Assembly (NCBI GenBank): GCA_036426205.1
Contig: WSYH01002423.1
Coordinates: forward strand, 4,662-68,661
Origin: Ascaphus truei
Taxonomy: Eukaryota > Chordata > Amphibia > Anura > Ascaphidae
Direction of reading: 5' to 3'
Length of the DNA: 64,000 nucleotides
Of the stretch, positions 1 through 64,000 are shown one piece after another; within the stretch, counting starts at the first letter, position 1; each line of letters opens with the position of its first letter. The translations under genes were made by a program, and so were the position numbers. A model generated the notes under the pieces. It was not told the DNA's origin, ran no database searches, and was given only the letters and a program-made list of their open reading frames with translations.

Positions 1-600
1 GTTGGAGGGGGATGGTGGGATCAGACGCTGGCCTCCTGCTGAATCTTGTTACTGTAGCCCGCCCAGGGGCAGATTAACAACACAATGATTAGATTAGGGT
101 TGAATGAGCCAGCCGATTGACGCTTGGCCAAGGAGGGATTTAAAACTCTAAGGGAGGGGGTGGGTGGCTGAAATAGCTGGGACTGTACTGTCACAGTATT
201 TCCAAAGGCAGTCAGGTCACCCTAATAATTGCATGAATAAACCCCCAAAGACAAGCCCCAAATACAGTACAGTATACTGTATACTGCATATACAGTACAG
301 AGCTGTATATTGTATTATAAATAAATAATCATACAGTACTGTATGTATTATTGTGTGTTGATGTTTTGAATTGCAGTTCACTTGAAATGTTTCACCATTG
401 TATTGTACTGTATTTGTAAATAAAAGTTTTTTGTGGCGACTTCAGCAATAAAAGAACTGGTTAATTTATCTCACACTCAGTACTACAAACTGCTTTTTGC
501 TGCCAGACAGCAAAGGCGCAAGACCAGCAACATTGTAAAAAAAGAGCAATGAGCGCGCAATTGGCGTGGGAACTTCTGTTCTATGGCCCCTAGAAATAAT
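1..600 (-). mobile_element. End of a second copy of the Tc1-like element
   Basis: Read in reverse complement, this segment matches about 24890-25378, the left inner part of the large element. Shared stretches include the CCGATTGACGCTTGG block near 114, the AATAAAAGAAC region near 447, the run ending in TGTAAAAAAAGAGCAATGAG near 533, and CAATTGGCGTGGGAAC near 559. Homology stops near 600. The rest of this copy lies left of the window. TACAGTA/TACTGTA motifs crowd 264-345, as in the full copy. The only open frame here (466-675, minus) runs through the terminal repeat and is not a gene. Confidence 0.8.
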
Positions 601-679
601 ATTCTTTATTTTATTTATAAACTCACATTTATAAACCCCTTCACCCACCCCCGCTACCCACAATAAAGCGGGCACGGTG

Positions 680-795
680 GGTTAACACCTCATAAAGGGG
701 TCTGTATCTCGGGGAGCAGGGGGTCTCCGGACCTGAAACCAACGCGGTTCAGCTCCCGAGACCCCATGCACATCTACACTAGGAATAAAAATGTA
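680..795. repeat. Fragment of a foldback repeat family
   Basis: The stretch with 'ggggtctgtatctcgggg' and 'acgcggttcagctc' is half of the palindromic repeat seen complete at 33905-34160 and 34196-34610, and partly at 54450-54560. No coding content. Confidence 0.6.
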
Positions 796-840
796 TTTCA
801 AATGTATTTATTTGTATTTATTTATTTATTTATTTATTTA
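796..840. repeat. (ATTT)n microsatellite
   Basis: Imperfect then perfect TATTTATT repeats abut the broken 3' edge of the L1 remnant. Confidence 0.9.
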
Positions 841-1923
841 GTCTAGCAGTTGTTTGAGTATATGTGCCTGTTTATTAGCTTTGTGCAGGGTGGAGAGTTC
901 TGCTATTTGGGTTTCTAAGGCCTTAGTTTTTTCCTCTCTTTCCCTTTTCCGTTTGGCTGCCAGATTCATCAATGTCCCCCTGAGAGTCGCCTTATGGGCT
1001 TCCCATAATGTAGCTTGTGATGCCACACTGCCCTCATTCTCCTCAAAATATTCCTGAATTCTAGCTCCTACTTCTCTTCCGAGATCCGGGATCTTTAACA
1101 GGATCTCATTTAGTTTCCAGTTCGCTCTAGGTCTATCCAACGGGATTAGTGTGCACCGCAGCTCTATTGGTGCATGGTCTGACCATGAAATATCATGGAT
1201 CTCTGTGCGAGAGACCCCAGGGACCACACCATTAGACACGAGGAAGTAGTCTATCCTACTGTATGAGTTATGTGGGTGAGAGTAGAAAGTATACTCTCGT
1301 TCTCCTTGATGTAGTTCTCTCCATATGTCAATCAGTTGACAATTTGCAATACCTTTTGTTAGAGTTAGTACGTCCTGTCTGTGTTGTTTATTAGTGGTCG
1401 TGCAACGGTCTAGGTTAGGGTTAAGAACTCTGTTCCAGTCGCCTGCCATTATGATATTGCCTTTTGCAACTTTACTTAGTTTATTGAAGAAGCTATTGAA
1501 AAAGGATGTGGCATTATCATTCGGGGCGTATACAGTAGCGAATGTTATTGGGGATTCTCGGATGAAACCCGTGATGATCAGGAATCTCCCTTCTTTGTCC
1601 TGGTACGTTTTGTCATGTCTATATGGGATATAATTATGAATTAGAATGGCGACCCCTCATTTTTTAACTTGATCTGATGCTAGGAAATGGGTTCGGAAAT
1701 TTTTATCGAAATACTTGGGGAAGTTAGTTTGGGAGAAATGTGTCTCTTGTAGGAAGAGTACTTCTGCGCCCTTACGTCTATAATCTCTAAATGCAACTCG
1801 CCTTTTAGCCGGGCTATTCAGGCCCTTAACATTATGGGATATTAAAACTATATCCTTACTCATTAGTAGAGCTGTGCTGTTCCGGCTGTCGTAGTTGTTC
1901 TCTGCCGCCTCGGGCAAGTCCAC
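838..1923 (-). pseudogene. L1/Tx1-type ORF2, endonuclease part only
   Basis: Two reading blocks on the minus strand form an APE-type endonuclease, which nicks target DNA for LINE retrotransposition. The N-terminal block (1923-1657) has the NVKGLNSPAKRR and LFLQETH signatures; the second (1449-838) has GDWN, SRIDYFLVS and WSDHAP, then a basic coiled-coil-like linker. The reverse transcriptase that should follow is missing: the element stops at the ATTT repeat at 838. A stop or frameshift lies between the blocks. L1 copies normally lose their 5' end, so loss of the 3' part suggests later deletion or recombination. Related L1 copies lie at 37.2-40.9 kb and 49-51.3 kb. Confidence 0.85.
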
Positions 1924-2695
1924 TTCTGTGCTTCCAGTGAGCTCCAGCCACCTTTATCTTGCTGGCCCCATCTGTAGGGATGAAGGGAGGGGGACACACA
2001 CGAGGGAACATGGGGGTGAACATGTACACAACATCACAAGAAAACTCAGAAACAATCAAAACATATAAACTTTCTCGGCATTCTCTTTCCTCCCTCCTTC
2101 CGCCGAGATTTCCTCCTCTGGGTTTATAGTCCAGAATTCGAATGTTCGGACTCGAGGCCGGGTGTTTACCTCCTTTCCCCGAACATCCAACCCAGAGGGT
2201 TGTGCTAGTGTGCATAGGGAATTTCCCCCTATTAACTAACGCCAGGCCCATGCCGACTTCAGGGCAGGCTACCTCCCACTTCTCCCGCCTCTCCCCTCCT
2301 AATAAACGTAAAACTTCTTCTCACCCACTGAACTAAGGGTAAGCCAACCAACTCCCCGTGATCCTGTGTCCCTTATTACTATAGCGCTGGTCCTGTCGCA
2401 ATTGCAGTCCTTGGTCGTTTGTTACGGTGCCCCCTGGCTTCCTCCTTTCTGGGTTTTGTATCCCTTCCCCCCGCTCAGCTCTGCCTATTGTCTATTTCTG
2501 CCCGGGCTATTGCTCTATCTCATTTCACGGATGCTATTCCATTATCTTCTCTAAAAGTCTATTCCCTTGTCCTCCATCTGTCTTGGGCTCAGTACAAATT
2601 TCCTGCCTCCCTTCCTGTAACGTTCTCATACCTTCCTTCATTTCCCCCCCCTCCCCTTTCCTCTCCTTTCTACTTCCCCCTCGCTGTCTTAACAC
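1924..2695. other. Untranslated or inter-ORF L1 remnant, pyrimidine-rich
   Basis: CT-rich sequence upstream of the L1 endonuclease, in L1 orientation. It is probably the ORF1-ORF2 spacer or degraded ORF1. The overlapping short open frames at 2142-2855 have biased composition and no recognisable domain, so I do not call them genes. Confidence 0.35.
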
Positions 2696-2870
2696 TCATG
2701 TGTTTTTACACGGCATTGCAGTATTGCAGCCAGCCGGAATAAAATGCTTCAATCCCTGCCGGGAAAATAACGCTATACACTCTGGCAGAAAACGATCACT
2801 AACCTCAATACACCCTAGTATACTCGAATTCGCGGGACTAGCCGAGCGAGAATAAAGTGTGTTGCCACTG
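2696..2870. mobile_element. Terminal fragment of the Tc1-like/MITE family
   Basis: The reverse complement matches the left end of the large element (about 23991-24095) and the right halves of the MITEs at 37834-38229 and 51340-51736, including 'ggaataaaatgcttcaatcc' and the end AATAAAGTGTGTTGCCACTG. It is followed by TA at 2871-2872. It also shares the outermost ~75 bases that the copy at 23991 lacks. Only one end is present. Confidence 0.8.
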
Positions 2871-5030
2871 TACACAGTTCCGAGTTTTTACCCATATGGG
2901 GGTATAAAAAGGAAATCTCAAAAGAACCCTACTGAATATAAATATAATCTGCTATAGTCTTCTGACAGAAACTTTTAGAACACAAAATAGCATCTGATTT
3001 GCTGAAAGAACAACCTGTAGCATAAAAAAACTCATAGACACAGATTTAAAGGTGGGACACATTTGAGAGAAAAAGATGGTTAAAAATGATAAAATATTAA
3101 ATATTTGATCAACTTTTCAGAAAAATAATTCCATAGAGAACCCTCTAGTATACTGGCAGACCTGGCTAGGGGCCGTTTTCCTTGTCCGTTGCTTTACTGC
3201 TATTTCGAGGTCTGCACACTTATACATGGCTCAGCACTAGAGTTTCTGTGCTGATTACATTGGACTAGTGGTTACTTTTTCCACCTGTTCCCACTGCAAG
3301 ACACTAGTTTAGTGATTCTATGCAGTTCATCAGTGATCCAGAACATTACATTGTGTTCATACTATAGGATCTGAGCGTTTAATATTTGTTTTAATCCCCA
3401 TTATTTTACACGGAAAAAGTAAGATTTAAGTTTTAACCTCTTCGTTACCCACCCACCAGGTGTTTAGAGTGCTCATTCTGGGTTACTGTCCTCTGTTTAT
3501 TGGAACTCTATATTAATCAATTTACACCTTTTTCCATTTCAAGCCATATAACAAGCTCAAATAACTCTCTGGGCTTCTTACCAAAACCTTGTAACAGAAA
3601 AAAATGTTTAATTACTGGTTACTGCAATACAATTTGGGACAGCTTGAAATATGCAGCTCTTCACACAGCCCGACAATGTTACTGGTATTCAAAAATTAAA
3701 ACTGGATCTTTGTTACACAGAAAATTGTAGGCTTTAATATATACTTTTAGATAGTTTAGTTACTGGTTATACACAAAAAAGAGCACAGAGCGCAGACACA
3801 AAACAAACAGAATTTTACGCTTCTTTCACACATTCAACCAATTTTTTTTTACAAAAATAACAGACACATATTTTCTCACCTATTTTAATAAATAGGAAAA
3901 CAAAACAGTTTGATCCTGCAGATTAAATTAATAAAGATATCCTTTTTTTTTCTTCATATCATAATTAACTTTTTTTTTTTAAACTAATTTTTATAATGCT
4001 GAGCTTTTAGTTAGCTTTGTGTCTAGAATATATTTCGCCTGTTATTCTATATAACTTATTCACCTGATTTTATCTGTGGAGATTTAGAGGAAAAGAATTA
4101 TAATTCTGGTTAAGGAAATAAATCGCCTGGCCAGTACGATAAACATCCTTATTATTCCAGTGACTGGACTGTTTACAAAAATAATTCATCCTTTCTTTAT
4201 TCTTTTTCTCCACAGATACCCAAAACTTTTCCCTGCCCAGTGTAAATTAGTTTATATTATAGTGGTGGTGTACACCTTTTAAAAATTAAATTTCAACATG
4301 AACAATTAATTATATTCTTATTTTAGAATCATTTGCAAGTCCTGAATAGTCATTTTGTATACATACAATAAACCGGTATTCTTATTATTCAATGCAAATA
4401 ACACTTTCATATAGATAGAATTCACCCAGATTCTTACAAGCACACACACAGGGATTACTCAATCAATCAACCTTTTTTTTTTTTTTTACCATATCCATAC
4501 TTAAAAATTAAACATTCTGAGGGAAAAAGAAACCTATACCTGTTATACTCTTGTTTTCCACTTTTCAATTCAGACGGGAAAATATTATTAATTTAAACTT
4601 AATATATACTCATACTCAGTTAATATTGCACAAATAATTTGAGTTTGCATGTTCGTTTTTCCTAAGAGCCATGCTGCCATTCACGATTTTGGTACATTCC
4701 TATGCCTGTGTAAAAATAGCTGGAGGAAAAAAGGTGGGGGCTACTTGCAGCTGCTTATTACAATACATACAGGCGAGAGAGAGACAGCTGATTTTGCCAC
4801 TGACAGTGAGGGAGGGGGTTGTTCGAGGGCTGACAGGTTAGGGTAAGTTCATTAGATGACAAAATGTTAGTGCCCATAATGAGTTTATACAGGAAAGAAA
4901 TCTTAACACTTTATGCGCACGTATTAATAAACAATTATTAACTTAACTTTAAACAATACTTATGTTAATTTAACTTTAAACAATTTTTAACTTAACTTAA
5001 CTTAAATTGCCATCCTATTTGAAATCATAT
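2871..5030. other. AT-rich unassigned DNA, possibly retroviral interior
   Basis: No conserved protein is visible in any frame. Homopolymer runs of T and A are frequent. If the candidate LTR at 5230-5775 is real and points left, this would be its degraded interior. The 76-residue open frame at 3500-3730 has cysteine-rich composition but no family I recognise. Confidence 0.3.
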
Positions 5031-5220
5031 ACTGTTCGTTTTACTTATCAGGGACTTACACTTGATTAAACAATAGGGATTCTCACCCTTTGTTACATAA
5101 ATCAGAGACTTACCCTCGATAAAACAATAGGGACTCTCACCCTTTGTTACATAAATCGGGGACTTACCCTTGATTACAGGGACTTACCCACGATTAAACA
5201 ATAGGGACTCTCACCCTATG
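5031..5220. repeat. Tandem repeat, unit about 50 bases
   Basis: Three to four degenerate units of a block containing 'gggacttacccttgatta', 'acaatagggactctcaccc' and 'tttgttacataaatc'. The last unit is shortened. It sits just inside the candidate LTR. Confidence 0.8.
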
Positions 5221-5229
5221 TTCTTTTGC

Positions 5230-5775
5230 CCTTATAAATTTAGGTTGCTTAGTTTCGCAGAGGAAAAGGTGAGAGACAAACATAACATCTCCCGGGATCT
5301 ACTGAAACGCAACAGATATGGGATTCTTTCAAATAGTATAGCATACGAGCTCGGAGCTGTAAAAATTCAAGGAGGCTTGTAGTTGAATTCCCACAACTGA
5401 GTTTTAATGGTTCACAAAGCAGGTTTTATACATAAGGCAGGGACAAAATTACAATTGTCATCTGTTACAAATATGGGTACACATCTAAATTTACATGTAA
5501 CCTTCACATAATGCCTTTTCTGTAGAGCTTAAAACATTTAACTGCTGAGCAAGAGGAATATACAATGGTGACTTATAAGGCAGCCCTATCCTCTGTAGTC
5601 TTGTTTTAACAACATATGACAGGCACGAAACAGCTGGTCTAAAAGCTATTTACAATAGCCTCCCGTGAAAATAGCAAGGCCAGCGTATTCTGTTTAACCT
5701 TATCAATTCCAGAGCTGTCAGAAGACAGTTTTAACCTTACAGCAAGTTTTAGAATACTCGTTGGCGCACCTGTAC
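5230..5775 (-). mobile_element. Candidate LTR (minus orientation)
   Basis: Read on the minus strand the block starts TGTACAGGTGCGCC next to Gypsy sequence near 5775, has a TATA-like TATAAAACC near 5421-5430, and runs into the tandem repeat. This layout resembles a U3-R-U5 block. I found no matching second LTR, no clear primer-binding site and no target duplication, so the call is tentative. Confidence 0.35.
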
Positions 5776-6092
5776 ATTCCTGGTACCAAGAATCTTAAGG
5801 CCAGCGCCTAATCCCGTCAATTCATCAGTGAAGACAAATCTGAAGACATTCCTGAGACCATCATATCGCCAAATATGTCATCTCGGTTAACCCTTTTGAT
5901 GTACTGGACAAGATCTTGGAGACTCAGACGCTCATTCCTGAGAGTATGGAGGTGCCAGAGGGCTGTTTATATGCTGCACCTCAATTTCAGCAGAAAATCC
6001 TTGAGTGGGCTCATTCCTCTAAATCTGCCGGCACCTTGGTACAAAGAGAACTTCCGATCTAATCAGATGCACCTTTTGGTAGCCCAATATAT
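5770..6092 (+). pseudogene. Gypsy-1 pol fragment (RNase H to integrase linker)
   Basis: The translation shows IPGTKNLKAS then SRQF, the usual junction before the Gypsy integrase zinc domain (KNVKADALSRQF in the family), and later EVPEGCLYAAPQFQQ and ILEWAHSS. There is an in-frame stop and at least one frameshift. The same protein region occurs in Gypsy-2 at 16376-16620. The fragment ends where the CR1 tail begins at 6093; the Gypsy integrase resumes at 11310, so the two parts are one element split by CR1. The 5' part of pol is lost at 5770. Confidence 0.8.
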
Positions 6093-6363
6093 TACATAGT
6101 TACATATAGTTACATAGTAGATGAGGTTGAAAAAAGATGTAGGTCCATCAAGTTCAACCTATGCTAAATTTAGACAACAGATACTTTATCCTATATCTAT
6201 ACTTACATACTGATCCAGAGGAAAGCAAACAAAAAACTCCATTAAGAGGAAAAATTAATTCCTTCCTGACTCCAAGAATTGGCAATCGGATTTATCCCTG
6301 GATCAACATCCTTCCCATGTATACTTATTTGGTATATCCCTGTATACCTTTCCCATCTAACCT

Positions 6364-9314
6364 TTATTTGAACAAATCTATTGTATCTGCCATCACAGTC
6401 TCCATGGGTAATGAATTCCACATTTTAACTGCCTTTACTGTAAAGAACCCTTTCCTTTGTTGCTGGTGAAATTTCCTTTCCTCCAACCTTAAGGGATGGC
6501 CTCGAGTCCTTTGTACTGCCCGTGGGATGAATAGTTCTTTTGAAAGCTCCTTGTATTGTCCCTGAATATATTTGTATATAGTTATCATATCCCCTCTTAG
6601 ACGCCTCTTTGCTAATGTAAATAAATCTAATTTAGCTAGCCTCTCCTCATAAGTTAGAATGTTCATCCCCTTTATTAATTTGATGGCTCTTCTCTGCACT
6701 CTCTCTAGTTCCATAATGTCTTTTCTTAGGATTGGTGCCCAAAATTGTTCTCCATATTCAAGGTGAGGTCTTACTAATGCTTTGTAAAGGGGCATAATAA
6801 TGTTTACTTCCCTTCCATCCATTGCCCGTTTGATGCAAGATAAGATATTGTTCGCCTTTGCAGCTACTGCATGACATTGGGCACTATTGATAAGCCTGCT
6901 GACTACAAGCACTCCTAAATCCTGCTCCATCAAAGATTCCCCCAATATATCTCCATTTAATTTGTAAGTCGCCTTTTATTCTTGCATCCCAAATGCATAA
7001 CCTTACATTTATCTGTATTAAACCTCATCTGCCAATTACCTGCCCAGGTTTCCAGTCTCTCCAAGTCCTTCTGAAGAGAAATTACATCCTGCTTTGATTC
7101 TATTACCTTACACAATTTAGTATCATCAGCAAAGATGGAGACTTTGCTCTCGATCCCAACCTCAAGGTCATTAATAAACACGATAAAAGCAGGGGTCCCA
7201 GTACCGATCACTGAGGTACTCCACTCACGACTTTAGCCCAACCTGAAAAAGTTCCATTTATGACAACCCTCTGTTGTCTGTCCTTAAACCAGTTTTCAAT
7301 CCAGGTGCATACTCTATATTATTACTGAGTCCAATTTTCTTTTTTTTGTACACCAACCTCTTGTGTGAAACCGTATCAAAAGCCTTTGCAAAATCTAAGT
7401 AGACCACATCAACTGCATTACCCTAGTCTAAATTCCTACTTACCTCCTCAAAGAAACAAATAAGGTTAGTTTGGCAAGATCTATCCTTCATAAATCCATG
7501 CTGACTATTACTAATAATTTTGTTTTCCATTAGGTATTCCTGAATATTATCCCGTATTAAACCTTCAAGTAGTTTCCATGCTATTGAAGTCAGGCTTACA
7601 GGTCTGTAATCTCCCGATTGCGATCTAGCTCCCTTTTTAAATATAGGCACCACATCTGCTTTACACCAATCTTGTTGTACTGAGCCTGTGGAAATGGAGT
7701 CCTTGAATATTAAATATAATGGTTTTGCTATTACTGAGCTTAACTCCTTGAGAACTCTTGGATGTATGCCATCGGGGCCAGGTGCCTTATTTACTTTAAT
7801 ATTTTTCAAGTCGCTTATGAACTTCTTCCTCAGTTAACCAATTGTTCATTAATATGGAGGTTGTGGCTTCCTCCTGCGGCACTACTATTGAACTTGATTC
7901 TTCCCTGGTAAACACAGAGGCAAAGAATTTGTTTAATACCTCAGCTTTTTCCTTATCTCCAATAATCTGCCTAACCATCTCACACTGAAAGGGTCCTGTA
8001 TTTTCTTTCTCATTTTTTGTATATTAAGGTACTTAAAGAACTTTTTAGGGTTGACCTTACTTTCTATTGCAATCCTTTTTCATTATCAATTTTTGCTAAT
8101 TTGATTGCCCTTTTGCAATTTTTGTTCCATTCCTTATAATTTGATACAATGTCTCTGTCCCCTTCTGACTTAAAATCTAAACGCCTTCCTCTTGTCCATT
8201 TCCTCCCCTACCTGTTTATTTAGCCACATTGGTTTTGACTTATTTCGTTTATACATATTACCCAAGGGTATACACTGATAAGTGTGCTTTTCTAACAATG
8301 TTTTAAACACTGCCCATTTATCTTCTACATTTTTCCCTGCAAAAACATCATCCCATTGTATTACTACTAGATTAGACCTCAGTTTATTAAAATATGCCTT
8401 TCTAAAGTTTAAGGTCTTTGTTGAACCCAAGTAATATGTTTTTGATCATTTATTTCAAATGAGACCATGTTATGATCACTGTTACCCAAATGTTCCAGGA
8501 CTTGAATATTTGTTATTACTGTACTTCTACATTGTTTGATTTGACCAAATCCAGAACTGCCCCTCTCCTGGTTGGTTCCTCAATAATTTGGGTCATATAA
8601 TTGTCTTTAAGCACCCCCAAAAACCTGTTTCCTTTTGTTGTAACGCTAATCTCATTGCCCCAGTCTATGTCTGGATAATTAAAAACCCCCATTATGCAAA
8701 CATGACCCAGTTTTGATGCCTTCTCCATTTGCAATAGCTTCCTCAATCTCACAGATATTTGGTGGTTTATAGCATATTCCCACAAACATTTTCTTTATAC
8801 TTTTACCTCCACTGCTAATTTCTATCCACAAAGTCTCTACATTTTCATCATTCCCTTCATAGACATCTTCTCTTATAATAGGTTTTATATCCGGTTTAAC
8901 ATATAAACATACTCCACCTCCCCTTCTATTTGTTCGATCCTCCCGAAAAAGAGAATAACCCTCTAAATTAACTGTCCAGTCATGAGTTTCATCCCACCAT
9001 ATTTCAGTAATGCCTATGATATCATACTTCTCCCTTGCAGCTATTAATTCAAGCTCCCCCATTTTATCTGTCAGGCTTCTTGCATTAGCAAGCATGCATT
9101 GAAGTTTTTTTTCAGCCTGTATTATTATCTTATCTGCTCCTTCCTTTCTGCTCCCACTTGGTTTAGTCTTTAGAAGTTTTCTAGTATTATCTCTATTTAC
9201 TATGGATATCTCACTGCTTGTCAAACTTGCACTTGCCCCCATTCTACCTCCATACCACCTTGTATCCTTATCTATTCCATTTAGTTCATTATCTGTTTCA
9301 TTCCCCTCCTCCAT
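6364..9314 (-). pseudogene. CR1 ORF2: endonuclease and reverse transcriptase
   Basis: This is the LINE polyprotein that nicks DNA and reverse-transcribes its RNA. From the N-terminus: APE endonuclease (LQCMLANARSL, ITEIWWDETHDW, RRGGGVCLYVK, VGICYKPP), then reverse transcriptase (NKAPGPDGIHPRVLKE, DYRPVSLTSI, SQHGFMKDRSC and the catalytic block IFADDTKL near 7136), then the CR1 C-terminal region ([53 protein letters not shown]). The coding sequence is broken into at least seven blocks by frameshifts and stops. The start chosen is the ATG at 9314, just downstream of the ORF1 stop. A shorter copy lies at 58.9-61.9 kb. Confidence 0.92.
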
Positions 9315-10861
9315 CCATCTTAGTTTAAAATCTCCTCCAACCTTTTTAGCATTCTCCCCCCTAGCACAGAAGATCCCTCTTCATTGAGGTGCAATCCGTC
9401 CCTAGAATATAGATGGCATCTCTCAGAAAAGGAGTCCCAGTGCTCTAAAAACCCAAACCCCTCTTCCTGCACCACTTTCTTAGCCATGCATTAACCTCCC
9501 TGATCTCTGACTGTCTCCCTGCGGTAGCGCATGGCACTGGTAGTATTTCAGAAAATACTACTGTTGCAGGGTACATGCAACTACACACGTGGGTTTCTTG
9601 ACAAGGCTTATTTATTTAGCCTTAAAAGATATACAGCACACAAAACAAAAATAGCTTTTCATCAGCAACAAAAGAAAATGGCTTTTTCTTCTGCAAACCA
9701 AACAAAACAGTTTCTCTTTAGCAGACAGTCTATAAATCAGGCAGTTACCCTTTTCCTATGCAGGGGACAGACAGTTCACAATTCAACTACCTTGCTACTC
9801 AGACCTTGTTTCAGGAATCTCTTTAGCAATCTCTTTAGCAGCTTACTCCTCACTCCTCAACAGCCAGGCTCCATGTGTCTACAGCCTGGGTTTTAACACA
9901 CCTTGATTAGGCAGCTGGGATCCAACTAATTGTCCTGAGGTTCCCAGCTGAAGTTAACCTAGTCAGTGCTGCACTGCAGACTAGACATAGGTTTTCCAGG
10001 CATATAACTGGTGGCTTTTATTTACCCTGTCACAACTACCATGGAGGTTTTTGCCTTAAGCTTTTGGCCTAAATCCCTGTAATCATTTTTTAGGACCCTC
10101 CATCTTTCTCTAACTTTGTCATTGGTGCCAACGTGTACCAAGACTGCCGGGTCAATAACACCCACCCTCCCCCCCAACAATCTGTCTACCCGATCCACAA
10201 TGTGCCGAAACCGAGCACCCGGGAGACAACAAACTGTTCAGTTCATGCGGTCCCGGCAACAGATTGCCCTATCTAACTTCCTAATAATGGAGTCCCCTAC
10301 CACCGCAATCGTTCTTTGTATCTGAGCATCCTGAGTCCCCACTGTGCTGGAGGAACTATTCTCCTGGCTGCTAGAGGAATTAGTGTCCCCCAGCCTTGCC
10401 ATTTCTGCCCCAACATTCCTAATATCTTCACTCAACATGGCAAATCTATTGGGATGTGTCAGCTCAGAAACGACCTGCCTCTCCCTATTGCCCCTGCTTC
10501 CCCTTCTAACTGTCACCCAGCTACCTATCTGCTCCTCACTAACAGCAACCAAGCTACCTACCTGCTCCTCACTAACAGCGCCACCATCTGCACCACTAGT
10601 TGAAGCAAGGGCCTGCTCAGTGAGCTCTAATTCCCTTTCAAGATTGCCAATGTCCCTCAAAATTGCAAGTTGCCTCTTCAGATCAGCAATCTCTGATTCT
10701 AAAGAGACCACCCGCTCACACCTCTCATAGCGGTATGCTCCTTGGAACAGCTGCTCCAAGTGCACATACATGTGGCAAGATGTGCATTGAGTGGCATTTT
10801 CAATCCTGCTGATTCTAGCAACTATGAAGTTTATAAGTACTAACAGTAAACTGTACTTCAA
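9315..10861 (-). pseudogene. CR1 ORF1 with zinc-finger and esterase domains, split by an LTR
   Basis: CR1 ORF1 proteins carry a PHD-like zinc motif, a coiled coil and an SGNH esterase. Here a CTSCHMYVHLEQL-type motif and a leucine-rich coiled coil (ESEIADLKRQLAIL) precede the esterase block I motif IAVVGDSIIRKLDR near 10290. Past position 10239 the frame shifts and continues as VLVHVGTND (block III) near 10120. The solo LTR then interrupts; on its far side the protein resumes with WLRKWCRKRG and ends with DGLHLNEEG, which holds the expected Asp-His pair. The domain was therefore complete before the LTR insertion and frameshift. Confidence 0.85.
9562..10034 (-). mobile_element. Solo LTR, 473 bp, with ACTAC target duplication
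   Basis: On the plus strand it starts TGTTGCAGGGTACA and ends TTTACCCTGTCACA, so it is TG...CA bounded. It is flanked by ACTAC at 9557-9561 and 10035-10039. Removing it and one ACTAC restores continuous CR1 ORF1 protein. AATAAATAAG on the minus strand is a likely polyadenylation signal and sets the orientation. Confidence 0.9.
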
Positions 10862-11309
10862 TAAACTATACTTGTTTAACCGCTTCCTTGTTCAAACTGC
10901 TTCTGGTTCTAACTGCACACACTTTAAACAACCAGCACTTCAAATTAACCACACAGATCAGTCAGTACACGCAAGCTCAGGATTCGTTAGAAGCCTCTGT
11001 TTAAATAGGGACACCCACCAGGTGTGTTAGGTTATCAATTAACTAACTCCACCCACTGCAGGTGTGTTAGGCCAGCCAATTAACCAACCACACCCACTCT
11101 GTCTCAGGCAGGAGAAAGGGGGAAACAAGTTACAGGCTTCAAATTACAGCACACTTTAAAAATAGATTAACCCACTGCACACTCCCCAAAAACAGCCACT
11201 CCTGCTAGTATACCCAGTACTTCCCTTTCCTTCTGGTTCTAACTGCACACACTTTAAAGAACCAGCACTTCAAATCAACCACACAGATCAGTCAGTACAT
11301 GCAAGCTAT
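10862..11309 (-). promoter_or_regulatory. CR1 5' UTR with a repeated block
   Basis: A block of about 77 bases containing 'ctaactgcacacactttaaa' occurs twice, at about 10905-10978 and 11233-11308, about 328 bases apart. Such repeated 5' monomers usually carry LINE promoter activity; that role here is inference. No ORF is evident. Confidence 0.6.
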
Positions 11310-12411
11310 TTAAGGATATCAAAGAATTCATCAACTCATGGTCCACTCGTGCCCGAAACAAGTCTGCCCACAATAAGCCATCTGGTCTGCTTTGCCCTTA
11401 CCCATACCAGACCAACCGTGGACCCACCTCTCAATGGACTTTATTGTCGAGCTTCCTGTCTCTAGTGGGATGAATACTATTCTCGTTATTGTTGATAGGT
11501 TTTCCAAACAGGCTCATTTCATTCCCGTCAATGGTCTTCCTAATCATGACACTCTAGCAGACATTTATATCAAAGACATTTTTCGTAATCATGGAGTTCC
11601 ACTCTCTATTGTATCCGACCGAGGATCACTGTTTGTCTCGAAATTTTGGTGTGCCTTTGCTCAAAGGTTGGATATCACTCTTCTTTTTTCTTCTGGGTAC
11701 CATCCCCAAACCAATGGACAGACCGAAAGAACAAACCAGTCATTAGAGCAATATCTGCAATGCTTTATCTCTGACGCTCAGAATAACTGGGTGGATCTAC
11801 TCCCATGGGCCGAATTCGCCCATAACTCACCCAGAAATGAGTCCACCTAAGAATCACCCATTTTTTAAAATTAATTACGGGTTCCATCCAGCTCGTCTTC
11901 CTATTTCCTCCAATCCTTCCGGAGTTCCAACAGCAGATTCCAGAGTAAACTCGCTCCAAAATTCTTGGAAGAAAATCCAAAAAACTCTACAGAAAGCAGA
12001 ACTCAGACAAAAGACACAGGCAGATCGCCATCGCCGTAAGGCATCCAGGTTTAGACCAGGAGACAAAGTGTGGCTTTCATCCAAGAACATAAGATTGAAG
12101 ACACCTACACTGAAACTGTCTCCAAGATTCCTGTGTCCGTTTACCATTCTCAAACAGGTCAATCCCGTGGCTTACCGCTTGCAACTGCCTCAGTCTATGA
12201 GAATCCCGGCAGTCTTCCACATCTCATTGTTAAAACCTGTTTTTCAATGTTCTCAGTTTCCTGACATCTCACTCAAACCTCCACCTGTCATTGTACAGGG
12301 TCAAGAAGAATTCGAAATCCAATCCATAATCGATTCCAGGTGGTTCCATGCCAGGTTCCCGCACAAGCCTTATGGGAATCATCCTGAGGCCGATCCTCAA
12401 GGGGTGGGGTG
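11310..12411 (+). pseudogene. Gypsy-1 integrase with degenerate C-terminal domain
   Basis: Integrase inserts the retrotransposon cDNA into the genome. The sequence resumes directly after the CR1 insert with DIKEFINSW and the end of the zinc domain. The catalytic core shows all three acidic sites: SMDFIVELP (D), IVSDRGSLF (D) and GQTERTNQSLEQYL (E). A frameshift near 11850 (CACCTAAGAATC) ends the first block. The next frame carries NYGFHPARLP, then RPGDKVWLSSKNI, a GPY/F-like KLSPRFLCPFTILK, and PAVFHISLLKP. A weak chromodomain start (FEIQSIIDSRW) follows. A purine-rich tract (AAGGGGTGGGGTG) lies directly before the LTR. Confidence 0.9.
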
Positions 12412-12414
12412 TAC

Positions 12415-13184
12415 TGTAACGAATCGGGGAACACGTCCTTTACGACGTGTTCCCTCTTTACCTTTCTCTGCACAGACCTCCGCGTGTGCGCACCCCCACT
12501 CTGGTTACAGAGCACGCACATGCGCAGCTCTTCTAACACTGCCACGGAGCTTAGCTCTGCCCCCTCAGACGCCCTGCGCTTCTCTCGGGTGGCACATTCA
12601 CGTGACATTGTGCACCGCTCCCCAGCTGCAAGGCAACTAATTGGATGCCACTTGTCTCCTGCAGCCTATCATGACTCCCGTTGGGGCTGCGCATCCATTC
12701 TGCCTCCTGTTCTATTGACCCACACCAGTACTTATACCCTGCTCATGCTCAGAGTCATTGCTGAGCGTAACTAGTTGTAGCCTTGTGCTCTTGCGTCTCT
12801 TGTGCTTTGCTCTTGTCTTGCTCTCTATTGCAGTTTTTGGATTCTACATGTACCAACCCAGCTTGAATACTGAACCCCTCTGGATATTGACCCCGGCTTA
12901 CCCTCGACTACGTGTACCTCTCCAACCCAGACCACGGCTATATGGACTTCTACGATTCTGATATCTCCAACCCCAGACCCCGGCTTATTGGACTTTCACT
13001 TTTCTGACCTTTCCATCCCAAGACCTTGGCAAGTATCTGGACTAACCCGCTCTCTCCAACCAAGACCCAGCAACGTAGACAAACTGCCTGCCAGGCACGT
13101 TTCCGCTGCTATGGGTGTGTAGTTCTATACTTCCCCACCGTAGTACGGGGTCCTGTCTTACTCATGGGTAGCGCAAGTGTTACA
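12415..13184 (+). mobile_element. 3' LTR of Gypsy-1
   Basis: It begins TGTAACGAATCGGGG right after the purine-rich tract and ends GTGTTACA, so the ends TGTAAC/GTTACA are inverted. It is 770 bp. The 5' LTR is not in the window because the element is truncated at 5770. Confidence 0.8.
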
Positions 13185-13281
13185 ACTTGAAAGCCTAAGG
13201 GATGCCAAGGTGTTAGAACAGGAGGGGTGCTGCAGTTCTGCTTGAGTACCGACATCCTGGGCTAACACAAGTCTATCTGAC

Positions 13282-14581
13282 AACCATTTGCCAGAACCCA
13301 GACTCTGTGGTGCCTGGGACGCGGGTGGGCTTAGTATGGAAAGAGGCAGAGGTGCCAGGTTGGTGAATGCCCCTTTACAACATGAGAAAAGTTGCCCTCC
13401 CGGCTTTGTAATACCGGTAAATCGGTGATTGGCTGGCAGGAGAATTCCCACGCTCTGATAGGCTGCTCAGGTTAGTGAATGAAAGCCTAAAAGCCTTAAG
13501 AGAGCTTGCAGCTAATCAGGAGTGCAGATTCCAAGCACCAAACCAGCAGCGGCAAATTCAAAGATGCTCTTGACTGATTAGACACGAGCTGGCTTCAAAG
13601 ATTTTGAACTCTGAAAAGTTTCTAAGTCCCGCTTTGAGAAGGGAGCAGTTGCGTCTGGCATTACATGCTGAAAACATTTCCAAGAATTTTGTGAGTAACT
13701 ACCGGTCATTGGAAAGTGCTCTACAGTATAAAGGTCATCTTGATGAATTTCGTTCCAGAAACGAATTTATTCATTAGCCACATTCCCAGAAAGTGTGTTA
13801 ACCTTGTGAAGTGTGTTACATTGTGTGTCTGTCTTTTCGTGAAATAAATTACCATTTATTTTACCATCTTGTTTTGCTCAATCAATGATCCCGGTAATAA
13901 AATGTTGTTAAGAAACCTGGTCTCCCGTGACACCCAACCCCAGACATTGCGGAGCCTGGGACAGCGGGGGGTCAATATGCTAAGAGGCAGAAGAGCATGT
14001 CCCTTAGCAGAATTGGAAAAAGTTCCCATCCAGCATCAGAATACCTGCAACTTGGTGATAGGCTGGCAGGGAAATTCCCACGCTCTGATTAGCTGTAGTG
14101 GTTTTGGAATGGGACTCCAGAACCTATAAGAAACCTTGCAGCCATTCAGCACCTCAGATTCCAAGCGCCAAACCATCAGCAGCAAATTTAAAGATGCTCT
14201 GGAAGGAATAGACGCAAGCTGGCTTCAATGATTTCAACTCAATAAATGTTCTATGTCCCGCTTTTCAGGGGCCAAGTTCTGAAAACGGAAAGTAGCGGTC
14301 GCGGCTGGAATTGCATGCCGAATTGCATTCCAGGACTTTTGTGAGTACCTCCCGGTCATTGGAAAGGACTCATACTGTACAGACTTCATTTGTTAACATT
14401 TCGTTCTTGGAAAGTTTTGTTTATTAGCCCAGATCCCAGTAAGTGTGTTTTTCATTGCAAATTGTGATCCATTGTGTGTATGTCTTTTTCTGGAATAAAT
14501 TTCAATTTATGTTACCGCCTTGTCTTGCTCAATCATATGATCCCGGTCTGTTTTAATAACCCTTGTCTCCCGTGACACCAG
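13282..14581. repeat. Two tandem LTR-like units of about 0.65 kb
   Basis: Unit 1 (about 13282-13930) and unit 2 (about 13931-14581) share blocks in the same order: 'gcctgggac', 'attcccacgctctgat', 'cagattccaagc', 'gctggcttcaa', 'ccggtcattggaaag', 'tcccggt' and 'gtctcccgtgacacc'. Each has a TATA-like or CTATAAGAAACC element and an AATAAATT signal, as in an LTR, but no interior separates them. No protein is encoded. Confidence 0.7.
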
Positions 14582-14689
14582 GAACCTTTCCTGTGGAGCC
14601 CTCTATGTTCCAAAATCTGTGCCGTGTCCATTAGGAGTACTGTATATGCAGCCTTTCTGCTCCTAAAAAGAGGATAAGTTTACCTGAGG

Positions 14690-15940
14690 CTTACAAGGAA
14701 TTCCGCAATGTCTTTGATAAAGTATAAACAGAGGTACTGCCGCCCCATCACCCATTCGATTGCCCTATTGATCTGCTACCTTGCTAAGTATCCCCTAGGG
14801 GATGCTCCTATCCACTCCCCCTTCCAGAGACCAAAGCCATGAAGAAGTATATTCATGAAAACCTACAAAAGGGGTTTATTCGAAAATCTTCTTACCCAGC
14901 TTCTTCTTTGAAAAAAAAAAAAAAGACGGATTTCTACGACCCTGTATTGACTATAGAGGTTTTAACAAGATCACCATCAAGAATCGTTATCCTCTATCAT
15001 TGATTTCTGAACTCTTTGACTGCCTCCAAGGGGCCCCCATCTTCACCAAATTTGACCTGCGTGGGGCCTACAATTTGGTAAGAATCCGCCAGGGCGACGA
15101 GTGGAAGATGGCCTTCAATATGTAAGATGGCCATTATGAGTACCTCGTCATGCCATTGGGCCTTTGCAACACCCCTGCAATATTCCAGGAATTCGTTAAT
15201 GAAATCTTCAGAGTTCTGCTCAACCAGTATGTTATAGTCTGTGTGGATGACATAATGATTTTTTACAAGTTTTTACAGGAACATTTGGGTCATATCAAGC
15301 AGGTACTTCTACGCCTACATGAAAACTATCTCTTTGCCAAACTGGAAAAGTGTCAGTTCCATCAACCCACCACAGCCTTTTTGGGATACATCATCTCTGA
15401 CACCAGCTTTGCCATGGATCCAGCCAAGGTGAAAGCGGTCCTGGATTAGCCTCGTCACTCAACCTTAAAGGCCGAACAACACTTCCTGGGCTTCGCAAAT
15501 TACTACCGCAGATTAATTCAGAATTTCTTTTCTGCGGTAGTTCCCATTACAGCTCTGACAAAAAAGGTGCGGATCCTACTTAATGGTCTCGGGCGGCCAC
15601 CCAAGCCTTCGACCACCTGAAAACCGCCTTCGTATCTGCACCCATCTTCATTCATCCGGACACTAACCTGCCTTTCACCTTAGAAATTGATGCATCCAAA
15701 GTCGGGGCTAGTGCCATTCTGTCACAGAGTAGAACTCCCCAGGCCAGACTCCATCGTGTGAATTTAAAAAAATTAAATTCTCTAGCTGAGTAAAATTATG
15801 TTCTAGGTAACCGGGAACTTCTAGCCATCAAGTTGGCCCTAGAAGAATGGAGACACCTTCTATAAGGCACGGAGAACCCAATTACCATCCTGACTGACCA
15901 CAAAAACCTGCTCTACATCAAAGGTGCTCAGCGCCTACAC
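14690..15940 (+). pseudogene. Gypsy-2 reverse transcriptase and RNase H
   Basis: This is retrotransposon polymerase. After a degraded N-terminus (LPEAYKEFRNVFDKV) come [52 protein letters not shown] and the catalytic CVDDIMIF (family YVDD). The connection (LGFANYYRRLI) and RNase H start (LEIDASKVGASAIL) follow, then TDHKNLLYIKGAQRLH. There are stops at 15122 and 15447, a frameshift at the poly-A run near 14920, and others. It ends exactly where the 355-bp insertion begins. Confidence 0.9.
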
Positions 15941-15942
15941 TA

Positions 15943-16297
15943 CCGACACACTTTATTAAAGTGTGGCCGGTACCGCAAGCCGGGAGATTTCCCGGCTTGC
16001 TAGTGGCCGCCCCTCGGCGTGCCGCGCGTCATAGACGCGCGGTCACGCGTCTTCAGGAGCGTGCGCCCCCTGCACGCGCGTCCAGGGGCTCCCCGAGGGA
16101 GCCCTGGTGTCCCGCGATCGCGGGACAGCGGCAGGGGGTTCCGGGGGACCCGGCGGACCCGGCAGCGGTAGGGAGAGCGCCCCGATAGGAGGGCGCTCTT
16201 CCGCTGCTTCGGCGCGCGCCCGTCACTCTCGGGCGCGCGCCAGGCTACTGCTGCGGCCAAGAACGGGCAAATGCTCGAATAAACTTGACCGCAGCAG
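15943..16297. mobile_element. GC-rich hairpin MITE inserted in Gypsy-2
   Basis: It is flanked by TA (15941-15942 and 16298-16299) and interrupts the RNase H region; Gypsy sequence resumes with ARWSLFFSHF. The left end CCGACACACTTTATTAAAG and the right end (reverse complement CTGCTGCGGTCAAGTTTATT) resemble the ends of the Tc1-like family at 23991-31291. The interior is very GC-rich with several near-perfect hairpins, for example GCCGGGAGATTTCCCGGC (about 15978), CCGCGCGTCATAGACGCGCGG (about 16022) and an arm pair GGCGCGCGCCCG/CGGGCGCGCGCC near 16210-16242. Short open frames here are composition artefacts. Confidence 0.8.
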
Positions 16298-16299
16298 TA

Positions 16300-17185
16300 A
16301 GTGCTCGACAGGCTCGATGGTCACTTTTCTTTTCCCATTTCAATTTTATTTTTTCTTACTTACCGGGTTAGAAGAATGTGAAGGCAGATGCCCTCTCCCA
16401 TCAGTTTCTAGTGCAGGACAAGACCGAGGACTGACAGGAGACCATACTCCCCTCTACATGCATACTTTCCGCTAACACTTTTGATGCCTTGGAAAATATT
16501 GTACAAGATCAGTCTCACATCCCTGAGGGTCTCGAAGTTCCAGAGGTTCGATTCTTTACTGCACTGGTCTGTCAGAGGAAGGTACTGGAATGGGGCCATT
16601 CTTCCAAATCATCAGTACATCCAAGTGCTAGGAGAACCACCAACATTTTGGAGCGGACCTTTTGGTGACCCGGCATGCAGAGGGATATCAAGAAATTTGT
16701 CGTTGCGTGTTCTACATGTGCTCATAATAAGACTCCCCGGAACAAACCATTAGGACTTCTTTGAACTCTTCCCATCCCGGACTGTCCATGGACCCAACTT
16801 TCCATGGACTTCATAGTGGAATTACCCAGTTCCAAAGGGATGGACACATCTTGGTAGTGGTGGACCGCTTCTCCAAGCAAACTTACATTATTCCATTGAA
16901 GTGTCTTCCCAACGCTTCCAAACTGGCAGATGTCTTTATTAAGGACATTTTTCTTCTCCATGGAGTTCTACAGGTCATAGATTCCGATCGAGGATCACAA
17001 TTCATTTTTAAGTTGTGGCGCTCTTTCTCTCAGCAATTAGGGATCTCACTTAATTCCTTCTCGGGTTACCACCCCCAGACCAACTGCCAGATGGAGCTAA
17101 GCAACCAGTCACTAGAGCAGAACATTTGATACTTTGTCTCAGACATCCAAGATGACTGGACTGACCTTCTGCCTGGGCTGAGTTT
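16300..17185 (+). pseudogene. Gypsy-2 integrase, first part
   Basis: The frame resumes after the MITE, with KNVKADALSHQF at about 16376. EGLEVPEVRFF, VLEWGHSS and then CSTCAHNK (zinc domain) follow. The core has VVVDRFSKQ, VIDSDRGSQF (second D) and YHPQTNCQMELSNQSLEQN (E retained; the usual GQTER has become CQMEL). Several frameshifts and stops are present. It stops at TGGGCTGAGTTTG where another insertion begins. Confidence 0.88.
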
Positions 17186-17186
17186 G

Positions 17187-17936
17187 TGTTACGCCGGTGC
17201 TGCCCGCAGACCAGACCCGTCCTTTCTACTGAGGTGAGGAACGTATATGGGCACGCACCCGCAGCAAAAGGAGCGTGTCCGGAGTGTGGTGTTTTAGGCG
17301 TTGCCAGGTTAGGTGATGTTAGCTAGCAATTACTGGTGAAGAAGTGCCGTCGTCGTTGCCATTTAGCCAAGGTCAGGGATTGGAGAATTCCAGAAGGTCG
17401 TTGTCCAAGCAGGGGTCGAGAGCCAGAGATAGACGTCCGCCAAGCCAAGTCGTAATCTGAGAGAATAAGAGAGAGAATGCCAGAGTAGTAATCCTAGTGG
17501 AAACTATGTCGAGCAATGAGTGAGTGAGAGGACAGGCAATATAAAGTGCGGCTGACCAATCAGAAGTGGAGGCAGGCCTGGAGGAGTGCGTGGAGCTATC
17601 CTGGATAGGTCCACTTGATTGGCAGGCAGGTGAGGACTCTTGTTTTGGCAGGAGGTCCTGTTCATCTGCAGGGGGCGTGGTTTCACTGCTAGAGCAGTGA
17701 ATAAATTATCTTCACATGGCGCGCGCTGTTCATGCACGGCCGGGACACACGGCAGCTGCATGGGAGAGGGAAGCGCAAGCAGGAGAGAGAGACCGCCGGG
17801 GACGACGGGGAACCCCAGAGCAGCAGGAGGTAAGTGGCGCCAGCGAGGAGCACGCACCTCAGCAGCTGGGGTTAAAGAAGATGAAGAAGATGAGGAGGGG
17901 CCAGGCCGCGGGTGCCGCGATCCCTGACTCATAGTT
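17187..17936. mobile_element. Insertion of about 750 bp in Gypsy-2, probably a solo LTR
   Basis: The Gypsy reading WAEFVHNN is split: GAGTTTG precedes the insert and GTTTGTGCACAATAATC follows it, giving a GTTTG duplication. The insert starts TGTTACGCCGG, is GC-rich, and carries an AATAAATT signal near 17700. The right edge reads CTCATA rather than a clean CA, so the exact boundary is unsure by a few bases. Open frames inside are short and compositionally biased. Confidence 0.65.
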
Positions 17937-18186
17937 TGTGCACAATAATCTGCACAGTGAATCCACTATGAAGTCGCCCTTCTTCGTCAACTATGGGTTT
18001 CACCCATCTCTTCTTCCCATCGCTACACCCAGATCTGGGGTGCCGGCAGCAGACAACTGACTACATTGGTTACAGAACTCTTGGAAGAGAATTCAGGAGA
18101 ATCTTAGGAGGGCAACTTCTAGACAGAAGATGCAAGCAGATCGTCAATGACGGAAGATTCCAGAATACAGCCCGGGAGACAAGGTG
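17937..18186 (+). pseudogene. Gypsy-2 integrase C-terminal fragment
   Basis: It continues as VHNNLHSESTMKSPFFVNYG, then RSGVPAADN, SRQKMQADR and SPGDK, aligning with the same block of Gypsy-1 at 11830-12070. It is cut at PGDKV by the retroviral LTR that begins near 18187. Confidence 0.85.
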
Positions 18187-18188
18187 TG

Positions 18189-18929
18189 TGTTAGGACCAG
18201 TATGTCAGGCCAGAGTCTGCACTCATGTTAAGCTTCCATTTTGTCAGGTCATAACTAGTTAAGATTCTGTAGTCAGCCTTTTGCTGAAATATAATTCCTG
18301 AATGCACTCAGTTTCTCTGCTAAATTGCATTTTCTTTCTTCCTGGCCAGAATATTACTAGATACTTTTGTGAGGTCAATTTCCTGGTGTTTTAGTAGAAT
18401 ATAATAGAATGGTTCTCTGCAAGAAGGAAGATAATGTAATAAAAGTTGCTAAGACTCAAGGTCTCTTTTGATAACAGACAATGAATAAGCTATGTATTCA
18501 GAACATTGCTTGTATTGAAAGGGGACACGTCTCAAACGTCACGCCACTAATATGTCCTGCCCCTAAATCACGCCTCTAATCAAAGCTACGCCCAAGACAC
18601 ACCTAGTATACGCCCAGGACACACCTATGTTACGCCTCTAACCAATATCTTTTTTCTTCTGTATAAAAATCATTACCCTATGAGTAATAAATTGAGACAA
18701 AGGATTTGAAACCTGGCGTGCGTTACGTTTCATTTTGTTCGTCTCCCAGGCCTGATAAGGTTCATCAAAGATCGAAGATAACAGTTGCAGGGCGTGAAAG
18801 CTTCCTGGGAAATCTGCTGCAAACAGGTGCAGATAGTGTATCCAGTCACAAGGCTTCAGTGTACCTGGCAGAGGAAAGGTTCCTCTCGGTTCTGGAGCGT
18901 GGGTGAAGGAGTAACGGATTTTCCTTTCA
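18189..18929 (+). mobile_element. 5' LTR of an endogenous retrovirus
   Basis: It begins TGTTAGGACC at the broken Gypsy edge. A TATA-like TATAAAAAT lies near 18662 and AATAAA near 18684. The likely 3' edge is CTTTCA at about 18929, followed by a TTTGGCG-type candidate primer-binding region. A GGTGGTGAGT splice-donor-like site lies near 18965, where a leader donor is expected. The 3' LTR is not in the window, so the boundaries rest on context only. Confidence 0.6.
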
Positions 18930-19206
18930 GTTTTGGCGTTTAGAAGTGGGAAATTCACAAAGGTGGTGAGTATATATGTAAATTTTTATATATGATGCTT
19001 CACCCCCTCTGGGAATTTAATAGACCTAAATTGTGACTGAAGAATTGGGATAGGCCCTTTTAAACAGAATTTTTGGTAAGAGTCCAGTAAATTCTGTGCA
19101 CGACTGGACTGTTATCTCTGATTTAGCTGAACGACCATTGTATATTGTGTAAGTATAAATATTGCAATTATTTGTCATAATTAAGCTGTTTTTCTTTAAG
19201 CTACTA

Positions 19207-19536
19207 ATGGGTGCTTGCATGAGTAAGAATAACTCTGGACGGAAGCCTAGGAATGTACAATTTTTAAATGCGAGTGTAAATCTGGTCGGATTCCTGAGGA
19301 ATTTGTTGCAGAATAATGGTGTCTGTTTTAATTGTGGTGGTTTTGGTCATTGGCAGAGAGTGTGCCCATATCAGAGTCAGAAGCAGGGAAGTGCTGCTTT
19401 GCCCGTGGGGGCTCAGAGTGAAAGTCTCTGTAAAAAAAAAAAAAAAAAAACACTGCTACCGAGTTTGTTTGTAACCCTAATGAATTTTCTCCTGAATGAT
19501 TTCTTGTGTGAGACACTGTATGGTCATGCTTATTAA
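19207..19536 (+). pseudogene. Retroviral Gag remnant: matrix start fused to a zinc knuckle
   Basis: The ATG at 19207 begins MGACMSKNNSG, a typical N-myristoylation start that would target Gag to the membrane. Only about 35 codons later comes a complete CX2CX4HX4C nucleocapsid knuckle (CFNCGGFGHWQRVC). Capsid is absent, so matrix and nucleocapsid have been joined by a large deletion. A run of about 18 A (19433-19450) follows and the frame ends at 19534. It lies directly downstream of the 5' LTR. It cannot make a functional Gag as it stands. Confidence 0.75.
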
Positions 19537-19539
19537 CAT

Positions 19540-22500
19540 CTGTACAAAAAATATGAATATTAGTTGCTCATGATGAAATCTAAATTTTAAAAGGTTTTAA
19601 AAAGGTGTACACCGAATATAGAGAGAAATACCTCACAACAAAAGGGGAGTATATTCAGCTCGGTCCCTGGTTATAGTTTGAAAGGTTTATTCGTCCTGGC
19701 CAGGCGGATACTTTTTAAACCGGACACATTTCTTTTCGTTTGCGGTATTTCTATCTTAATAAAAGGAGGGGCACAGCCTCTCTCTTACAGTTTAAAGAAT
19801 GCAAAGCATTCACATTAAAATTAACTAGCTGTGCTTAAGCAGTTTAATCATGAGAACAAGGTAATGTAGAACTGTCTTCTTTTCCGTAAAGCAGTAAGAT
19901 AACACATTTCAATTTTATTTCTACAGGATTAAGATGTTTTTGTTTAAAATGCTGGTAAGAGCTCATAAGCACTGTTTGAATTAATATATTGCATTATATA
20001 TGGATATAACGCCATCAATGTACATAGCGCTTCAAAAGGAGGTTGTCCATGGTGTGAGCGGAGTGTGATGATATCTGCCTTTAGCAGCATGGAGGTCAGT
20101 TATTTTAGCGAGAATTGTCTCCGTTAAATAAGCAGTGTAGAAGCCATACAAGACAGGTAGGGTCAAGCTTGCTGTTTTTTTAGTCATGGTATAACTGTTG
20201 CATGTTTGAAGATAATTTGTTTAGTTTAAGAGAGGGCATAGTTAAAACGGGATAGCAATTGTATTGATGGAAGTTTGCAGGAATATGAGAGTTCTTGCAG
20301 AAGGCATTCAGGTGAATGAATGAAAGAATATTGCATGCTCTTGTAGGCATAGACTTGGTGTTTATAAGTAATTTGAAATATTCCCGTTATTTAATTTTTG
20401 AAAGACCATACAAAATGCAGTTTTAGGACAGCGTGGAAAGCTTTATATTTAACATTAAACTAATGTTACAATCCCCTGCGTGAGGATTAATCCAGCAGTT
20501 AATATGAATGAGGACAGCGAATAGACAGCGAAAAGGAACCAGGTTTCTATGGTACTGTGAAAATTTCTGGCTGTTATTCCAGACAGAAAAGTAAAAAAAA
20601 AAAAGAAAGCGCTTTCTTGAAATATTATTTTTTTCTTTTTAAAGATCAGAGTGTCTGTTTAAAGTTAATGCGCCGTGTGCTACGAGCCACGTTAGCAAAG
20701 GTTCAGGGCCCCAAAAGCAACAAATTGTTGATTTAATATAGTAAAAGGAATCTTTTGTTCAGGATTTGCAGGATTTTTTATCTATATATAAATGCCAGGA
20801 CAAGTTGTTGAAAACAGACTATGCAGGCTCTTGAATCATCTAAACACCAGAGGGTAAGGAAAAGTTTTGTACAACACAAAAGGGGGAAAAACCTACAAAT
20901 CTATTATCCGTTTAATTTTTTGCTATAATGCAAAAAACAACCTGGGTTTTTTAAGATCTATTTTTGTGTTTGGTTGTATTTTGTTCACATAGTAATATAA
21001 GGTAGTATAACCAAAGGGGGGAGATACATACATAGGTTCAGAATCTTATTATAAGACAATGTTAACTCCCCGAGACTGAAAGGCCCCTGGTAGAATATAG
21101 CATGGGAAACCTTTAGCAGATTGTGAGGTACACAAAGGCAGGTAGCAAGCCGTCCCTATGTGTGAGAGGATACTATGAGGTAGTGTGCCAAATTATAATT
21201 AACCATTTATTTGTTTGGTATGAATCGCGGAAATAGGTAGTTAAAGGACAGTGATAATCGTTGCATGGGTGTGAGCAGGGTATATATAAAATACAGGAGA
21301 GTTGCACATAATTTGTTTTTTTAGCAGAAAAAAAAGATGTTGCAGTGGAGGTGTTGAAGTGAACAAGCCAGGAGGACTGGTGGGGTGGGTTACACTAGCC
21401 TGATGCGGGCGGTTGGGGATGCTTGACCTGTGGGGCGTAGTGTGTTAAGTAGTAGTTAGTATTAAAATGACCCCCTCTAATAAGAGTTGACAACATTTGC
21501 ATCAGAAAAAAAATGGCAGATGGCAGTTAGGTATGACTGAGAGTAAGGTTGTATTGGAGAGAGAGAGAAGAAGGAAGAGAGTATGATTTGTAAGTGGTGA
21601 GGGAAAGTGTTTTTGTCCCCATTTTGTAGATTGGACACTCTAAGCAGTTTTCCAGGTCTTCGGGTAGGCCTGCCGACAGGATAGAGTTGATTGGAAGCAA
21701 GGGTTTGAGGCAAAGGCGGATACGGTTTGGTACCAAGTTTTAGGAAACTTTGGAGTGTAGCAAAGTCAAGTCCATATTGGTTGCTTAGTTTAAAATTGAG
21801 GAGCGTTCGTTAATAGGAATATATCTGTAATATGGGATGCTAATAATAGAGTACCATATTAATATTAATACAAATTTATTTTAGGTATATAAATTTCTCT
21901 CCCATGAGACAATTTAGGAGAGTTGACCCCAGAGTTCAAGACTAATTAAGGACCAGTTATTGGTAAAAAACAATAATAGTATTGCATGCCAAACTAATAT
22001 ATATTTTTGAGCTTTTCTAGGGACAACGATTAAAGCTGTGATGAAAGGGACACCTACGCAAGACGGGTTAATGGCAAGCATTGTCTCGCAAGCACGCTCT
22101 GTTATCCGAGAAAAGGTCGAGGAAGATCTGCTATAAAGTCATCACCATCTTGCAGTAAAAAGTGTATCATCAGGAGACAGTCAGCACGTGCAAAATCGTG
22201 CCAAGCCTAGCACAAACAGCATAATAAAGACAAGACATAGACCAGCAAAATAAGTGTTTGATGGACACATAATCTCTGACCACTTACTCTCAAGGGAAAA
22301 AAGGTCCATAGGCAAAAAGTCAAGGCGTCAAAACGTACCGACACTTTGAACTCCCTTTTTTTTTTAGAGGTTTTATTATTTTTCGGTTACAATGTATGCT
22401 CCATTAGGTTGTGTAAGTTGGTCCCATAAGGATGACAAATAGTATAAGGCTATTATTTTGTTTAACTTTGTTTTTTGTTGGATTTCTAGGTTACATAGAA

Positions 22501-23515
22501 TCCTCACCTGCAGAAATGTGATTGCCCGGGGGGTTGGGAGAATGCTTGATCAGTCAAACACACGGTTATGTTTAATGTGCTCACAGGTTAGAGTTAGAAA
22601 CCGAAGAAGACAAGAGATGCATCCAACACAAGTGCTAAAAAAGTAGTCTATGGGAAAGAATAAGTTTCAGGGAATTATTCCCAAATGTAGGAGTTGAGTT
22701 ACGTATGACAGGTTTACAGGGATATCCTAAATCATACAGCCACAGGACATTTACTCACTTAACCAAGAATAGGAGTTTTTAGTTTAAATAATGACCCACG
22801 CAGAATAAAAAATAGCTCTGACTAATTTTAGCCTCAAAAGGAGGGGCATGTATGCGCCCTAGTTAAAAGCGCAAGTTGGTTATTATCCAGGATATTAGGG
22901 ACCATGGGGACTGGGGTTGGATTGATTTGCTTGCGAAGCTAGCGAATGTGTTGTATGTGTGTGTTGTCTACTCATTGCTCTCTATGTATTAAGTACAGCA
23001 AAACTCTGATCCAGAGTGCGTTGCAAACCCCCACGACGCTGCCTCTCTGCGGTGAGATGTGGCCCAGTCCCCCAGAAGAAGAGACCAAAGAAAAAAGAAT
23101 GAGGGCTGATTAATGGCCAGAAAAAAAAGGAATGAAGTTATGCACAACTTGGCATCTTGGTCCATCGGACTATGAAACGGTTTACTGTTTGTTCTTTAAT
23201 AGGACTATCTCTAAGGATATGGGGGGACGAGAGAAGACGGAATATGAGGAAAGGTGGAAGGTACACAAGGAAGTGAGTCAACCACAAGGAAAGGATCACG
23301 TCAGCCATTGTGACCATACAGCATTTCTGGTCGTTTTGCTATTCGACTAAATGGACAGTAGTAAAGAGTATGCAAGAAGAATGTTTGTGCCGGTCGCTCT
23401 TAGCAGGAAAATAGCCCCCACCAATTCTCACAAGAGAGGACCCTGAGATTGGAGTATTGTGGACAGAGGAGATGTATAAGCCATTTTCTACTCTATTTAG
23501 AAAAGGAAGGAGGAG
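19540..23515 (+). other. Retroviral interior with no recognisable pol
   Basis: About 4 kb between the Gag and Env remnants. No protease, reverse transcriptase, RNase H or integrase motif is visible in any frame; open frames are under 80 codons. The base composition is even and not clearly interrupted. It is either a very degraded or a replaced internal region, as in large non-autonomous LTR elements. Confidence 0.45.
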
Positions 23516-23568
23516 AGAGGAGGAGAGAGAGAGAGAGAGATAGAGAGAGAGAGATAGAGAGAGATATA
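23516..23568. repeat. (GA)n/(GATA)n microsatellite
   Basis: GAGAGA repeats with interspersed GATA just before the Env frame. Confidence 0.9.
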
Positions 23569-23570
23569 CT

Positions 23571-23990
23571 ATGGTTGTGGTGGAAGTGGGCACTAAGATT
23601 GTACCCTGCAATCACACTGCCCTTTGTTATCTGGGATTCATTCTTCCCACTTTCTATGTATCTGACACGTTACCCCAAGGGAAGCAGAGAAATCGAAAAG
23701 ATCTGACCAGGACCATTAGTCCAACCCGCATTGCAGCTGGGGTTTTTATACCTAGTTTAGGTGTTATGGATCTCTATTCTAAATTAAGTGATGTTATGGT
23801 AAATATTAATGATGCTCTTAATCAGACAAGTGATGCTATTATCCGTCTGACTAATGAACAAGAGCAGATCCGAACAGTATTATTACAGAATAGAATGGCT
23901 CTTGATTATCTGCTAGCCTCACAAGGAGGTGTTTGTAAACTTGTAGGACAGAAGTGCTGTGCCTATATTGAAGACGAGTCTGGCGGTTTT
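23571..23990 (+). pseudogene. Retroviral Env transmembrane subunit fragment
   Basis: An open frame shows the ectodomain of a gammaretrovirus-like Env: a heptad-rich stretch with QTSDAIIRLTNEQEQIRTVL, then LQNRMALDYLLA and a CX6CC motif (CKLVGQKCC), the hallmark of covalently linked SU-TM envelopes. Only about 30 residues of upstream Env-like sequence are seen and there is no signal peptide. The frame runs into transposon sequence at 23991, so the membrane anchor and tail are lost or displaced. Sequence after the transposon (31369-31420) is a possible continuation but this is weak. It is a relic. Confidence 0.8.
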
Positions 23991-24215
23991 GTATCGTTTT
24001 TGCCCGGAGTGTATTGCGTTATTTTCGCGCCCGTGATTTAAGCATTTTATTCCCGCTGTCTGCAATACTGCAATGCCGTGTAAAAACGCATGCGGGCGTT
24101 TGCGAGCTGTTGTCTTTGAAGTCTAATACCTTCGCGGTTCAACACAGTCTGTGCGTGCGCGCGCAGTAATAGTAAAATTGCAAATTTAATTTATTTTAAA
24201 GTACAGTACTGTACA

Positions 24216-24985
24216 TGCTCGGACACTGTTGGGGTGAAGTGAGGGGGTTCCTAACATCTGGGGGCACAATAAATTTTATTTCTAGGTGCCCTAGAACATA
24301 AGTTCCCACGCCAATTGGCCGTGAACTTGACCGAGGCCCTAAGTAGTTCCCACGCCAATTGCGCGAATATAATTTAAAATAATCAGTCCTGTGGGTCTGA
24401 GCGGGTTTAAATTCGCCTAGCCCTCATGCGGAAGGAACCTTGCCATAGTAGCAAAATGTCAGCCTTGCACGACCCCCGGAACCGGAGGTACCAAAAGACA
24501 GTTTAAAAGCACATTACCAAAGTGGCTTTTTTTCTGCCATGCAAGTCAATGGCAGAAACCTGAAATTTAACATTACCCTGACTCTGTTCTGTTGCCACGA
24601 GACGGTCGCAATTTGCCATGCAATCCTGCCGCAACTAGGACTACATGGTGACCGAATCTGAGCCCTCTAGGTTGAACAGAACCGGAGATATGGGTTCCAG
24701 GTTTCTGCTCATTCTGATTTAGCCGTTTCAAAGCAGTGCGGGTTTCTCCGCCATTACGCTCAATGGTAGGACCCTCCTCGCCGGCGTGACCCTTTCTCAC
24801 CGCCATTACTGCTCGGACCCTGTTGGGGTCAAGTGAGAGGGTTCCTAACATGTAGGGGCAAAATTAATTTTATCTCTAGGTGCCCTAGTACAGAAGTTCC
24901 CACGCCAATTGCGTGCTCATTGCTCTTTTTTTACAATGTTGCCGAGCTTGCGGCTTTGCGGTCAGGCAGTAAATAAACATTGCAG
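24216..24985 (+). repeat. Left long inverted repeat of the composite transposon
   Basis: It contains two direct copies of a block starting GCTCGGACMCTGTTGGGGT and running to CCCACGCCAATTG (24213-24318 and about 24805-24910). Three segments (about 24250-24378, 24593-24672 and 24866-24985) recur inverted at 29665-29995. The short open frame at 24573-24851 (minus) is within this repeat and is not a gene. Confidence 0.85.
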
Positions 24986-26115
24986 TGTAATTCAACATGT
25001 TCTTTAATTGGTGGAGTCAGTACAAAAACATTTATTTACAAATACTGTACAATGTTGAAACATTTAAAGTGCACAGCAATTCTAACCATCAACACACAAT
25101 AATTTGGGGGTTGTATTTAGGGGTTTATTCATCAAATTATTATAATGAACTGCCTTTTGAAATTACAGTGCTGTTAACTATTTCAGCCACACACCTCCAG
25201 AGTTTTTAATCCCCCCCTAGCCAAGCGTCAATCGGCTGAGTCACCCTAGCCTACCAACCCCCACTCTCCACTGGGTTGTTAATCTTCTGCATATTGCCAT
25301 TGTGTTCTTAATCCGCCCATAGCCGAGCTACAAAGACTCAGTACGCCTGCGTCTACAGTAATCACACCATCCCCCTCCCCCAACCCTTATCAGGAACCAA
25401 AAAATACAAATATAAAAATAATCAGGAATAATACATAATGCAGTCTTTATTAAGTTATTTTGGCAGATTGAAATTGGATAACCATTTGGAAAACATTTGG
25501 AAAACATGGGGAAACATGAGTAATGCACATTTATAAGAATATTATTTAATACTATATACAGTACTGTAATGTACTGTATAATATATATACTATTCCGTCT
25601 TTATCTTTTCCTCATTCTGTCTGCAGTACAGTAGTTCATTGAGAGAGGAGAGGTTTTGTGTACATCATTACTGCTGTTTATATACTGTACATTTTACTGT
25701 ACAGTACAAGCAGATTAGACTGGACGCAACAACCCAACCCCCTTTTTCCTGAAACGACAAGAAAACAAAAAATTAGTGCAATTACTGTACTGTACTGTAC
25801 TGTATGTGCATACTGTACTGTATTATGGCAGAACTACTGTAGGTGGCTGGTGCAGCTTTCTCTGGAAAGAAAAAAATGGAGCAGTTAGTACGCAGTTACT
25901 GTAGTACTGTCAAACTAGTCTACTGTATACTGTAACTACTGTATACTCTGACTACTGTTAAATTCTATGTACTGTACTGTAACCTGATGGCTGGTGCTGC
26001 TCTCTCTGTAAAGAATAAACTAACTACTGTAGTGTATACTCTTACTATCTGGAAAGAACAATTCTGTGCCATACTTACCTGTATCATACTGTACTTACAA
26101 TACTAAAGCACAGTA

Positions 26116-27799
26116 CTACTTTCCTGATGCTTGCCCATTACGCGCGATGACAATGGGCAACACAGTGGCAATATGGTCTATATATTTATTGCAGCGTTCC
26201 ACGGTGAGTACATCATTCCAAAAACTCATTATGCCTTTCAACAACTCATCCTTTTTGGAGGGTTTCGCCACTTTCCGGATATGGTCCTTCAGCTGATGCC
26301 AGACCATTTCGATCGGATTGAAGTCTGGCAATCTGTGATTGGAAAGAAAGGACAATTGGTTTAAGAGCTAAAAACAGTGGGGAACAAAAATGGGACATGG
26401 TCTACTGCACTTACTCCGCTGGCGTCTTCACCCAGTTGATGCCGCGCTCAAGGATATGCGCCGTTGACGCGGTGTGCTTGGGATCGTTCTCCTGGTAGAA
26501 GCGGTGACCATCGGGGAACTCGCGTGTGATGTATTGCACTATCTCGGGCACAATGTTGTCTTGGAAGAAAGCTTTATTCATGATTCCTATAGCAAGAAAA
26601 GAAAAGTGCTCAAAAAACTGCACAATAGTACTGTACAGTGCATACGGTAAGGCAACACTAGTCAAGTACAGTGCATTAGGCGACATTATATTTGATAAAT
26701 TTTACCTACAAAGATGACAATGCATCCCGGTCCATGCCTAGAGATGGCACCCCACACATGCAGCTTCACAGGGTGTTTTGGCCGCGGCTTCAAAGATATG
26801 CGGCCTTTTTTGTGGAATGCAAATCTTGCAAATCTCTCCAGCGACACAGTAGACTCATCTGTGAAGATGCAATCCTGGAAAGTCTCCCCACTTTCAATCC
26901 ATGCCTGGGCCTGGAGCACTCTTTTGATTTTGTTTGCGTCCCGTATCATGGGGTACGCTCTGTAATGACAAGGAAAAAAAAATTAGCGGCACAGTGCAGT
27001 ACAGTTTGCTAAACAACACTTTTAACTCCTGTACTGTCCAGTACTAACCTCACACATCCATATTTCCATCCAATGCTGCGTCTCATCTTCTTTATGCTGC
27101 TCTCGGATACAGTCAGATTCTGCTTTTCCTGCAGAGTGTTTTTAACCCTTAATGCACTCCTCTCATCATTCTCCTCACTTATTTTGTCCACCAGAAGAGT
27201 TGTCTCCCTACAATGTAAAGAAAATATATTGTTTTATTAATATGAAGCAATATAAAATGTATATACTGTAAATATAATGTTGTAATATTAAATAAATTGA
27301 AATATATATAAAATATAGACTGCTGTACTATAAATATAAATATACACAATAAATATACTGTTGTAATATAAATATAAATATACATCCTATATATACCGTT
27401 GTAAGATAAATTGAAATATACAAAAAATGTATACTGCTGTACTATAACTATAAATAGACAAACTATGTTGTAATATAAATCAACAGAAATAACAACAGTA
27501 TTACAATAGATACAGAACTGTACTGTAGATGTACTGTACTGTATGAACAGTACAGTACGTACAGTACAGTTTTCTATATTTTTTTTTGTTAAGTTTTATA
27601 ATTATACTTACGCGTTAGTAACCCTTGGTGCCTTTTTCCGGTCTCTGTTTTTTCCGTATGCATGATAGCACACGGTGTTTGATGGCACAATGGGGCCAGA
27701 AGTAGCTAACCAGCATTGGATAGCAGCAATTCGGTGTCCGCTCGTGTACATCTCCTTAATTCGCATGCTGAGATCCTTTGAAATCTTTTTAACAGGCAT
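26116..27799 (-). CDS. Tc1/mariner-family transposase, five exons, apparently intact
   Basis: Cut-and-paste transposase acting on the element's ends. Exons by GT/AG sites: 27799-27612, 27207-27049, 26959-26706, 26586-26415, 26332-26116. Donors are GTAAGT, GTTAGT, GTAAAA and GTAAGT; phases match across every junction, giving 329 codons with no stop. Residues about 1-110 hold helix-turn-helix-like DNA-binding segments ([31 protein letters not shown]). The DDE core has IFTDES (D150), [19 protein letters not shown] (D235) and DFNPIEMVW (E266). By this model 30 residues separate D235 and E266, fewer than the 34 of classical Tc1. The ATG is preceded by a CAG acceptor, so a 5' non-coding exon is possible. 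It is transcribed away from the BEN gene. Confidence 0.88.
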
Positions 27800-28052
27800 T
27801 GCTGCGAGTACAAAGAAATACAAACACAAGAATGTGTATTCGATGTTTAGTCGATGTGTATTCTATGTGCAATCAATACACAAAATGGATGGTGTATTTA
27901 TACGGTAATGACTCACATTAGAGTATGCCCACTTTCAACACCTGTACCTGGTCGCCATGCATAAAAGGTCACACACTTTGCATAGGCCACCACTCCATGA
28001 TCTTTATCTGAACTTGCCCTTGTCCAGATACTGCTTTGTGCCACCTGCTTCC
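27800..28052. promoter_or_regulatory. Divergent promoter between transposase and BEN gene
   Basis: About 250 bases separate the start codons of two head-to-head genes. A TATTTATA sequence lies near 27895. Several ATGs and short frames occur but the gap shows no separate gene. A bidirectional promoter is inferred from layout only. Confidence 0.5.
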
Positions 28053-29443
28053 ATGGAGCATCCCCGGTTCTATGGACGCAAGAACCCACTCACCTCTGCC
28101 GTGCCTGTCATGCTGAAAAAGCGAAAGGCGGTTGCCGTTTCCACGCCAAGGGCAAAGCGACAGGCTAAGGCCAATAAAGAAAACCTTCTGCTGACCCCAA
28201 AGGTTAAGGGTTTTCTTAGACGTAAGCCTCATTATGTGAAGAAGATATACGGCGATGTACTCTCGACACAAAACAATTGGCAGCCAACCCATCGAATCCG
28301 CAGACCACTTCCTCCCATATGCTTCGACGACTCTGCTGTAGCTGTCCCGGAAAACCTGTCTTCTCCACCCCCATCTTCTCCGGTTCCATCTGACGACGCT
28401 GCCGCCTCTGAAATCCACGGGTCACTGTCTCCTCTGCTCTTGGACGACTCTGCTTCTCGGCTGGAAATCCAAAGGTCACTTTCTCCATCCCTCTTCGACG
28501 AAGCTGCCGCTTCTCCTCTACCGGGTATCCACAGGTCACCTCCTCCACTCTCCATCGATGCCGCTTCTGTCCATGGAACCCCCATCTCATCCTACGTTGC
28601 ACCCATCTCCCCAGATGTCCAGACGCCATGCACAAGAAGCAGCTCGTTAGACCGGATGCTGAATGGGATAAGTGTGGATCTCCCCGGGAATTCTATTGTG
28701 CTGGCAAAGATAGATCTGCTTCTGGAGACAATGCTAAATGTGGAGCAACGGATGCTACAAATGGAACAATAGATGGATTGACGGATGGAGAAGATAGAGG
28801 CTGACATAGCGGGCATATATTATTTGCTCGGTGCTAATGCCCCTGTTTCCCCGCCGCCAGAGCAGGGGGCGACATGGATGTGATGAATGAGACCTTCGAC
28901 CTCCTTCCATCAGCAAGCGCACCCCCTCCACCAGAAGATGTAGTGTACATGTATGCCGTTGAGGAGGACATGACAACCCCGTCAAGACCACACCAGGAGA
29001 CAACACGGCGACCATGACCGGAGGAAAGCTTCCTCCCAGACAACCTACCATTGCCCGTCGCCTCAAGTACACCCACTCCCAAAAGACCTACACCCGCTCG
29101 CATCGAAACGGTGCCCGACATCACCCTGTGCGATCTGCCACCGGCGCTCAGGGAGAATTATAGGGTGAAGAGTGCTGGTGTACCCCACAAGTATGCCTTG
29201 ATCATTTTTCAGCACCATGTTCACTACTCGTTGTACTGCGTGTGGGTGTTCAAAGTGAACTACGATGGGAATCGCGCAAAAAAGGCCCTTCCTGTCAATT
29301 TATGGAAAAACATTGTGGAAGAAATGCGGCGCTTTTATCCAGTTACAGATCCTGTAATGAAAGGCGTTAGAGACTGCCTTAATGGCGTTTTGCGCCATGC
29401 AAGGAATCGGCCATGGACGGACAATGTGGAGGACTTTCAGTGA
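28053..29443 (+). pseudogene. Coiled-coil and BEN-domain protein, transposon-borne, decayed
   Basis: BEN domains bind DNA or mediate chromatin contacts in transcriptional repressors. From the ATG at 28053: a basic N-terminus (KKRKAVAV, TPRAKRQAKANKEN), then an acidic Ser/Pro repeat region with recurring 'IHGSLSP/IQRSLSP/IHRSPPP' units, then a coiled coil (LAKIDLLLETML, VEQRMLQMEQ) that continues past two in-frame stops at 28770 and 28779 as RMEKIEADIAGIYYLL. The frame shifts near 28870; after another stop at 29015 the C-terminal domain follows with NYDGNRAKKALPVNL, IVEEMRRFYP, VRDCLNGVLRHARNRPW, matching the BEN pattern. AATAAA signals lie near 29527 and 29552. A short intron ending at the CCGCCGCCAG near 28850 could remove some lesions; I could not find a convincing donor. 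Confidence 0.75.
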
Positions 29444-29664
29444 GACCATACTGTTGTGCTGAACTGTATTGTACTGTACATGTTTTGCCCTACTGTTACT
29501 TAAAATGCTTCAACATTGTATTTGTAAATAAATGTTTTTGAACTTACTGCACCAATAAAAGAACATGTTGATTTGTCTTACTGTACTGTACATTGTTTCC
29601 ATTTGCTCCTTTGATAGTACTGTATAACAAAATACAGTGTTTGTAGAATGTAGAGGCTTGCTGC

Positions 29665-29995
29665 ACTGTTTATTTACTGCCTGACCGTAAAGCCGCAAGC
29701 TCGGCAACATTGTAAAAAAAGAGCAATGAGCACGCAATTGGCGTGGGAACTAGGTCAATTGGCGTGGGAACTTCTGTTCTAGGGCACCTAGAGATAAAGG
29801 GCTCAGATTTGGTCACCATGTAGTCCTAGTTGCGGCAGGATTGCATGGCAAATTGCGACCCTCTCGTGGCAACAGGTTATTTTAAATTATATTCGTGCAA
29901 TTGGCGTGGGAACTACTTAGGGCCTCGGTCAAGTTCACGGCCAATTGGCGTGGGAACTTCTGTTCTAAGGCACCTAGAGATAAAATTATTTTTGC
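29665..29995 (-). repeat. Right long inverted repeat of the composite transposon
   Basis: It is the reverse complement of the left repeat with two internal stretches missing (equivalents of about 24379-24592 and 24673-24860). Shared blocks include 'gcaattggcgtgggaact', 'ggtcaccatgtagtcctagt' and 'gggcctcggtcaagttcac'. Confidence 0.85.
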
Positions 29996-30281
29996 CCATT
30001 GATGTTAGGCACTGTATACCACTGTACAGTATACTGTAGAAGACACATAATGAAACGATACTGAACATGTAGAATAAATGCATAGATTTATTTTTTCGGG
30101 TTTATTACACAGTATACTGTACGGCCGGAAAACATCAGCATACAGTACAATATTATCCATCGAAATCCCCCCATTAGCCGTTTTCTTATCTGAGGAAAAA
30201 CAAAAAGAAATGTTTTAATGTACAGTTATGGTCAGCCTCTAAAAAAGTACCCAGCCAGTCCCACCAAAATAATACAGCAAC

Positions 30282-30860
30282 TCACCATAGAATTTCCCAT
30301 TCAGCTGGCGCGGGCGCCGGTCCACTGCCAGTCCAGCTTTCTTGATCATCCACGTCGATAGTCTGCAGCGGGACTAGTCCACCTGTAGTCAGCAGGTGAG
30401 GCTGGAAATCGCTTAGGTACATGCAAGCTTCATCAAAACTGCACACGAAATCCGGCTCAGGCTCAGGGTTGTCACTGACAGTGGGACAGTCATTGGAAGC
30501 CGGTGCTGGTGCTGGTGCATTGCTTGGCAGCGACAGTCGCTTCTTAGTTGGTTTTAACACGACCCTTTGCCTTTTGCCGCCTCCATGATCATAGATACGA
30601 GAAAAATCCGGTGATACACACCAATACCCTCCAACAAATTGGGGCTCAATACGGTGAAAACAGGGATCACTACAAAACCTTTTCCTTACTGCACGCTTCC
30701 ACGTATGAGGAGTTGGCGAAAATTTGTAAAAGTCATAGTTTTCGATAAAATACTGATAAATTTTAGCAACTGTTGCCATCTTATCATCTGTTGCATTAAT
30801 CGCGGCACATATCAAATACGCGTAACTTCTGTTTTTGGAAAGCGGGCTGCACTTGAACAC
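30282..30860 (-). CDS. Forkhead-domain protein encoded in the transposon
   Basis: A winged-helix forkhead domain fills residues about 8-95: SYAYLICAAINAT (helix 1), MATVAKIYQYFIENYDFY (helix 2), HTWKRAVRKRFCSDPCFHRI (helix 3 region), GGYWCVSPDF (wing). The order and spacing match FOX proteins. The usual recognition motif WxNSIRHNLS is WKRAVRKRFCS here, so the Asn and His that read DNA are replaced by basic residues. A basic patch (KRQRVVLKPTKKR) and a Pro/Ala/Asp-rich tail follow. A donor (CTATG|GTGAGT) near 30286 and an acceptor near 30190 suggest a short last exon that creates a stop at once; AATAAA lies near 30105. No in-frame ATG is visible: an ATG at 30868 is one frame off and a stop precedes 30860, so a frameshift or an upstream exon is needed. 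Confidence 0.78.
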   Translation of the reverse strand: MFKCSPLSKNRSYAYLICAAINATDDKMATVAKIYQYFIENYDFYKFSPTPHTWKRAVRKRFCSDPCFHRIEPQFVGGYWCVSPDFSRIYDHGGGKRQRVVLKPTKKRLSLPSNAPAPAPASNDCPTVSDNPEPEPDFVCSFDEACMYLSDFQPHLLTTGGLVPLQTIDVDDQESWTGSGPAPAPAEWEILW

Positions 30861-31069
30861 TCATGGCGGGTGGGTCTCTGGAGAATACTGTAACTGAAAC
30901 TGGTCTTTGTCTTTCTTTAATATGTATGAAAAGCCTACTGTAAATTGATACATTTTTGCAACCTTCAGTCGCAAGGCCAAGGCCAAGGCCAAGTTACAAT
31001 AGCACACTGTGGTACAGTATCTTTTTTAAATGAAACACCTGCAAGCTGACACATTACTGATTCGGCGCA

Positions 31070-31291
31070 TTACAATTCATGAATTTCTGCCATCTGGCGG
31101 ACACACGAAGCATTGCAGCCTATTTAAATCCGAACCATTATCAATAAACCCATCAACCGTGCGTCAGCCGGGCATGACCCCTGGCTGGGAACGCAAAATG
31201 AACGCGGCATGCTCCAGGTGAACAGCGTGGCATTCCAGGAACAAGCCAGGTAAAAGCCTGTGATTTGTTAGAATAAAAGCTGCCGCAGCAG
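31070..31291 (-). repeat. Right terminal region of the composite transposon
   Basis: The reverse complement aligns along its length with the left halves of the 396-bp MITEs: CTGCTGCG terminus, 'acctggcttgttcctggaatg', 'gccaggggtcatgcccggct', 'ataggctgcaatgcttcg', 'agaaattcatgaattgtaat'. It holds no gene and is probably the transposase-binding end. Confidence 0.8.
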
Positions 31292-31293
31292 TA

Positions 31294-31430
31294 CTATCCT
31301 TTAGAAAGTGCAGCTCCTGAGATAGGACTCAATCACAATCCAAACAGCAAACGATGAAGAACAGCAGGTGCGCAAATTTCATCAGGACATTAAAGAAATT
31401 AAAACACAAAATAGTGCAACATTAATTTTT
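31294..31430 (+). other. Unassigned; possible Env continuation
   Basis: A plus-strand frame at about 31350-31420 contains a short charged stretch, QQVRKFHQDIKEIKTQN. It could be the Env region that followed the transposon insertion point, but the match is only by character and position. Confidence 0.25.
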
Positions 31431-33600
31431 TCAGAGAAATAGAATTCGTATTGTAGACTCTGCAAATTTTACAGTCACGTGTTTAACGTGATATTCAGGC
31501 AGTGTGGTTATTAGAAGTGACCAACTTTGATTGCATCCCGAGAGGTACTCCAAATCAACACAGGCAATGTTCCATAGGGGGGAGGGGAAATCCGCATATA
31601 CAAGGAGAAAAGCAAAAATAGTGTAATATTGCTTTCTTATTAAAAAACACAAAGTATTGCACTTACATAAGTGTCTTTGTGGTGAGCATTCAGACCACCC
31701 TGGGTCAATTGAACAGAAAGCACTCCAAACAGCAGCAGCTTCTGCTCCATGGCCGATACAGCATCCACTGGGCTGAATGATGCAGTCTCCGATATGAATG
31801 CCTCCAATAAAGTGTCCTTTAGTAGTGCATAACTTCACCCTACGCACGTTTCAACTTTACAGTCTTCCTCAGGGGCTAATTTAATGTCCTCCAGTGTCTC
31901 CCTCCCTTAAATAGCCCGCCGCCTTGATTCCCAATTGCGACGCCCTACTTGTGACGTCATTACATCCGACGTCACTATGACACGTCATCACGTGTTTGAT
32001 CGTATTAAGAATGTGTTTGCGCTATAGATACAGCAAATAATAGCGATTTAAACATATAACATGGTATTCCTATTAAGAGGATAAGCTTGTATATGCAGGT
32101 GTCTACCCCAATTAGCTATATTGACAGTGCTGTTTATCTCAATGGTGACACCTTGGGTATATCCGTATGATTGACACATGCAGAAACAAAATACCCTCAA
32201 CAATGTCATATACACAAAATTTGCAACATAATAACACTATATTCATTACAAATTGTCACAATTATGTCCTATATACAAAATTACACTCTAATAACAGATT
32301 AAGTTACATAGAGAATCTAGATAATTATACAAAAGTCATTTATATAAAATTAACCCTCTGCCATGCTTATGTCTGAAACTATGTTTGCATAGTAACTAAG
32401 CACATGCAGACCAGCACTGACAGAAAGGTACAAATAAATTTTTTTTATTTTTAATCAATATACAAATATTCAAGAACCTCATATTGCTAGTAAGGAATTT
32501 CTTGTAACGTGGATATCTAAAACATAAGAAGAAGATAATATAATTAAAACACAGATTAAAAGAAACAACTTATAAGAAGACATATTTCAAATTATAAAAA
32601 TGAGGGGTATTATAGACCAGAAATTAATAAAACCACATATCATTATATATTTGATAATATTAAACCAGAAAGGCATTTATGTCAAAATCGACATGTAGGC
32701 CTTCTGGTTTTAATGTCCTTAAATGATGTACTGTATCCAAAAACATTCTCTCTTGGATAATGTTAAAGTTCTATCTCCCCCCCTCCAGTGGGCAGACACT
32801 TGCTCTATACCCATATATTTTAAACCAGAGGGGTCAGAGCGGTGACATTTTTTAAAATGGAGAGATACATTGTGAGTTTCCAGACCAATACCTATATTGC
32901 GTACATGCTCTAAAATTCGGACCCTTAGGGGGCGAATTGTGCGACCCACATATTGATATCCACAGGGACAGAATAGAACATATACTACATAAGTGCTTAT
33001 ACAGTTTATGAAACTTTTGATTTTTAAAGTTTCTTTAGTAACGTTGAAAATAAACGTATCTGTTTTATTAACCCCAATCTTGCAGGCCTTACATTTATCA
33101 CACTTAAAGGAGCCTTTAGGTTTTTCAGGTAACCATGACTCACTTCCAGATTTTAACTCTTTCCTTAAGGCACTAGGTGCTAAGCTGTCCTTTAGGTTTC
33201 TCGCCTTCGTAAAAACTACTTGGGGATGTTCTGGCAGGTATTCTTTTAGAATTGAATCCTGCTTTAGAACATGCCAAAGTTTACGGATGATGTTTTGTAT
33301 TTGGCAAGATTTACTATTAAATTGGGTGATGAAAGGTATAAAGTTAACGTCTCATTTTTACCTTGGGAATTCCTAATAGACTGCTTCGATCTAGTGTTAT
33401 AGCTTTATTTTTGGCTTTCTCAATTGTAACTGGATTATAATTTTTTTCAAGAAATCTTTGTTCCAGTACTTTTGCTTGTTTTTGAAAAGTGTTAACCTGA
33501 GAACAATTTCTTCTAATATGTTGAAATTGTCTAAAGCGGACACTTTTAAGCCAGTTCTCATGATGACAGCTGGAATTAAGAATATAGCTATTACAGTCTA
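31431..33600 (-). pseudogene. Penelope-like element 1, endonuclease half and 3' region
   Basis: Penelope-like elements encode a reverse transcriptase joined to a GIY-YIG endonuclease. On the minus strand from 33600: HENWLKSVRFRQFQ and RFLEKNYNPVTIEKA (RT thumb/linker), FKCDKCKACKIG (Cys cluster), then the GIY-YIG domain YVLFCPCGYQYVGRTIRPLR with RILEHVRNIGIG and ECFWIQYI ending near 32690. Frameshifts are present. The 3' part (to about 31431) contains the 'cttcctcaggggc' and 'acgcacgtttcaac' motifs that recur near 61.1 kb. The N-terminal half lies at 42806-43455, beyond a 9.2-kb insertion. Confidence 0.88.
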
Positions 33601-33904
33601 TGGGGGCTATGCACTAAGCTCAATGGCTTTGCGTTCTGATTTTCCAAAAAAGCAGGTTCGTTAAAAAGTGAGGCCGGGGACGCGATTCACTAAGGCCTTG
33701 ATCCCATTTTTTAACGTACCTGCTCAAAATAGCTCAGAAACGCCACAGCGTACGTGTTGCTTTTTTCTCCCCTTCTAGTGTTCTTAACCTTTACGTACGC
33801 TAGCTGACAGAAAAAAAAGCCGCATGTAACATTCGCATGGAGATTCTCTATCTCCATGCAAGACTGTTACAGGTGATCGTACAATAAATAAATACATTTT
33901 AATA

Positions 33905-34160
33905 ATATTGTACATGAGCAGGGGGTCTCAGGACCTGAACTGCATTGGTTTCAGGTCCGAGGACCCTCTACTTCAGGAGATACAGGCCCCGTTATGGGGT
34001 GCCAGTATCCCCTGCTCTTTAAAGCTCCCGCGTCACGTGACAGGGACATTTAAATTCTGCAGGGGATACCGGCACCCCATGAAGGGGCCTGTATCTCCTG
34101 AAGTAGGGGGTCCCCGCGGCTGAAACCAATGCGGTTCAGCTCAGGAGACCCCCTGCCCAT
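33905..34160. repeat. Foldback palindrome, arms about 110 bp
   Basis: The left arm ('gtacatgagcagggggtctc' to 'gggtgccagtatcccctgc') pairs with the right arm ('gcaggggataccggcacccc' to 'aggagaccccctgcccatc'). The centre is a short spacer with GTCACGTGAC. No protein. Confidence 0.85.
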
Positions 34161-34195
34161 CTACACTAGTATTAAAACACACATAACAATAAACA

Positions 34196-34610
34196 ATAAT
34201 TCATTACCGTAGCGGCTATCCGCTATGGCAATGAAGCTGCATTAATGTACATTTTAATAATAGTGTGCGGGAGCAGGGAGTCCCCTCAGCTGAACCACAT
34301 GGATTTCTACCTCAGAGAACCCCTGCTTCCCGAGTTACAGGCCCCGGTATGGGGCATCGGGTGCCAGTGTCGCCGCCATCTTCATAGCGTCCAAGACGCG
34401 ACGTGGGCTCAAAAAAGATGGCGGCGACACTGGCACTGATGCCCCAAACCGGGGCCTGTAACTCGGGAAGCAGGGGGTCTCTGAGGCAGAAATCAATGCG
34501 GTTTAGCTCAGGGGACCCCCTGCTCCCGCACACTATTATTAAAATTTACATTAATGAAGCTTCATTACCTTAGCGGATAGCCGCCAAGGCAATGAAGGGG
34601 TTAAGGCACA
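34196..34610. repeat. Second, longer foldback palindrome
   Basis: Arms of more than 150 bp pair from 'cattaccgtagcggctatcc' and 'tgtgcgggagcagggagtcc' on the left to 'gggaccccctgctcccgcac' and 'cttagcggatagccgccaag' on the right, with the core CCGCCATCTT/AAGATGGCGG. Related to the repeat at 33905. Confidence 0.85.
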
Positions 34611-34649
34611 TTAGCATGTTTATAGGGGACAATTGCCCCCAATAAACAT

Positions 34650-35840
34650 AGCAATATACAACATACATCCCCCGCACCCCCTAACATATACTATACAGTA
34701 ATGGGCAAAAAAAATATTATCCACATATGGATAATAATGCATTTGCCCATTTTTAATACTTACAAATTACAATAAATACAGTCAATATATATTACACTTA
34801 CCTTTTACAGGCACCCACGATGAAGGTCGTCTTCATCCTCATCTTCCTCCTTCCCATGCCCCCTCCAATGCTGCAAAATATACACAAGAATAAAAACATC
34901 CAAAGTTATGTCCCTTAACCCCTTAATCACCATAGCGGTTATTAACCGCTACAGTCAATAAGGGGTTAACCCACCCTCACCCACCACTCGGGAGGCCTAC
35001 ATACCCTCCCCCACTAACCCCGCACCCCGTGAGGCCTAACCACCCTCAACCACTACCCAGCTGGGAGGCCTACCCACATACCCTTGGGGCCAATACCCCC
35101 TCCCCTACCCCCAGTACCCACAATAAAAACAATACACTGCCCCACAATAAACATCATTCTATTTATTAAAAACATAACCCACCCATGTGCCCCCCCATAA
35201 ATACAAGATTTATTCTTTTACATACAGGGATCTTACCCCAGGCCCACGGGAGTCCCCGGCGGGCTGACGGGTCACCTGACAGACCTACAGGGTGCCAGCA
35301 ACATGTTTCACACAGGGTCTGGAGGCCTGTTGGTGGGTCCCACCAGGCACCATGGCCCACCAGGTGGTCTCCGCGTGTCACCGTGGGCCACAATGGGGTC
35401 CCCATGGTAGGCCCGCGGATGTCTGAGGGGCCCCGGGTCAGACCCAGAGGTGTCTGAGGGGCCTTGGGGGGTTCCCATGGGGGTCTGGGGACCCATGGGT
35501 GGTCCCTAAGGATCGGTGGTGCCCCCACAGATGTGTGGCCACCAGTTCTTCCCCGCAGGTGTCCCCTGTGGACCCGCCAGCCTGTTACCCATGAGAAGCC
35601 CGAGGAGACCTCAGGTTGTCTCCAGAGGTCTCTAGTAAACCAAAAGGAACCAACCCTGTATGTAAAAAAAATAAACCGGACCTATACACTCAATACATCA
35701 ATCCTCCCCCCCCCCCCAACACATACAGTACAATAATGTGCAAAATAACTTTTATCCAGATATGGATAATAGATTATTTGCCCATTATAAAACACATAAA
35801 ATATGCATAAATCAAAACATGAATTTTTAATCTTAAAATC
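34650..35840 (+). repeat. Left arm of a long inverted repeat
   Basis: About 1.2 kb recurs inverted at 41160-42290: 'ggataataatgcatttgccc', 'ccatagcggttattaaccgc', 'gaggcctacccacataccc', 'ggtctggaggcctgttggt', 'gcataaatcaaaacatgaat'. GC-rich tandem-like text at 35240-35620 gives long but meaningless open frames on both strands. Confidence 0.88.
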
Positions 35841-37149
35841 ACCACATTGCATGTTACAATAAATCCAGCATCACTTGTAAATATAAACCAACAAACCAGC
35901 AGCTACACAAATGTATATGAAATGTCACACAATTGCATGGAGTGTGTACATGTTGCAATTAATCTGTGTATCATGTAACACTATGCAAAATATATGTAAC
36001 AATAAAATACACTATGAACAATGTCCCCTAACCACCAATGCCATCATGAAAATCAAATAGAAACTAAGCAACATCAATACAATTAGCATCAATCAATTAA
36101 TCCATTTCCTCAAACAATTACAATACAATACAAATCAATTATACAATTCCCTATTCAATTCCTAAAGCCAAACCCTTGCCAAAAGAATTCTAATTGAAAG
36201 TAACCACACTCATTCTAATCTAACTACCAGAAAGAAGCCATTAAAAAAAAAACTGTAACTAAATACAAATTACATTATTCACACCAATGACAAAATAAAG
36301 CTGATAAATACATTAGCCATACATGAAAAGAACATAAACATTAGCAAAACAATCAATTATTATCCCTGTATGTATATCAATATATATAGATATACATATC
36401 ATACAGTGGCAATAATAGAGCATAAAATACAATGCATTTACATACAAAAATCACATAGAATACACGCATTCAGTGTCCGTGAATGTATGAATAGCCATAA
36501 TTACATAATAGATACAGTCACGGGCATTAAATGGGACTGAAAAAATAAAAGACATGAATCAAAAATCAAAAAAACCTGTAAAAGTAAAAATAATACACTT
36601 TTCTTTTGTTTAATTACCATTAGATGCCCACTCACCGAAATCCAGGCGACCCGGAAGCACTGGAACCAATCCACAGGTAACCATAAAATAAAAAACCCTT
36701 ACAATCCATAATGGTGTCTTCTATCTTCTATTTGTAATCCTTCCCGTCTGTCTTGGGGTCTTCTTTTCTTCTTTGGGGTCTTCTCCGTCTTCTTCCGTCT
36801 TCTTCCATCTTCTTCTGTCACACCCTTCTTGTCTTCTTAGGAGGGGAGGTGTTCTCTCCTCGGCGTCAGGCTTCAAAATGAGGCGACATAGGCTTTTATA
36901 GGCCTATGGCGTCACATTTTGGTCAAATGTTTCCCACAGTCCTGATTGGGCCGTGAAAAACATGTGATTTGGCCGGAAAAAAAAATGATGATGTCATTTA
37001 AATGCAATGACGCCAGCCAATAAGAATGGCTGAGTTTCAATTGCCTTTAAGATGACGTCATCAAAACAAAGATAGCCAGCGACACATGGTACGGTAGCCA
37101 ATCAGAGCGTGGGAACTCCAAAAGACCTACCCAATGCAACTCAAGACAC
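35841..37149. other. AT-rich spacer between inverted arm and L1
   Basis: Low-GC sequence with many CAAT and ATAA runs to about 36660, then CT-rich (TCTTCTTCCGTC repeats near 36770-36810). No coding domain or structured RNA recognised. Confidence 0.4.
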
Positions 37150-40100
37150 ATCTTACATGATCCAATCACAAAAAAAAGCAAAAAATTCAGGGAAATAATA
37201 GAAGAATTCTCCCTGGTCGATGTGTGGAGAGCTCAGCACCAGGGTCAAAGGGATTACACCTTCTTCATTGCCCCTCATCAGTCCTACTCGATGTTAGACT
37301 ACTTTCTGTGTACCAACAACATACTCCAGGATTCCTCCCACTCCAATATCGGCCCAATTACATGGTCTGACCACGCCCCAGTGGAACTCACCCTCACCCT
37401 TCCCTTTGTCAAAAACAATCCCTACAAATGGAAGTTGAATGATTCCCTACTCAACTGCCCAGAGACAGAGACAAATATAAGATGCAAACTCTCCTCCTTT
37501 TTCCAGATAAACGCAGGTACGGTCTCGGCCCCGGCTATGCTTTGGGAGGCACACAAGGCCTCAATTAGAGGAGAATTAATCTCGATATCGGCCTATAAGA
37601 AAAAACAAAAAGCTAAACTCCAAACTGAACTAATAGATAAAATCAAACACCTAGAGCAGCAACACAAAACAACAGCATCCAAAAAAATACTAAAGCAATT
37701 AAACCAAACGCGAGCAGCTCTCAAACAAACACAATTAGAGGAAGTAGAAAGGGCCCTAAGATGGACAAAACAAAAATTATTTGATAAAGGAAACAAAGCC
37801 GATAAGCTCTTAGCCTCGAAACTTAGAGGCATACTGCTGCGACACACTTTATTAGAGCAAATACCCAGTATGTACCTGGCAGATACCTGGAATGCGCCGC
37901 TCCTCACCTCTGACAAGCCCCGTTGCATTTGCCTTCCCAGCCTGGGTTCATGCCTGGCTGATGGGCGGCTGATCTGTTAAATGATAATGATTAGGATTTA
38001 ATAGGCTGCAATGCTTCGCGTGTCTACCAGATGGCATAAATTCATGAATTGTAATGCAGTATATATATATATACTGTGCAGTATTGGAGCCACGGGAATA
38101 AAATGCTTCAATCCCTGCTGGGAAAATACCTCAATGCACTCGGGCAGAAAACAGTCACAAACCTCAATACACCCGGGTATACCCGAATTCGTGGGACTAG
38201 CCGAGCTCGAATAAAGTGTGTCGCCAGTGTACGGGTAAAGTCACAAAATATCCAAAATCCGCACAAAATCAGGGAAAATCTCATATGACAAAAAAGAAAT
38301 AGCACACGAATTTGCTGACTACTACTCTCAACTGTATAACCTACATCCTCTGGGCCAAAATCCGACCCCCTTAGATACAATCTCAAAATACCTGGGGGAG
38401 TGCTCCCTCCCCTCCCTTTCACAGGCCGAACTAGATAAACTAAATAAAGACATTACCCTAGAAGAACTAACCGAAGCCATTAGCTCCCTCAAACCGGCAA
38501 AAACTCCGGGCCCGGACGGATTTTCTAACACTTACTATGACATTCATGCTTACCCTGTCCCCTTACTTGCTTGACATGTTCAACTCTTTTTTACAAGGAG
38601 AGCCAATCCCCGCTACCATCACTGCAGCAAACTTAGCCATTATCCACAAGGAGGGTCGAGACCCGCTCCTTTGTGGCAACTACAGGCCAATATCCCTACT
38701 TAACTCAGATCTCAAAATTTACAGCAAGATACTAGCAAACAGGCTCAACCCAATTCTCCCCAGACTCATTAATACAGATCAAGTAGGTTTTGTGTCAGGA
38801 ATACAGGCCTCTGACAATACACGCAAAATAGTGGATATCATCGACCACGTGCATCTCACAGGAACCAATGCAATCAATTGATCCTGAGCATCGACGGGCG
38901 AAAAAGCGTTCGACAGGATCAGATGGTCCTTCCTAGACCAAACAAGCTGAAGTTTGGTTTTAGTGGTCCCTATTTAGAGGGTGTTAGAGCCCTCTACCAA
39001 AAACCCACAGCATATGTAAAATTTCAGGAGGACTATCAGACCCAATTACAATAGAAATGGGACCAGACAGGGCTGCCCGCTATCCCCACTCCTATTTGCC
39101 CTAACAATTGAACCATTGGCAGCCAAAATTAGACAAGAAAAGGGATCAAGGGGATTTCGATCTCCACAAAGGAATACAAAATTTCCCTATTGCGGACGAT
39201 GTGATCCTGACCCGCTGACCCCCACATCTCCCTCCCGAACCTACAAAAGGTACTCCACCAATTTGGAACAGTCTCTGACTATAAAATAAATATAGACAAG
39301 TCAGAAGCCACTTAACATATCCCTCCCAAACACAACATGGAAGCTTTTGCAGTCCAATTATAAATACAAGTGGAGCACCACATACATCAAATACCTAGGT
39401 ATAAGAATTTCGAGCTCCCATGGATCCCTCTATCAACACAACTACCCCCCACTATTTGATCAAATTAAAAAAGACTTAGAGTCGTGGAAAAAACATCAAA
39501 TATCATGGTTCGGGAGAATAATCTCCCTCAAAATGAACATCCTACCTCGGCTGTTGTACTATTTCCAAACCCTCCCGTAGTCGTCCCACTAACAGCCATG
39601 AAAAATGTACAGGCCCAAATGTTCCAATTTATCTGGAATGACAAGAGATCGAGGGTCCCCAGATCGGTAATGTTATCAGCCAAACTAAGAGGCGGTCTGG
39701 GGGTCCCCGATGTGGTCAGGTACTACTTCGCAGCCCAGCTAAAGCAAGCCGTAGTTTGAAATTGCGACCAGGCAGCGGTCCGCTGGCTCGAGATAGAAAC
39801 ACATTACGCAGCCCCGCTACCACTTCAGCTACTGCTGTGGTCCCAAGGAGAAAAAGAAGGAGGATCAAGGAGGTTTGATCTAGGAGCAATGAGATGCACG
39901 TGGGACTCGTGGCTGAAAAGCAAAGGGAAGTATGGCCTGCTAAACACCCCCTCACAAATCACCCCGATCTTTGGGAACCCGAACTTCCCGCCCGGGTGCT
40001 CCAAAAAGCAATTTGCCCAATTTCAGGGGCTTGGAATAAGGCTGGTTGCAGACTTGCTGAAAAATGGAGAGATTCTAACATTTAAAGAGGTACGGGACAA

Positions 40101-40870
40101 ATACCAAGCTCAACACCTCCACCTATTCAAATACCTGCAAATTAGACATTTTTTGCTCTCGCTCTCGCAGAACTCCAAATTTCCCCCACCCACCAGATTC
40201 GAAACACTATGCAGTAAAGGCAGGTATCAAAGAGACCTAATCTCTGAGATATATAGGGGGATAGAGTCAGCATCAGAATCCCCGACCCAACACTATATGC
40301 AAAAATGGTCTGCGGACTTAAATATACAAATTGACAATGAGGAGTGGGAGGATATCTGGGAGATGGCAGCAAAAACCTCAATCTGCACAGTAACAAAGGA
40401 GAATATCTACAAAATTCTATTCCAATGGTACCTGACCCCAGCTAGACTGAGCCAGCTTCCCCGACACCTCAGACCTGTGCTGGAGAGGATGTGGTCAAAA
40501 GGGAGACATGGCCCATATTTGGTGGACATGTCCGGAGATTCAGAGGTTCTGGGTTAGGATCCAGACGCTGCTCTATGAGACAACGGGAAATCCTCTCCTC
40601 CTAGATCCACTGTCCCTGGTGCTGAGTAAACCCTTTGACGATGTACCCCCACCCATGAGTAGACTGGTCTCTGCAATCTTGACTGCAGCTAGGTGCTCAA
40701 TACAAGCAGCCTGGAAGCAGGTCAAAGCCCCTGCAAGAAACACAGTCATAAGGCGGGTGGACGACGTAATGTCTATGGAAAAATTAACAGCTATGCTGCA
40801 TAAAAAAATTACACAGTTCTGGAACACATGGGACCCATGGATAGGCCCCCAGGGCTTTAGATAAAGACAT
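37150..40870 (+). pseudogene. L1/Tx1-type ORF2, 5'-truncated, split by a MITE
   Basis: LINE endonuclease-reverse transcriptase. Blocks in order: endonuclease end (EFSLVDVWRAQ, YSMLDYFLC, TWSDHAPVEL), a basic linker to KLRGI at 37833, the MITE, then RVKSQNIQNPHKI in phase. RT: LKPAKTPGPDGFSN, NYRPISLLNSDLKIYSKILA, INTDQVGFVSG; the catalytic ADDVIL near 39195 is present but a one-base loss disrupts FADD. The C-terminal region has WSTTYIKYLGI and a CX3CX7HX4C knuckle (CWRGCGQKGDMAHIWWTC) near 40480-40533. Many frameshifts. It lies inside the 9.2-kb composite. Confidence 0.9.
37834..38229. mobile_element. 396-bp MITE of the Tc1-like composite family (copy A)
   Basis: TA flanks both sides (37832-37833 and 38230-38231). 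Ends: CTGCTGCGACACACTTTATT and, reversed, CACTGGCGACACACTTTATT. Excision with one TA restores the L1 reading KLRGI-RVKSQ, proving the insertion site. The left half matches 31070-31291 and the right half matches 2696-2870 and 23991-24095. It holds no gene. Nearly identical to copy B at 51340. Confidence 0.92.
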
Positions 40871-41150
40871 AAAGCGCAAACCCTAGTGAAGGGAATAACT
40901 CAGATCCCAAACTTCCCCCCCCCGCGCTCCCCCTCCCTTTCCCTCTCTCCAATCCTCCCTTCCCCCTCCCCCCTCTGTCTGTCTACCCTCCTCCACTCCC
41001 AGTCCCCCCCACCCCTTCTCCACTCCCTTAAACCCTACTATTAAAAAATAATGTTGGCTAGCATGCACTCAATAAAGTCGTACTTAAACAATTTTATGTT
41101 ATTGAAAAGTATGTACTCATTCATGTAAATGTCAATGCCAATAAAAAAGA
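40871..41150 (+). other. L1 3' UTR
   Basis: It follows the L1 stop: pyrimidine-rich (CCCTCC runs), then AT-rich with AATAAAG near 41070 and a terminal A-rich AATAAAAAAG near 41140, where the right inverted arm begins. Confidence 0.6.
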
Positions 41151-41159
41151 TAGATACAA

Positions 41160-42290
41160 AAAAAAATTCATGTTTTGATTTATGCATGTTTTATGTGTTT
41201 CATAATGGGCAAATAATATATTATCCATATCTGGATAATAGTTATTTTGCACATTATTGTACTGTATGTGTTGGGGGGGGGGGGGGGGGTGGATGTATGT
41301 ATTTAATGTATAGGCCCGGTTTATTTTTTTTACATACAGGGTTGGTTCCTTTTGGTTTGCAAGAGACCTCTGGAGACACTCGGGCTTCTCACTGGTAACA
41401 GTCTGGCGGGACACCTGCGGGGAAGAACCGGTGGAAACACATCTGTGAGGGCACCGCGGACCCGTAGGGACCACCCGTGGGTCCCCAGACCCCCGTGGGA
41501 ACCACCCGAGGCCCCTCAGACACCTGTGGTTCTGACCCGGGGCCCACCAGACATCCGCAGGCCTACCGTGGGGACCCCATTCTGGCCCACGTTGACCTGC
41601 GGAGACCACCTGGTGGACCATGGTGCCTGGCGGGACCCACCAACAGGCCTCCAGACCCTGTGTGAAACATGATGCTGGTGAGGTGACCCGTCAGGCCCAC
41701 TGGGGACTCCCATGGGCCTGGGGTATGAACCCTGTATTTAAAAGAATAAATTATATATTTATGGGGAGGCAAATGGGGTGGGTTATGTATTTAATAAATA
41801 GAATGATGTTTATTGTGGGGATGTGTATTGTTTTTATTGTGGGTACTGGGGGTGGAGGTAGGGGGTATTGGCCCCAAGGGTATGTGGGTAGGCCTCCCGG
41901 CTGGGTAGTGGGTGAGGGTGGTTAGGCCTCACGGGGTGGGGGGTTCGTGGGGGAGGGTATGTAGGCATCCAGAGTGGTGGGTGAGCGTGGGTTAACCCCT
42001 TAATGATTGTAGCGGTTAATAACCGCTATGGTGATTAAGGGGTTAGGGGACAATACATTGGATGTTTTTATTATTGTGTATGTTTTACAGCACCGGAGGG
42101 GGCATGGGCAGGATGAAGATGAGGATGAAGACGGCCTTAATCTTGGGTGCCTGTAAATGGTAAGTGTAATATGTTTTAACTGTGTTTATTGATAGTTATA
42201 TGTATTTAAAATGGGCAAATGCATTATTATCCATATGTGGATAATAGTAATTTTGCCCATTACTGTATTGTATGTGTTAGGGCGGTGTAT
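41160..42290 (-). repeat. Right arm of the long inverted repeat
   Basis: Reverse complement of 34650-35840. It includes a poly-G run at 41274-41290, two 'taaccgctatggtgattaagg'-type palindromic motifs near 42005-42045, and an exon-like stretch at 42091-42159 bounded by TTTTACAG and GTAAGT. Open frames in the GC-rich part mirror those of the other arm and are not genes. Confidence 0.88.
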
Positions 42291-42805
42291 TTAGTTATAA
42301 ATATTGTTTATTATTTTTGGAGACGCAACATTGGTACCGAAGGCCCGTGGGTACCCCGGGAATCCCGTGGGGACCCCCGGATCACCGCTGGGTCAGACGG
42401 GGACACCCGCGCGACCCCCGGACTCCCTCGGGGACCCCCGCTGGGTCAGCCAGGGACACCCGCCGGCCTGTTGTAAAGGTTTTTTGCATGCAAAAATGAA
42501 AAGCAATAATTTTTTCTAAGTCCAGCTTTTTTTGCGTCTACCTCGAGCTGACATGTTCTGATCAACGCAACTTTTGCATACGCTAAGGTTGCGTTGCTTA
42601 GTGCATCCCACTTAAGGGCAGAATTTAAAGCAAACAGGGTTATGAACAAGCACAGTTGGACTTAGAAGAAATTCATGAAAAAAGTCAGTTTTAGTGCGCA
42701 AAGTGCCTGTTTGCGTTGCTTAGTGCATCGGGTTCAGCGCAATATCACATTCTAAGAGCACTTTGCGCTCTAAAAGTGACTTAACGGAGCTTAGTGCATG
42801 ACCCC
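42291..42805. other. GC-rich tandem stretch and right terminus of the composite
   Basis: 42330-42475 repeats blocks such as GGGACCCCCG and GCTGGGTCAG. 42490-42805 is palindromic terminal sequence with 'gcgttgcttagtgcat' twice, ending at the inverted terminus. Confidence 0.55.
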
Positions 42806-43455
42806 CTATATTCTTAAAATGGGTTTTTGTCTATATAGTTTTATTTTCAATGAATATCAACAAATCCAAAAAAGGAATGGACACTGAACTGTGTGTCTCT
42901 GTGAATGATAAGTTGTAATTATTATTGTTAATATACAACAGAAACTTTAATAAAAGAGATTCCGGGCCATTCCAAATAAAAATAATGTCATTGATGTAGC
43001 GTCGCCACAGGACAAGGTTTGCGCCATAGGGGTTGTGATGATAAATAACCTCCTCTTCCCAGTTACCCAGGAAGAGGTTCGCATAACTAGGCGCAAACCT
43101 TTTACCCATGGCGGTGCCACATAACTGCAAATAAAAATCGTCCTCAAACATAAAATGGTTGTGTGTGAGAATGTATTTAATACTTTCCAGGATAATTTTT
43201 TCTGATCTTGATCCAATTTATTTTTCTCCATCAGGACCTTTCTGATGGCATCACAACCCTGGGAGTGGTTTATAACTGTATATAAAGAGCACACATCTAC
43301 AGTGCAAAGTATAAACTCCTCCTACCATTCTATTTCTTGAAGTAGATTGATTATATAAGTAGTGTCTTTCAAATGTGAACTCAAATCTATGACATAGCTT
43401 TGGAGGAATTTATCTATGTACATAGATAAGTTACATGTGGCGGACCCAATACCCG
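42806..43455 (-). pseudogene. Penelope-like element 1, reverse transcriptase half
   Basis: On the minus strand: CNLSMYIDKFLQ, SSHLKDTTYIINLLQEI, LCTVDVCSLYT (catalytic motif A region), then FYLQLCGTAMGKRFAPSYANLF, the catalytic WRRYINDIIFIW (family YIDD; here YIND) and SIPFLDLLIFI. This is the Penelope-type RT. A frameshift near 43150 and a stop at 42831 are present. Its C-terminal part lies at 31431-33600 across the composite; its N-terminus is cut at about 43460 by a Harbinger-like end. Confidence 0.88.
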
Positions 43456-43460
43456 ATATA

Positions 43461-45140
43461 GGGCCTCATGCAGTAAGCGCCGAAAAAGTGCTCTCGGCAA
43501 ATGTTCATTATCGGCATGATTTTGGCGATTTTCCCTCGCCGTATGCAATAAGGGCCAAATTCCTGGCGAATCAAGCCGAAAACATTTGTTCCCACTATGG
43601 CGATGATTTGCCGATCAGACACAGGTGTATCGGCGAGCTTGGCGAGTGCGTGTTATGTTCGCCAATTAAACTTGTTTCTGAATCTGGCGAAGCAAGCATG
43701 TTCTTGATTGTGCGGCCCATTTAAAGGCAGCATTTTTTTCTATTCATTCTCTGTGTTGTTGGGAGAGAGAGAGACACACAGAGCTGGGCGATTTGCATAT
43801 TTAATATTGAGAGAAAGAGTTGCTGTGTATTGTGATTGGTTTGTCCTGTGTTGTTTTGTTAACATATTTTTGTTGTTGTCAGTTTGTAAGTGTTGAGTGC
43901 GATTGTGTTTAAATTTCTTTTCTGTTCTTTTTGAGTGCTATAGGTATGGCTGAGAAGAGTGGGAGGAGTGATACTGGTGTGAGTGGTACTGGTAGTCATG
44001 TGAGTACGTGTCTGTGTGAACGTGGGAGTCAGGGGAGTGGTGTTTCTGTGAGTGCTAGTGTTGCTGCTGTGAGTGCTAGTGGTGTTGCTGTGAGTGCGAG
44101 TAGTGTTGCTGTGAGTGCGAGTGGTGTTGGTGTGAGTGTGAGTGCTGGTGGTGGTGTGTCTGGTGGTGGTGGGGTGTCTGGTGGTGGTGGAGGTGTGTCT
44201 GGTGGTGGTGGGGTGTCTGGTGGTGCAGCGCTTTTGGAGGCTCTTCCATTGGAAAAAGGAGAGTCCAGTCAGCAGCAGCCAAACTCTGTGGCTCGACGTG
44301 GTCGGAACAAATGTGTGGAGCAGCCACATAATCCTTGTTTCAATGATGAGGAAAACAGAGTTCTTGTGACAGGGATTTTGGAGCATTATGACCATCTATA
44401 TGGGCATTTAGTAGGTAAGTCAATCTTTGCATTGATTGTTCAAATACTTTTTCTCGTATCTGATGTCACATGTGTTAATTGAAATCTAATAATCTGTAAT
44501 ATCTATCAATGATAGTAGATTGTTGCGCACATTATCCTTGATTGTTTACACCGAACATAAGAATCCATAAAATGTGATTTTGTATGTTCATTGAACATTC
44601 ACGCAAGCTTCCTTAGCTTTGTATGTCTCCACATAATTGTAATACTCATGTGGCACACATATTCAACCAAAACCAGCATGTTATCTATCTCTTTCAACAG
44701 TTAGCAGAATTTTTATTTATTCGTCATTACATTAAATATTAACTTACCATAATTGTTATGTATTTCAAGGACGGACAAGTTCAGCCGTGAAGAAAGAAAT
44801 GTGGGAGCAAATTAGATTGTCTGTGTCTGCGTGTGGGAATCGTGTCAGGAGCCACACGAAATGTAGGAAGAGATTTGATGACGTGAAGGCGAATCTAAAA
44901 AAAAAATACAAGCACAATGGATGCATGCTTATGGCACTTTAGGCGGTCCGCCAGCACAAGCTCTAACGCTAACTCCATTGGAGGAGCAGATGCGTGACAA
45001 ATTTCTTCCGGTCGTCGTGGAGGGTTTGCCTGGGGACCGAGATATCGGTATATCCGAACATCCATTCCCACCAGGGGAAAAATCTTACTGTACTACACGT
45101 GTCGTCTCAAAATGTTTATATCAATATTCCACCCAAAATG
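43461..45140 (+). mobile_element. Partial PIF/Harbinger-like element
   Basis: The left end GGGCCTCATGCAGTAAGCG follows ATA and resembles the ends of MITEs at 48079 and 63406 (GGGCCTCATGCAGAGAGC). It carries the Myb-like gene usual in Harbinger elements. The right end and the transposase are missing; TA microsatellites begin near 45160. Confidence 0.7.
43946..45076 (+). pseudogene. Harbinger-type Myb/SANT-like DNA-binding protein
   Basis: In Harbinger elements a Myb-like partner carries the transposase to the nucleus and to DNA. The ATG at 43946 begins MAEKSGRSD, followed by a long Gly/Ser/Val low-complexity repeat (about residues 10-95), then a trihelix-like domain: NPCFNDEENRVLVTGILEHY. Exon 1 ends at 44414 (GTAG|GTAAGT) and exon 2 starts at 44770 after TTTCAAG, in phase, giving VGRTSSAVKKEMWEQIRLSV and CRKRFDDVKANLKKK. 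A run of 10 A at about 44898 shifts the frame; the C-terminal continuation reads QWMHAYGTL, LTLTPLEEQM and GDRDIGISEHPFPP. One indel separates it from an intact gene. Confidence 0.8.
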
Positions 45141-45149
45141 TCATAAATA

Positions 45150-45161
45150 AAACAAATATAA

Positions 45162-45213
<52 letters not shown>

Positions 45214-45296
45214 TATATTATATATATATATAATATCTAAATGTATCAGCTTGGTGATGATAGTTCATATGTATATATATATATATATATATAATC
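45150..45296. repeat. (TA)n microsatellites
   Basis: Two TA-rich arrays (about 45155-45235 and 45270-45293) with an interrupting T run. Confidence 0.9.
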
Positions 45297-45525
45297 AAAA
45301 AATAAATAGATGATACCGTTCTGTGGCTACCAAAATGCTTTTAATTGTGCGAGCTTTCAAGATACACTGATCTCTTCTTCTGGCGATGTTACAATGAATG
45401 AAGCAAGCAAAGGGTATACTTAAAAACAGTGTCTCTTGGAATGTTATCTGTGCTTGTCCCTCCCCCGTGTGTGGATGTGATTTATGGCTAGAGGTGTTAA
45501 ATGGTTCCTGAAAGTTAGTGATGTA

Positions 45526-45560
<35 letters not shown>

Positions 45561-46940
45561 CTGTGTGAATATATATGAATGGTGAGCCCACAGTGTATAC
45601 AGTGCTTTACAAAAGGTGTGTGTGAGTGGGAGTTAATATAAATGGTGTGGGTTTGTGTGGAAATGTGAGAGATTGTAGCATAACTAGAAGTGTGTGTTGA
45701 TACTATGTGGTCCCTATTGGTGTATAGGGATGGAAAAACAAGGAGTATTAGTATATGTAAGAGACATCTCTGTGTGCATACATATAGCACAGTATGTACA
45801 GACATGGCTTTTAGCGCTCCTGGGAAGAGAGTTCACTTGTGTCAGTAATGACTCATAAAATTTCAATCACCGGTGAGTGTCCTGAACAGTTGCATAAATT
45901 TGTATTCATGCAACCGTCTCTCTTTCTGTGTTTTAAGATTACCTTTGAGTATGGCAACCCTCAGATCGTTCATCTTATGGCCAGAGTCAGAGAAATGTTC
46001 GCCAACAGGTTCATCTCTTGTTCCGCGTGTGATGCTGTGGCGATGCAGGTTCATTCTCTTTTTTAGCCCCTGCCCCGTCCCACCTATGTAGTAGCATCCC
46101 CCTGGGCATTTCATGCACATGATGAGGTACATGACATTGCTGGAGGAACAGGTGAATCTTCCTCTGATTTTGTATTCCCGATTCCTGTGTGGTATTTGTA
46201 TTGTGTCCGCTGTGTAGAGCATTGCGCAGGTTTTGCATCTTGCGTCCTGGCATGGTTTCGTCCCGCTTTCAGTTGTACTGCTGAATACTTTACTCCTCAC
46301 CATAATATTCTTGAGATTATGAGGTTGTCTGTATGATAATAAGGGTGCTTCAGGGAAGACCTGTTGCAGTCTTGTGTCTTCCTGGAGGATGGGTTGTAGT
46401 TCCCTGGCAATATTGCGTAGGGCTCCAAGGTGTGGGTTATATGTGACCACCAAAGGTATCCTGTCGCTTGTCTCTTTCTGTTTGTATTCAAGTAGATCAC
46501 TTCTTGGTATTCTGGTGGCTTTGTGAATTTGCTGGTCTACAATTCTGTGGTTATATCCACGGTTTATAAAATCTGATCTCAAGGCTTTAATCCGCTGGTC
46601 TATGTCTGCTGTGTCGGAGCAAATCCGGTTGTATCGTATGGTATTAACTCCCACTCCACACACACCTTTTGTTAAGCACTGTATACTGTACACCGTGGGC
46701 TCTCCATTCATTTATATTCACACAGATACACACACACACTCTTACATCACTAACTTTCAGGAACCATTTAACACCTCTAGCCATAAATCACATCCAAACT
46801 GTTTTTAAGTATATCCTTTGCTTGCTTCATTCAATGTAACATCGCCGGAAGAAGAGATCAGTGTATCTCGAAAGCTCGCACAAATAAAAGCATTTTGTTA
46901 GCCACAGAACGATATCATCTATTTATTTTTTGATTATTGA
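45297..46940 (-). mobile_element. Penelope-like element 2 with inverted terminal repeats
   Basis: 45297-45650 and 46640-46940 are inverted copies: each has 'gatgttacaatgaatgaag' or its complement, the AAAGCTCGC/GCGAGCTTT block, a TG/CA run and 'atatatgaatggtgagccc'. Penelope-like elements are known for such LTR-like ends in direct or inverted arrangement. The coding part lies between. It sits next to TA microsatellites on both sides. Confidence 0.8.
45863..46711 (-). CDS. Penelope-like C-terminal protein with GIY-YIG nuclease
   Basis: 282 codons without interruption. Residues about 45-150 match the RT thumb/linker of Penelope-like pol (LRSDFINRGYNHRIVDQQI, VVTYNPHLGALRNI, LLSYRQPHNLKNIMVRSK). 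Then a Cys cluster (CQDARCKTCAML), FTCSSSNVMYLIMC, and the GIY-YIG domain GCYYIGGTGQGLKKRMNLHR with GEHFSDSGHKMNDLRV. The RT core that should precede is deleted; the first ~40 codons come from the terminal repeat. The ORF is open but could not reverse-transcribe. The start is the first ATG after the repeat, so its use is uncertain. Confidence 0.8.
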   Translation of the reverse strand: MNGEPTVYSIQCLTKGVCGVGVNTIRYNRICSDTADIDQRIKALRSDFINRGYNHRIVDQQIHKATRIPRSDLLEYKQKETSDRIPLVVTYNPHLGALRNIARELQPILQEDTRLQQVFPEAPLLSYRQPHNLKNIMVRSKVFSSTTESGTKPCQDARCKTCAMLYTADTIQIPHRNREYKIRGRFTCSSSNVMYLIMCMKCPGGCYYIGGTGQGLKKRMNLHRHSITRGTRDEPVGEHFSDSGHKMNDLRVAILKGNLKTQKERRLHEYKFMQLFRTLTGD

Positions 46941-46968
46941 AGCTCGGCTAACACGGTACTGATACCTC

Positions 46969-46973
<5 letters not shown>

Positions 46974-47020
<47 letters not shown>

Positions 47021-47027
47021 TATATGT
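46974..47027. repeat. (TA)n microsatellite
   Basis: TA dinucleotide array just right of Penelope-like element 2. Confidence 0.95.
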
Positions 47028-47531
47028 ATGCTCATTTGCATGTATTGGGTCTTCAATCCTGCCTTACACCATTATGAGCCAGCACACACCACCTGAACTG
47101 CAGGAAGGGATTATGTGTAATGATATTCAAAATAGCACACAGTGCCACCTTTTACTTTAGAAACCATTCAACATCTTTCCCCTATAGGTTTAAGCTTCCA
47201 GTATGGTCACAGCTTGGAGCACACACAGGGTTAACATGCATACCCACTAAACACACCCGCAGTCATCCTTTTGTCACATTAATTATTTATTTATTTATTT
47301 ATAAAATATTTTACCAGGAAGTAATACATTGAGAGTTACCTCTCGTTTTCAAGTATGTCCTGGGCACAGAGTAAAACAAATAATATATATATATATATAT
47401 ATGTGTATTTACACACACACAGAGAGAGAGACAGTGTGTGTGTATATCTATATAGATAGATATAGAGATACAGAAAGAGAGTATATGTATGTATGTTTGT
47501 ATGTATGCATGTATATATGTATGTATGTATG

Positions 47532-47568
<37 letters not shown>

Positions 47569-47575
47569 TATATAT
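47028..47575. repeat. LINE-tail-like fragment and microsatellites
   Basis: 47281-47302 is (ATTT)n, followed by 'ttaccaggaagtaatacatt', a dispersed-repeat 3' end I associate with amphibian genomes. 47380-47570 holds TA, CA, TATG and GA microsatellites. The open frames there are repeats of Tyr/Ile/Cys and are not genes. Confidence 0.6.
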
Positions 47576-47576
47576 A

Positions 47577-48625
47577 TTTGTAATTCTTATCCTATCCGGA
47601 GTGTCAGAGGTTAATATAGACAGGCTAGGTCTCCAATATATATAGAGTTGCAATGGAAATAGAAGAGAGAAAAGATATATTGCACTTACTGTACTGCCAG
47701 TGTAATCAAAAACAGCATTTATGTATAGCTTCCCAGTGTGTGGTAGTAACTCTTTGCTTTGATGGTAATGTTGCTCACATATTGTAGAGTCCACGGCCCC
47801 CTTCTGATATGTGTCCGCTGCGCCTGTCACCTCCGATTTCCTTGAGGGGGGTCACTGCACCTCTCCTACTCCCCTGTACCTTGCGCACGGTCAGGGGTGC
47901 CAGGAGGTGATATTACAGCAGCAGTGTCTCATTCACACTCGTATTCACATACAAGTAACTGCAGGGCCAGCAGCCAAAAGCTTCAGCAGAGGGGAAACCT
48001 CACCACACGTCACACGTTGTAGGGACCTATGGTTCTATCTGTTATTTCCATTGCAACTCTATATGTATTGGAGACCTAGGGCCTCATGCAGAGAGCAGCG
48101 CTAAAATAAAATGGAGATGTTAATAAATTGTACCTGTAATGGCGTGATTGTATCTCCATATGCAGAAAGGCCCGAAAACTGCATTTAAAATGATGTGTGA
48201 ATATGGAGACTTTCAACCGGCGAGATCCGCGCTGGGGAAACATGTTTGAAAATCCGCGTTTTTTTCTTTTCTTTTCCCTCTCGCCGGTGAGCTCCAGCTT
48301 CCAGCCAACTTTTTTTGGCGGAGCAAATAGTATAATTTCTCTCCATTTTAATGGCGCGAACAGCCACTAGATGGCGATCATGCCTTTCTGCATACGGCGG
48401 TTTAAAAGACTGCAGAAATATAGGGTCTCACCAACCGCGCGGCGCGTTTTTCAAACAAAAATTTTTTTTGCGCTTTTCTCTCTTTTCCCCTCATTCGCGC
48501 CAGTTCTTTACTTTTGGATGAAATATTTCGCTGCAAGCTGGCGAAACACAGCTTCTCGCTGCTCTCTGCATGAGGCCCCTAGCCTGTCTAGATTAACCTC
48601 TGACAATCTGGATAGGAAAAGAACA
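47577..48625. mobile_element. Foldback element containing a MITE
   Basis: 47577-47670 pairs inverted with 48030-48075 plus 48579-48625: 'gaggttaatatagacaggct' matches 'agcctgtctagattaacctc', and 'tgcaatggaaatag' matches 'atttccattgcaac'. The MITE at 48079-48578 lies in the right arm, so the left arm is its pre-insertion site. Confidence 0.8.
48079..48578. mobile_element. 500-bp Harbinger-like MITE with CTA duplication
   Basis: Flanked by CTA at 48076-48078 and 48579-48581. Ends: GGGCCTCATGCAGAGAGCAG and its inverse. The unoccupied arm at 47621-47634 (CAGGCTAGGTCTCC) confirms the duplication. No gene inside. Confidence 0.88.
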
Positions 48626-48950
48626 CAAGCTATGCAAAATTGTAAGTGCATGAATTCAAATGTATGAACTTTAAGGGTTAATTAACCTGTATTGATACAT
48701 TGCTATCTTCTCTTATTTTTTTTTGGACTAAAACGAATATATTTGAGACAACGTGCCGGAGGACATTTCTTCTGTGCTACTCGGTGCATGACTGAACTTC
48801 CAACAGTAATGTGGAAGGAGGTAGTATTTCCAGGTTTGGGAGGAAGTATGAGGAGCTCTGTTTTTGCAATGTGACATTTAAGTCAGCAGGGGGCCATCCA
48901 GGATGATATCTGTCAGGGGAGACCTGTACTTTTACACAAAAACCACCGGG
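48626..48950. other. Unassigned spacer
   Basis: Nothing recognisable; a 60-codon frame at 48692 has no family resemblance. Confidence 0.3.
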
Positions 48951-48954
48951 ATCA

Positions 48955-51335
48955 CGAGCACCAGACAGGACAAGGTTGTTGAATAAAATGAGGTTTATTC
49001 TGGCACGCCAGCTGACAACAGGATATATCTTTCTTTGTTATTGGTATTGGCATTGTTTGGAAAAGGTATAAAATATGCATGAGCAAATTCATCTTAATGC
49101 AGTGTACTTTGCCAATCCAGTATATATAAAACCCTGACCATGTCCTAATGTCCTCTCTAAAGGTTTTGAGTTGTTGAGGGCAGTTCGCTTGATATTGCGA
49201 TTTGGAATTGTTAGTAATGTTTACTCCCAAATATTTATACATTTGGGTTGCCACCTGAATTTGAAGTTAGATGCTATAATAAAGAGATATCTGGGTTTTG
49301 CCTTATGTTCGCTGCTTGTGGTTCCATGCAAAGGGCAAATAGCAGAGGGGAGAGAGGGCATCCTTGTCTCGTGCCACTTTTGATATTAAACCTTTCAGAC
49401 GGGAAGCCTTGGCAGACACATTTGCCTTGGGATTTAAATATAGGGCCGAGATTGCCTTCATAATTTTTTCACGAAACCCAACAAATCCGAGGAATGCAAA
49501 TATGTAGAACAATCTATCTAATCAAGTGCTTTTTCAGCATCAAGCCTTAGTACCATAGTGGGTATCTTTTTTTCTTTTTTTTTTAATCCTATTATCCTTC
49601 TTGTATTATCTGCGGCTGCCCTACCTTGTATAAATCCCACTTGGTCTTGGTGCACCAGTGAAGGGAGAATTGCACTTATTTGGTTTGCTAGAATTTTAGA
49701 GTATATTTTCAGATCTAAGTTGATCAGCGAGATTTGTCTGTAGCTGTCGCAGTTTGTCGGATCTTTTCCTTGCTTGTGGATTAAAGTGATAGAGGCTTGC
49801 AACATGTTAGGTTGGAAAGAGGCTCCTGTCAGGATTGAGTTGAATACTCTCAGGAGGTGGGGGGCTAGTAGATTGGCAATTTTTTTGTAATAGAGGTTTG
49901 AGAACCCGTCGGGTCCTGGGGCTTTGTAAGATTTTAGGTTTTTAATGACACTGAATTTCAGCTAGTGTCATTTCTTTTCCTAGTTCCTCTCCAGCTGCTT
50001 TTTGAGTGTGGGATGAATTGCAGAGGCTTAGATGTTTAGTTCATTGTAGGTTTTTTACTATGCAGTACCTTGTGGCCGTTATATAGATCTGCATAATATT
50101 TTTGGAATTCCTGTGCCATACTTTGATGATTGATGGTTTGATGAGCTCACGTCTGATCCTAGCTTAATTGTATGGATACTTTGGAACTAGTGGTTATTTC
50201 TCAATTTGGTCGTTAGCATTGTGTCAGGCTTATTAAATTTTTCATAGAATTTTTTTTTTGACCAATTGTGGGATTGTTCCACTTGTGTTGTTAAATATAT
50301 ATTAAGTTCTACCGTGGCATCTTTCAGTTGTTTTAGCGTGGCTTCCTTTCCATCATTTTTGTGGGCATAGGTTATTTGTTATTTGTGTTTGGAGTTCTGC
50401 GGTTTTCTTGATTCTAGCTTTTTTCCTATACGTTGTTAAGCTTATTAAAAAGCCTCTTAGCGTTGCTTTGTGTGTTTTCCAATGAGTTGTAAGGGAGGTC
50501 ACACTTTCTTTATTATCTCGGAAGAAGTATTTAATTTCTTCGCCTATGCTTGAGCAGACTTCTGGGATTTCTAATATAAATTTGTTTCGTTTCCAGAATG
50601 TACCTTGTTTCTTTACATTCAGCTAGGTGCATCTCAATTCAATAGTGGCATGGTCCGACCATGTAAAATCATATATCTTGAAGTGTCAGATTTTGGGATT
50701 TAGTCTACTTGACACAAAAAATGTAGTCTATTCTAGTGTAAGATTGATGGGGTTGAAAGAAAAGTGTAATCTTTCTCTTGAGGGTGCATCTCCCTCCAGA
50801 TATTTTCTAGTTGGGCTGTCTTAGTCCTGACATTAGGGCCCTGATATCTTAACTTCCGCGCTGCTGCGGCGGTCCCGATATGTCTATGTGTGGATTTAGG
50901 GGTAAGTTGAAATCTCATGTCAATATCATATACCCTTTAGCCACCTTGCTGAGAGTTTTAAAGACACGAGAGGAACTTTTGTTGGGGGTGTATATATTTG
51001 CGATGGTCAAGGTCTGTCTGTATAGAGATCATACCAGAATCGGGAATCTTCTGTCTTTATCTTTTTTAACTTTGTCAATTATGAAGGGAATTTGGTTGTG
51101 TATTAGAGTTATAACTCCCCTTTTTTTACTTTCAGCTGAAGATAGCCAAAATTGACGAAGGTTTTGTTAGAATTTAGGAGGCTCGCTGTGTTAAAGTGTT
51201 TTTCTTGTGATAGAATAATATCACTTTCTTTCTTTTGTAGTCAGCCATTGCTATTTGTCTTTTTCAAGGGCTGTTAAATCCCTTAACATTATGGGAAATT
51301 AGTGACAATGCCATTGGAGAGATTGTGGGGTAACT
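48955..51335 (-). pseudogene. L1/Tx1-type ORF2, third copy
   Basis: Minus-strand LINE polymerase. From the 5' side: endonuclease remnants near 51200-50740 (RFPILV, ANIYTPN, ENIWREMHPQEKDYTF), linker, then RT at 49805-49518 (ASITLIHKQGKDP, SYRQISLINLDLKIYSKILA, HQDQVGFIQGRAAADNTRRI) and QMYKYLGVNI near 49250. Many stops and a T-run frameshift near 49570. The 3' end is cut near 48955. A 397-bp MITE abuts its 5' side, with L1 ORF1-like sequence beyond. Confidence 0.87.
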
Positions 51336-51339
51336 TGTA

Positions 51340-51736
51340 CTGCACCGACACACTTTATTCGAGCAAATACCCAGTATGTACCTGGCAGATACCTGGAATG
51401 CGCCACTCCTCACCTCTGACAAGCCCCGTTGTGTTTGCCTTCCCAGCCTGGGTTCATGCCTGGCTGATGGGCGGCTGATCTGTTAAATGATAATGATTAG
51501 GATTTAATAGGCTGCAATGCTTCGCGTGTCTACCAGATGGCATAAATTCATGAATTGTAATGCAGTATATATATATATACTGTGCAGTATTGCAGCCAGC
51601 GGGAATAAAATGCTTCAATCCCTGCCTGGAAAATACCTCAATGCACTCGGGCAGAAAACAGTCACAAACCTCAATACACCCGGGTATACCCGAATTCGTG
51701 GGACTAGCCGAGCTCGAATAAAGTGTGTCGCCAGTG
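51340..51736. mobile_element. 397-bp MITE of the Tc1-like composite family (copy B)
   Basis: Flanked by TA at 51338-51339 and 51737-51738. Ends CTGCACCGACACACTTTATT and, reversed, CACTGGCGACACACTTTATT. It differs from copy A by only a handful of bases over ~396, so both moved recently relative to the surrounding decay. Confidence 0.92.
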
Positions 51737-53049
51737 TACTTTAGAACATAGCTTAGCACTCCAGAATGAGGATTTCCACCTCTTGATCAGAGATAACACT
51801 CCAACTATTCTTTTTTTTTTTGGGAGGTGTGGGGGATGACGAAGATATGAGGTGGTGGTGTAGGGTTGGGGGGGGGGAGAGGTAACAGTACAGACAAAAT
51901 ACATTACGAAAAACAAAAAATACTTTGTTGGGATCCTATTGATCACTAGCTCTTCTGCCCTTGGGTTGTTAGTGGGTCATAAAACAAAGGAGCATGTCCA
52001 GGCTAACCACAGAAAAGGGCTTTGTAGATTGCATAGTAGAACTAAACAAAAATAGATCAAGGTGACTGCTGCTTCATAAACAAAAAATGAGAAAACTCAC
52101 CAGCAAGAGGTAACTAAAAACACCTTATTAGAACTACATAAAAACATTTGAACAGAAAAAAACTCTCCTCCCAAATGTTTCACGCTCCTTAATGGCGCTT
52201 TTTCAACTCCTTGAAAAAATGCCATTAAGGGGCGTGAAACGCGTGGGAGTTTTTTTCTGTTCACATATGTACTGATCGAAGGGACGCATCGGGGGTACAA
52301 TGAAGGATGTATGCAGTCGAGCAGCGTTTGTACAGCCAGTGCCAATCTCAAGGAGTTGCAGGACAGTGAACAATAGTGAGTACAGGCTACTCCATACCGG
52401 TAAATCTGGAGGCATGGGTAAAAGCATTTGGCTGATATATTCCCTTTTGATGTCTACTCCTGCCCTCCATTTGTCAATATGAATTATCTAGCTGCATCAA
52501 TTATCTTCCAGAACCCAAGTTTATAGGCTCCGTCTATATACTATATCCATTTAAAAACCTATTTGGTTGCTTAACACCCTAGAGCTTGAAATCGGTTTGG
52601 TTCAAAGTTGCATAGTAGAACTACGCTGGTCTATTTGAGGTAACATGAGTTTGCCCGAGGTCGCTTACCAGCCAGCGACTAAAACATATTTCAATATTAA
52701 ATTAACATCTAACTTATAATTTCTAACATTTCCAACCATATTTTTTTCCCCTCCCTTCCTTCCTTTCTCTCTTTCTTCCTTCTGGGTCAGTGAGTTAAGA
52801 CAGAAAACCAGCTCCCCTTTTTGTGGCAGACCTTTCAGTAACACATGTGCATTAATTGGAACGGACATTGGCGTTTTGCTAATGCCTATTAGTTAACTCG
52901 TCTCTGCATAATGAAAATCCCTGTTAATACATCTAACATGATGATGCTAGTTTGAGGAACTGGTATTTTTGAATACAGAGAAGGAGCAGCTCAGTGGAAT
53001 ACAGCAGCGTGGAATACAGCAGTGCACACGAAAACGGCACCGTGATTTC
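51737..53049. other. L1-linked DNA with a probable small insertion
   Basis: 51745-52075 is probably L1 inter-ORF sequence. 52080-52500 has 'gcgtgaaacgcgtgggag' and a foldback ('caaatgtttcacgctcctta' against 'taaggggcgtgaaacgcgtg'), resembling Penelope-like ends. No gene. Confidence 0.35.
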
Positions 53050-53345
53050 TTAAAATAATGGCCGCTGCATCTGTAAAGCCTTGATTGTATCATCTAGCCT
53101 CCATTCTAGGGCATCTGTCCTGCTGCCTAGAGAGGTGATCTCCTTCTTTATTACCTTCACTTTGCTGTTGAGCCAGGTCTTGAGAAAACTGAGCAGGTTT
53201 TTTTATATCCTTTTTTGTGACTTGTTGGTTAATTTCTTCTTGGTCTGATTCCTGCTCTGAATCGGAGCCCTCGCTTCAGATTTGCTCTGCAGCCCGTGGT
53301 GTCTTCGTGTCCGCTTTGTGCTTAAAGTATGTTGAGATTTGTTTT
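53050..53345 (-). pseudogene. L1 ORF1 coiled-coil fragment
   Basis: The minus-strand translation across two frames gives an acidic start (SDSEQESDQEE) and a coiled coil (KKEITSLGSRTDALEWRLDD), the pattern of L1 ORF1 RNA-binding proteins. It lies upstream of the third L1 in the same orientation, so it is probably the same element. The RRM and C-terminal domains are not seen. Confidence 0.6.
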
Positions 53346-54165
53346 GTTCTTTTTCTTTACTGATATCTTCGGAGGTATCTTGGATCAGTGAGTAACCCTA
53401 GTGGGGTTATGTGATTATAATTGGGTTTGAAAATTAACTCCCACAAAATAGTTAATTTTTAGTTTTTTAACATTGTTCTGATTTACTGTGTAAAGAAAAA
53501 ATATAAACAACAATACATTTGATCTCAGAGATTATGCAAATGCTTTTTGCAGTATTCAATATTGCACTATAGAACATTCACCTAAATAAAGTGACTTCTG
53601 TACAGAAATGTATTCACTGCAATCGATTACCTACTTACTAAAATAAACAGGAACCTTGGTGTAAAAGTAAATATCTTGCTTGGGAATTTAAAGTCACTGA
53701 TTTTAAATCCCAACGGTGATTTCAAGAAATAATTAAGCGAGTTACAAGTTTTGGACTTAATTAGCAAGATATTTCACATTCTCTACGTAACCTTTACAAT
53801 GCCCCCCAAGCGTGCTTTAGGGGGTTTTCTTTAGTAATTCCGTCGTAACACACAGTATGCTGTTGCGTTGGTATTTTGTAATGCCAAATGTTAGAAATCC
53901 AACAGCAATTATTCATATTCATAAACTGAGTATTAATAGATAAACCTTTCTGAATATCATTACCTCCACTTATAAAAATGCCAACAATGCTTTGTTCTGC
54001 AAATGAGAAACTTGATTGGATAAACATTTAGTAGGAACTGCAATCTTAATAAGTATACAGTGAGAAAAACATTGAACTGGCAGATGAAAATCAAAGTTAT
54101 ATGATGTGTTAAAATGGATGGGGGCTGAACTGCTTCAGGATCAGTCCCAGTTGGCGCACAAAGCA
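53346..54165. other. AT-rich unassigned DNA
   Basis: No coding domain or clear repeat boundary seen. Confidence 0.3.
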
Positions 54166-54440
54166 TTAAGGGGCCTATGCTAGTAGACGTCATAAAAAAA
54201 AAATCTCTCGGACAGTAGGTCCGACAGTTTTTTGAGCGTTCTTATCACGGTATGCAGAAAGCCTTGAATACCTGCGATAGCAAAATGCCCAAAACTGGCA
54301 AGGAGCAAAGTGATGTTCGCCTCTCTCTAAAGAGCTCATCTGGTGATCTGCAGCGATCTGGCCTAGCTGCACAGAGAGCTGCACAGACAGAGCCCCCTCT
54401 CCCTGTGCACATCTCGCCAGCAATCGCAAGGTTTCAATAA
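54166..54440. mobile_element. Half of a Harbinger-like MITE
   Basis: It begins 'ggggcctatgctagtagac', like the ends of other GGGCCTATGC/GGGCCTCATGC elements here, but the partner end is missing. Confidence 0.45.
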
Positions 54441-54449
54441 AAACATTTA

Positions 54450-54860
54450 ATACTAGTGTACATGAGCAGGGCGGCTCCAGAATAGAACCGCGTTGATTTC
54501 AGGTCAGGGTACTCCCTGCTTCCCGAGATAAAGGCCCCGTTATGGGGTGCCGGTATCTCCTATGCATTAAAATATCTTGCGTCACGTGACCGTTGAATTT
54601 AAAGTGATGTCAAATGATTTTAACTCATGGAACATATCACATGGTACAGGAACCAATGGGATTGTCTTCAATCCCATTGGCTGTAACACCATGTGATATC
54701 AGTCATGTGGTTTTAATGATGTGATGTACCTCCCTTGAAAATGTCACATCCGTAAAAAAAAAAAAAAGAGGCGGTTACATGACACAGTATCAATCGCATT
54801 GGAGCTGTGCCACCTGACCCTAAAATGTGATGTCAAAGGCCCTATATAAGGCCTGTATGT
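54450..54860. repeat. Foldback repeat fragment with a perfect-looking hairpin
   Basis: 54455-54560 matches the left part of the palindrome at 33905. About 54646-54705 is a hairpin: 'catatcacatggtacaggaa' and 'ccaatgggattg' face 'caatcccattgg' and 'ctgtaacaccatgtgatatc' across a 5-base loop. Confidence 0.75.
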
Positions 54861-55689
54861 CTCATTTTAGCTGAAGATCTTGACGTGGCAACATCCGTTT
54901 TGGATTTTCCATGGGGTTTTGGATTGAAAGAAAGAAAATAGAAGATTAAAGAAAATAATGACAGATGAAGATATGAGAAAAAGATGATAGAAGGAAGATT
55001 TTTTTACCTGATGCTGTTCTTTAAGGAGGATGGATACAGATTGCGGGTGATGACGTCGCAGGTCGATAGCTTCCTGATACGCCGGGATTTGGAGGGTGAA
55101 GACTTCTAAAGGTAATATAAATATGGAATGTATGTATATGTCTTTTTTTATTGTATTCATTTCTTTTTTATGTTTTTCATTATCAGTCAATGGGCAATGT
55201 ATTCATCTGTGCCCCTTTAGGGTACATATAAATACAGTGACAGCCAATACATTTTTTGGCAAATGCTTATTTTGTATTGATTGGTATTTTTTCTATTTCT
55301 GTTTATTGTTTTGATTAAATTGTTTGGAATTTGGATGGCTTGTTTTTAGAACATTTGTGGATTTGCTAGTGGTTTAAATTAATTCATTGTTTTGTTGGCT
55401 AGGGGTTTTATTTATTTATTTGATGTGTGGGCTAGTGCTTTTATTTCTTGAATTGGTTGGATAGGTGTTTATTTAAATGTATTCTTATGTTTTGGAATAA
55501 CATCATTTTAATTATTATGTTGTTTTGGTGATAAGTTTTATTCATGTATACTATCAGGATTTTTAGTTCTTTCATTGTTGGGGTGTTAAGGTGCTTGTGT
55601 ATTTATTGTATTATTGTGTATTTTTTGGCTTTAATGATTTGTATTACTGCTGCGGCCCCTCCTATCCTCCGACTTACCCGGAAAAATGC
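54861..55689. other. AT-rich unassigned DNA
   Basis: T-rich plus strand from 55090 to 55640, with hydrophobic short frames that follow from composition. No gene recognised. Confidence 0.3.
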
Positions 55690-56580
55690 GGGGATGTTAT
55701 CTGACTCTCACGGTCCTTCTCCACGCGACCCGAAATCAGCTGATAGCGCTAATAGCGCTAGACAATGAAAGCGCTTAGCGCTAAACAATAAAAATGCCCG
55801 CAGGTGCCCAAAACGGCCCCCATAAGCTCGCGATTTTTAAAATCGTGGGGAAAAGGCCGCAGGAGGCTAAAGACGGCCGCCACGCTAGGTTGACCATTGA
55901 GTGCTAAAGGGGCTTTTATTATAGGAGTTTGATGCACCGCTGTGCCAATCAATGAATAGAGGGTGGGTATAGTGGTCATGGGGTGGGTGGTTAGGCCTCC
56001 CAGGTGGCTAGCGGGGAGGGTAGGTTAAGCCCTTAATTACTACAGTGGTTATTCACCGTTAAGGGGTTAGGGGTCATGAGATTGTATTTTTTCTTGTACT
56101 CTTGCTGCCAAAGGAGGACATGGAATTGGAGTATGGTGACGAGGACACCTTTCATGATGGCAGGGGTAAGTAGAAAGGTTTATTTTATTTATGCTGGATG
56201 TCTAATGTTTTATTTTATAATGGACAAATGCTCTAATATCCATATGTGGATAATTGTAATTTCCCCCCTTACTCAACTGTATGTGTTGGGGGAGGGTGTT
56301 TGTTGGGGGTAAAGGAGGTGGGTATTAGTGTTGTTGTGTTTTAGAATGTTTGTGGGTAGCGAGGATGGATGAAGTTGGTATTTGGCACTTGGTGGGTGTT
56401 TATTCCTACCGGGTGAAAAGCGGGAGGAGTTAACTCCTTGATTACCATAGCGGTAATAACTGCAATGATAATGAAGGGGTTAACTCAACCTGCAACCCCC
56501 CCACAAGGCCTAAACACCCAAGGGCAAAATACCACCTTAACCCACCCCTGTTACCCACAATAAACATGGCACTGGTAGTT
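55690..56580. repeat. Relative of the long inverted arms
   Basis: Blocks 'ggttaggcctccc', 'accgttaaggggttagggg', 'ggacaaatgctctaatatcc' and 'catatgtggataattgtaat' match, in order, the arms at 34650 and 42290. An exon-like stretch ending GGCAGGGGTAAGT lies near 56110-56165. 55690-55900 is rich in AGCGCT palindromes. Confidence 0.65.
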
Positions 56581-57180
56581 AACTGCTAGATTCCTGACGA
56601 AGCCAGATACAGTTCTTTTCAACTGGGTGAAACGCGTTGAGTGGACCTTTTTGATCTTGGATGCGATCCGTAGTTCACCAGCCCTGCAGCCGTGATGTCA
56701 CATGCTCCGACGGGCGCGAGGAAAGAAGCGCCAGTCTCGGATCACGAGCGGTGGAGGCTTGAAGAACCCAAGGGAGGTGGTGAGCAGTGCGGTGAACCTT
56801 CGATTTCACTAATTAAGTGATACATGCTTGTTTTAAACTTGCACATTGTGAGTGCGCATTTTATACCTTTTTTTACATAAAGAATTTAATATCAGCCTGA
56901 TAGCACTATGTAGCTTTTTTTCATCCTTTACGTAATTCATCTCATCGCTGACTGAGCCTTTGAGGGGGGATCCTGACTACATACATTCCATACGGGTAGC
57001 AGCCCTTCTTGCAAACTGCCTTTTATCCACTGATATCTTGTGAGTAAGCAAGACATACGAGCCAAGAAATCATCACATGCCTTATTACCTTTTTTTCCTT
57101 ACATCTACACTTATATTGTGTGTTCTCTTGTCTTTTCTTCCCATACATGCTCCCCCTGGATTGTTTGAGATCTGGTAGTT
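56581..57180. repeat. Dispersed repeat with a GTGAAACGCGTTG motif
   Basis: 'tcctgacgaagcc' followed by 'gggtgaaacgcgttga' recalls the conserved segment in Penelope-like ends (31.85 kb, 61.1 kb). No coding capacity. Confidence 0.4.
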
Positions 57181-57730
57181 AACCCCTTCATTGCCTTAGG
57201 AGATTTGTAAATGCATTTTTATTACATGGGATTCATGCCGGGGCTCTCCAGTGCTGATATTAATGGGCATCAGCTCTGGAGCCTCCTGGCATCAAACCGA
57301 TGCAGGAAAAAAGCATTTTTTTTCTGTCCCTCTCTTGCCGCCGCCTCCTGAATTCTCCCCAGCTTCACACCAACTTTTTCTGGTGAGAGGATTTGGGGAG
57401 AAACTCACTATTCTAGAGCCGCGATTAGCCTCGGTAAGCTAATCGAGGCTACTAGAATTGCACGGGTTTCAGAACCTGCCGATAAGTGGCTTATCGCCGC
57501 TCACCCGGCGATGTGTTTTGGACGCAGCAAAAAATGGCGATTCATGTCTTTATCGCCCTCTTGTCAAGGCTTTCTAAATAGCAGTAGTCATTTTGGCTGA
57601 AAAGGCTCAATAAGTGGATTATTGAGGCAATTAGAATAGGCCCCCGTGGGTGTCTGGGGGCCTCCAGGTGGTCCATGTGGGTGTTTGGGGGGTCCTCGGG
57701 TGGCCCTCACGGGTGTCTGGGTGCCTCCCT
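57181..57730. repeat. MITE-like palindromic DNA and a GC-rich minisatellite
   Basis: 57408-57470 contains GATTAGCCTCGGTAAGCTAATC. 57645-57727 repeats a ~35-base unit around GTGGGTGTCTGGG two to three times, similar to the GC-rich part of the long arms. Confidence 0.5.
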
Positions 57731-58899
57731 AAGTCGGACATTTTACGTTGTTGATTTCTTTGAAAATTAATTTTTTTTTATTTGGGACCAAAAAATGTAA
57801 TCTGTTATTTTTCTTATGAGTGCAGGGATAGGAGTAATTGACACAGATGACGGAAAAGGAGCACATTTTTTTTGTGGATGACATCCGGTCGCAGTAAGAG
57901 GCATCAAACAACATGTTTATGAACTAGCTTTAAAATATGTGGAAATTACTTTAGGTGTCTGGCTTAAAATAAAACAAAAAATGTAATAATCATTTGTCAA
58001 TTAACATTACATTTATCTCGGTAACTTCAAACTTGAGTTAAAATCAACAGGAAGCAGTGCTAACCCCTTGAGTACCCACAATGCAGCTATCACATCATTA
58101 GGTCTTGCACTCCATGGGCCCCATGACGTATTTGCTACTGTAAATCATGAGCTTTTTGCTACTTTTCTATGAGAAACCATGTTCTGCGCTCCTATGGAGC
58201 ACTGAAAGCAATCTGACCAGACGACGAATAGAAGTGGAGACTCCTTCTTTGCTTCATCAGTTTATCACATAATCGCAATGACACCCTGGTGCCACGCCTC
58301 CTTCAGCACTCAAAGGGTAAAATGAGGGAGCCAAAGGACAGCTGCAAATGAGTCGAGTAGGAAGTGCAGGTTCCACTTTACCTTGGTGACGTGTTAAAGG
58401 GGCAATTTCTCGTAGGGCGAAAGACGTAGATTCACTACACGTAAACAAATGGGAAAAAAATGGTGTTTGTTGTTTTGATCGACCTGTTCACTAAAGCCAT
58501 ATCACAAGCCTTAAAGCAGCGATAACCGATTTACCATGGCAAAATGCAAATGAGAATGCAGATGACAAATGCATGGCGTATTACTTTATTCATTACACTC
58601 AGAGTGTACCTATCTTTATTTATACTCGTGCTTCATGCAACACTCATTCTGTTTTGACAAACATATCTTACAATTATCTAATCGTACAGTATAATAAAAT
58701 GACACTTTAACTATATAGTAACATTTGTGCACAAATTAACATAAACAGTGGTCAAAGTGTGATGGTACTTAGACGTACCATTATTATTTACTTAAACACA
58801 GGTCCATTTTCTTTTGAAAGAATATTGTATTTATTTAGAAATGGTCAACATCTCCAATTTTACTGCATTGTTTTTGTATAAATCTTTCAAAATTAACAT
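57731..58899. other. Unassigned DNA
   Basis: No ORF of substance, no domain, no clear repeat ends. Confidence 0.3.
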
Positions 58900-59779
58900 C
58901 CAGGTATTAAACAAATTTTTGCCTCTGTGTTTACCAGGAAGAATCAATTGTATTTGTAGTGCCGCGGGAGGAAGCCACAACCTCTATATTAACAAACAAT
59001 TGGTTAACTGAGGAAGAAGTTCATAGGTGGCTTGATAAAATTAAAGTAAATAAGGCACCTGGCCCCAATGGCATATATCCAAGAGTTCCCAAGGAGTTGT
59101 TCAGTAATAGCCAAACCATTACATTTAATATTCAAGACTCAATTTCCACAGGCTCAGTACCACAAGATTGGCGTCAAGCAGATGTGGTGCCTATATTTAA
59201 AAAAGGGAGCAAGATCACAACCAGGGACTTACAGACCTTTAAGTCTGACTTCAATAGTGGGGAAACTACTTGAATGTTTAATACAGGATAATATTCAGGA
59301 ACACCTGATGGAAAACAAACACATGGCAGATGGGGTTTAATACAGATAAATGTAAGGTTATACATTTGGGAAACAAGAATAAACAAGTGACTTTCAAATG
59401 AAATGGGGATAAATTACTGTAGGGGAATCCGTGATGGAGAAGGATTTGGGCGTGCTTGTAGACAACAGGCTTAGCAATAGTGCCCAAAGTCACGCAGTAG
59501 TTGCAAAAGCAAACAAGGTCTTATCTTGCATTAAACAGTCAATGGATGGAAGGTAAGTTAACATAATTATGCCCCTTTATAAAGCATTAGTAAGACCTTG
59601 AATATGGAGTACAATTTTGGGCACCAATCCTAAGAAAATACATTATGGAACTAGAGAGAGTGCAGAGAAGAGCCACCAAATTAATAAAGGGGATGGACAT
59701 TCTAACTTATGAGGAGAGGCTAGCTAAATTAGACTTATTTACATTAGAAAAGAGGCGTCTAAGAGGGGATATGATAACT
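58900..59779 (+). pseudogene. CR1 copy 2, reverse transcriptase part
   Basis: 5'-truncated LINE. It starts with VLNKF matching the first CR1 ORF2, then EEATTSILTNNWLTEEEVH, KVNKAPGPNGIYPRV, QADVVPIFKKG and QDNIQEHLMENK. At about 59325 it jumps to the equivalent of QMRFNTDKCKVMHL, so about 500 bases holding the catalytic block are deleted. C-terminal sequence (KDLGVLVDNRLSNSAQSHA, NKVLSCIKQSMDGR) continues with stops to 59779, where an insertion begins; it resumes at 61634. Confidence 0.88.
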
Positions 59780-59780
59780 A

Positions 59781-60324
59781 CAGCTCAACCCCGTTATAGA
59801 TAAAAATAAATAATTTTTTTTGCGCACACACTCACTGCACACTGCATACATTCACAGCACACTGCATACATTCACAGCACACTGCATACATTCACAGTAC
59901 ACTGCATACATTCACAGTACACTGCATACATTCACAACACACTGCATACATTCACAGCACACTGCACACACCCACAGCACACTGCACACACTCACAGCAC
60001 ACTACACACACTCACACACTGACACACTCACACACACACAGTGTCACACAGTCAAATACACACACACAAACACACACACAGAGAGACACACTATCTCTTT
60101 AAGGGAACTTGCTCTCGCAAGACAGAAGCAGAGACAGGGAGAAGAGATGGCAGATGCCGGGTAAGTGCTGTGTGCTGTTGCCGCTGCTTACCGGGTCTGG
60201 GAACACTGGGAGAGTTCTTAGCTTTCCCCCTGCGGCGGACAAGGTACCACCAAAAAAAAACCTTGTTTATAACGCGGTGGTCGCGGGTGGCCCCCGAGGA
60301 CTGTGCTATAACAGGGTTAAGCTG
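59781..60324. mobile_element. Pogo-like MITE in CR1 copy 2
   Basis: The ends CAGCTCAACCCCGTTATA and, reversed, CAGCTTAACCCTGTTATA are inverted and flanked by TA (59779-59780 and 60325-60326). TA duplication and CAG-start ends with a CCCGTTATA core fit pogo/Tigger-type elements. The left part holds a minisatellite; the right part has a second GTTTATAACGCGG motif. No transposase. Confidence 0.75.
59826..60035. repeat. 20-bp minisatellite within the pogo-like MITE
   Basis: About eight copies of a unit close to ACTGCATACATTCACAGCAC, grading into CACA repeats. It yields a Thr/His/Ser-rich frame that is not a gene. Confidence 0.9.
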
Positions 60325-60330
60325 TATATA

Positions 60331-61621
60331 GAAGAAACACTAGGGTTAGGGAGTGATCACAAAACCACACCAATTGAAGCAAATAATGAGTAAATAAATG
60401 GTAATCCAAAAAAGTGGGTGCAAACTGTGAACTGAAAAGTGAATCAGAAAAGGGGGGAAGGAAAACACAAATTGGATGTGTCTCCTAAAAGAATTCACTA
60501 TAATGCACTCCTACTTAATTTAAAATTTAACTTTTAATATATTTTCATAAAACATATGTTACCAAAAACGTCGTGTATAATACATTAAAAATAAAATTAA
60601 ATTGACATTAACTAGCGTCTGTGTCAGTGAATGTGTGTTGGAGTGGTCTCAAACTACAATTGTAGTAGAGGCTTCAGGACACAGAACGCTACTTAGTCAG
60701 GGTATAAACCCCTCTGGGGCACCTATGAGATCAGGTACACAAGTTATAGTAAATAAATAAATAAATAGACGTGCACACTCAGTAACTAGGATGTGTCGTA
60801 AGGCTACAGCAGTCCTGCTTAGGCTTGTAAACCACAGAGCACTTAAGGATGTTAATTATACATGTATTGCCATCCAATATATATAAAAGTGCTGCTGATA
60901 GTATAGTGATGGAGGGTAAATGATTCACAGCTTAGTGAAGCTAATGTTCACAGCATATTGATCATTGAATCATTCTACAGCACACTCCAAATGGTTATAT
61001 CATATAAAGAGCAGGAATGCTTGCGCACTGAGTGTTGGTGGAGTACCCAATTCAGATCTACATAGATAAAGCCACGAGACTACAAAACACTACATAAAAG
61101 CAGCTCCAAGTAGGAGACTGACAACATGGCGCGTCCAACGTGCGTTTCCCTCCAGCAAAAGAGCTTCCTCAGGGACAAATTTGATTGGGGGAGGAAGAAT
61201 GAACCCTTATATACCCAAACAATACCTTGATTACAGATTGAACAGTTTACACCTGTTGCACATGCGCAGTTGGTCCGTTGTCAAACTACACCCCTCAAAT
61301 TACAAAAATGCTTAATAAACCATCTGTGTAGGTTCCCACACATACAGCAACAAAAGTGCTGAATTGGTGTGTAGAAACGAGTGTTTTTAGGGCTCTTATA
61401 TCAGTCTGGCATAAATCGGCGAAATTTGAGTCCAATGCGCATGCGCGTGGACTCAGGAAATCCAACGGACCAGAATGAAACCCACTGCGCATGCGTGGGC
61501 ACTTAGAGTGAAAATGGCCAGATCAAAATTAGTGCTATGCGCATGCGTGAATACTTGTAAATTCTAGCCCGATATACATATGACTGCACATGCGCGAAAA
61601 CTCCCAAAATCCCTCGTTTAG
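60331..61621. mobile_element. Insertion with a 12-bp target duplication
   Basis: AAGCTGTATATA occurs at 60319-60330 and 61622-61633, the first copy spanning the MITE's right end. The 1.29-kb insert therefore entered after the MITE. A long duplication points to a target-primed retroelement. Internal 'gagcttcctcagggacaaa' and 'caacgtgcgtttccct' resemble the Penelope-like end at 31.85 kb, so a truncated Penelope-like copy is likely. No coding domain is visible. Confidence 0.65.
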
Positions 61622-61633
61622 AAGCTGTATATA

Positions 61634-61880
61634 CAAATATATTCGGGGACAATACAAGGACCTTTCAAAATAACTATTCATCCCACGGGCAGTACAAAGA
61701 ACTCGGGCCATCCCTTAAGGTTGGAGGAAAGGATATTTCACCAGCAACAAAGGAAAGGGTTCTTTACAGTAAGGGCAGTTAAAATGTTAAATTAATTTCC
61801 CATGGAGACTGTGATGGCAGATACAATAAATGTGTTCAAAAAAAGGTTCAACATTTTTTTTTAGAAAGTAAAGGAATACA
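61634..61880 (+). pseudogene. CR1 copy 2, C-terminal fragment
   Basis: It continues the CR1 coding strand directly: 'atacaaatatattcggggac', then IHPTG-type and QQQRKGFFTV-like protein, then MWN-region with a stop, and METVMADTINVF. It fades near 61880 without the TTACATAG tail. Confidence 0.85.
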
Positions 61881-63402
61881 GGGACCATTCCAAATAACAT
61901 TTCCCATATATCAAGTGCAGCTAAAACCACCTCTTTCTTTCCTCATTATCTTCTGTTGTAGTTCTATTTGGTATAACATCCAGAGAATATTTCCCCAAGT
62001 TTGAAATATGTTTAGGATGTTTTTGAATTGGGCACAGTACCACAGCTTTTTAAAGACACTACAACCACTGATCATAAACTTTTTGGGATAAGCTAAATTT
62101 TGATTTTTAAGAGAACAATATAAATTGCTTTGTGCTTTTATACTTCATGATATACACTGTGTCCAATCCTCTTGTGCATTGCTGTCTCCTCGCACTCCAG
62201 TAGTTAATCAAAAATAGACTTTGCTTTGGGTTGGGAATTAAGAGAAGAATTATCACCCTAATAAGCCATTACTAATAATGGCAGCCGGGAGGTTGGAGAG
62301 TTGATCATGAAGGGAACTTGGATTGCCCCTGCTTTGGAGACGAGCAGCAAGAGGTTGAGTTGATACTTTTTCGCAGTTGGCACTTCTGTTTGCTAATTTC
62401 AGCCTGTAGGGAAGGTAGATAGTCCAAGTGCAATATTACAGATACCAAAAAAAACAACATTTTATGATAAAGTTTGTCTCTTAGTAGGTTTAGAAATTAT
62501 TATTATTATTTTTTTTACTTATCTGTACTGTAGATCATCTGGTTAACAATACAGTCAATGTCAGTAGTGCACTTGTCCATTACTAGTACATTGTCTTAGT
62601 TCTGAGCAATCTGATCTTACCATTTAATCTCTTCTTAGGAAATACTGTAGTGGTTTAGAGACAAGTAATTAAAATAGCTCAGCTGACTATATTTAGTAAT
62701 GATTTATCCTGTTTTGTACTTAGCACTAACCTTCTTTCTGAACATGCCTCTTTACTCTCTTCAGTTAATTGAGGTGCTGAATGCAGATAGGAATATTTTA
62801 GAGGTTACTTCTTGACAACAAGAAACTCGGCTTGATAAAGTTCTATGTAAAGTTACTAATATTAGTAATAATCATATTTAAATTTAATTTTGTATATAGA
62901 TTAACTTAACCGGTTCTTTCATCTTATACTCATGCTTCCATAACTAAAAAATTAGTTGCATATTTGAATTACTGTTTACTTTTAAGATGCCAAAGATATT
63001 TAGCAATGTGGCATTATGGAGGATCAAGTGCAACAGCATAAAAATAATGTTAAAAAAATATATATTAATATGTAATCATTTTGAGTATCTTAAAATAGTA
63101 AGGTCACTGTAAAATAAATAATATAAAACATATATCCACTCCTCATAGCAGTTTTTTATGCCACTAAAGCAAAGTTACCTATCGCTGCCACTAGGAACCA
63201 TACAGTATATACATATTTATAATTTTAAATATTTATTGGCTTTAATTCAGCGCCAAAAATGGGAGATCTGTATGTGTGCAGGAACTGCCCCAATGTTTCT
63301 TACAAGTGAGCTCAATATGATACCAAATTAGATTGCAACCTTCATTTTTCTATTTATTATTTAATATCTAATTTTTATTTAAAAGGCCCAAACACATTAG
63401 AT
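61881..63402. other. AT-rich unassigned DNA
   Basis: No open frame of substance, no repeat boundary, no RNA gene recognised. Confidence 0.35.
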
Positions 63403-63405
63403 ATA

Positions 63406-63897
63406 GGGCCTCATGCAGAGAGCAGCGCTATTTCAAAACTCGTCATTTTTTGTGGAAAGTCGCGCAGAAAACTGCCGAAAATGGCGAGTAACGGAAAACG
63501 CGTCATTTTTTTTTTTCGTTTTCAAAATCTCGCCGCGCGGCTGGCGAGAACCTACATCTCGCCAGTTTTAAAAATATCCTAATGCAGAGAGCCGCGAACG
63601 GCATCTAGCGGCTGTTCGCGCCAAGAAAATGGCGCGATTTGCTACTATTTGCCTCGCCATGAAAAGTTGGCAATTACATGGAGCTCGCCGCCTATAGGAA
63701 AGGGGAAAAAAAATGCGCGATTTTTTTTTATCACATTTCTGCAGCGTGCATCTCTCCAATTCTAACTCGCCACACGCATTAATGCCAAACATTGCAGAAT
63801 TCGCACATTTCTGCATATGGAGAATAAAACTCTCCAAAAAAGCTACTTTTTATTAAACTCTCCAATTTTTAAATTCGCTGCTCTCTGCATGAGGCCC
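63406..63897. mobile_element. 492-bp Harbinger-like MITE
   Basis: Ends GGGCCTCATGCAGAGAGCAG and its inverse, as at 48079. Flanks are ATA on the left and TTA on the right, a 3-bp duplication with one change. The interior has CTCGCC/GGCGAG-type inverted motifs. The frame at 63568-63837 is MITE sequence, not a gene. Confidence 0.85.
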
Positions 63898-64000
63898 TTA
63901 GTGTCTACATTGCAACTCCTACAGTTTACCCTAACTTTCTGCACTCCCCCAAGCAGCACATGCAGTAGCTGTTTTTTCATGCACACTCATCAAAAATCTG

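What the first reader, a model, noticed from the sequence alone, without database searches (positions are those of the whole stretch)
23991..31291. A Tc1/mariner-like transposon that carries a BEN gene and a forkhead gene
Seen: a five-exon DDE transposase, a coiled-coil plus BEN-type gene and a forkhead-type gene lie between ends that match TA-flanked MITEs in the same window. Known: Tc1/mariner elements normally encode only a transposase. Inference: two DNA- or chromatin-binding domains were captured, perhaps to target, silence or protect the element. It may be an undescribed lineage of multi-gene mariner elements.
Basis: partly seen in the sequence, partly recalled or inferred. Interest (0 to 1): 0.93.

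Follow-up and report, generated by a model that had tools for sequence, protein, structure and literature searches.

The report
Frog transposon carrying two extra genes
In the genome of the tailed frog, a cut-and-paste jumping gene of the Tc1/mariner type, whose relatives usually carry only the gene for their own cutting enzyme, repeatedly travels with two more genes: a forkhead DNA-binding gene and a coiled-coil gene that may bind DNA.

Summary
The region is a decayed copy of a real, repeated, three-gene Tc1/mariner-type element in the tailed frog Ascaphus truei. The five-exon DDE transposase and the forkhead gene are firm. The coiled-coil gene is real and often open, but its 'BEN' label is only weakly supported (no Pfam or PDB hit; borderline profile match). 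The right terminus is exact; the left TIR is missing (cut about 74 bp inside the family end). In this copy the two extra genes are broken and the transposase has lost a catalytic D. In the 17 best-scoring places of the genome, 17 hold the transposase, 14 the BEN-like gene, 11 the forkhead, and 8 all three; 4 have both TA-flanked ends. The forkhead lies beside the right end in 10 of 11 and in 4 of 4 others sampled. The core is flipped in 3 of 17; one 3.2-kb derivative carries only the forkhead. So this is no chance pile-up. Between some subfamilies the BEN-like gene shows constraint (dN/dS 0.45, 95% 0.28-0.75); the forkhead result (0.67) is inconclusive. I found no described vertebrate Tc1/mariner like it in the papers searched; ciliate TBEs are the nearest parallel. 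What the extra proteins do is untested.

The parts
23980..24092 (+). Left end region of the element, truncated: about 74 bp including the terminal inverted repeat are missing; abuts an ERV env-like fragment
   Evidence: Alignment with copy 2 and two MITEs; left ends of 9 other loci
24216..25103 (+). Left subterminal arm, an inverted repeat of the right arm; carries CCCACGCCAATTG repeats at 24305, 24349, 24899
26116..26332 (-). Transposase exon 5 (catalytic E in FNPIE)
26415..26586 (-). Transposase exon 4 (second catalytic site; QEN in this copy, QD in 15 of 17 loci)
26706..26959 (-). Transposase exon 3 (first catalytic D, IFTDEST)
27049..27207 (-). Transposase exon 2
27612..27799 (-). Transposase exon 1 (start codon at 27799)
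28053..29443 (+). Coiled-coil plus BEN-like gene, one long frame in open copies; here broken by three stops and one frameshift
   Evidence: open copies
29498..30012 (-). Right subterminal arm, inverted copy of the left arm; CCCACGCCAATTG repeats on the minus strand at 29735, 29756, 29898, 29942
30282..30863 (-). Forkhead gene (frameshift near its 5' end in this copy)
31067..31291 (+). Right end region with terminal inverted repeat GAATAAAAGCTGCCGCAGCAG, followed by TA at 31292-31293
1..2872 (-). Second, diverged copy: left TIR at about 2850-2872, L1-like insertion, left arm at 347-603; runs off the window start, beyond which the record reads N
37832..38231 (-). MITE of a related family, with TA at both ends, made of the two end regions only
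51338..51738 (-). Second MITE of the same family

Best explanation
A dead copy of an autonomous, three-gene Tc1/mariner-type transposon of Ascaphus truei. One complete copy (C3a) is 8174 bp: TA | short imperfect TIR | inverted subterminal arm | transposase (minus, 5 exons) | coiled-coil BEN-like gene (plus) | inverted arm | forkhead gene (minus) | TIR | TA. SHOWN: the unit recurs at several loci with these ends; the transposase keeps its acidic DDE residues in 15 of 17 loci; the core is found inverted between the arms in some copies; a shortened TA-flanked derivative with forkhead only exists; the BEN-like gene shows constraint between some subfamilies. INFERRED: the element is or was autonomous; the transposase cuts at the TIRs and inserts at TA; the BEN-like protein, joined through its coiled coil, binds the CCCACGCCAATTG repeats of both arms and holds the ends together or sets their chromatin state; the forkhead protein, whose recognition helix stays basic (RAVRK where FOXA2 has NSIRH), acts on element or host chromatin to aid expression or target choice. 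The single confidence given is for identity plus a role of the extra genes in the element's life. Separately I would put identity at about 0.95, some role for at least one extra gene at about 0.65, and these particular roles at about 0.25.
For: Recurrence: 17 places scored by the whole-element DNA search, all fetched; transposase 17 of 17, BEN-like gene 14 of 17 (one a remnant, one displaced, one decayed), forkhead 11 of 17, all three 8 of 17, both TA-flanked TIRs 4 of 17. Forkhead beside the right end in 10 of 11 and in 4 of 4 more picked from 150. Of the 150 best forkhead hits 12 have one of the 150 best BEN-like hits within 9 kb, 0.14 expected; 11 of 12 on the downstream side. TIR consensus. 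Catalytic second D kept in 15 of 17, E in 17 of 17. Closest solved structure is Sleeping Beauty, E 1.7e-13. Constraint: BEN-like subfamily A vs C dN/dS 0.45, bootstrap 0.28-0.75. Arm repeats: TTCCCACGCCAATTG 8 times in the window, all 8 in the two element copies; CCCACGCCAATTG in both arms of C3a, C2, C4a and C3b and of the forkhead-only derivative L039. The fly coiled-coil/BEN protein Insensitive binds CCAATTGG as a dimer and is multivalent (PMC6317261, passages).
Against: 6 of 17 places lack the forkhead, though these 6 also lack their own right end. The 17 were the best matches to the whole element, so the shares are not genome-wide frequencies. Variants among recent copies look neutral for all three genes. 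BEN-like B vs C gives 0.74 (0.36-1.90), not significant. Forkhead dN/dS between subfamilies is 0.67 with an interval reaching 1.18. BEN homology is not established (global mode). No empty insertion site was shown: the genome query did not complete and none lies in the fetched DNA. The full palindrome CCAATTGG occurs 0-1 times in each of the four copies with both ends, and twice in L039 and in the window copy; the other repeats hold CCAATTG followed by another base. In the TBE parallel the accessory proteins did not alter transposase DNA binding in E. coli.
Confidence: 0.7

Rival explanations
1. The forkhead and BEN-like genes are passengers: captured once in a master copy and carried along without doing anything for the element.
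For: Variants among recent copies are neutral in all three genes; forkhead constraint is not significant, nor is BEN-like B vs C (0.74, 0.36-1.90); a forkhead-only derivative moved without the other genes on board.
Against: BEN-like gene under constraint in two of three subfamily comparisons (A vs C 0.45, interval 0.28-0.75; A vs B 0.50, interval 0.25-1.04, P(w>=1)=0.031), lower in the C-terminal part, 0.31-0.33. Two forkhead subfamily consensuses both keep a full open frame over 82 differences; chance of no stop in a neutral simulation 0.035, but the copies behind it were picked as open ones, so this is biased towards openness.
Confidence: 0.25
2. A composite: a transposase/BEN-like transposon with long inverted arms once inserted into a separate TA element carrying a forkhead gene, and the composite then spread as one unit.
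For: The arms flank the transposase and BEN-like genes, with forkhead outside them; the core flips within the arms.
Against: The arms persist in a derivative without the core (L039); in the window the arms match only the second element copy and form no MITEs of their own, while the outer ends do. It would describe origin only, since the unit now recurs whole.
Confidence: 0.12
3. A chance pile-up of unrelated insertions in this window.
For: The window is crowded with other elements (read by eye), and this copy lacks its left TIR.
Against: Same genes, order and ends at several unlinked loci.
Confidence: 0.02

Closest known systems
Tc1/mariner (IS630-Tc1-mariner) transposons, Tc1-like DDE transposases
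   Same: TA at both ends, short TIRs, DDE_3-type transposase; best solved relative Sleeping Beauty; relatives named from fishes at 40-57% identity
   Different: Two further genes, four introns in the transposase, long inverted subterminal arms, 8 kb size; 32 instead of 34 residues between the second and third catalytic residues, a gap shared with P0006-P0008, P0011, P0012 and P0022 but not with P0014, P0027-P0030, P0035 and P0036 (counted by eye)
Oxytricha TBE elements (ciliate Tc1/mariner with accessory genes)
   Same: Tc1/mariner-type transposase plus two accessory proteins, called surprising for Tc1/mariner and reported under purifying selection (PMC12242761: passages and section 20)
   Different: Ciliate, tied to programmed genome rearrangement; accessory proteins are a 57-kDa zinc-finger/kinase protein and a 22-kDa protein without predicted domains, not forkhead or BEN-like
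Insensitive/Elba-type BEN proteins
   Same: Insensitive has a coiled coil and a BEN domain and binds CCAATTGG (PMC6317261, passages), a core similar to the element's arm repeats
   Different: Host chromatin proteins, not transposon-borne; homology to the element protein not established
FOX (forkhead) transcription factors
   Same: PF00250 at 51 bits for the window gene and 63 for P0001; closest solved structure FOXA2, E 6.6e-9
   Different: Short (about 195 aa), highly diverged, recognition helix changed, at least 150 scored genome matches at 88-100% identity; P0002, whose gene model keeps only part of the domain, scores below the Pfam cut-off

Membership tests
Tc1/mariner superfamily | DDE transposase of the IS630/Tc1 type | tested here: met
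   Sleeping Beauty match E 1.7e-13; DDE_3 on exons, below Pfam's cut-off when exons are scanned singly; many relatives annotated with PF13358/PF01498; residues
Tc1/mariner superfamily | TA dinucleotide at both ends of the insertion | tested here: met
   TA at both ends in 4 of 4 fetched copies with both ends and in L039; that it is a duplication of one TA was not shown because no empty site was found in the fetched DNA
Tc1/mariner superfamily | Terminal inverted repeats | tested here: met
   Left CAGTGGCGACCAACTTTATTC, right reverse complement CTGCTGCGGCAGCTTTTATTC, imperfect
Tc1/mariner superfamily | Transposase as the only gene (typical, not strictly defining) | tested here: not met
   Three genes between the ends; TBEs are a known exception
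BEN domain proteins | Sequence match to the BEN profile or to solved BEN domains | tested here: inconclusive
   No hit in Pfam or BEN chain in PDB; hhalign against three BENs 0.2%; against six BEN domains 19.2 locally, above 100 of 100 shuffles, but probability only 6%; global score 4.8, reached by 30 of 100 shuffles; true BEN families left out score 23.7-41.3 locally and 18.5-36.9 globally
BEN domain proteins | BEN fold | tested here: inconclusive
   AlphaFold models of mean pLDDT 40 and 44 only; no Foldseek hit at E <= 0.001
Forkhead domain proteins | PF00250 above the gathering score | tested here: met
   51.4 bits vs 27 for the window gene; 63 bits for P0001, 14.7 for the partial model P0002
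Forkhead domain proteins | Sequence-specific DNA binding | not testable with these tools
   Recognition helix altered (alignment)

The most novel reading that the evidence does not exclude
A vertebrate DNA transposon that works as a three-protein system: the transposase cuts, an element-encoded coiled-coil BEN-like protein binds CCAATTG repeats in the two arms and bridges or insulates the ends, and an element-encoded forkhead opens or selects chromatin; the forkhead-only derivatives are amplified because they bring their own chromatin factor.
Probability: 0.2. Interest if true: 0.9.

Novelty: new variant of a known kind. Interest (0 to 1): 0.76.

Why it matters
Tc1/mariner elements are described as typically carrying only a transposase (PMC12242761). 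A vertebrate lineage that carries two extra genes, one a transcription-factor domain, each with at least 150 scored genome matches, would give a tractable case of a transposon recruiting host-type DNA-binding proteins. It also supplies a concrete source of many forkhead genes in a frog genome, some of which annotation lists as hypothetical proteins.

Tried and rejected
Chance pile-up: rejected by recurrence. BEN identity by Pfam, PDB, hhalign, two AlphaFold models and Foldseek: not settled. Extending copy 2 beyond the window start: the record reads N there, left alone. Viral contig scans with P0007 and P0040: no relative. Selection among recent copies: neutral; pairwise means of 0.57-0.75 come from related, decaying copies and I do not rely on them. 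Forkhead of C1b vs the main type: 0.82 (0.52-1.32), a decayed copy. Empty insertion sites: not found in fetched DNA, not answered genome-wide. Literature: no vertebrate Tc1/mariner with forkhead or BEN genes in the listings (open-licence PMC papers only; titles and abstract starts seen; one search was rejected for a bad term).
Full report
What is in the window. On the minus strand, 27799-26116, five exons joined by GT..AG introns encode a 329-residue transposase without a stop. Its closest solved relative is Sleeping Beauty (E 1.7e-13). Of 35 database relatives the three named A. truei are 74-90% identical and those named from fishes 40-57%, over varying coverage. Gene models P0005 and P0006 agree with three of the four exon junctions; the fourth is not covered. 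On the plus strand, 28053-29443, lies a gene for a serine/proline-rich, coiled-coil protein with a conserved C-terminal domain (read by eye); in this copy it has three in-frame stops and one frameshift. On the minus strand, 30863-30282, lies a forkhead gene (Pfam E 1.2e-13) with a frameshift near its start. Inverted arms at 24216-25103 and 29498-30012 flank the first two genes; the three longest matching blocks are 81-141 bp at 91-98%, and a whole-arm alignment gives 418 of 519 ungapped columns identical. The forkhead lies outside the arms but inside the outer ends.

Ends. The outer end regions match a second copy at the window start (left region, 87%) and two MITEs of about 400 bp (37832-38231, 51338-51738) at 77-84%, a related but diverged family. 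The left end is not a terminus; in 9 other loci the family continues about 74 bp to TA|CAGTGGCRACCAACTTTATTC. In the window this piece is missing and an env-like ERV fragment abuts.

The genome. The genome search answered: the window is part of a 2.82-Gb genome. Its contig C4 has 248,248,485 bases and C8815 has 11,241, equal to the contigs of the A. truei proteins P0001 and P0002, so the species is A. truei. The whole-element query gave 18,714 first-look candidates, of which 17 were scored; the listing shows 17 places and I fetched all of them, the window's own among them. They are the best matches to the whole element, so the shares below are not genome-wide frequencies. Counts: transposase 17 of 17; BEN-like gene 14 of 17 (a remnant in C4a, displaced in C14582, decayed in C13990); forkhead 11 of 17; all three 8 of 17 (C3a, C6119, C2, C6, C4a, C3b, C4c, window). 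Both TIRs with TA are present in C3a, C2, C4a and C3b; C3a is 8174 bp including both TAs. Of the 11 places with forkhead, 10 have the right end, or in C1b part of it, beside the gene; in C4c only the 3' part of the gene remains. The 6 places without forkhead also lack their own right end: C13990 runs into N, C3233 ends with its contig, C13678, C1a and C4b stop within the right arm or are disrupted, and C14582 is rearranged. Few copies are free of damage: full-length BEN-like frames without stops in C13678 and C3b, full-length forkhead frames without stops in C3a, C2, C7799 and C14929; stops are counted in 9 of 17 transposases.

Flips and derivatives. In C7799, C14929 and C4c the transposase core is inverted relative to the forkhead end, as expected from recombination between the inverted arms. 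The forkhead search (P0001) gave 15,350 first-look candidates and 150 scored hits at 88-100% identity. All 4 have the right-end TIR beside the forkhead. L039 is a complete 3,207-bp TA-flanked derivative with forkhead and both arms but no transposase or BEN-like match; L042 is flipped; L040 and L041 were cut off by the 3.5-kb stretch. The BEN-like search (P0040) gave 23,593 candidates and 150 scored hits at 82-98%, many in open frames of about 470-550 codons. A second forkhead subfamily (P0002) gave 14,264 candidates and 150 scored hits. First-look numbers are loose and are not copy counts.

Co-occurrence. Between the lists, 12 of 150 forkhead hits have a BEN-like hit within 9 kb, against 0.14 expected at random; in 11 of 12 it lies downstream of the forkhead, and in 10 of 12 on the opposite strand, as in the window. 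The lists are the best hits only, so the true share is unknown.

Is the second protein BEN? The pattern (YALxxF...KKALP..L...I..EM.R.YP...GVRD..NGVLRHAR, read by eye) looks BEN-like. But Pfam finds nothing, PDB searches find no BEN chain, and hhalign against three BENs gives 0.2%. Against six BEN domains the local score of 19.2 exceeds all 100 shuffles (maximum 16.4) at 6% probability; true BEN families left out score 23.7-41.3. In global mode the element scores 4.8, which 30 of 100 shuffles reach, while the true families score 18.5-36.9. AlphaFold models are poor (pLDDT 40 and 44) and Foldseek finds nothing significant. I call it BEN-like; my own estimate that it is BEN is about 0.65.

Selection. 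Pairwise dN/dS among the fetched copies averages 0.57-0.75, but variants classed against the consensus are indistinguishable from neutral for all three genes, as expected for copies decaying after insertion. For the BEN-like gene I compared 12 open copies over the last 221-224 codons (10 of the 150 hits, plus C13678 and C3b), grouped by identity: consensus A vs C gives 0.45 (0.28-0.75), A vs B 0.50 (0.25-1.04), B vs C 0.74 (0.36-1.90); the C-terminal 108 columns give 0.33, 0.31 and 0.59. Two forkhead subfamilies (8 and 6 copies, 185 codons) give 0.67 (0.40-1.18). Absence of stops in the consensus has neutral probability 0.035 for forkhead and 0.13 for BEN-like A-C, but these copies were picked as open, which biases that test. 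So constraint is supported for the BEN-like gene in part of the comparisons and only suggested for the forkhead.

How it may work. Transposase: the D in QDN is kept in 15 of 17 loci (E in the window copy, Y in L016) and the last E in 17 of 17. In the window TTCCCACGCCAATTG occurs 8 times, all in the two element copies, and CCCACGCCAATTG recurs in both arms of the four copies with both ends and of L039. Drosophila Insensitive, a coiled-coil BEN protein, binds CCAATTGG as a dimer and is multivalent (PMC6317261, passages only). That the element's own coiled-coil BEN-like protein binds these repeats and bridges the arms is my inference; the full palindrome is present 0-1 times in each of those four copies and twice in L039 and in the window copy. 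The forkhead recognition helix is altered but basic; its targets are unknown.

Known relatives. Oxytricha TBE elements are Tc1/mariner elements with two accessory genes, described as surprising for the superfamily and under purifying selection; the accessory proteins did not change DNA binding in E. coli (PMC12242761, passages and section 20). So the kind, Tc1/mariner with accessory genes, is known from ciliates; the vertebrate case and the forkhead/BEN-like cargo did not appear in the open-licence papers searched. An anuran TE survey includes A. truei (PMC12822217, passages).

Verdict. A real, repeated, three-gene Tc1/mariner-type element; the window holds a dead, left-truncated copy. It is a new variant of a known kind. 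The roles of the two extra genes are open and testable.

Noticed in passing
window 23544-23975: An open stretch resembling the transmembrane env part of an endogenous retrovirus (recognised from recalled motifs) directly abuts the truncated left end. Described only.
   Followed up: no
window 838-2690: An L1-like endonuclease reading frame (recognised by eye) sits inside the second element copy, between its left end and its left arm.
   Followed up: partly
L026 (beyond the window start): The stretch adjoining the window start reads N in the held genome, so copy 2 cannot be followed.
   Followed up: no
window 15945: A TIR-like stretch TACACTACCGACACACTTTATT points to a further related MITE family.
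   Followed up: no
L018, L025, L011, L028: Stretches with the related family's TIRs or end regions lie in or beside copies of the large element (in C14582 between transposase exons 1 and 2).
   Followed up: partly
P0022 (Danio rerio LOC326903, si:dkey-77f5.3): A zebrafish protein related to this transposase over 98% of its length at 40% identity, with two fewer residues between catalytic sites as in the frog; possibly a domesticated or surviving relative.
   Followed up: no
L020 (C1b): Carries the second, diverged forkhead subfamily next to a partial right end; no BEN-like match in the 9.9 kb fetched.
   Followed up: partly
L009 flanks: The most complete copy (C3a) is flanked by what looks like another Tc1-like transposase gene (22% identity match).
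   Followed up: no
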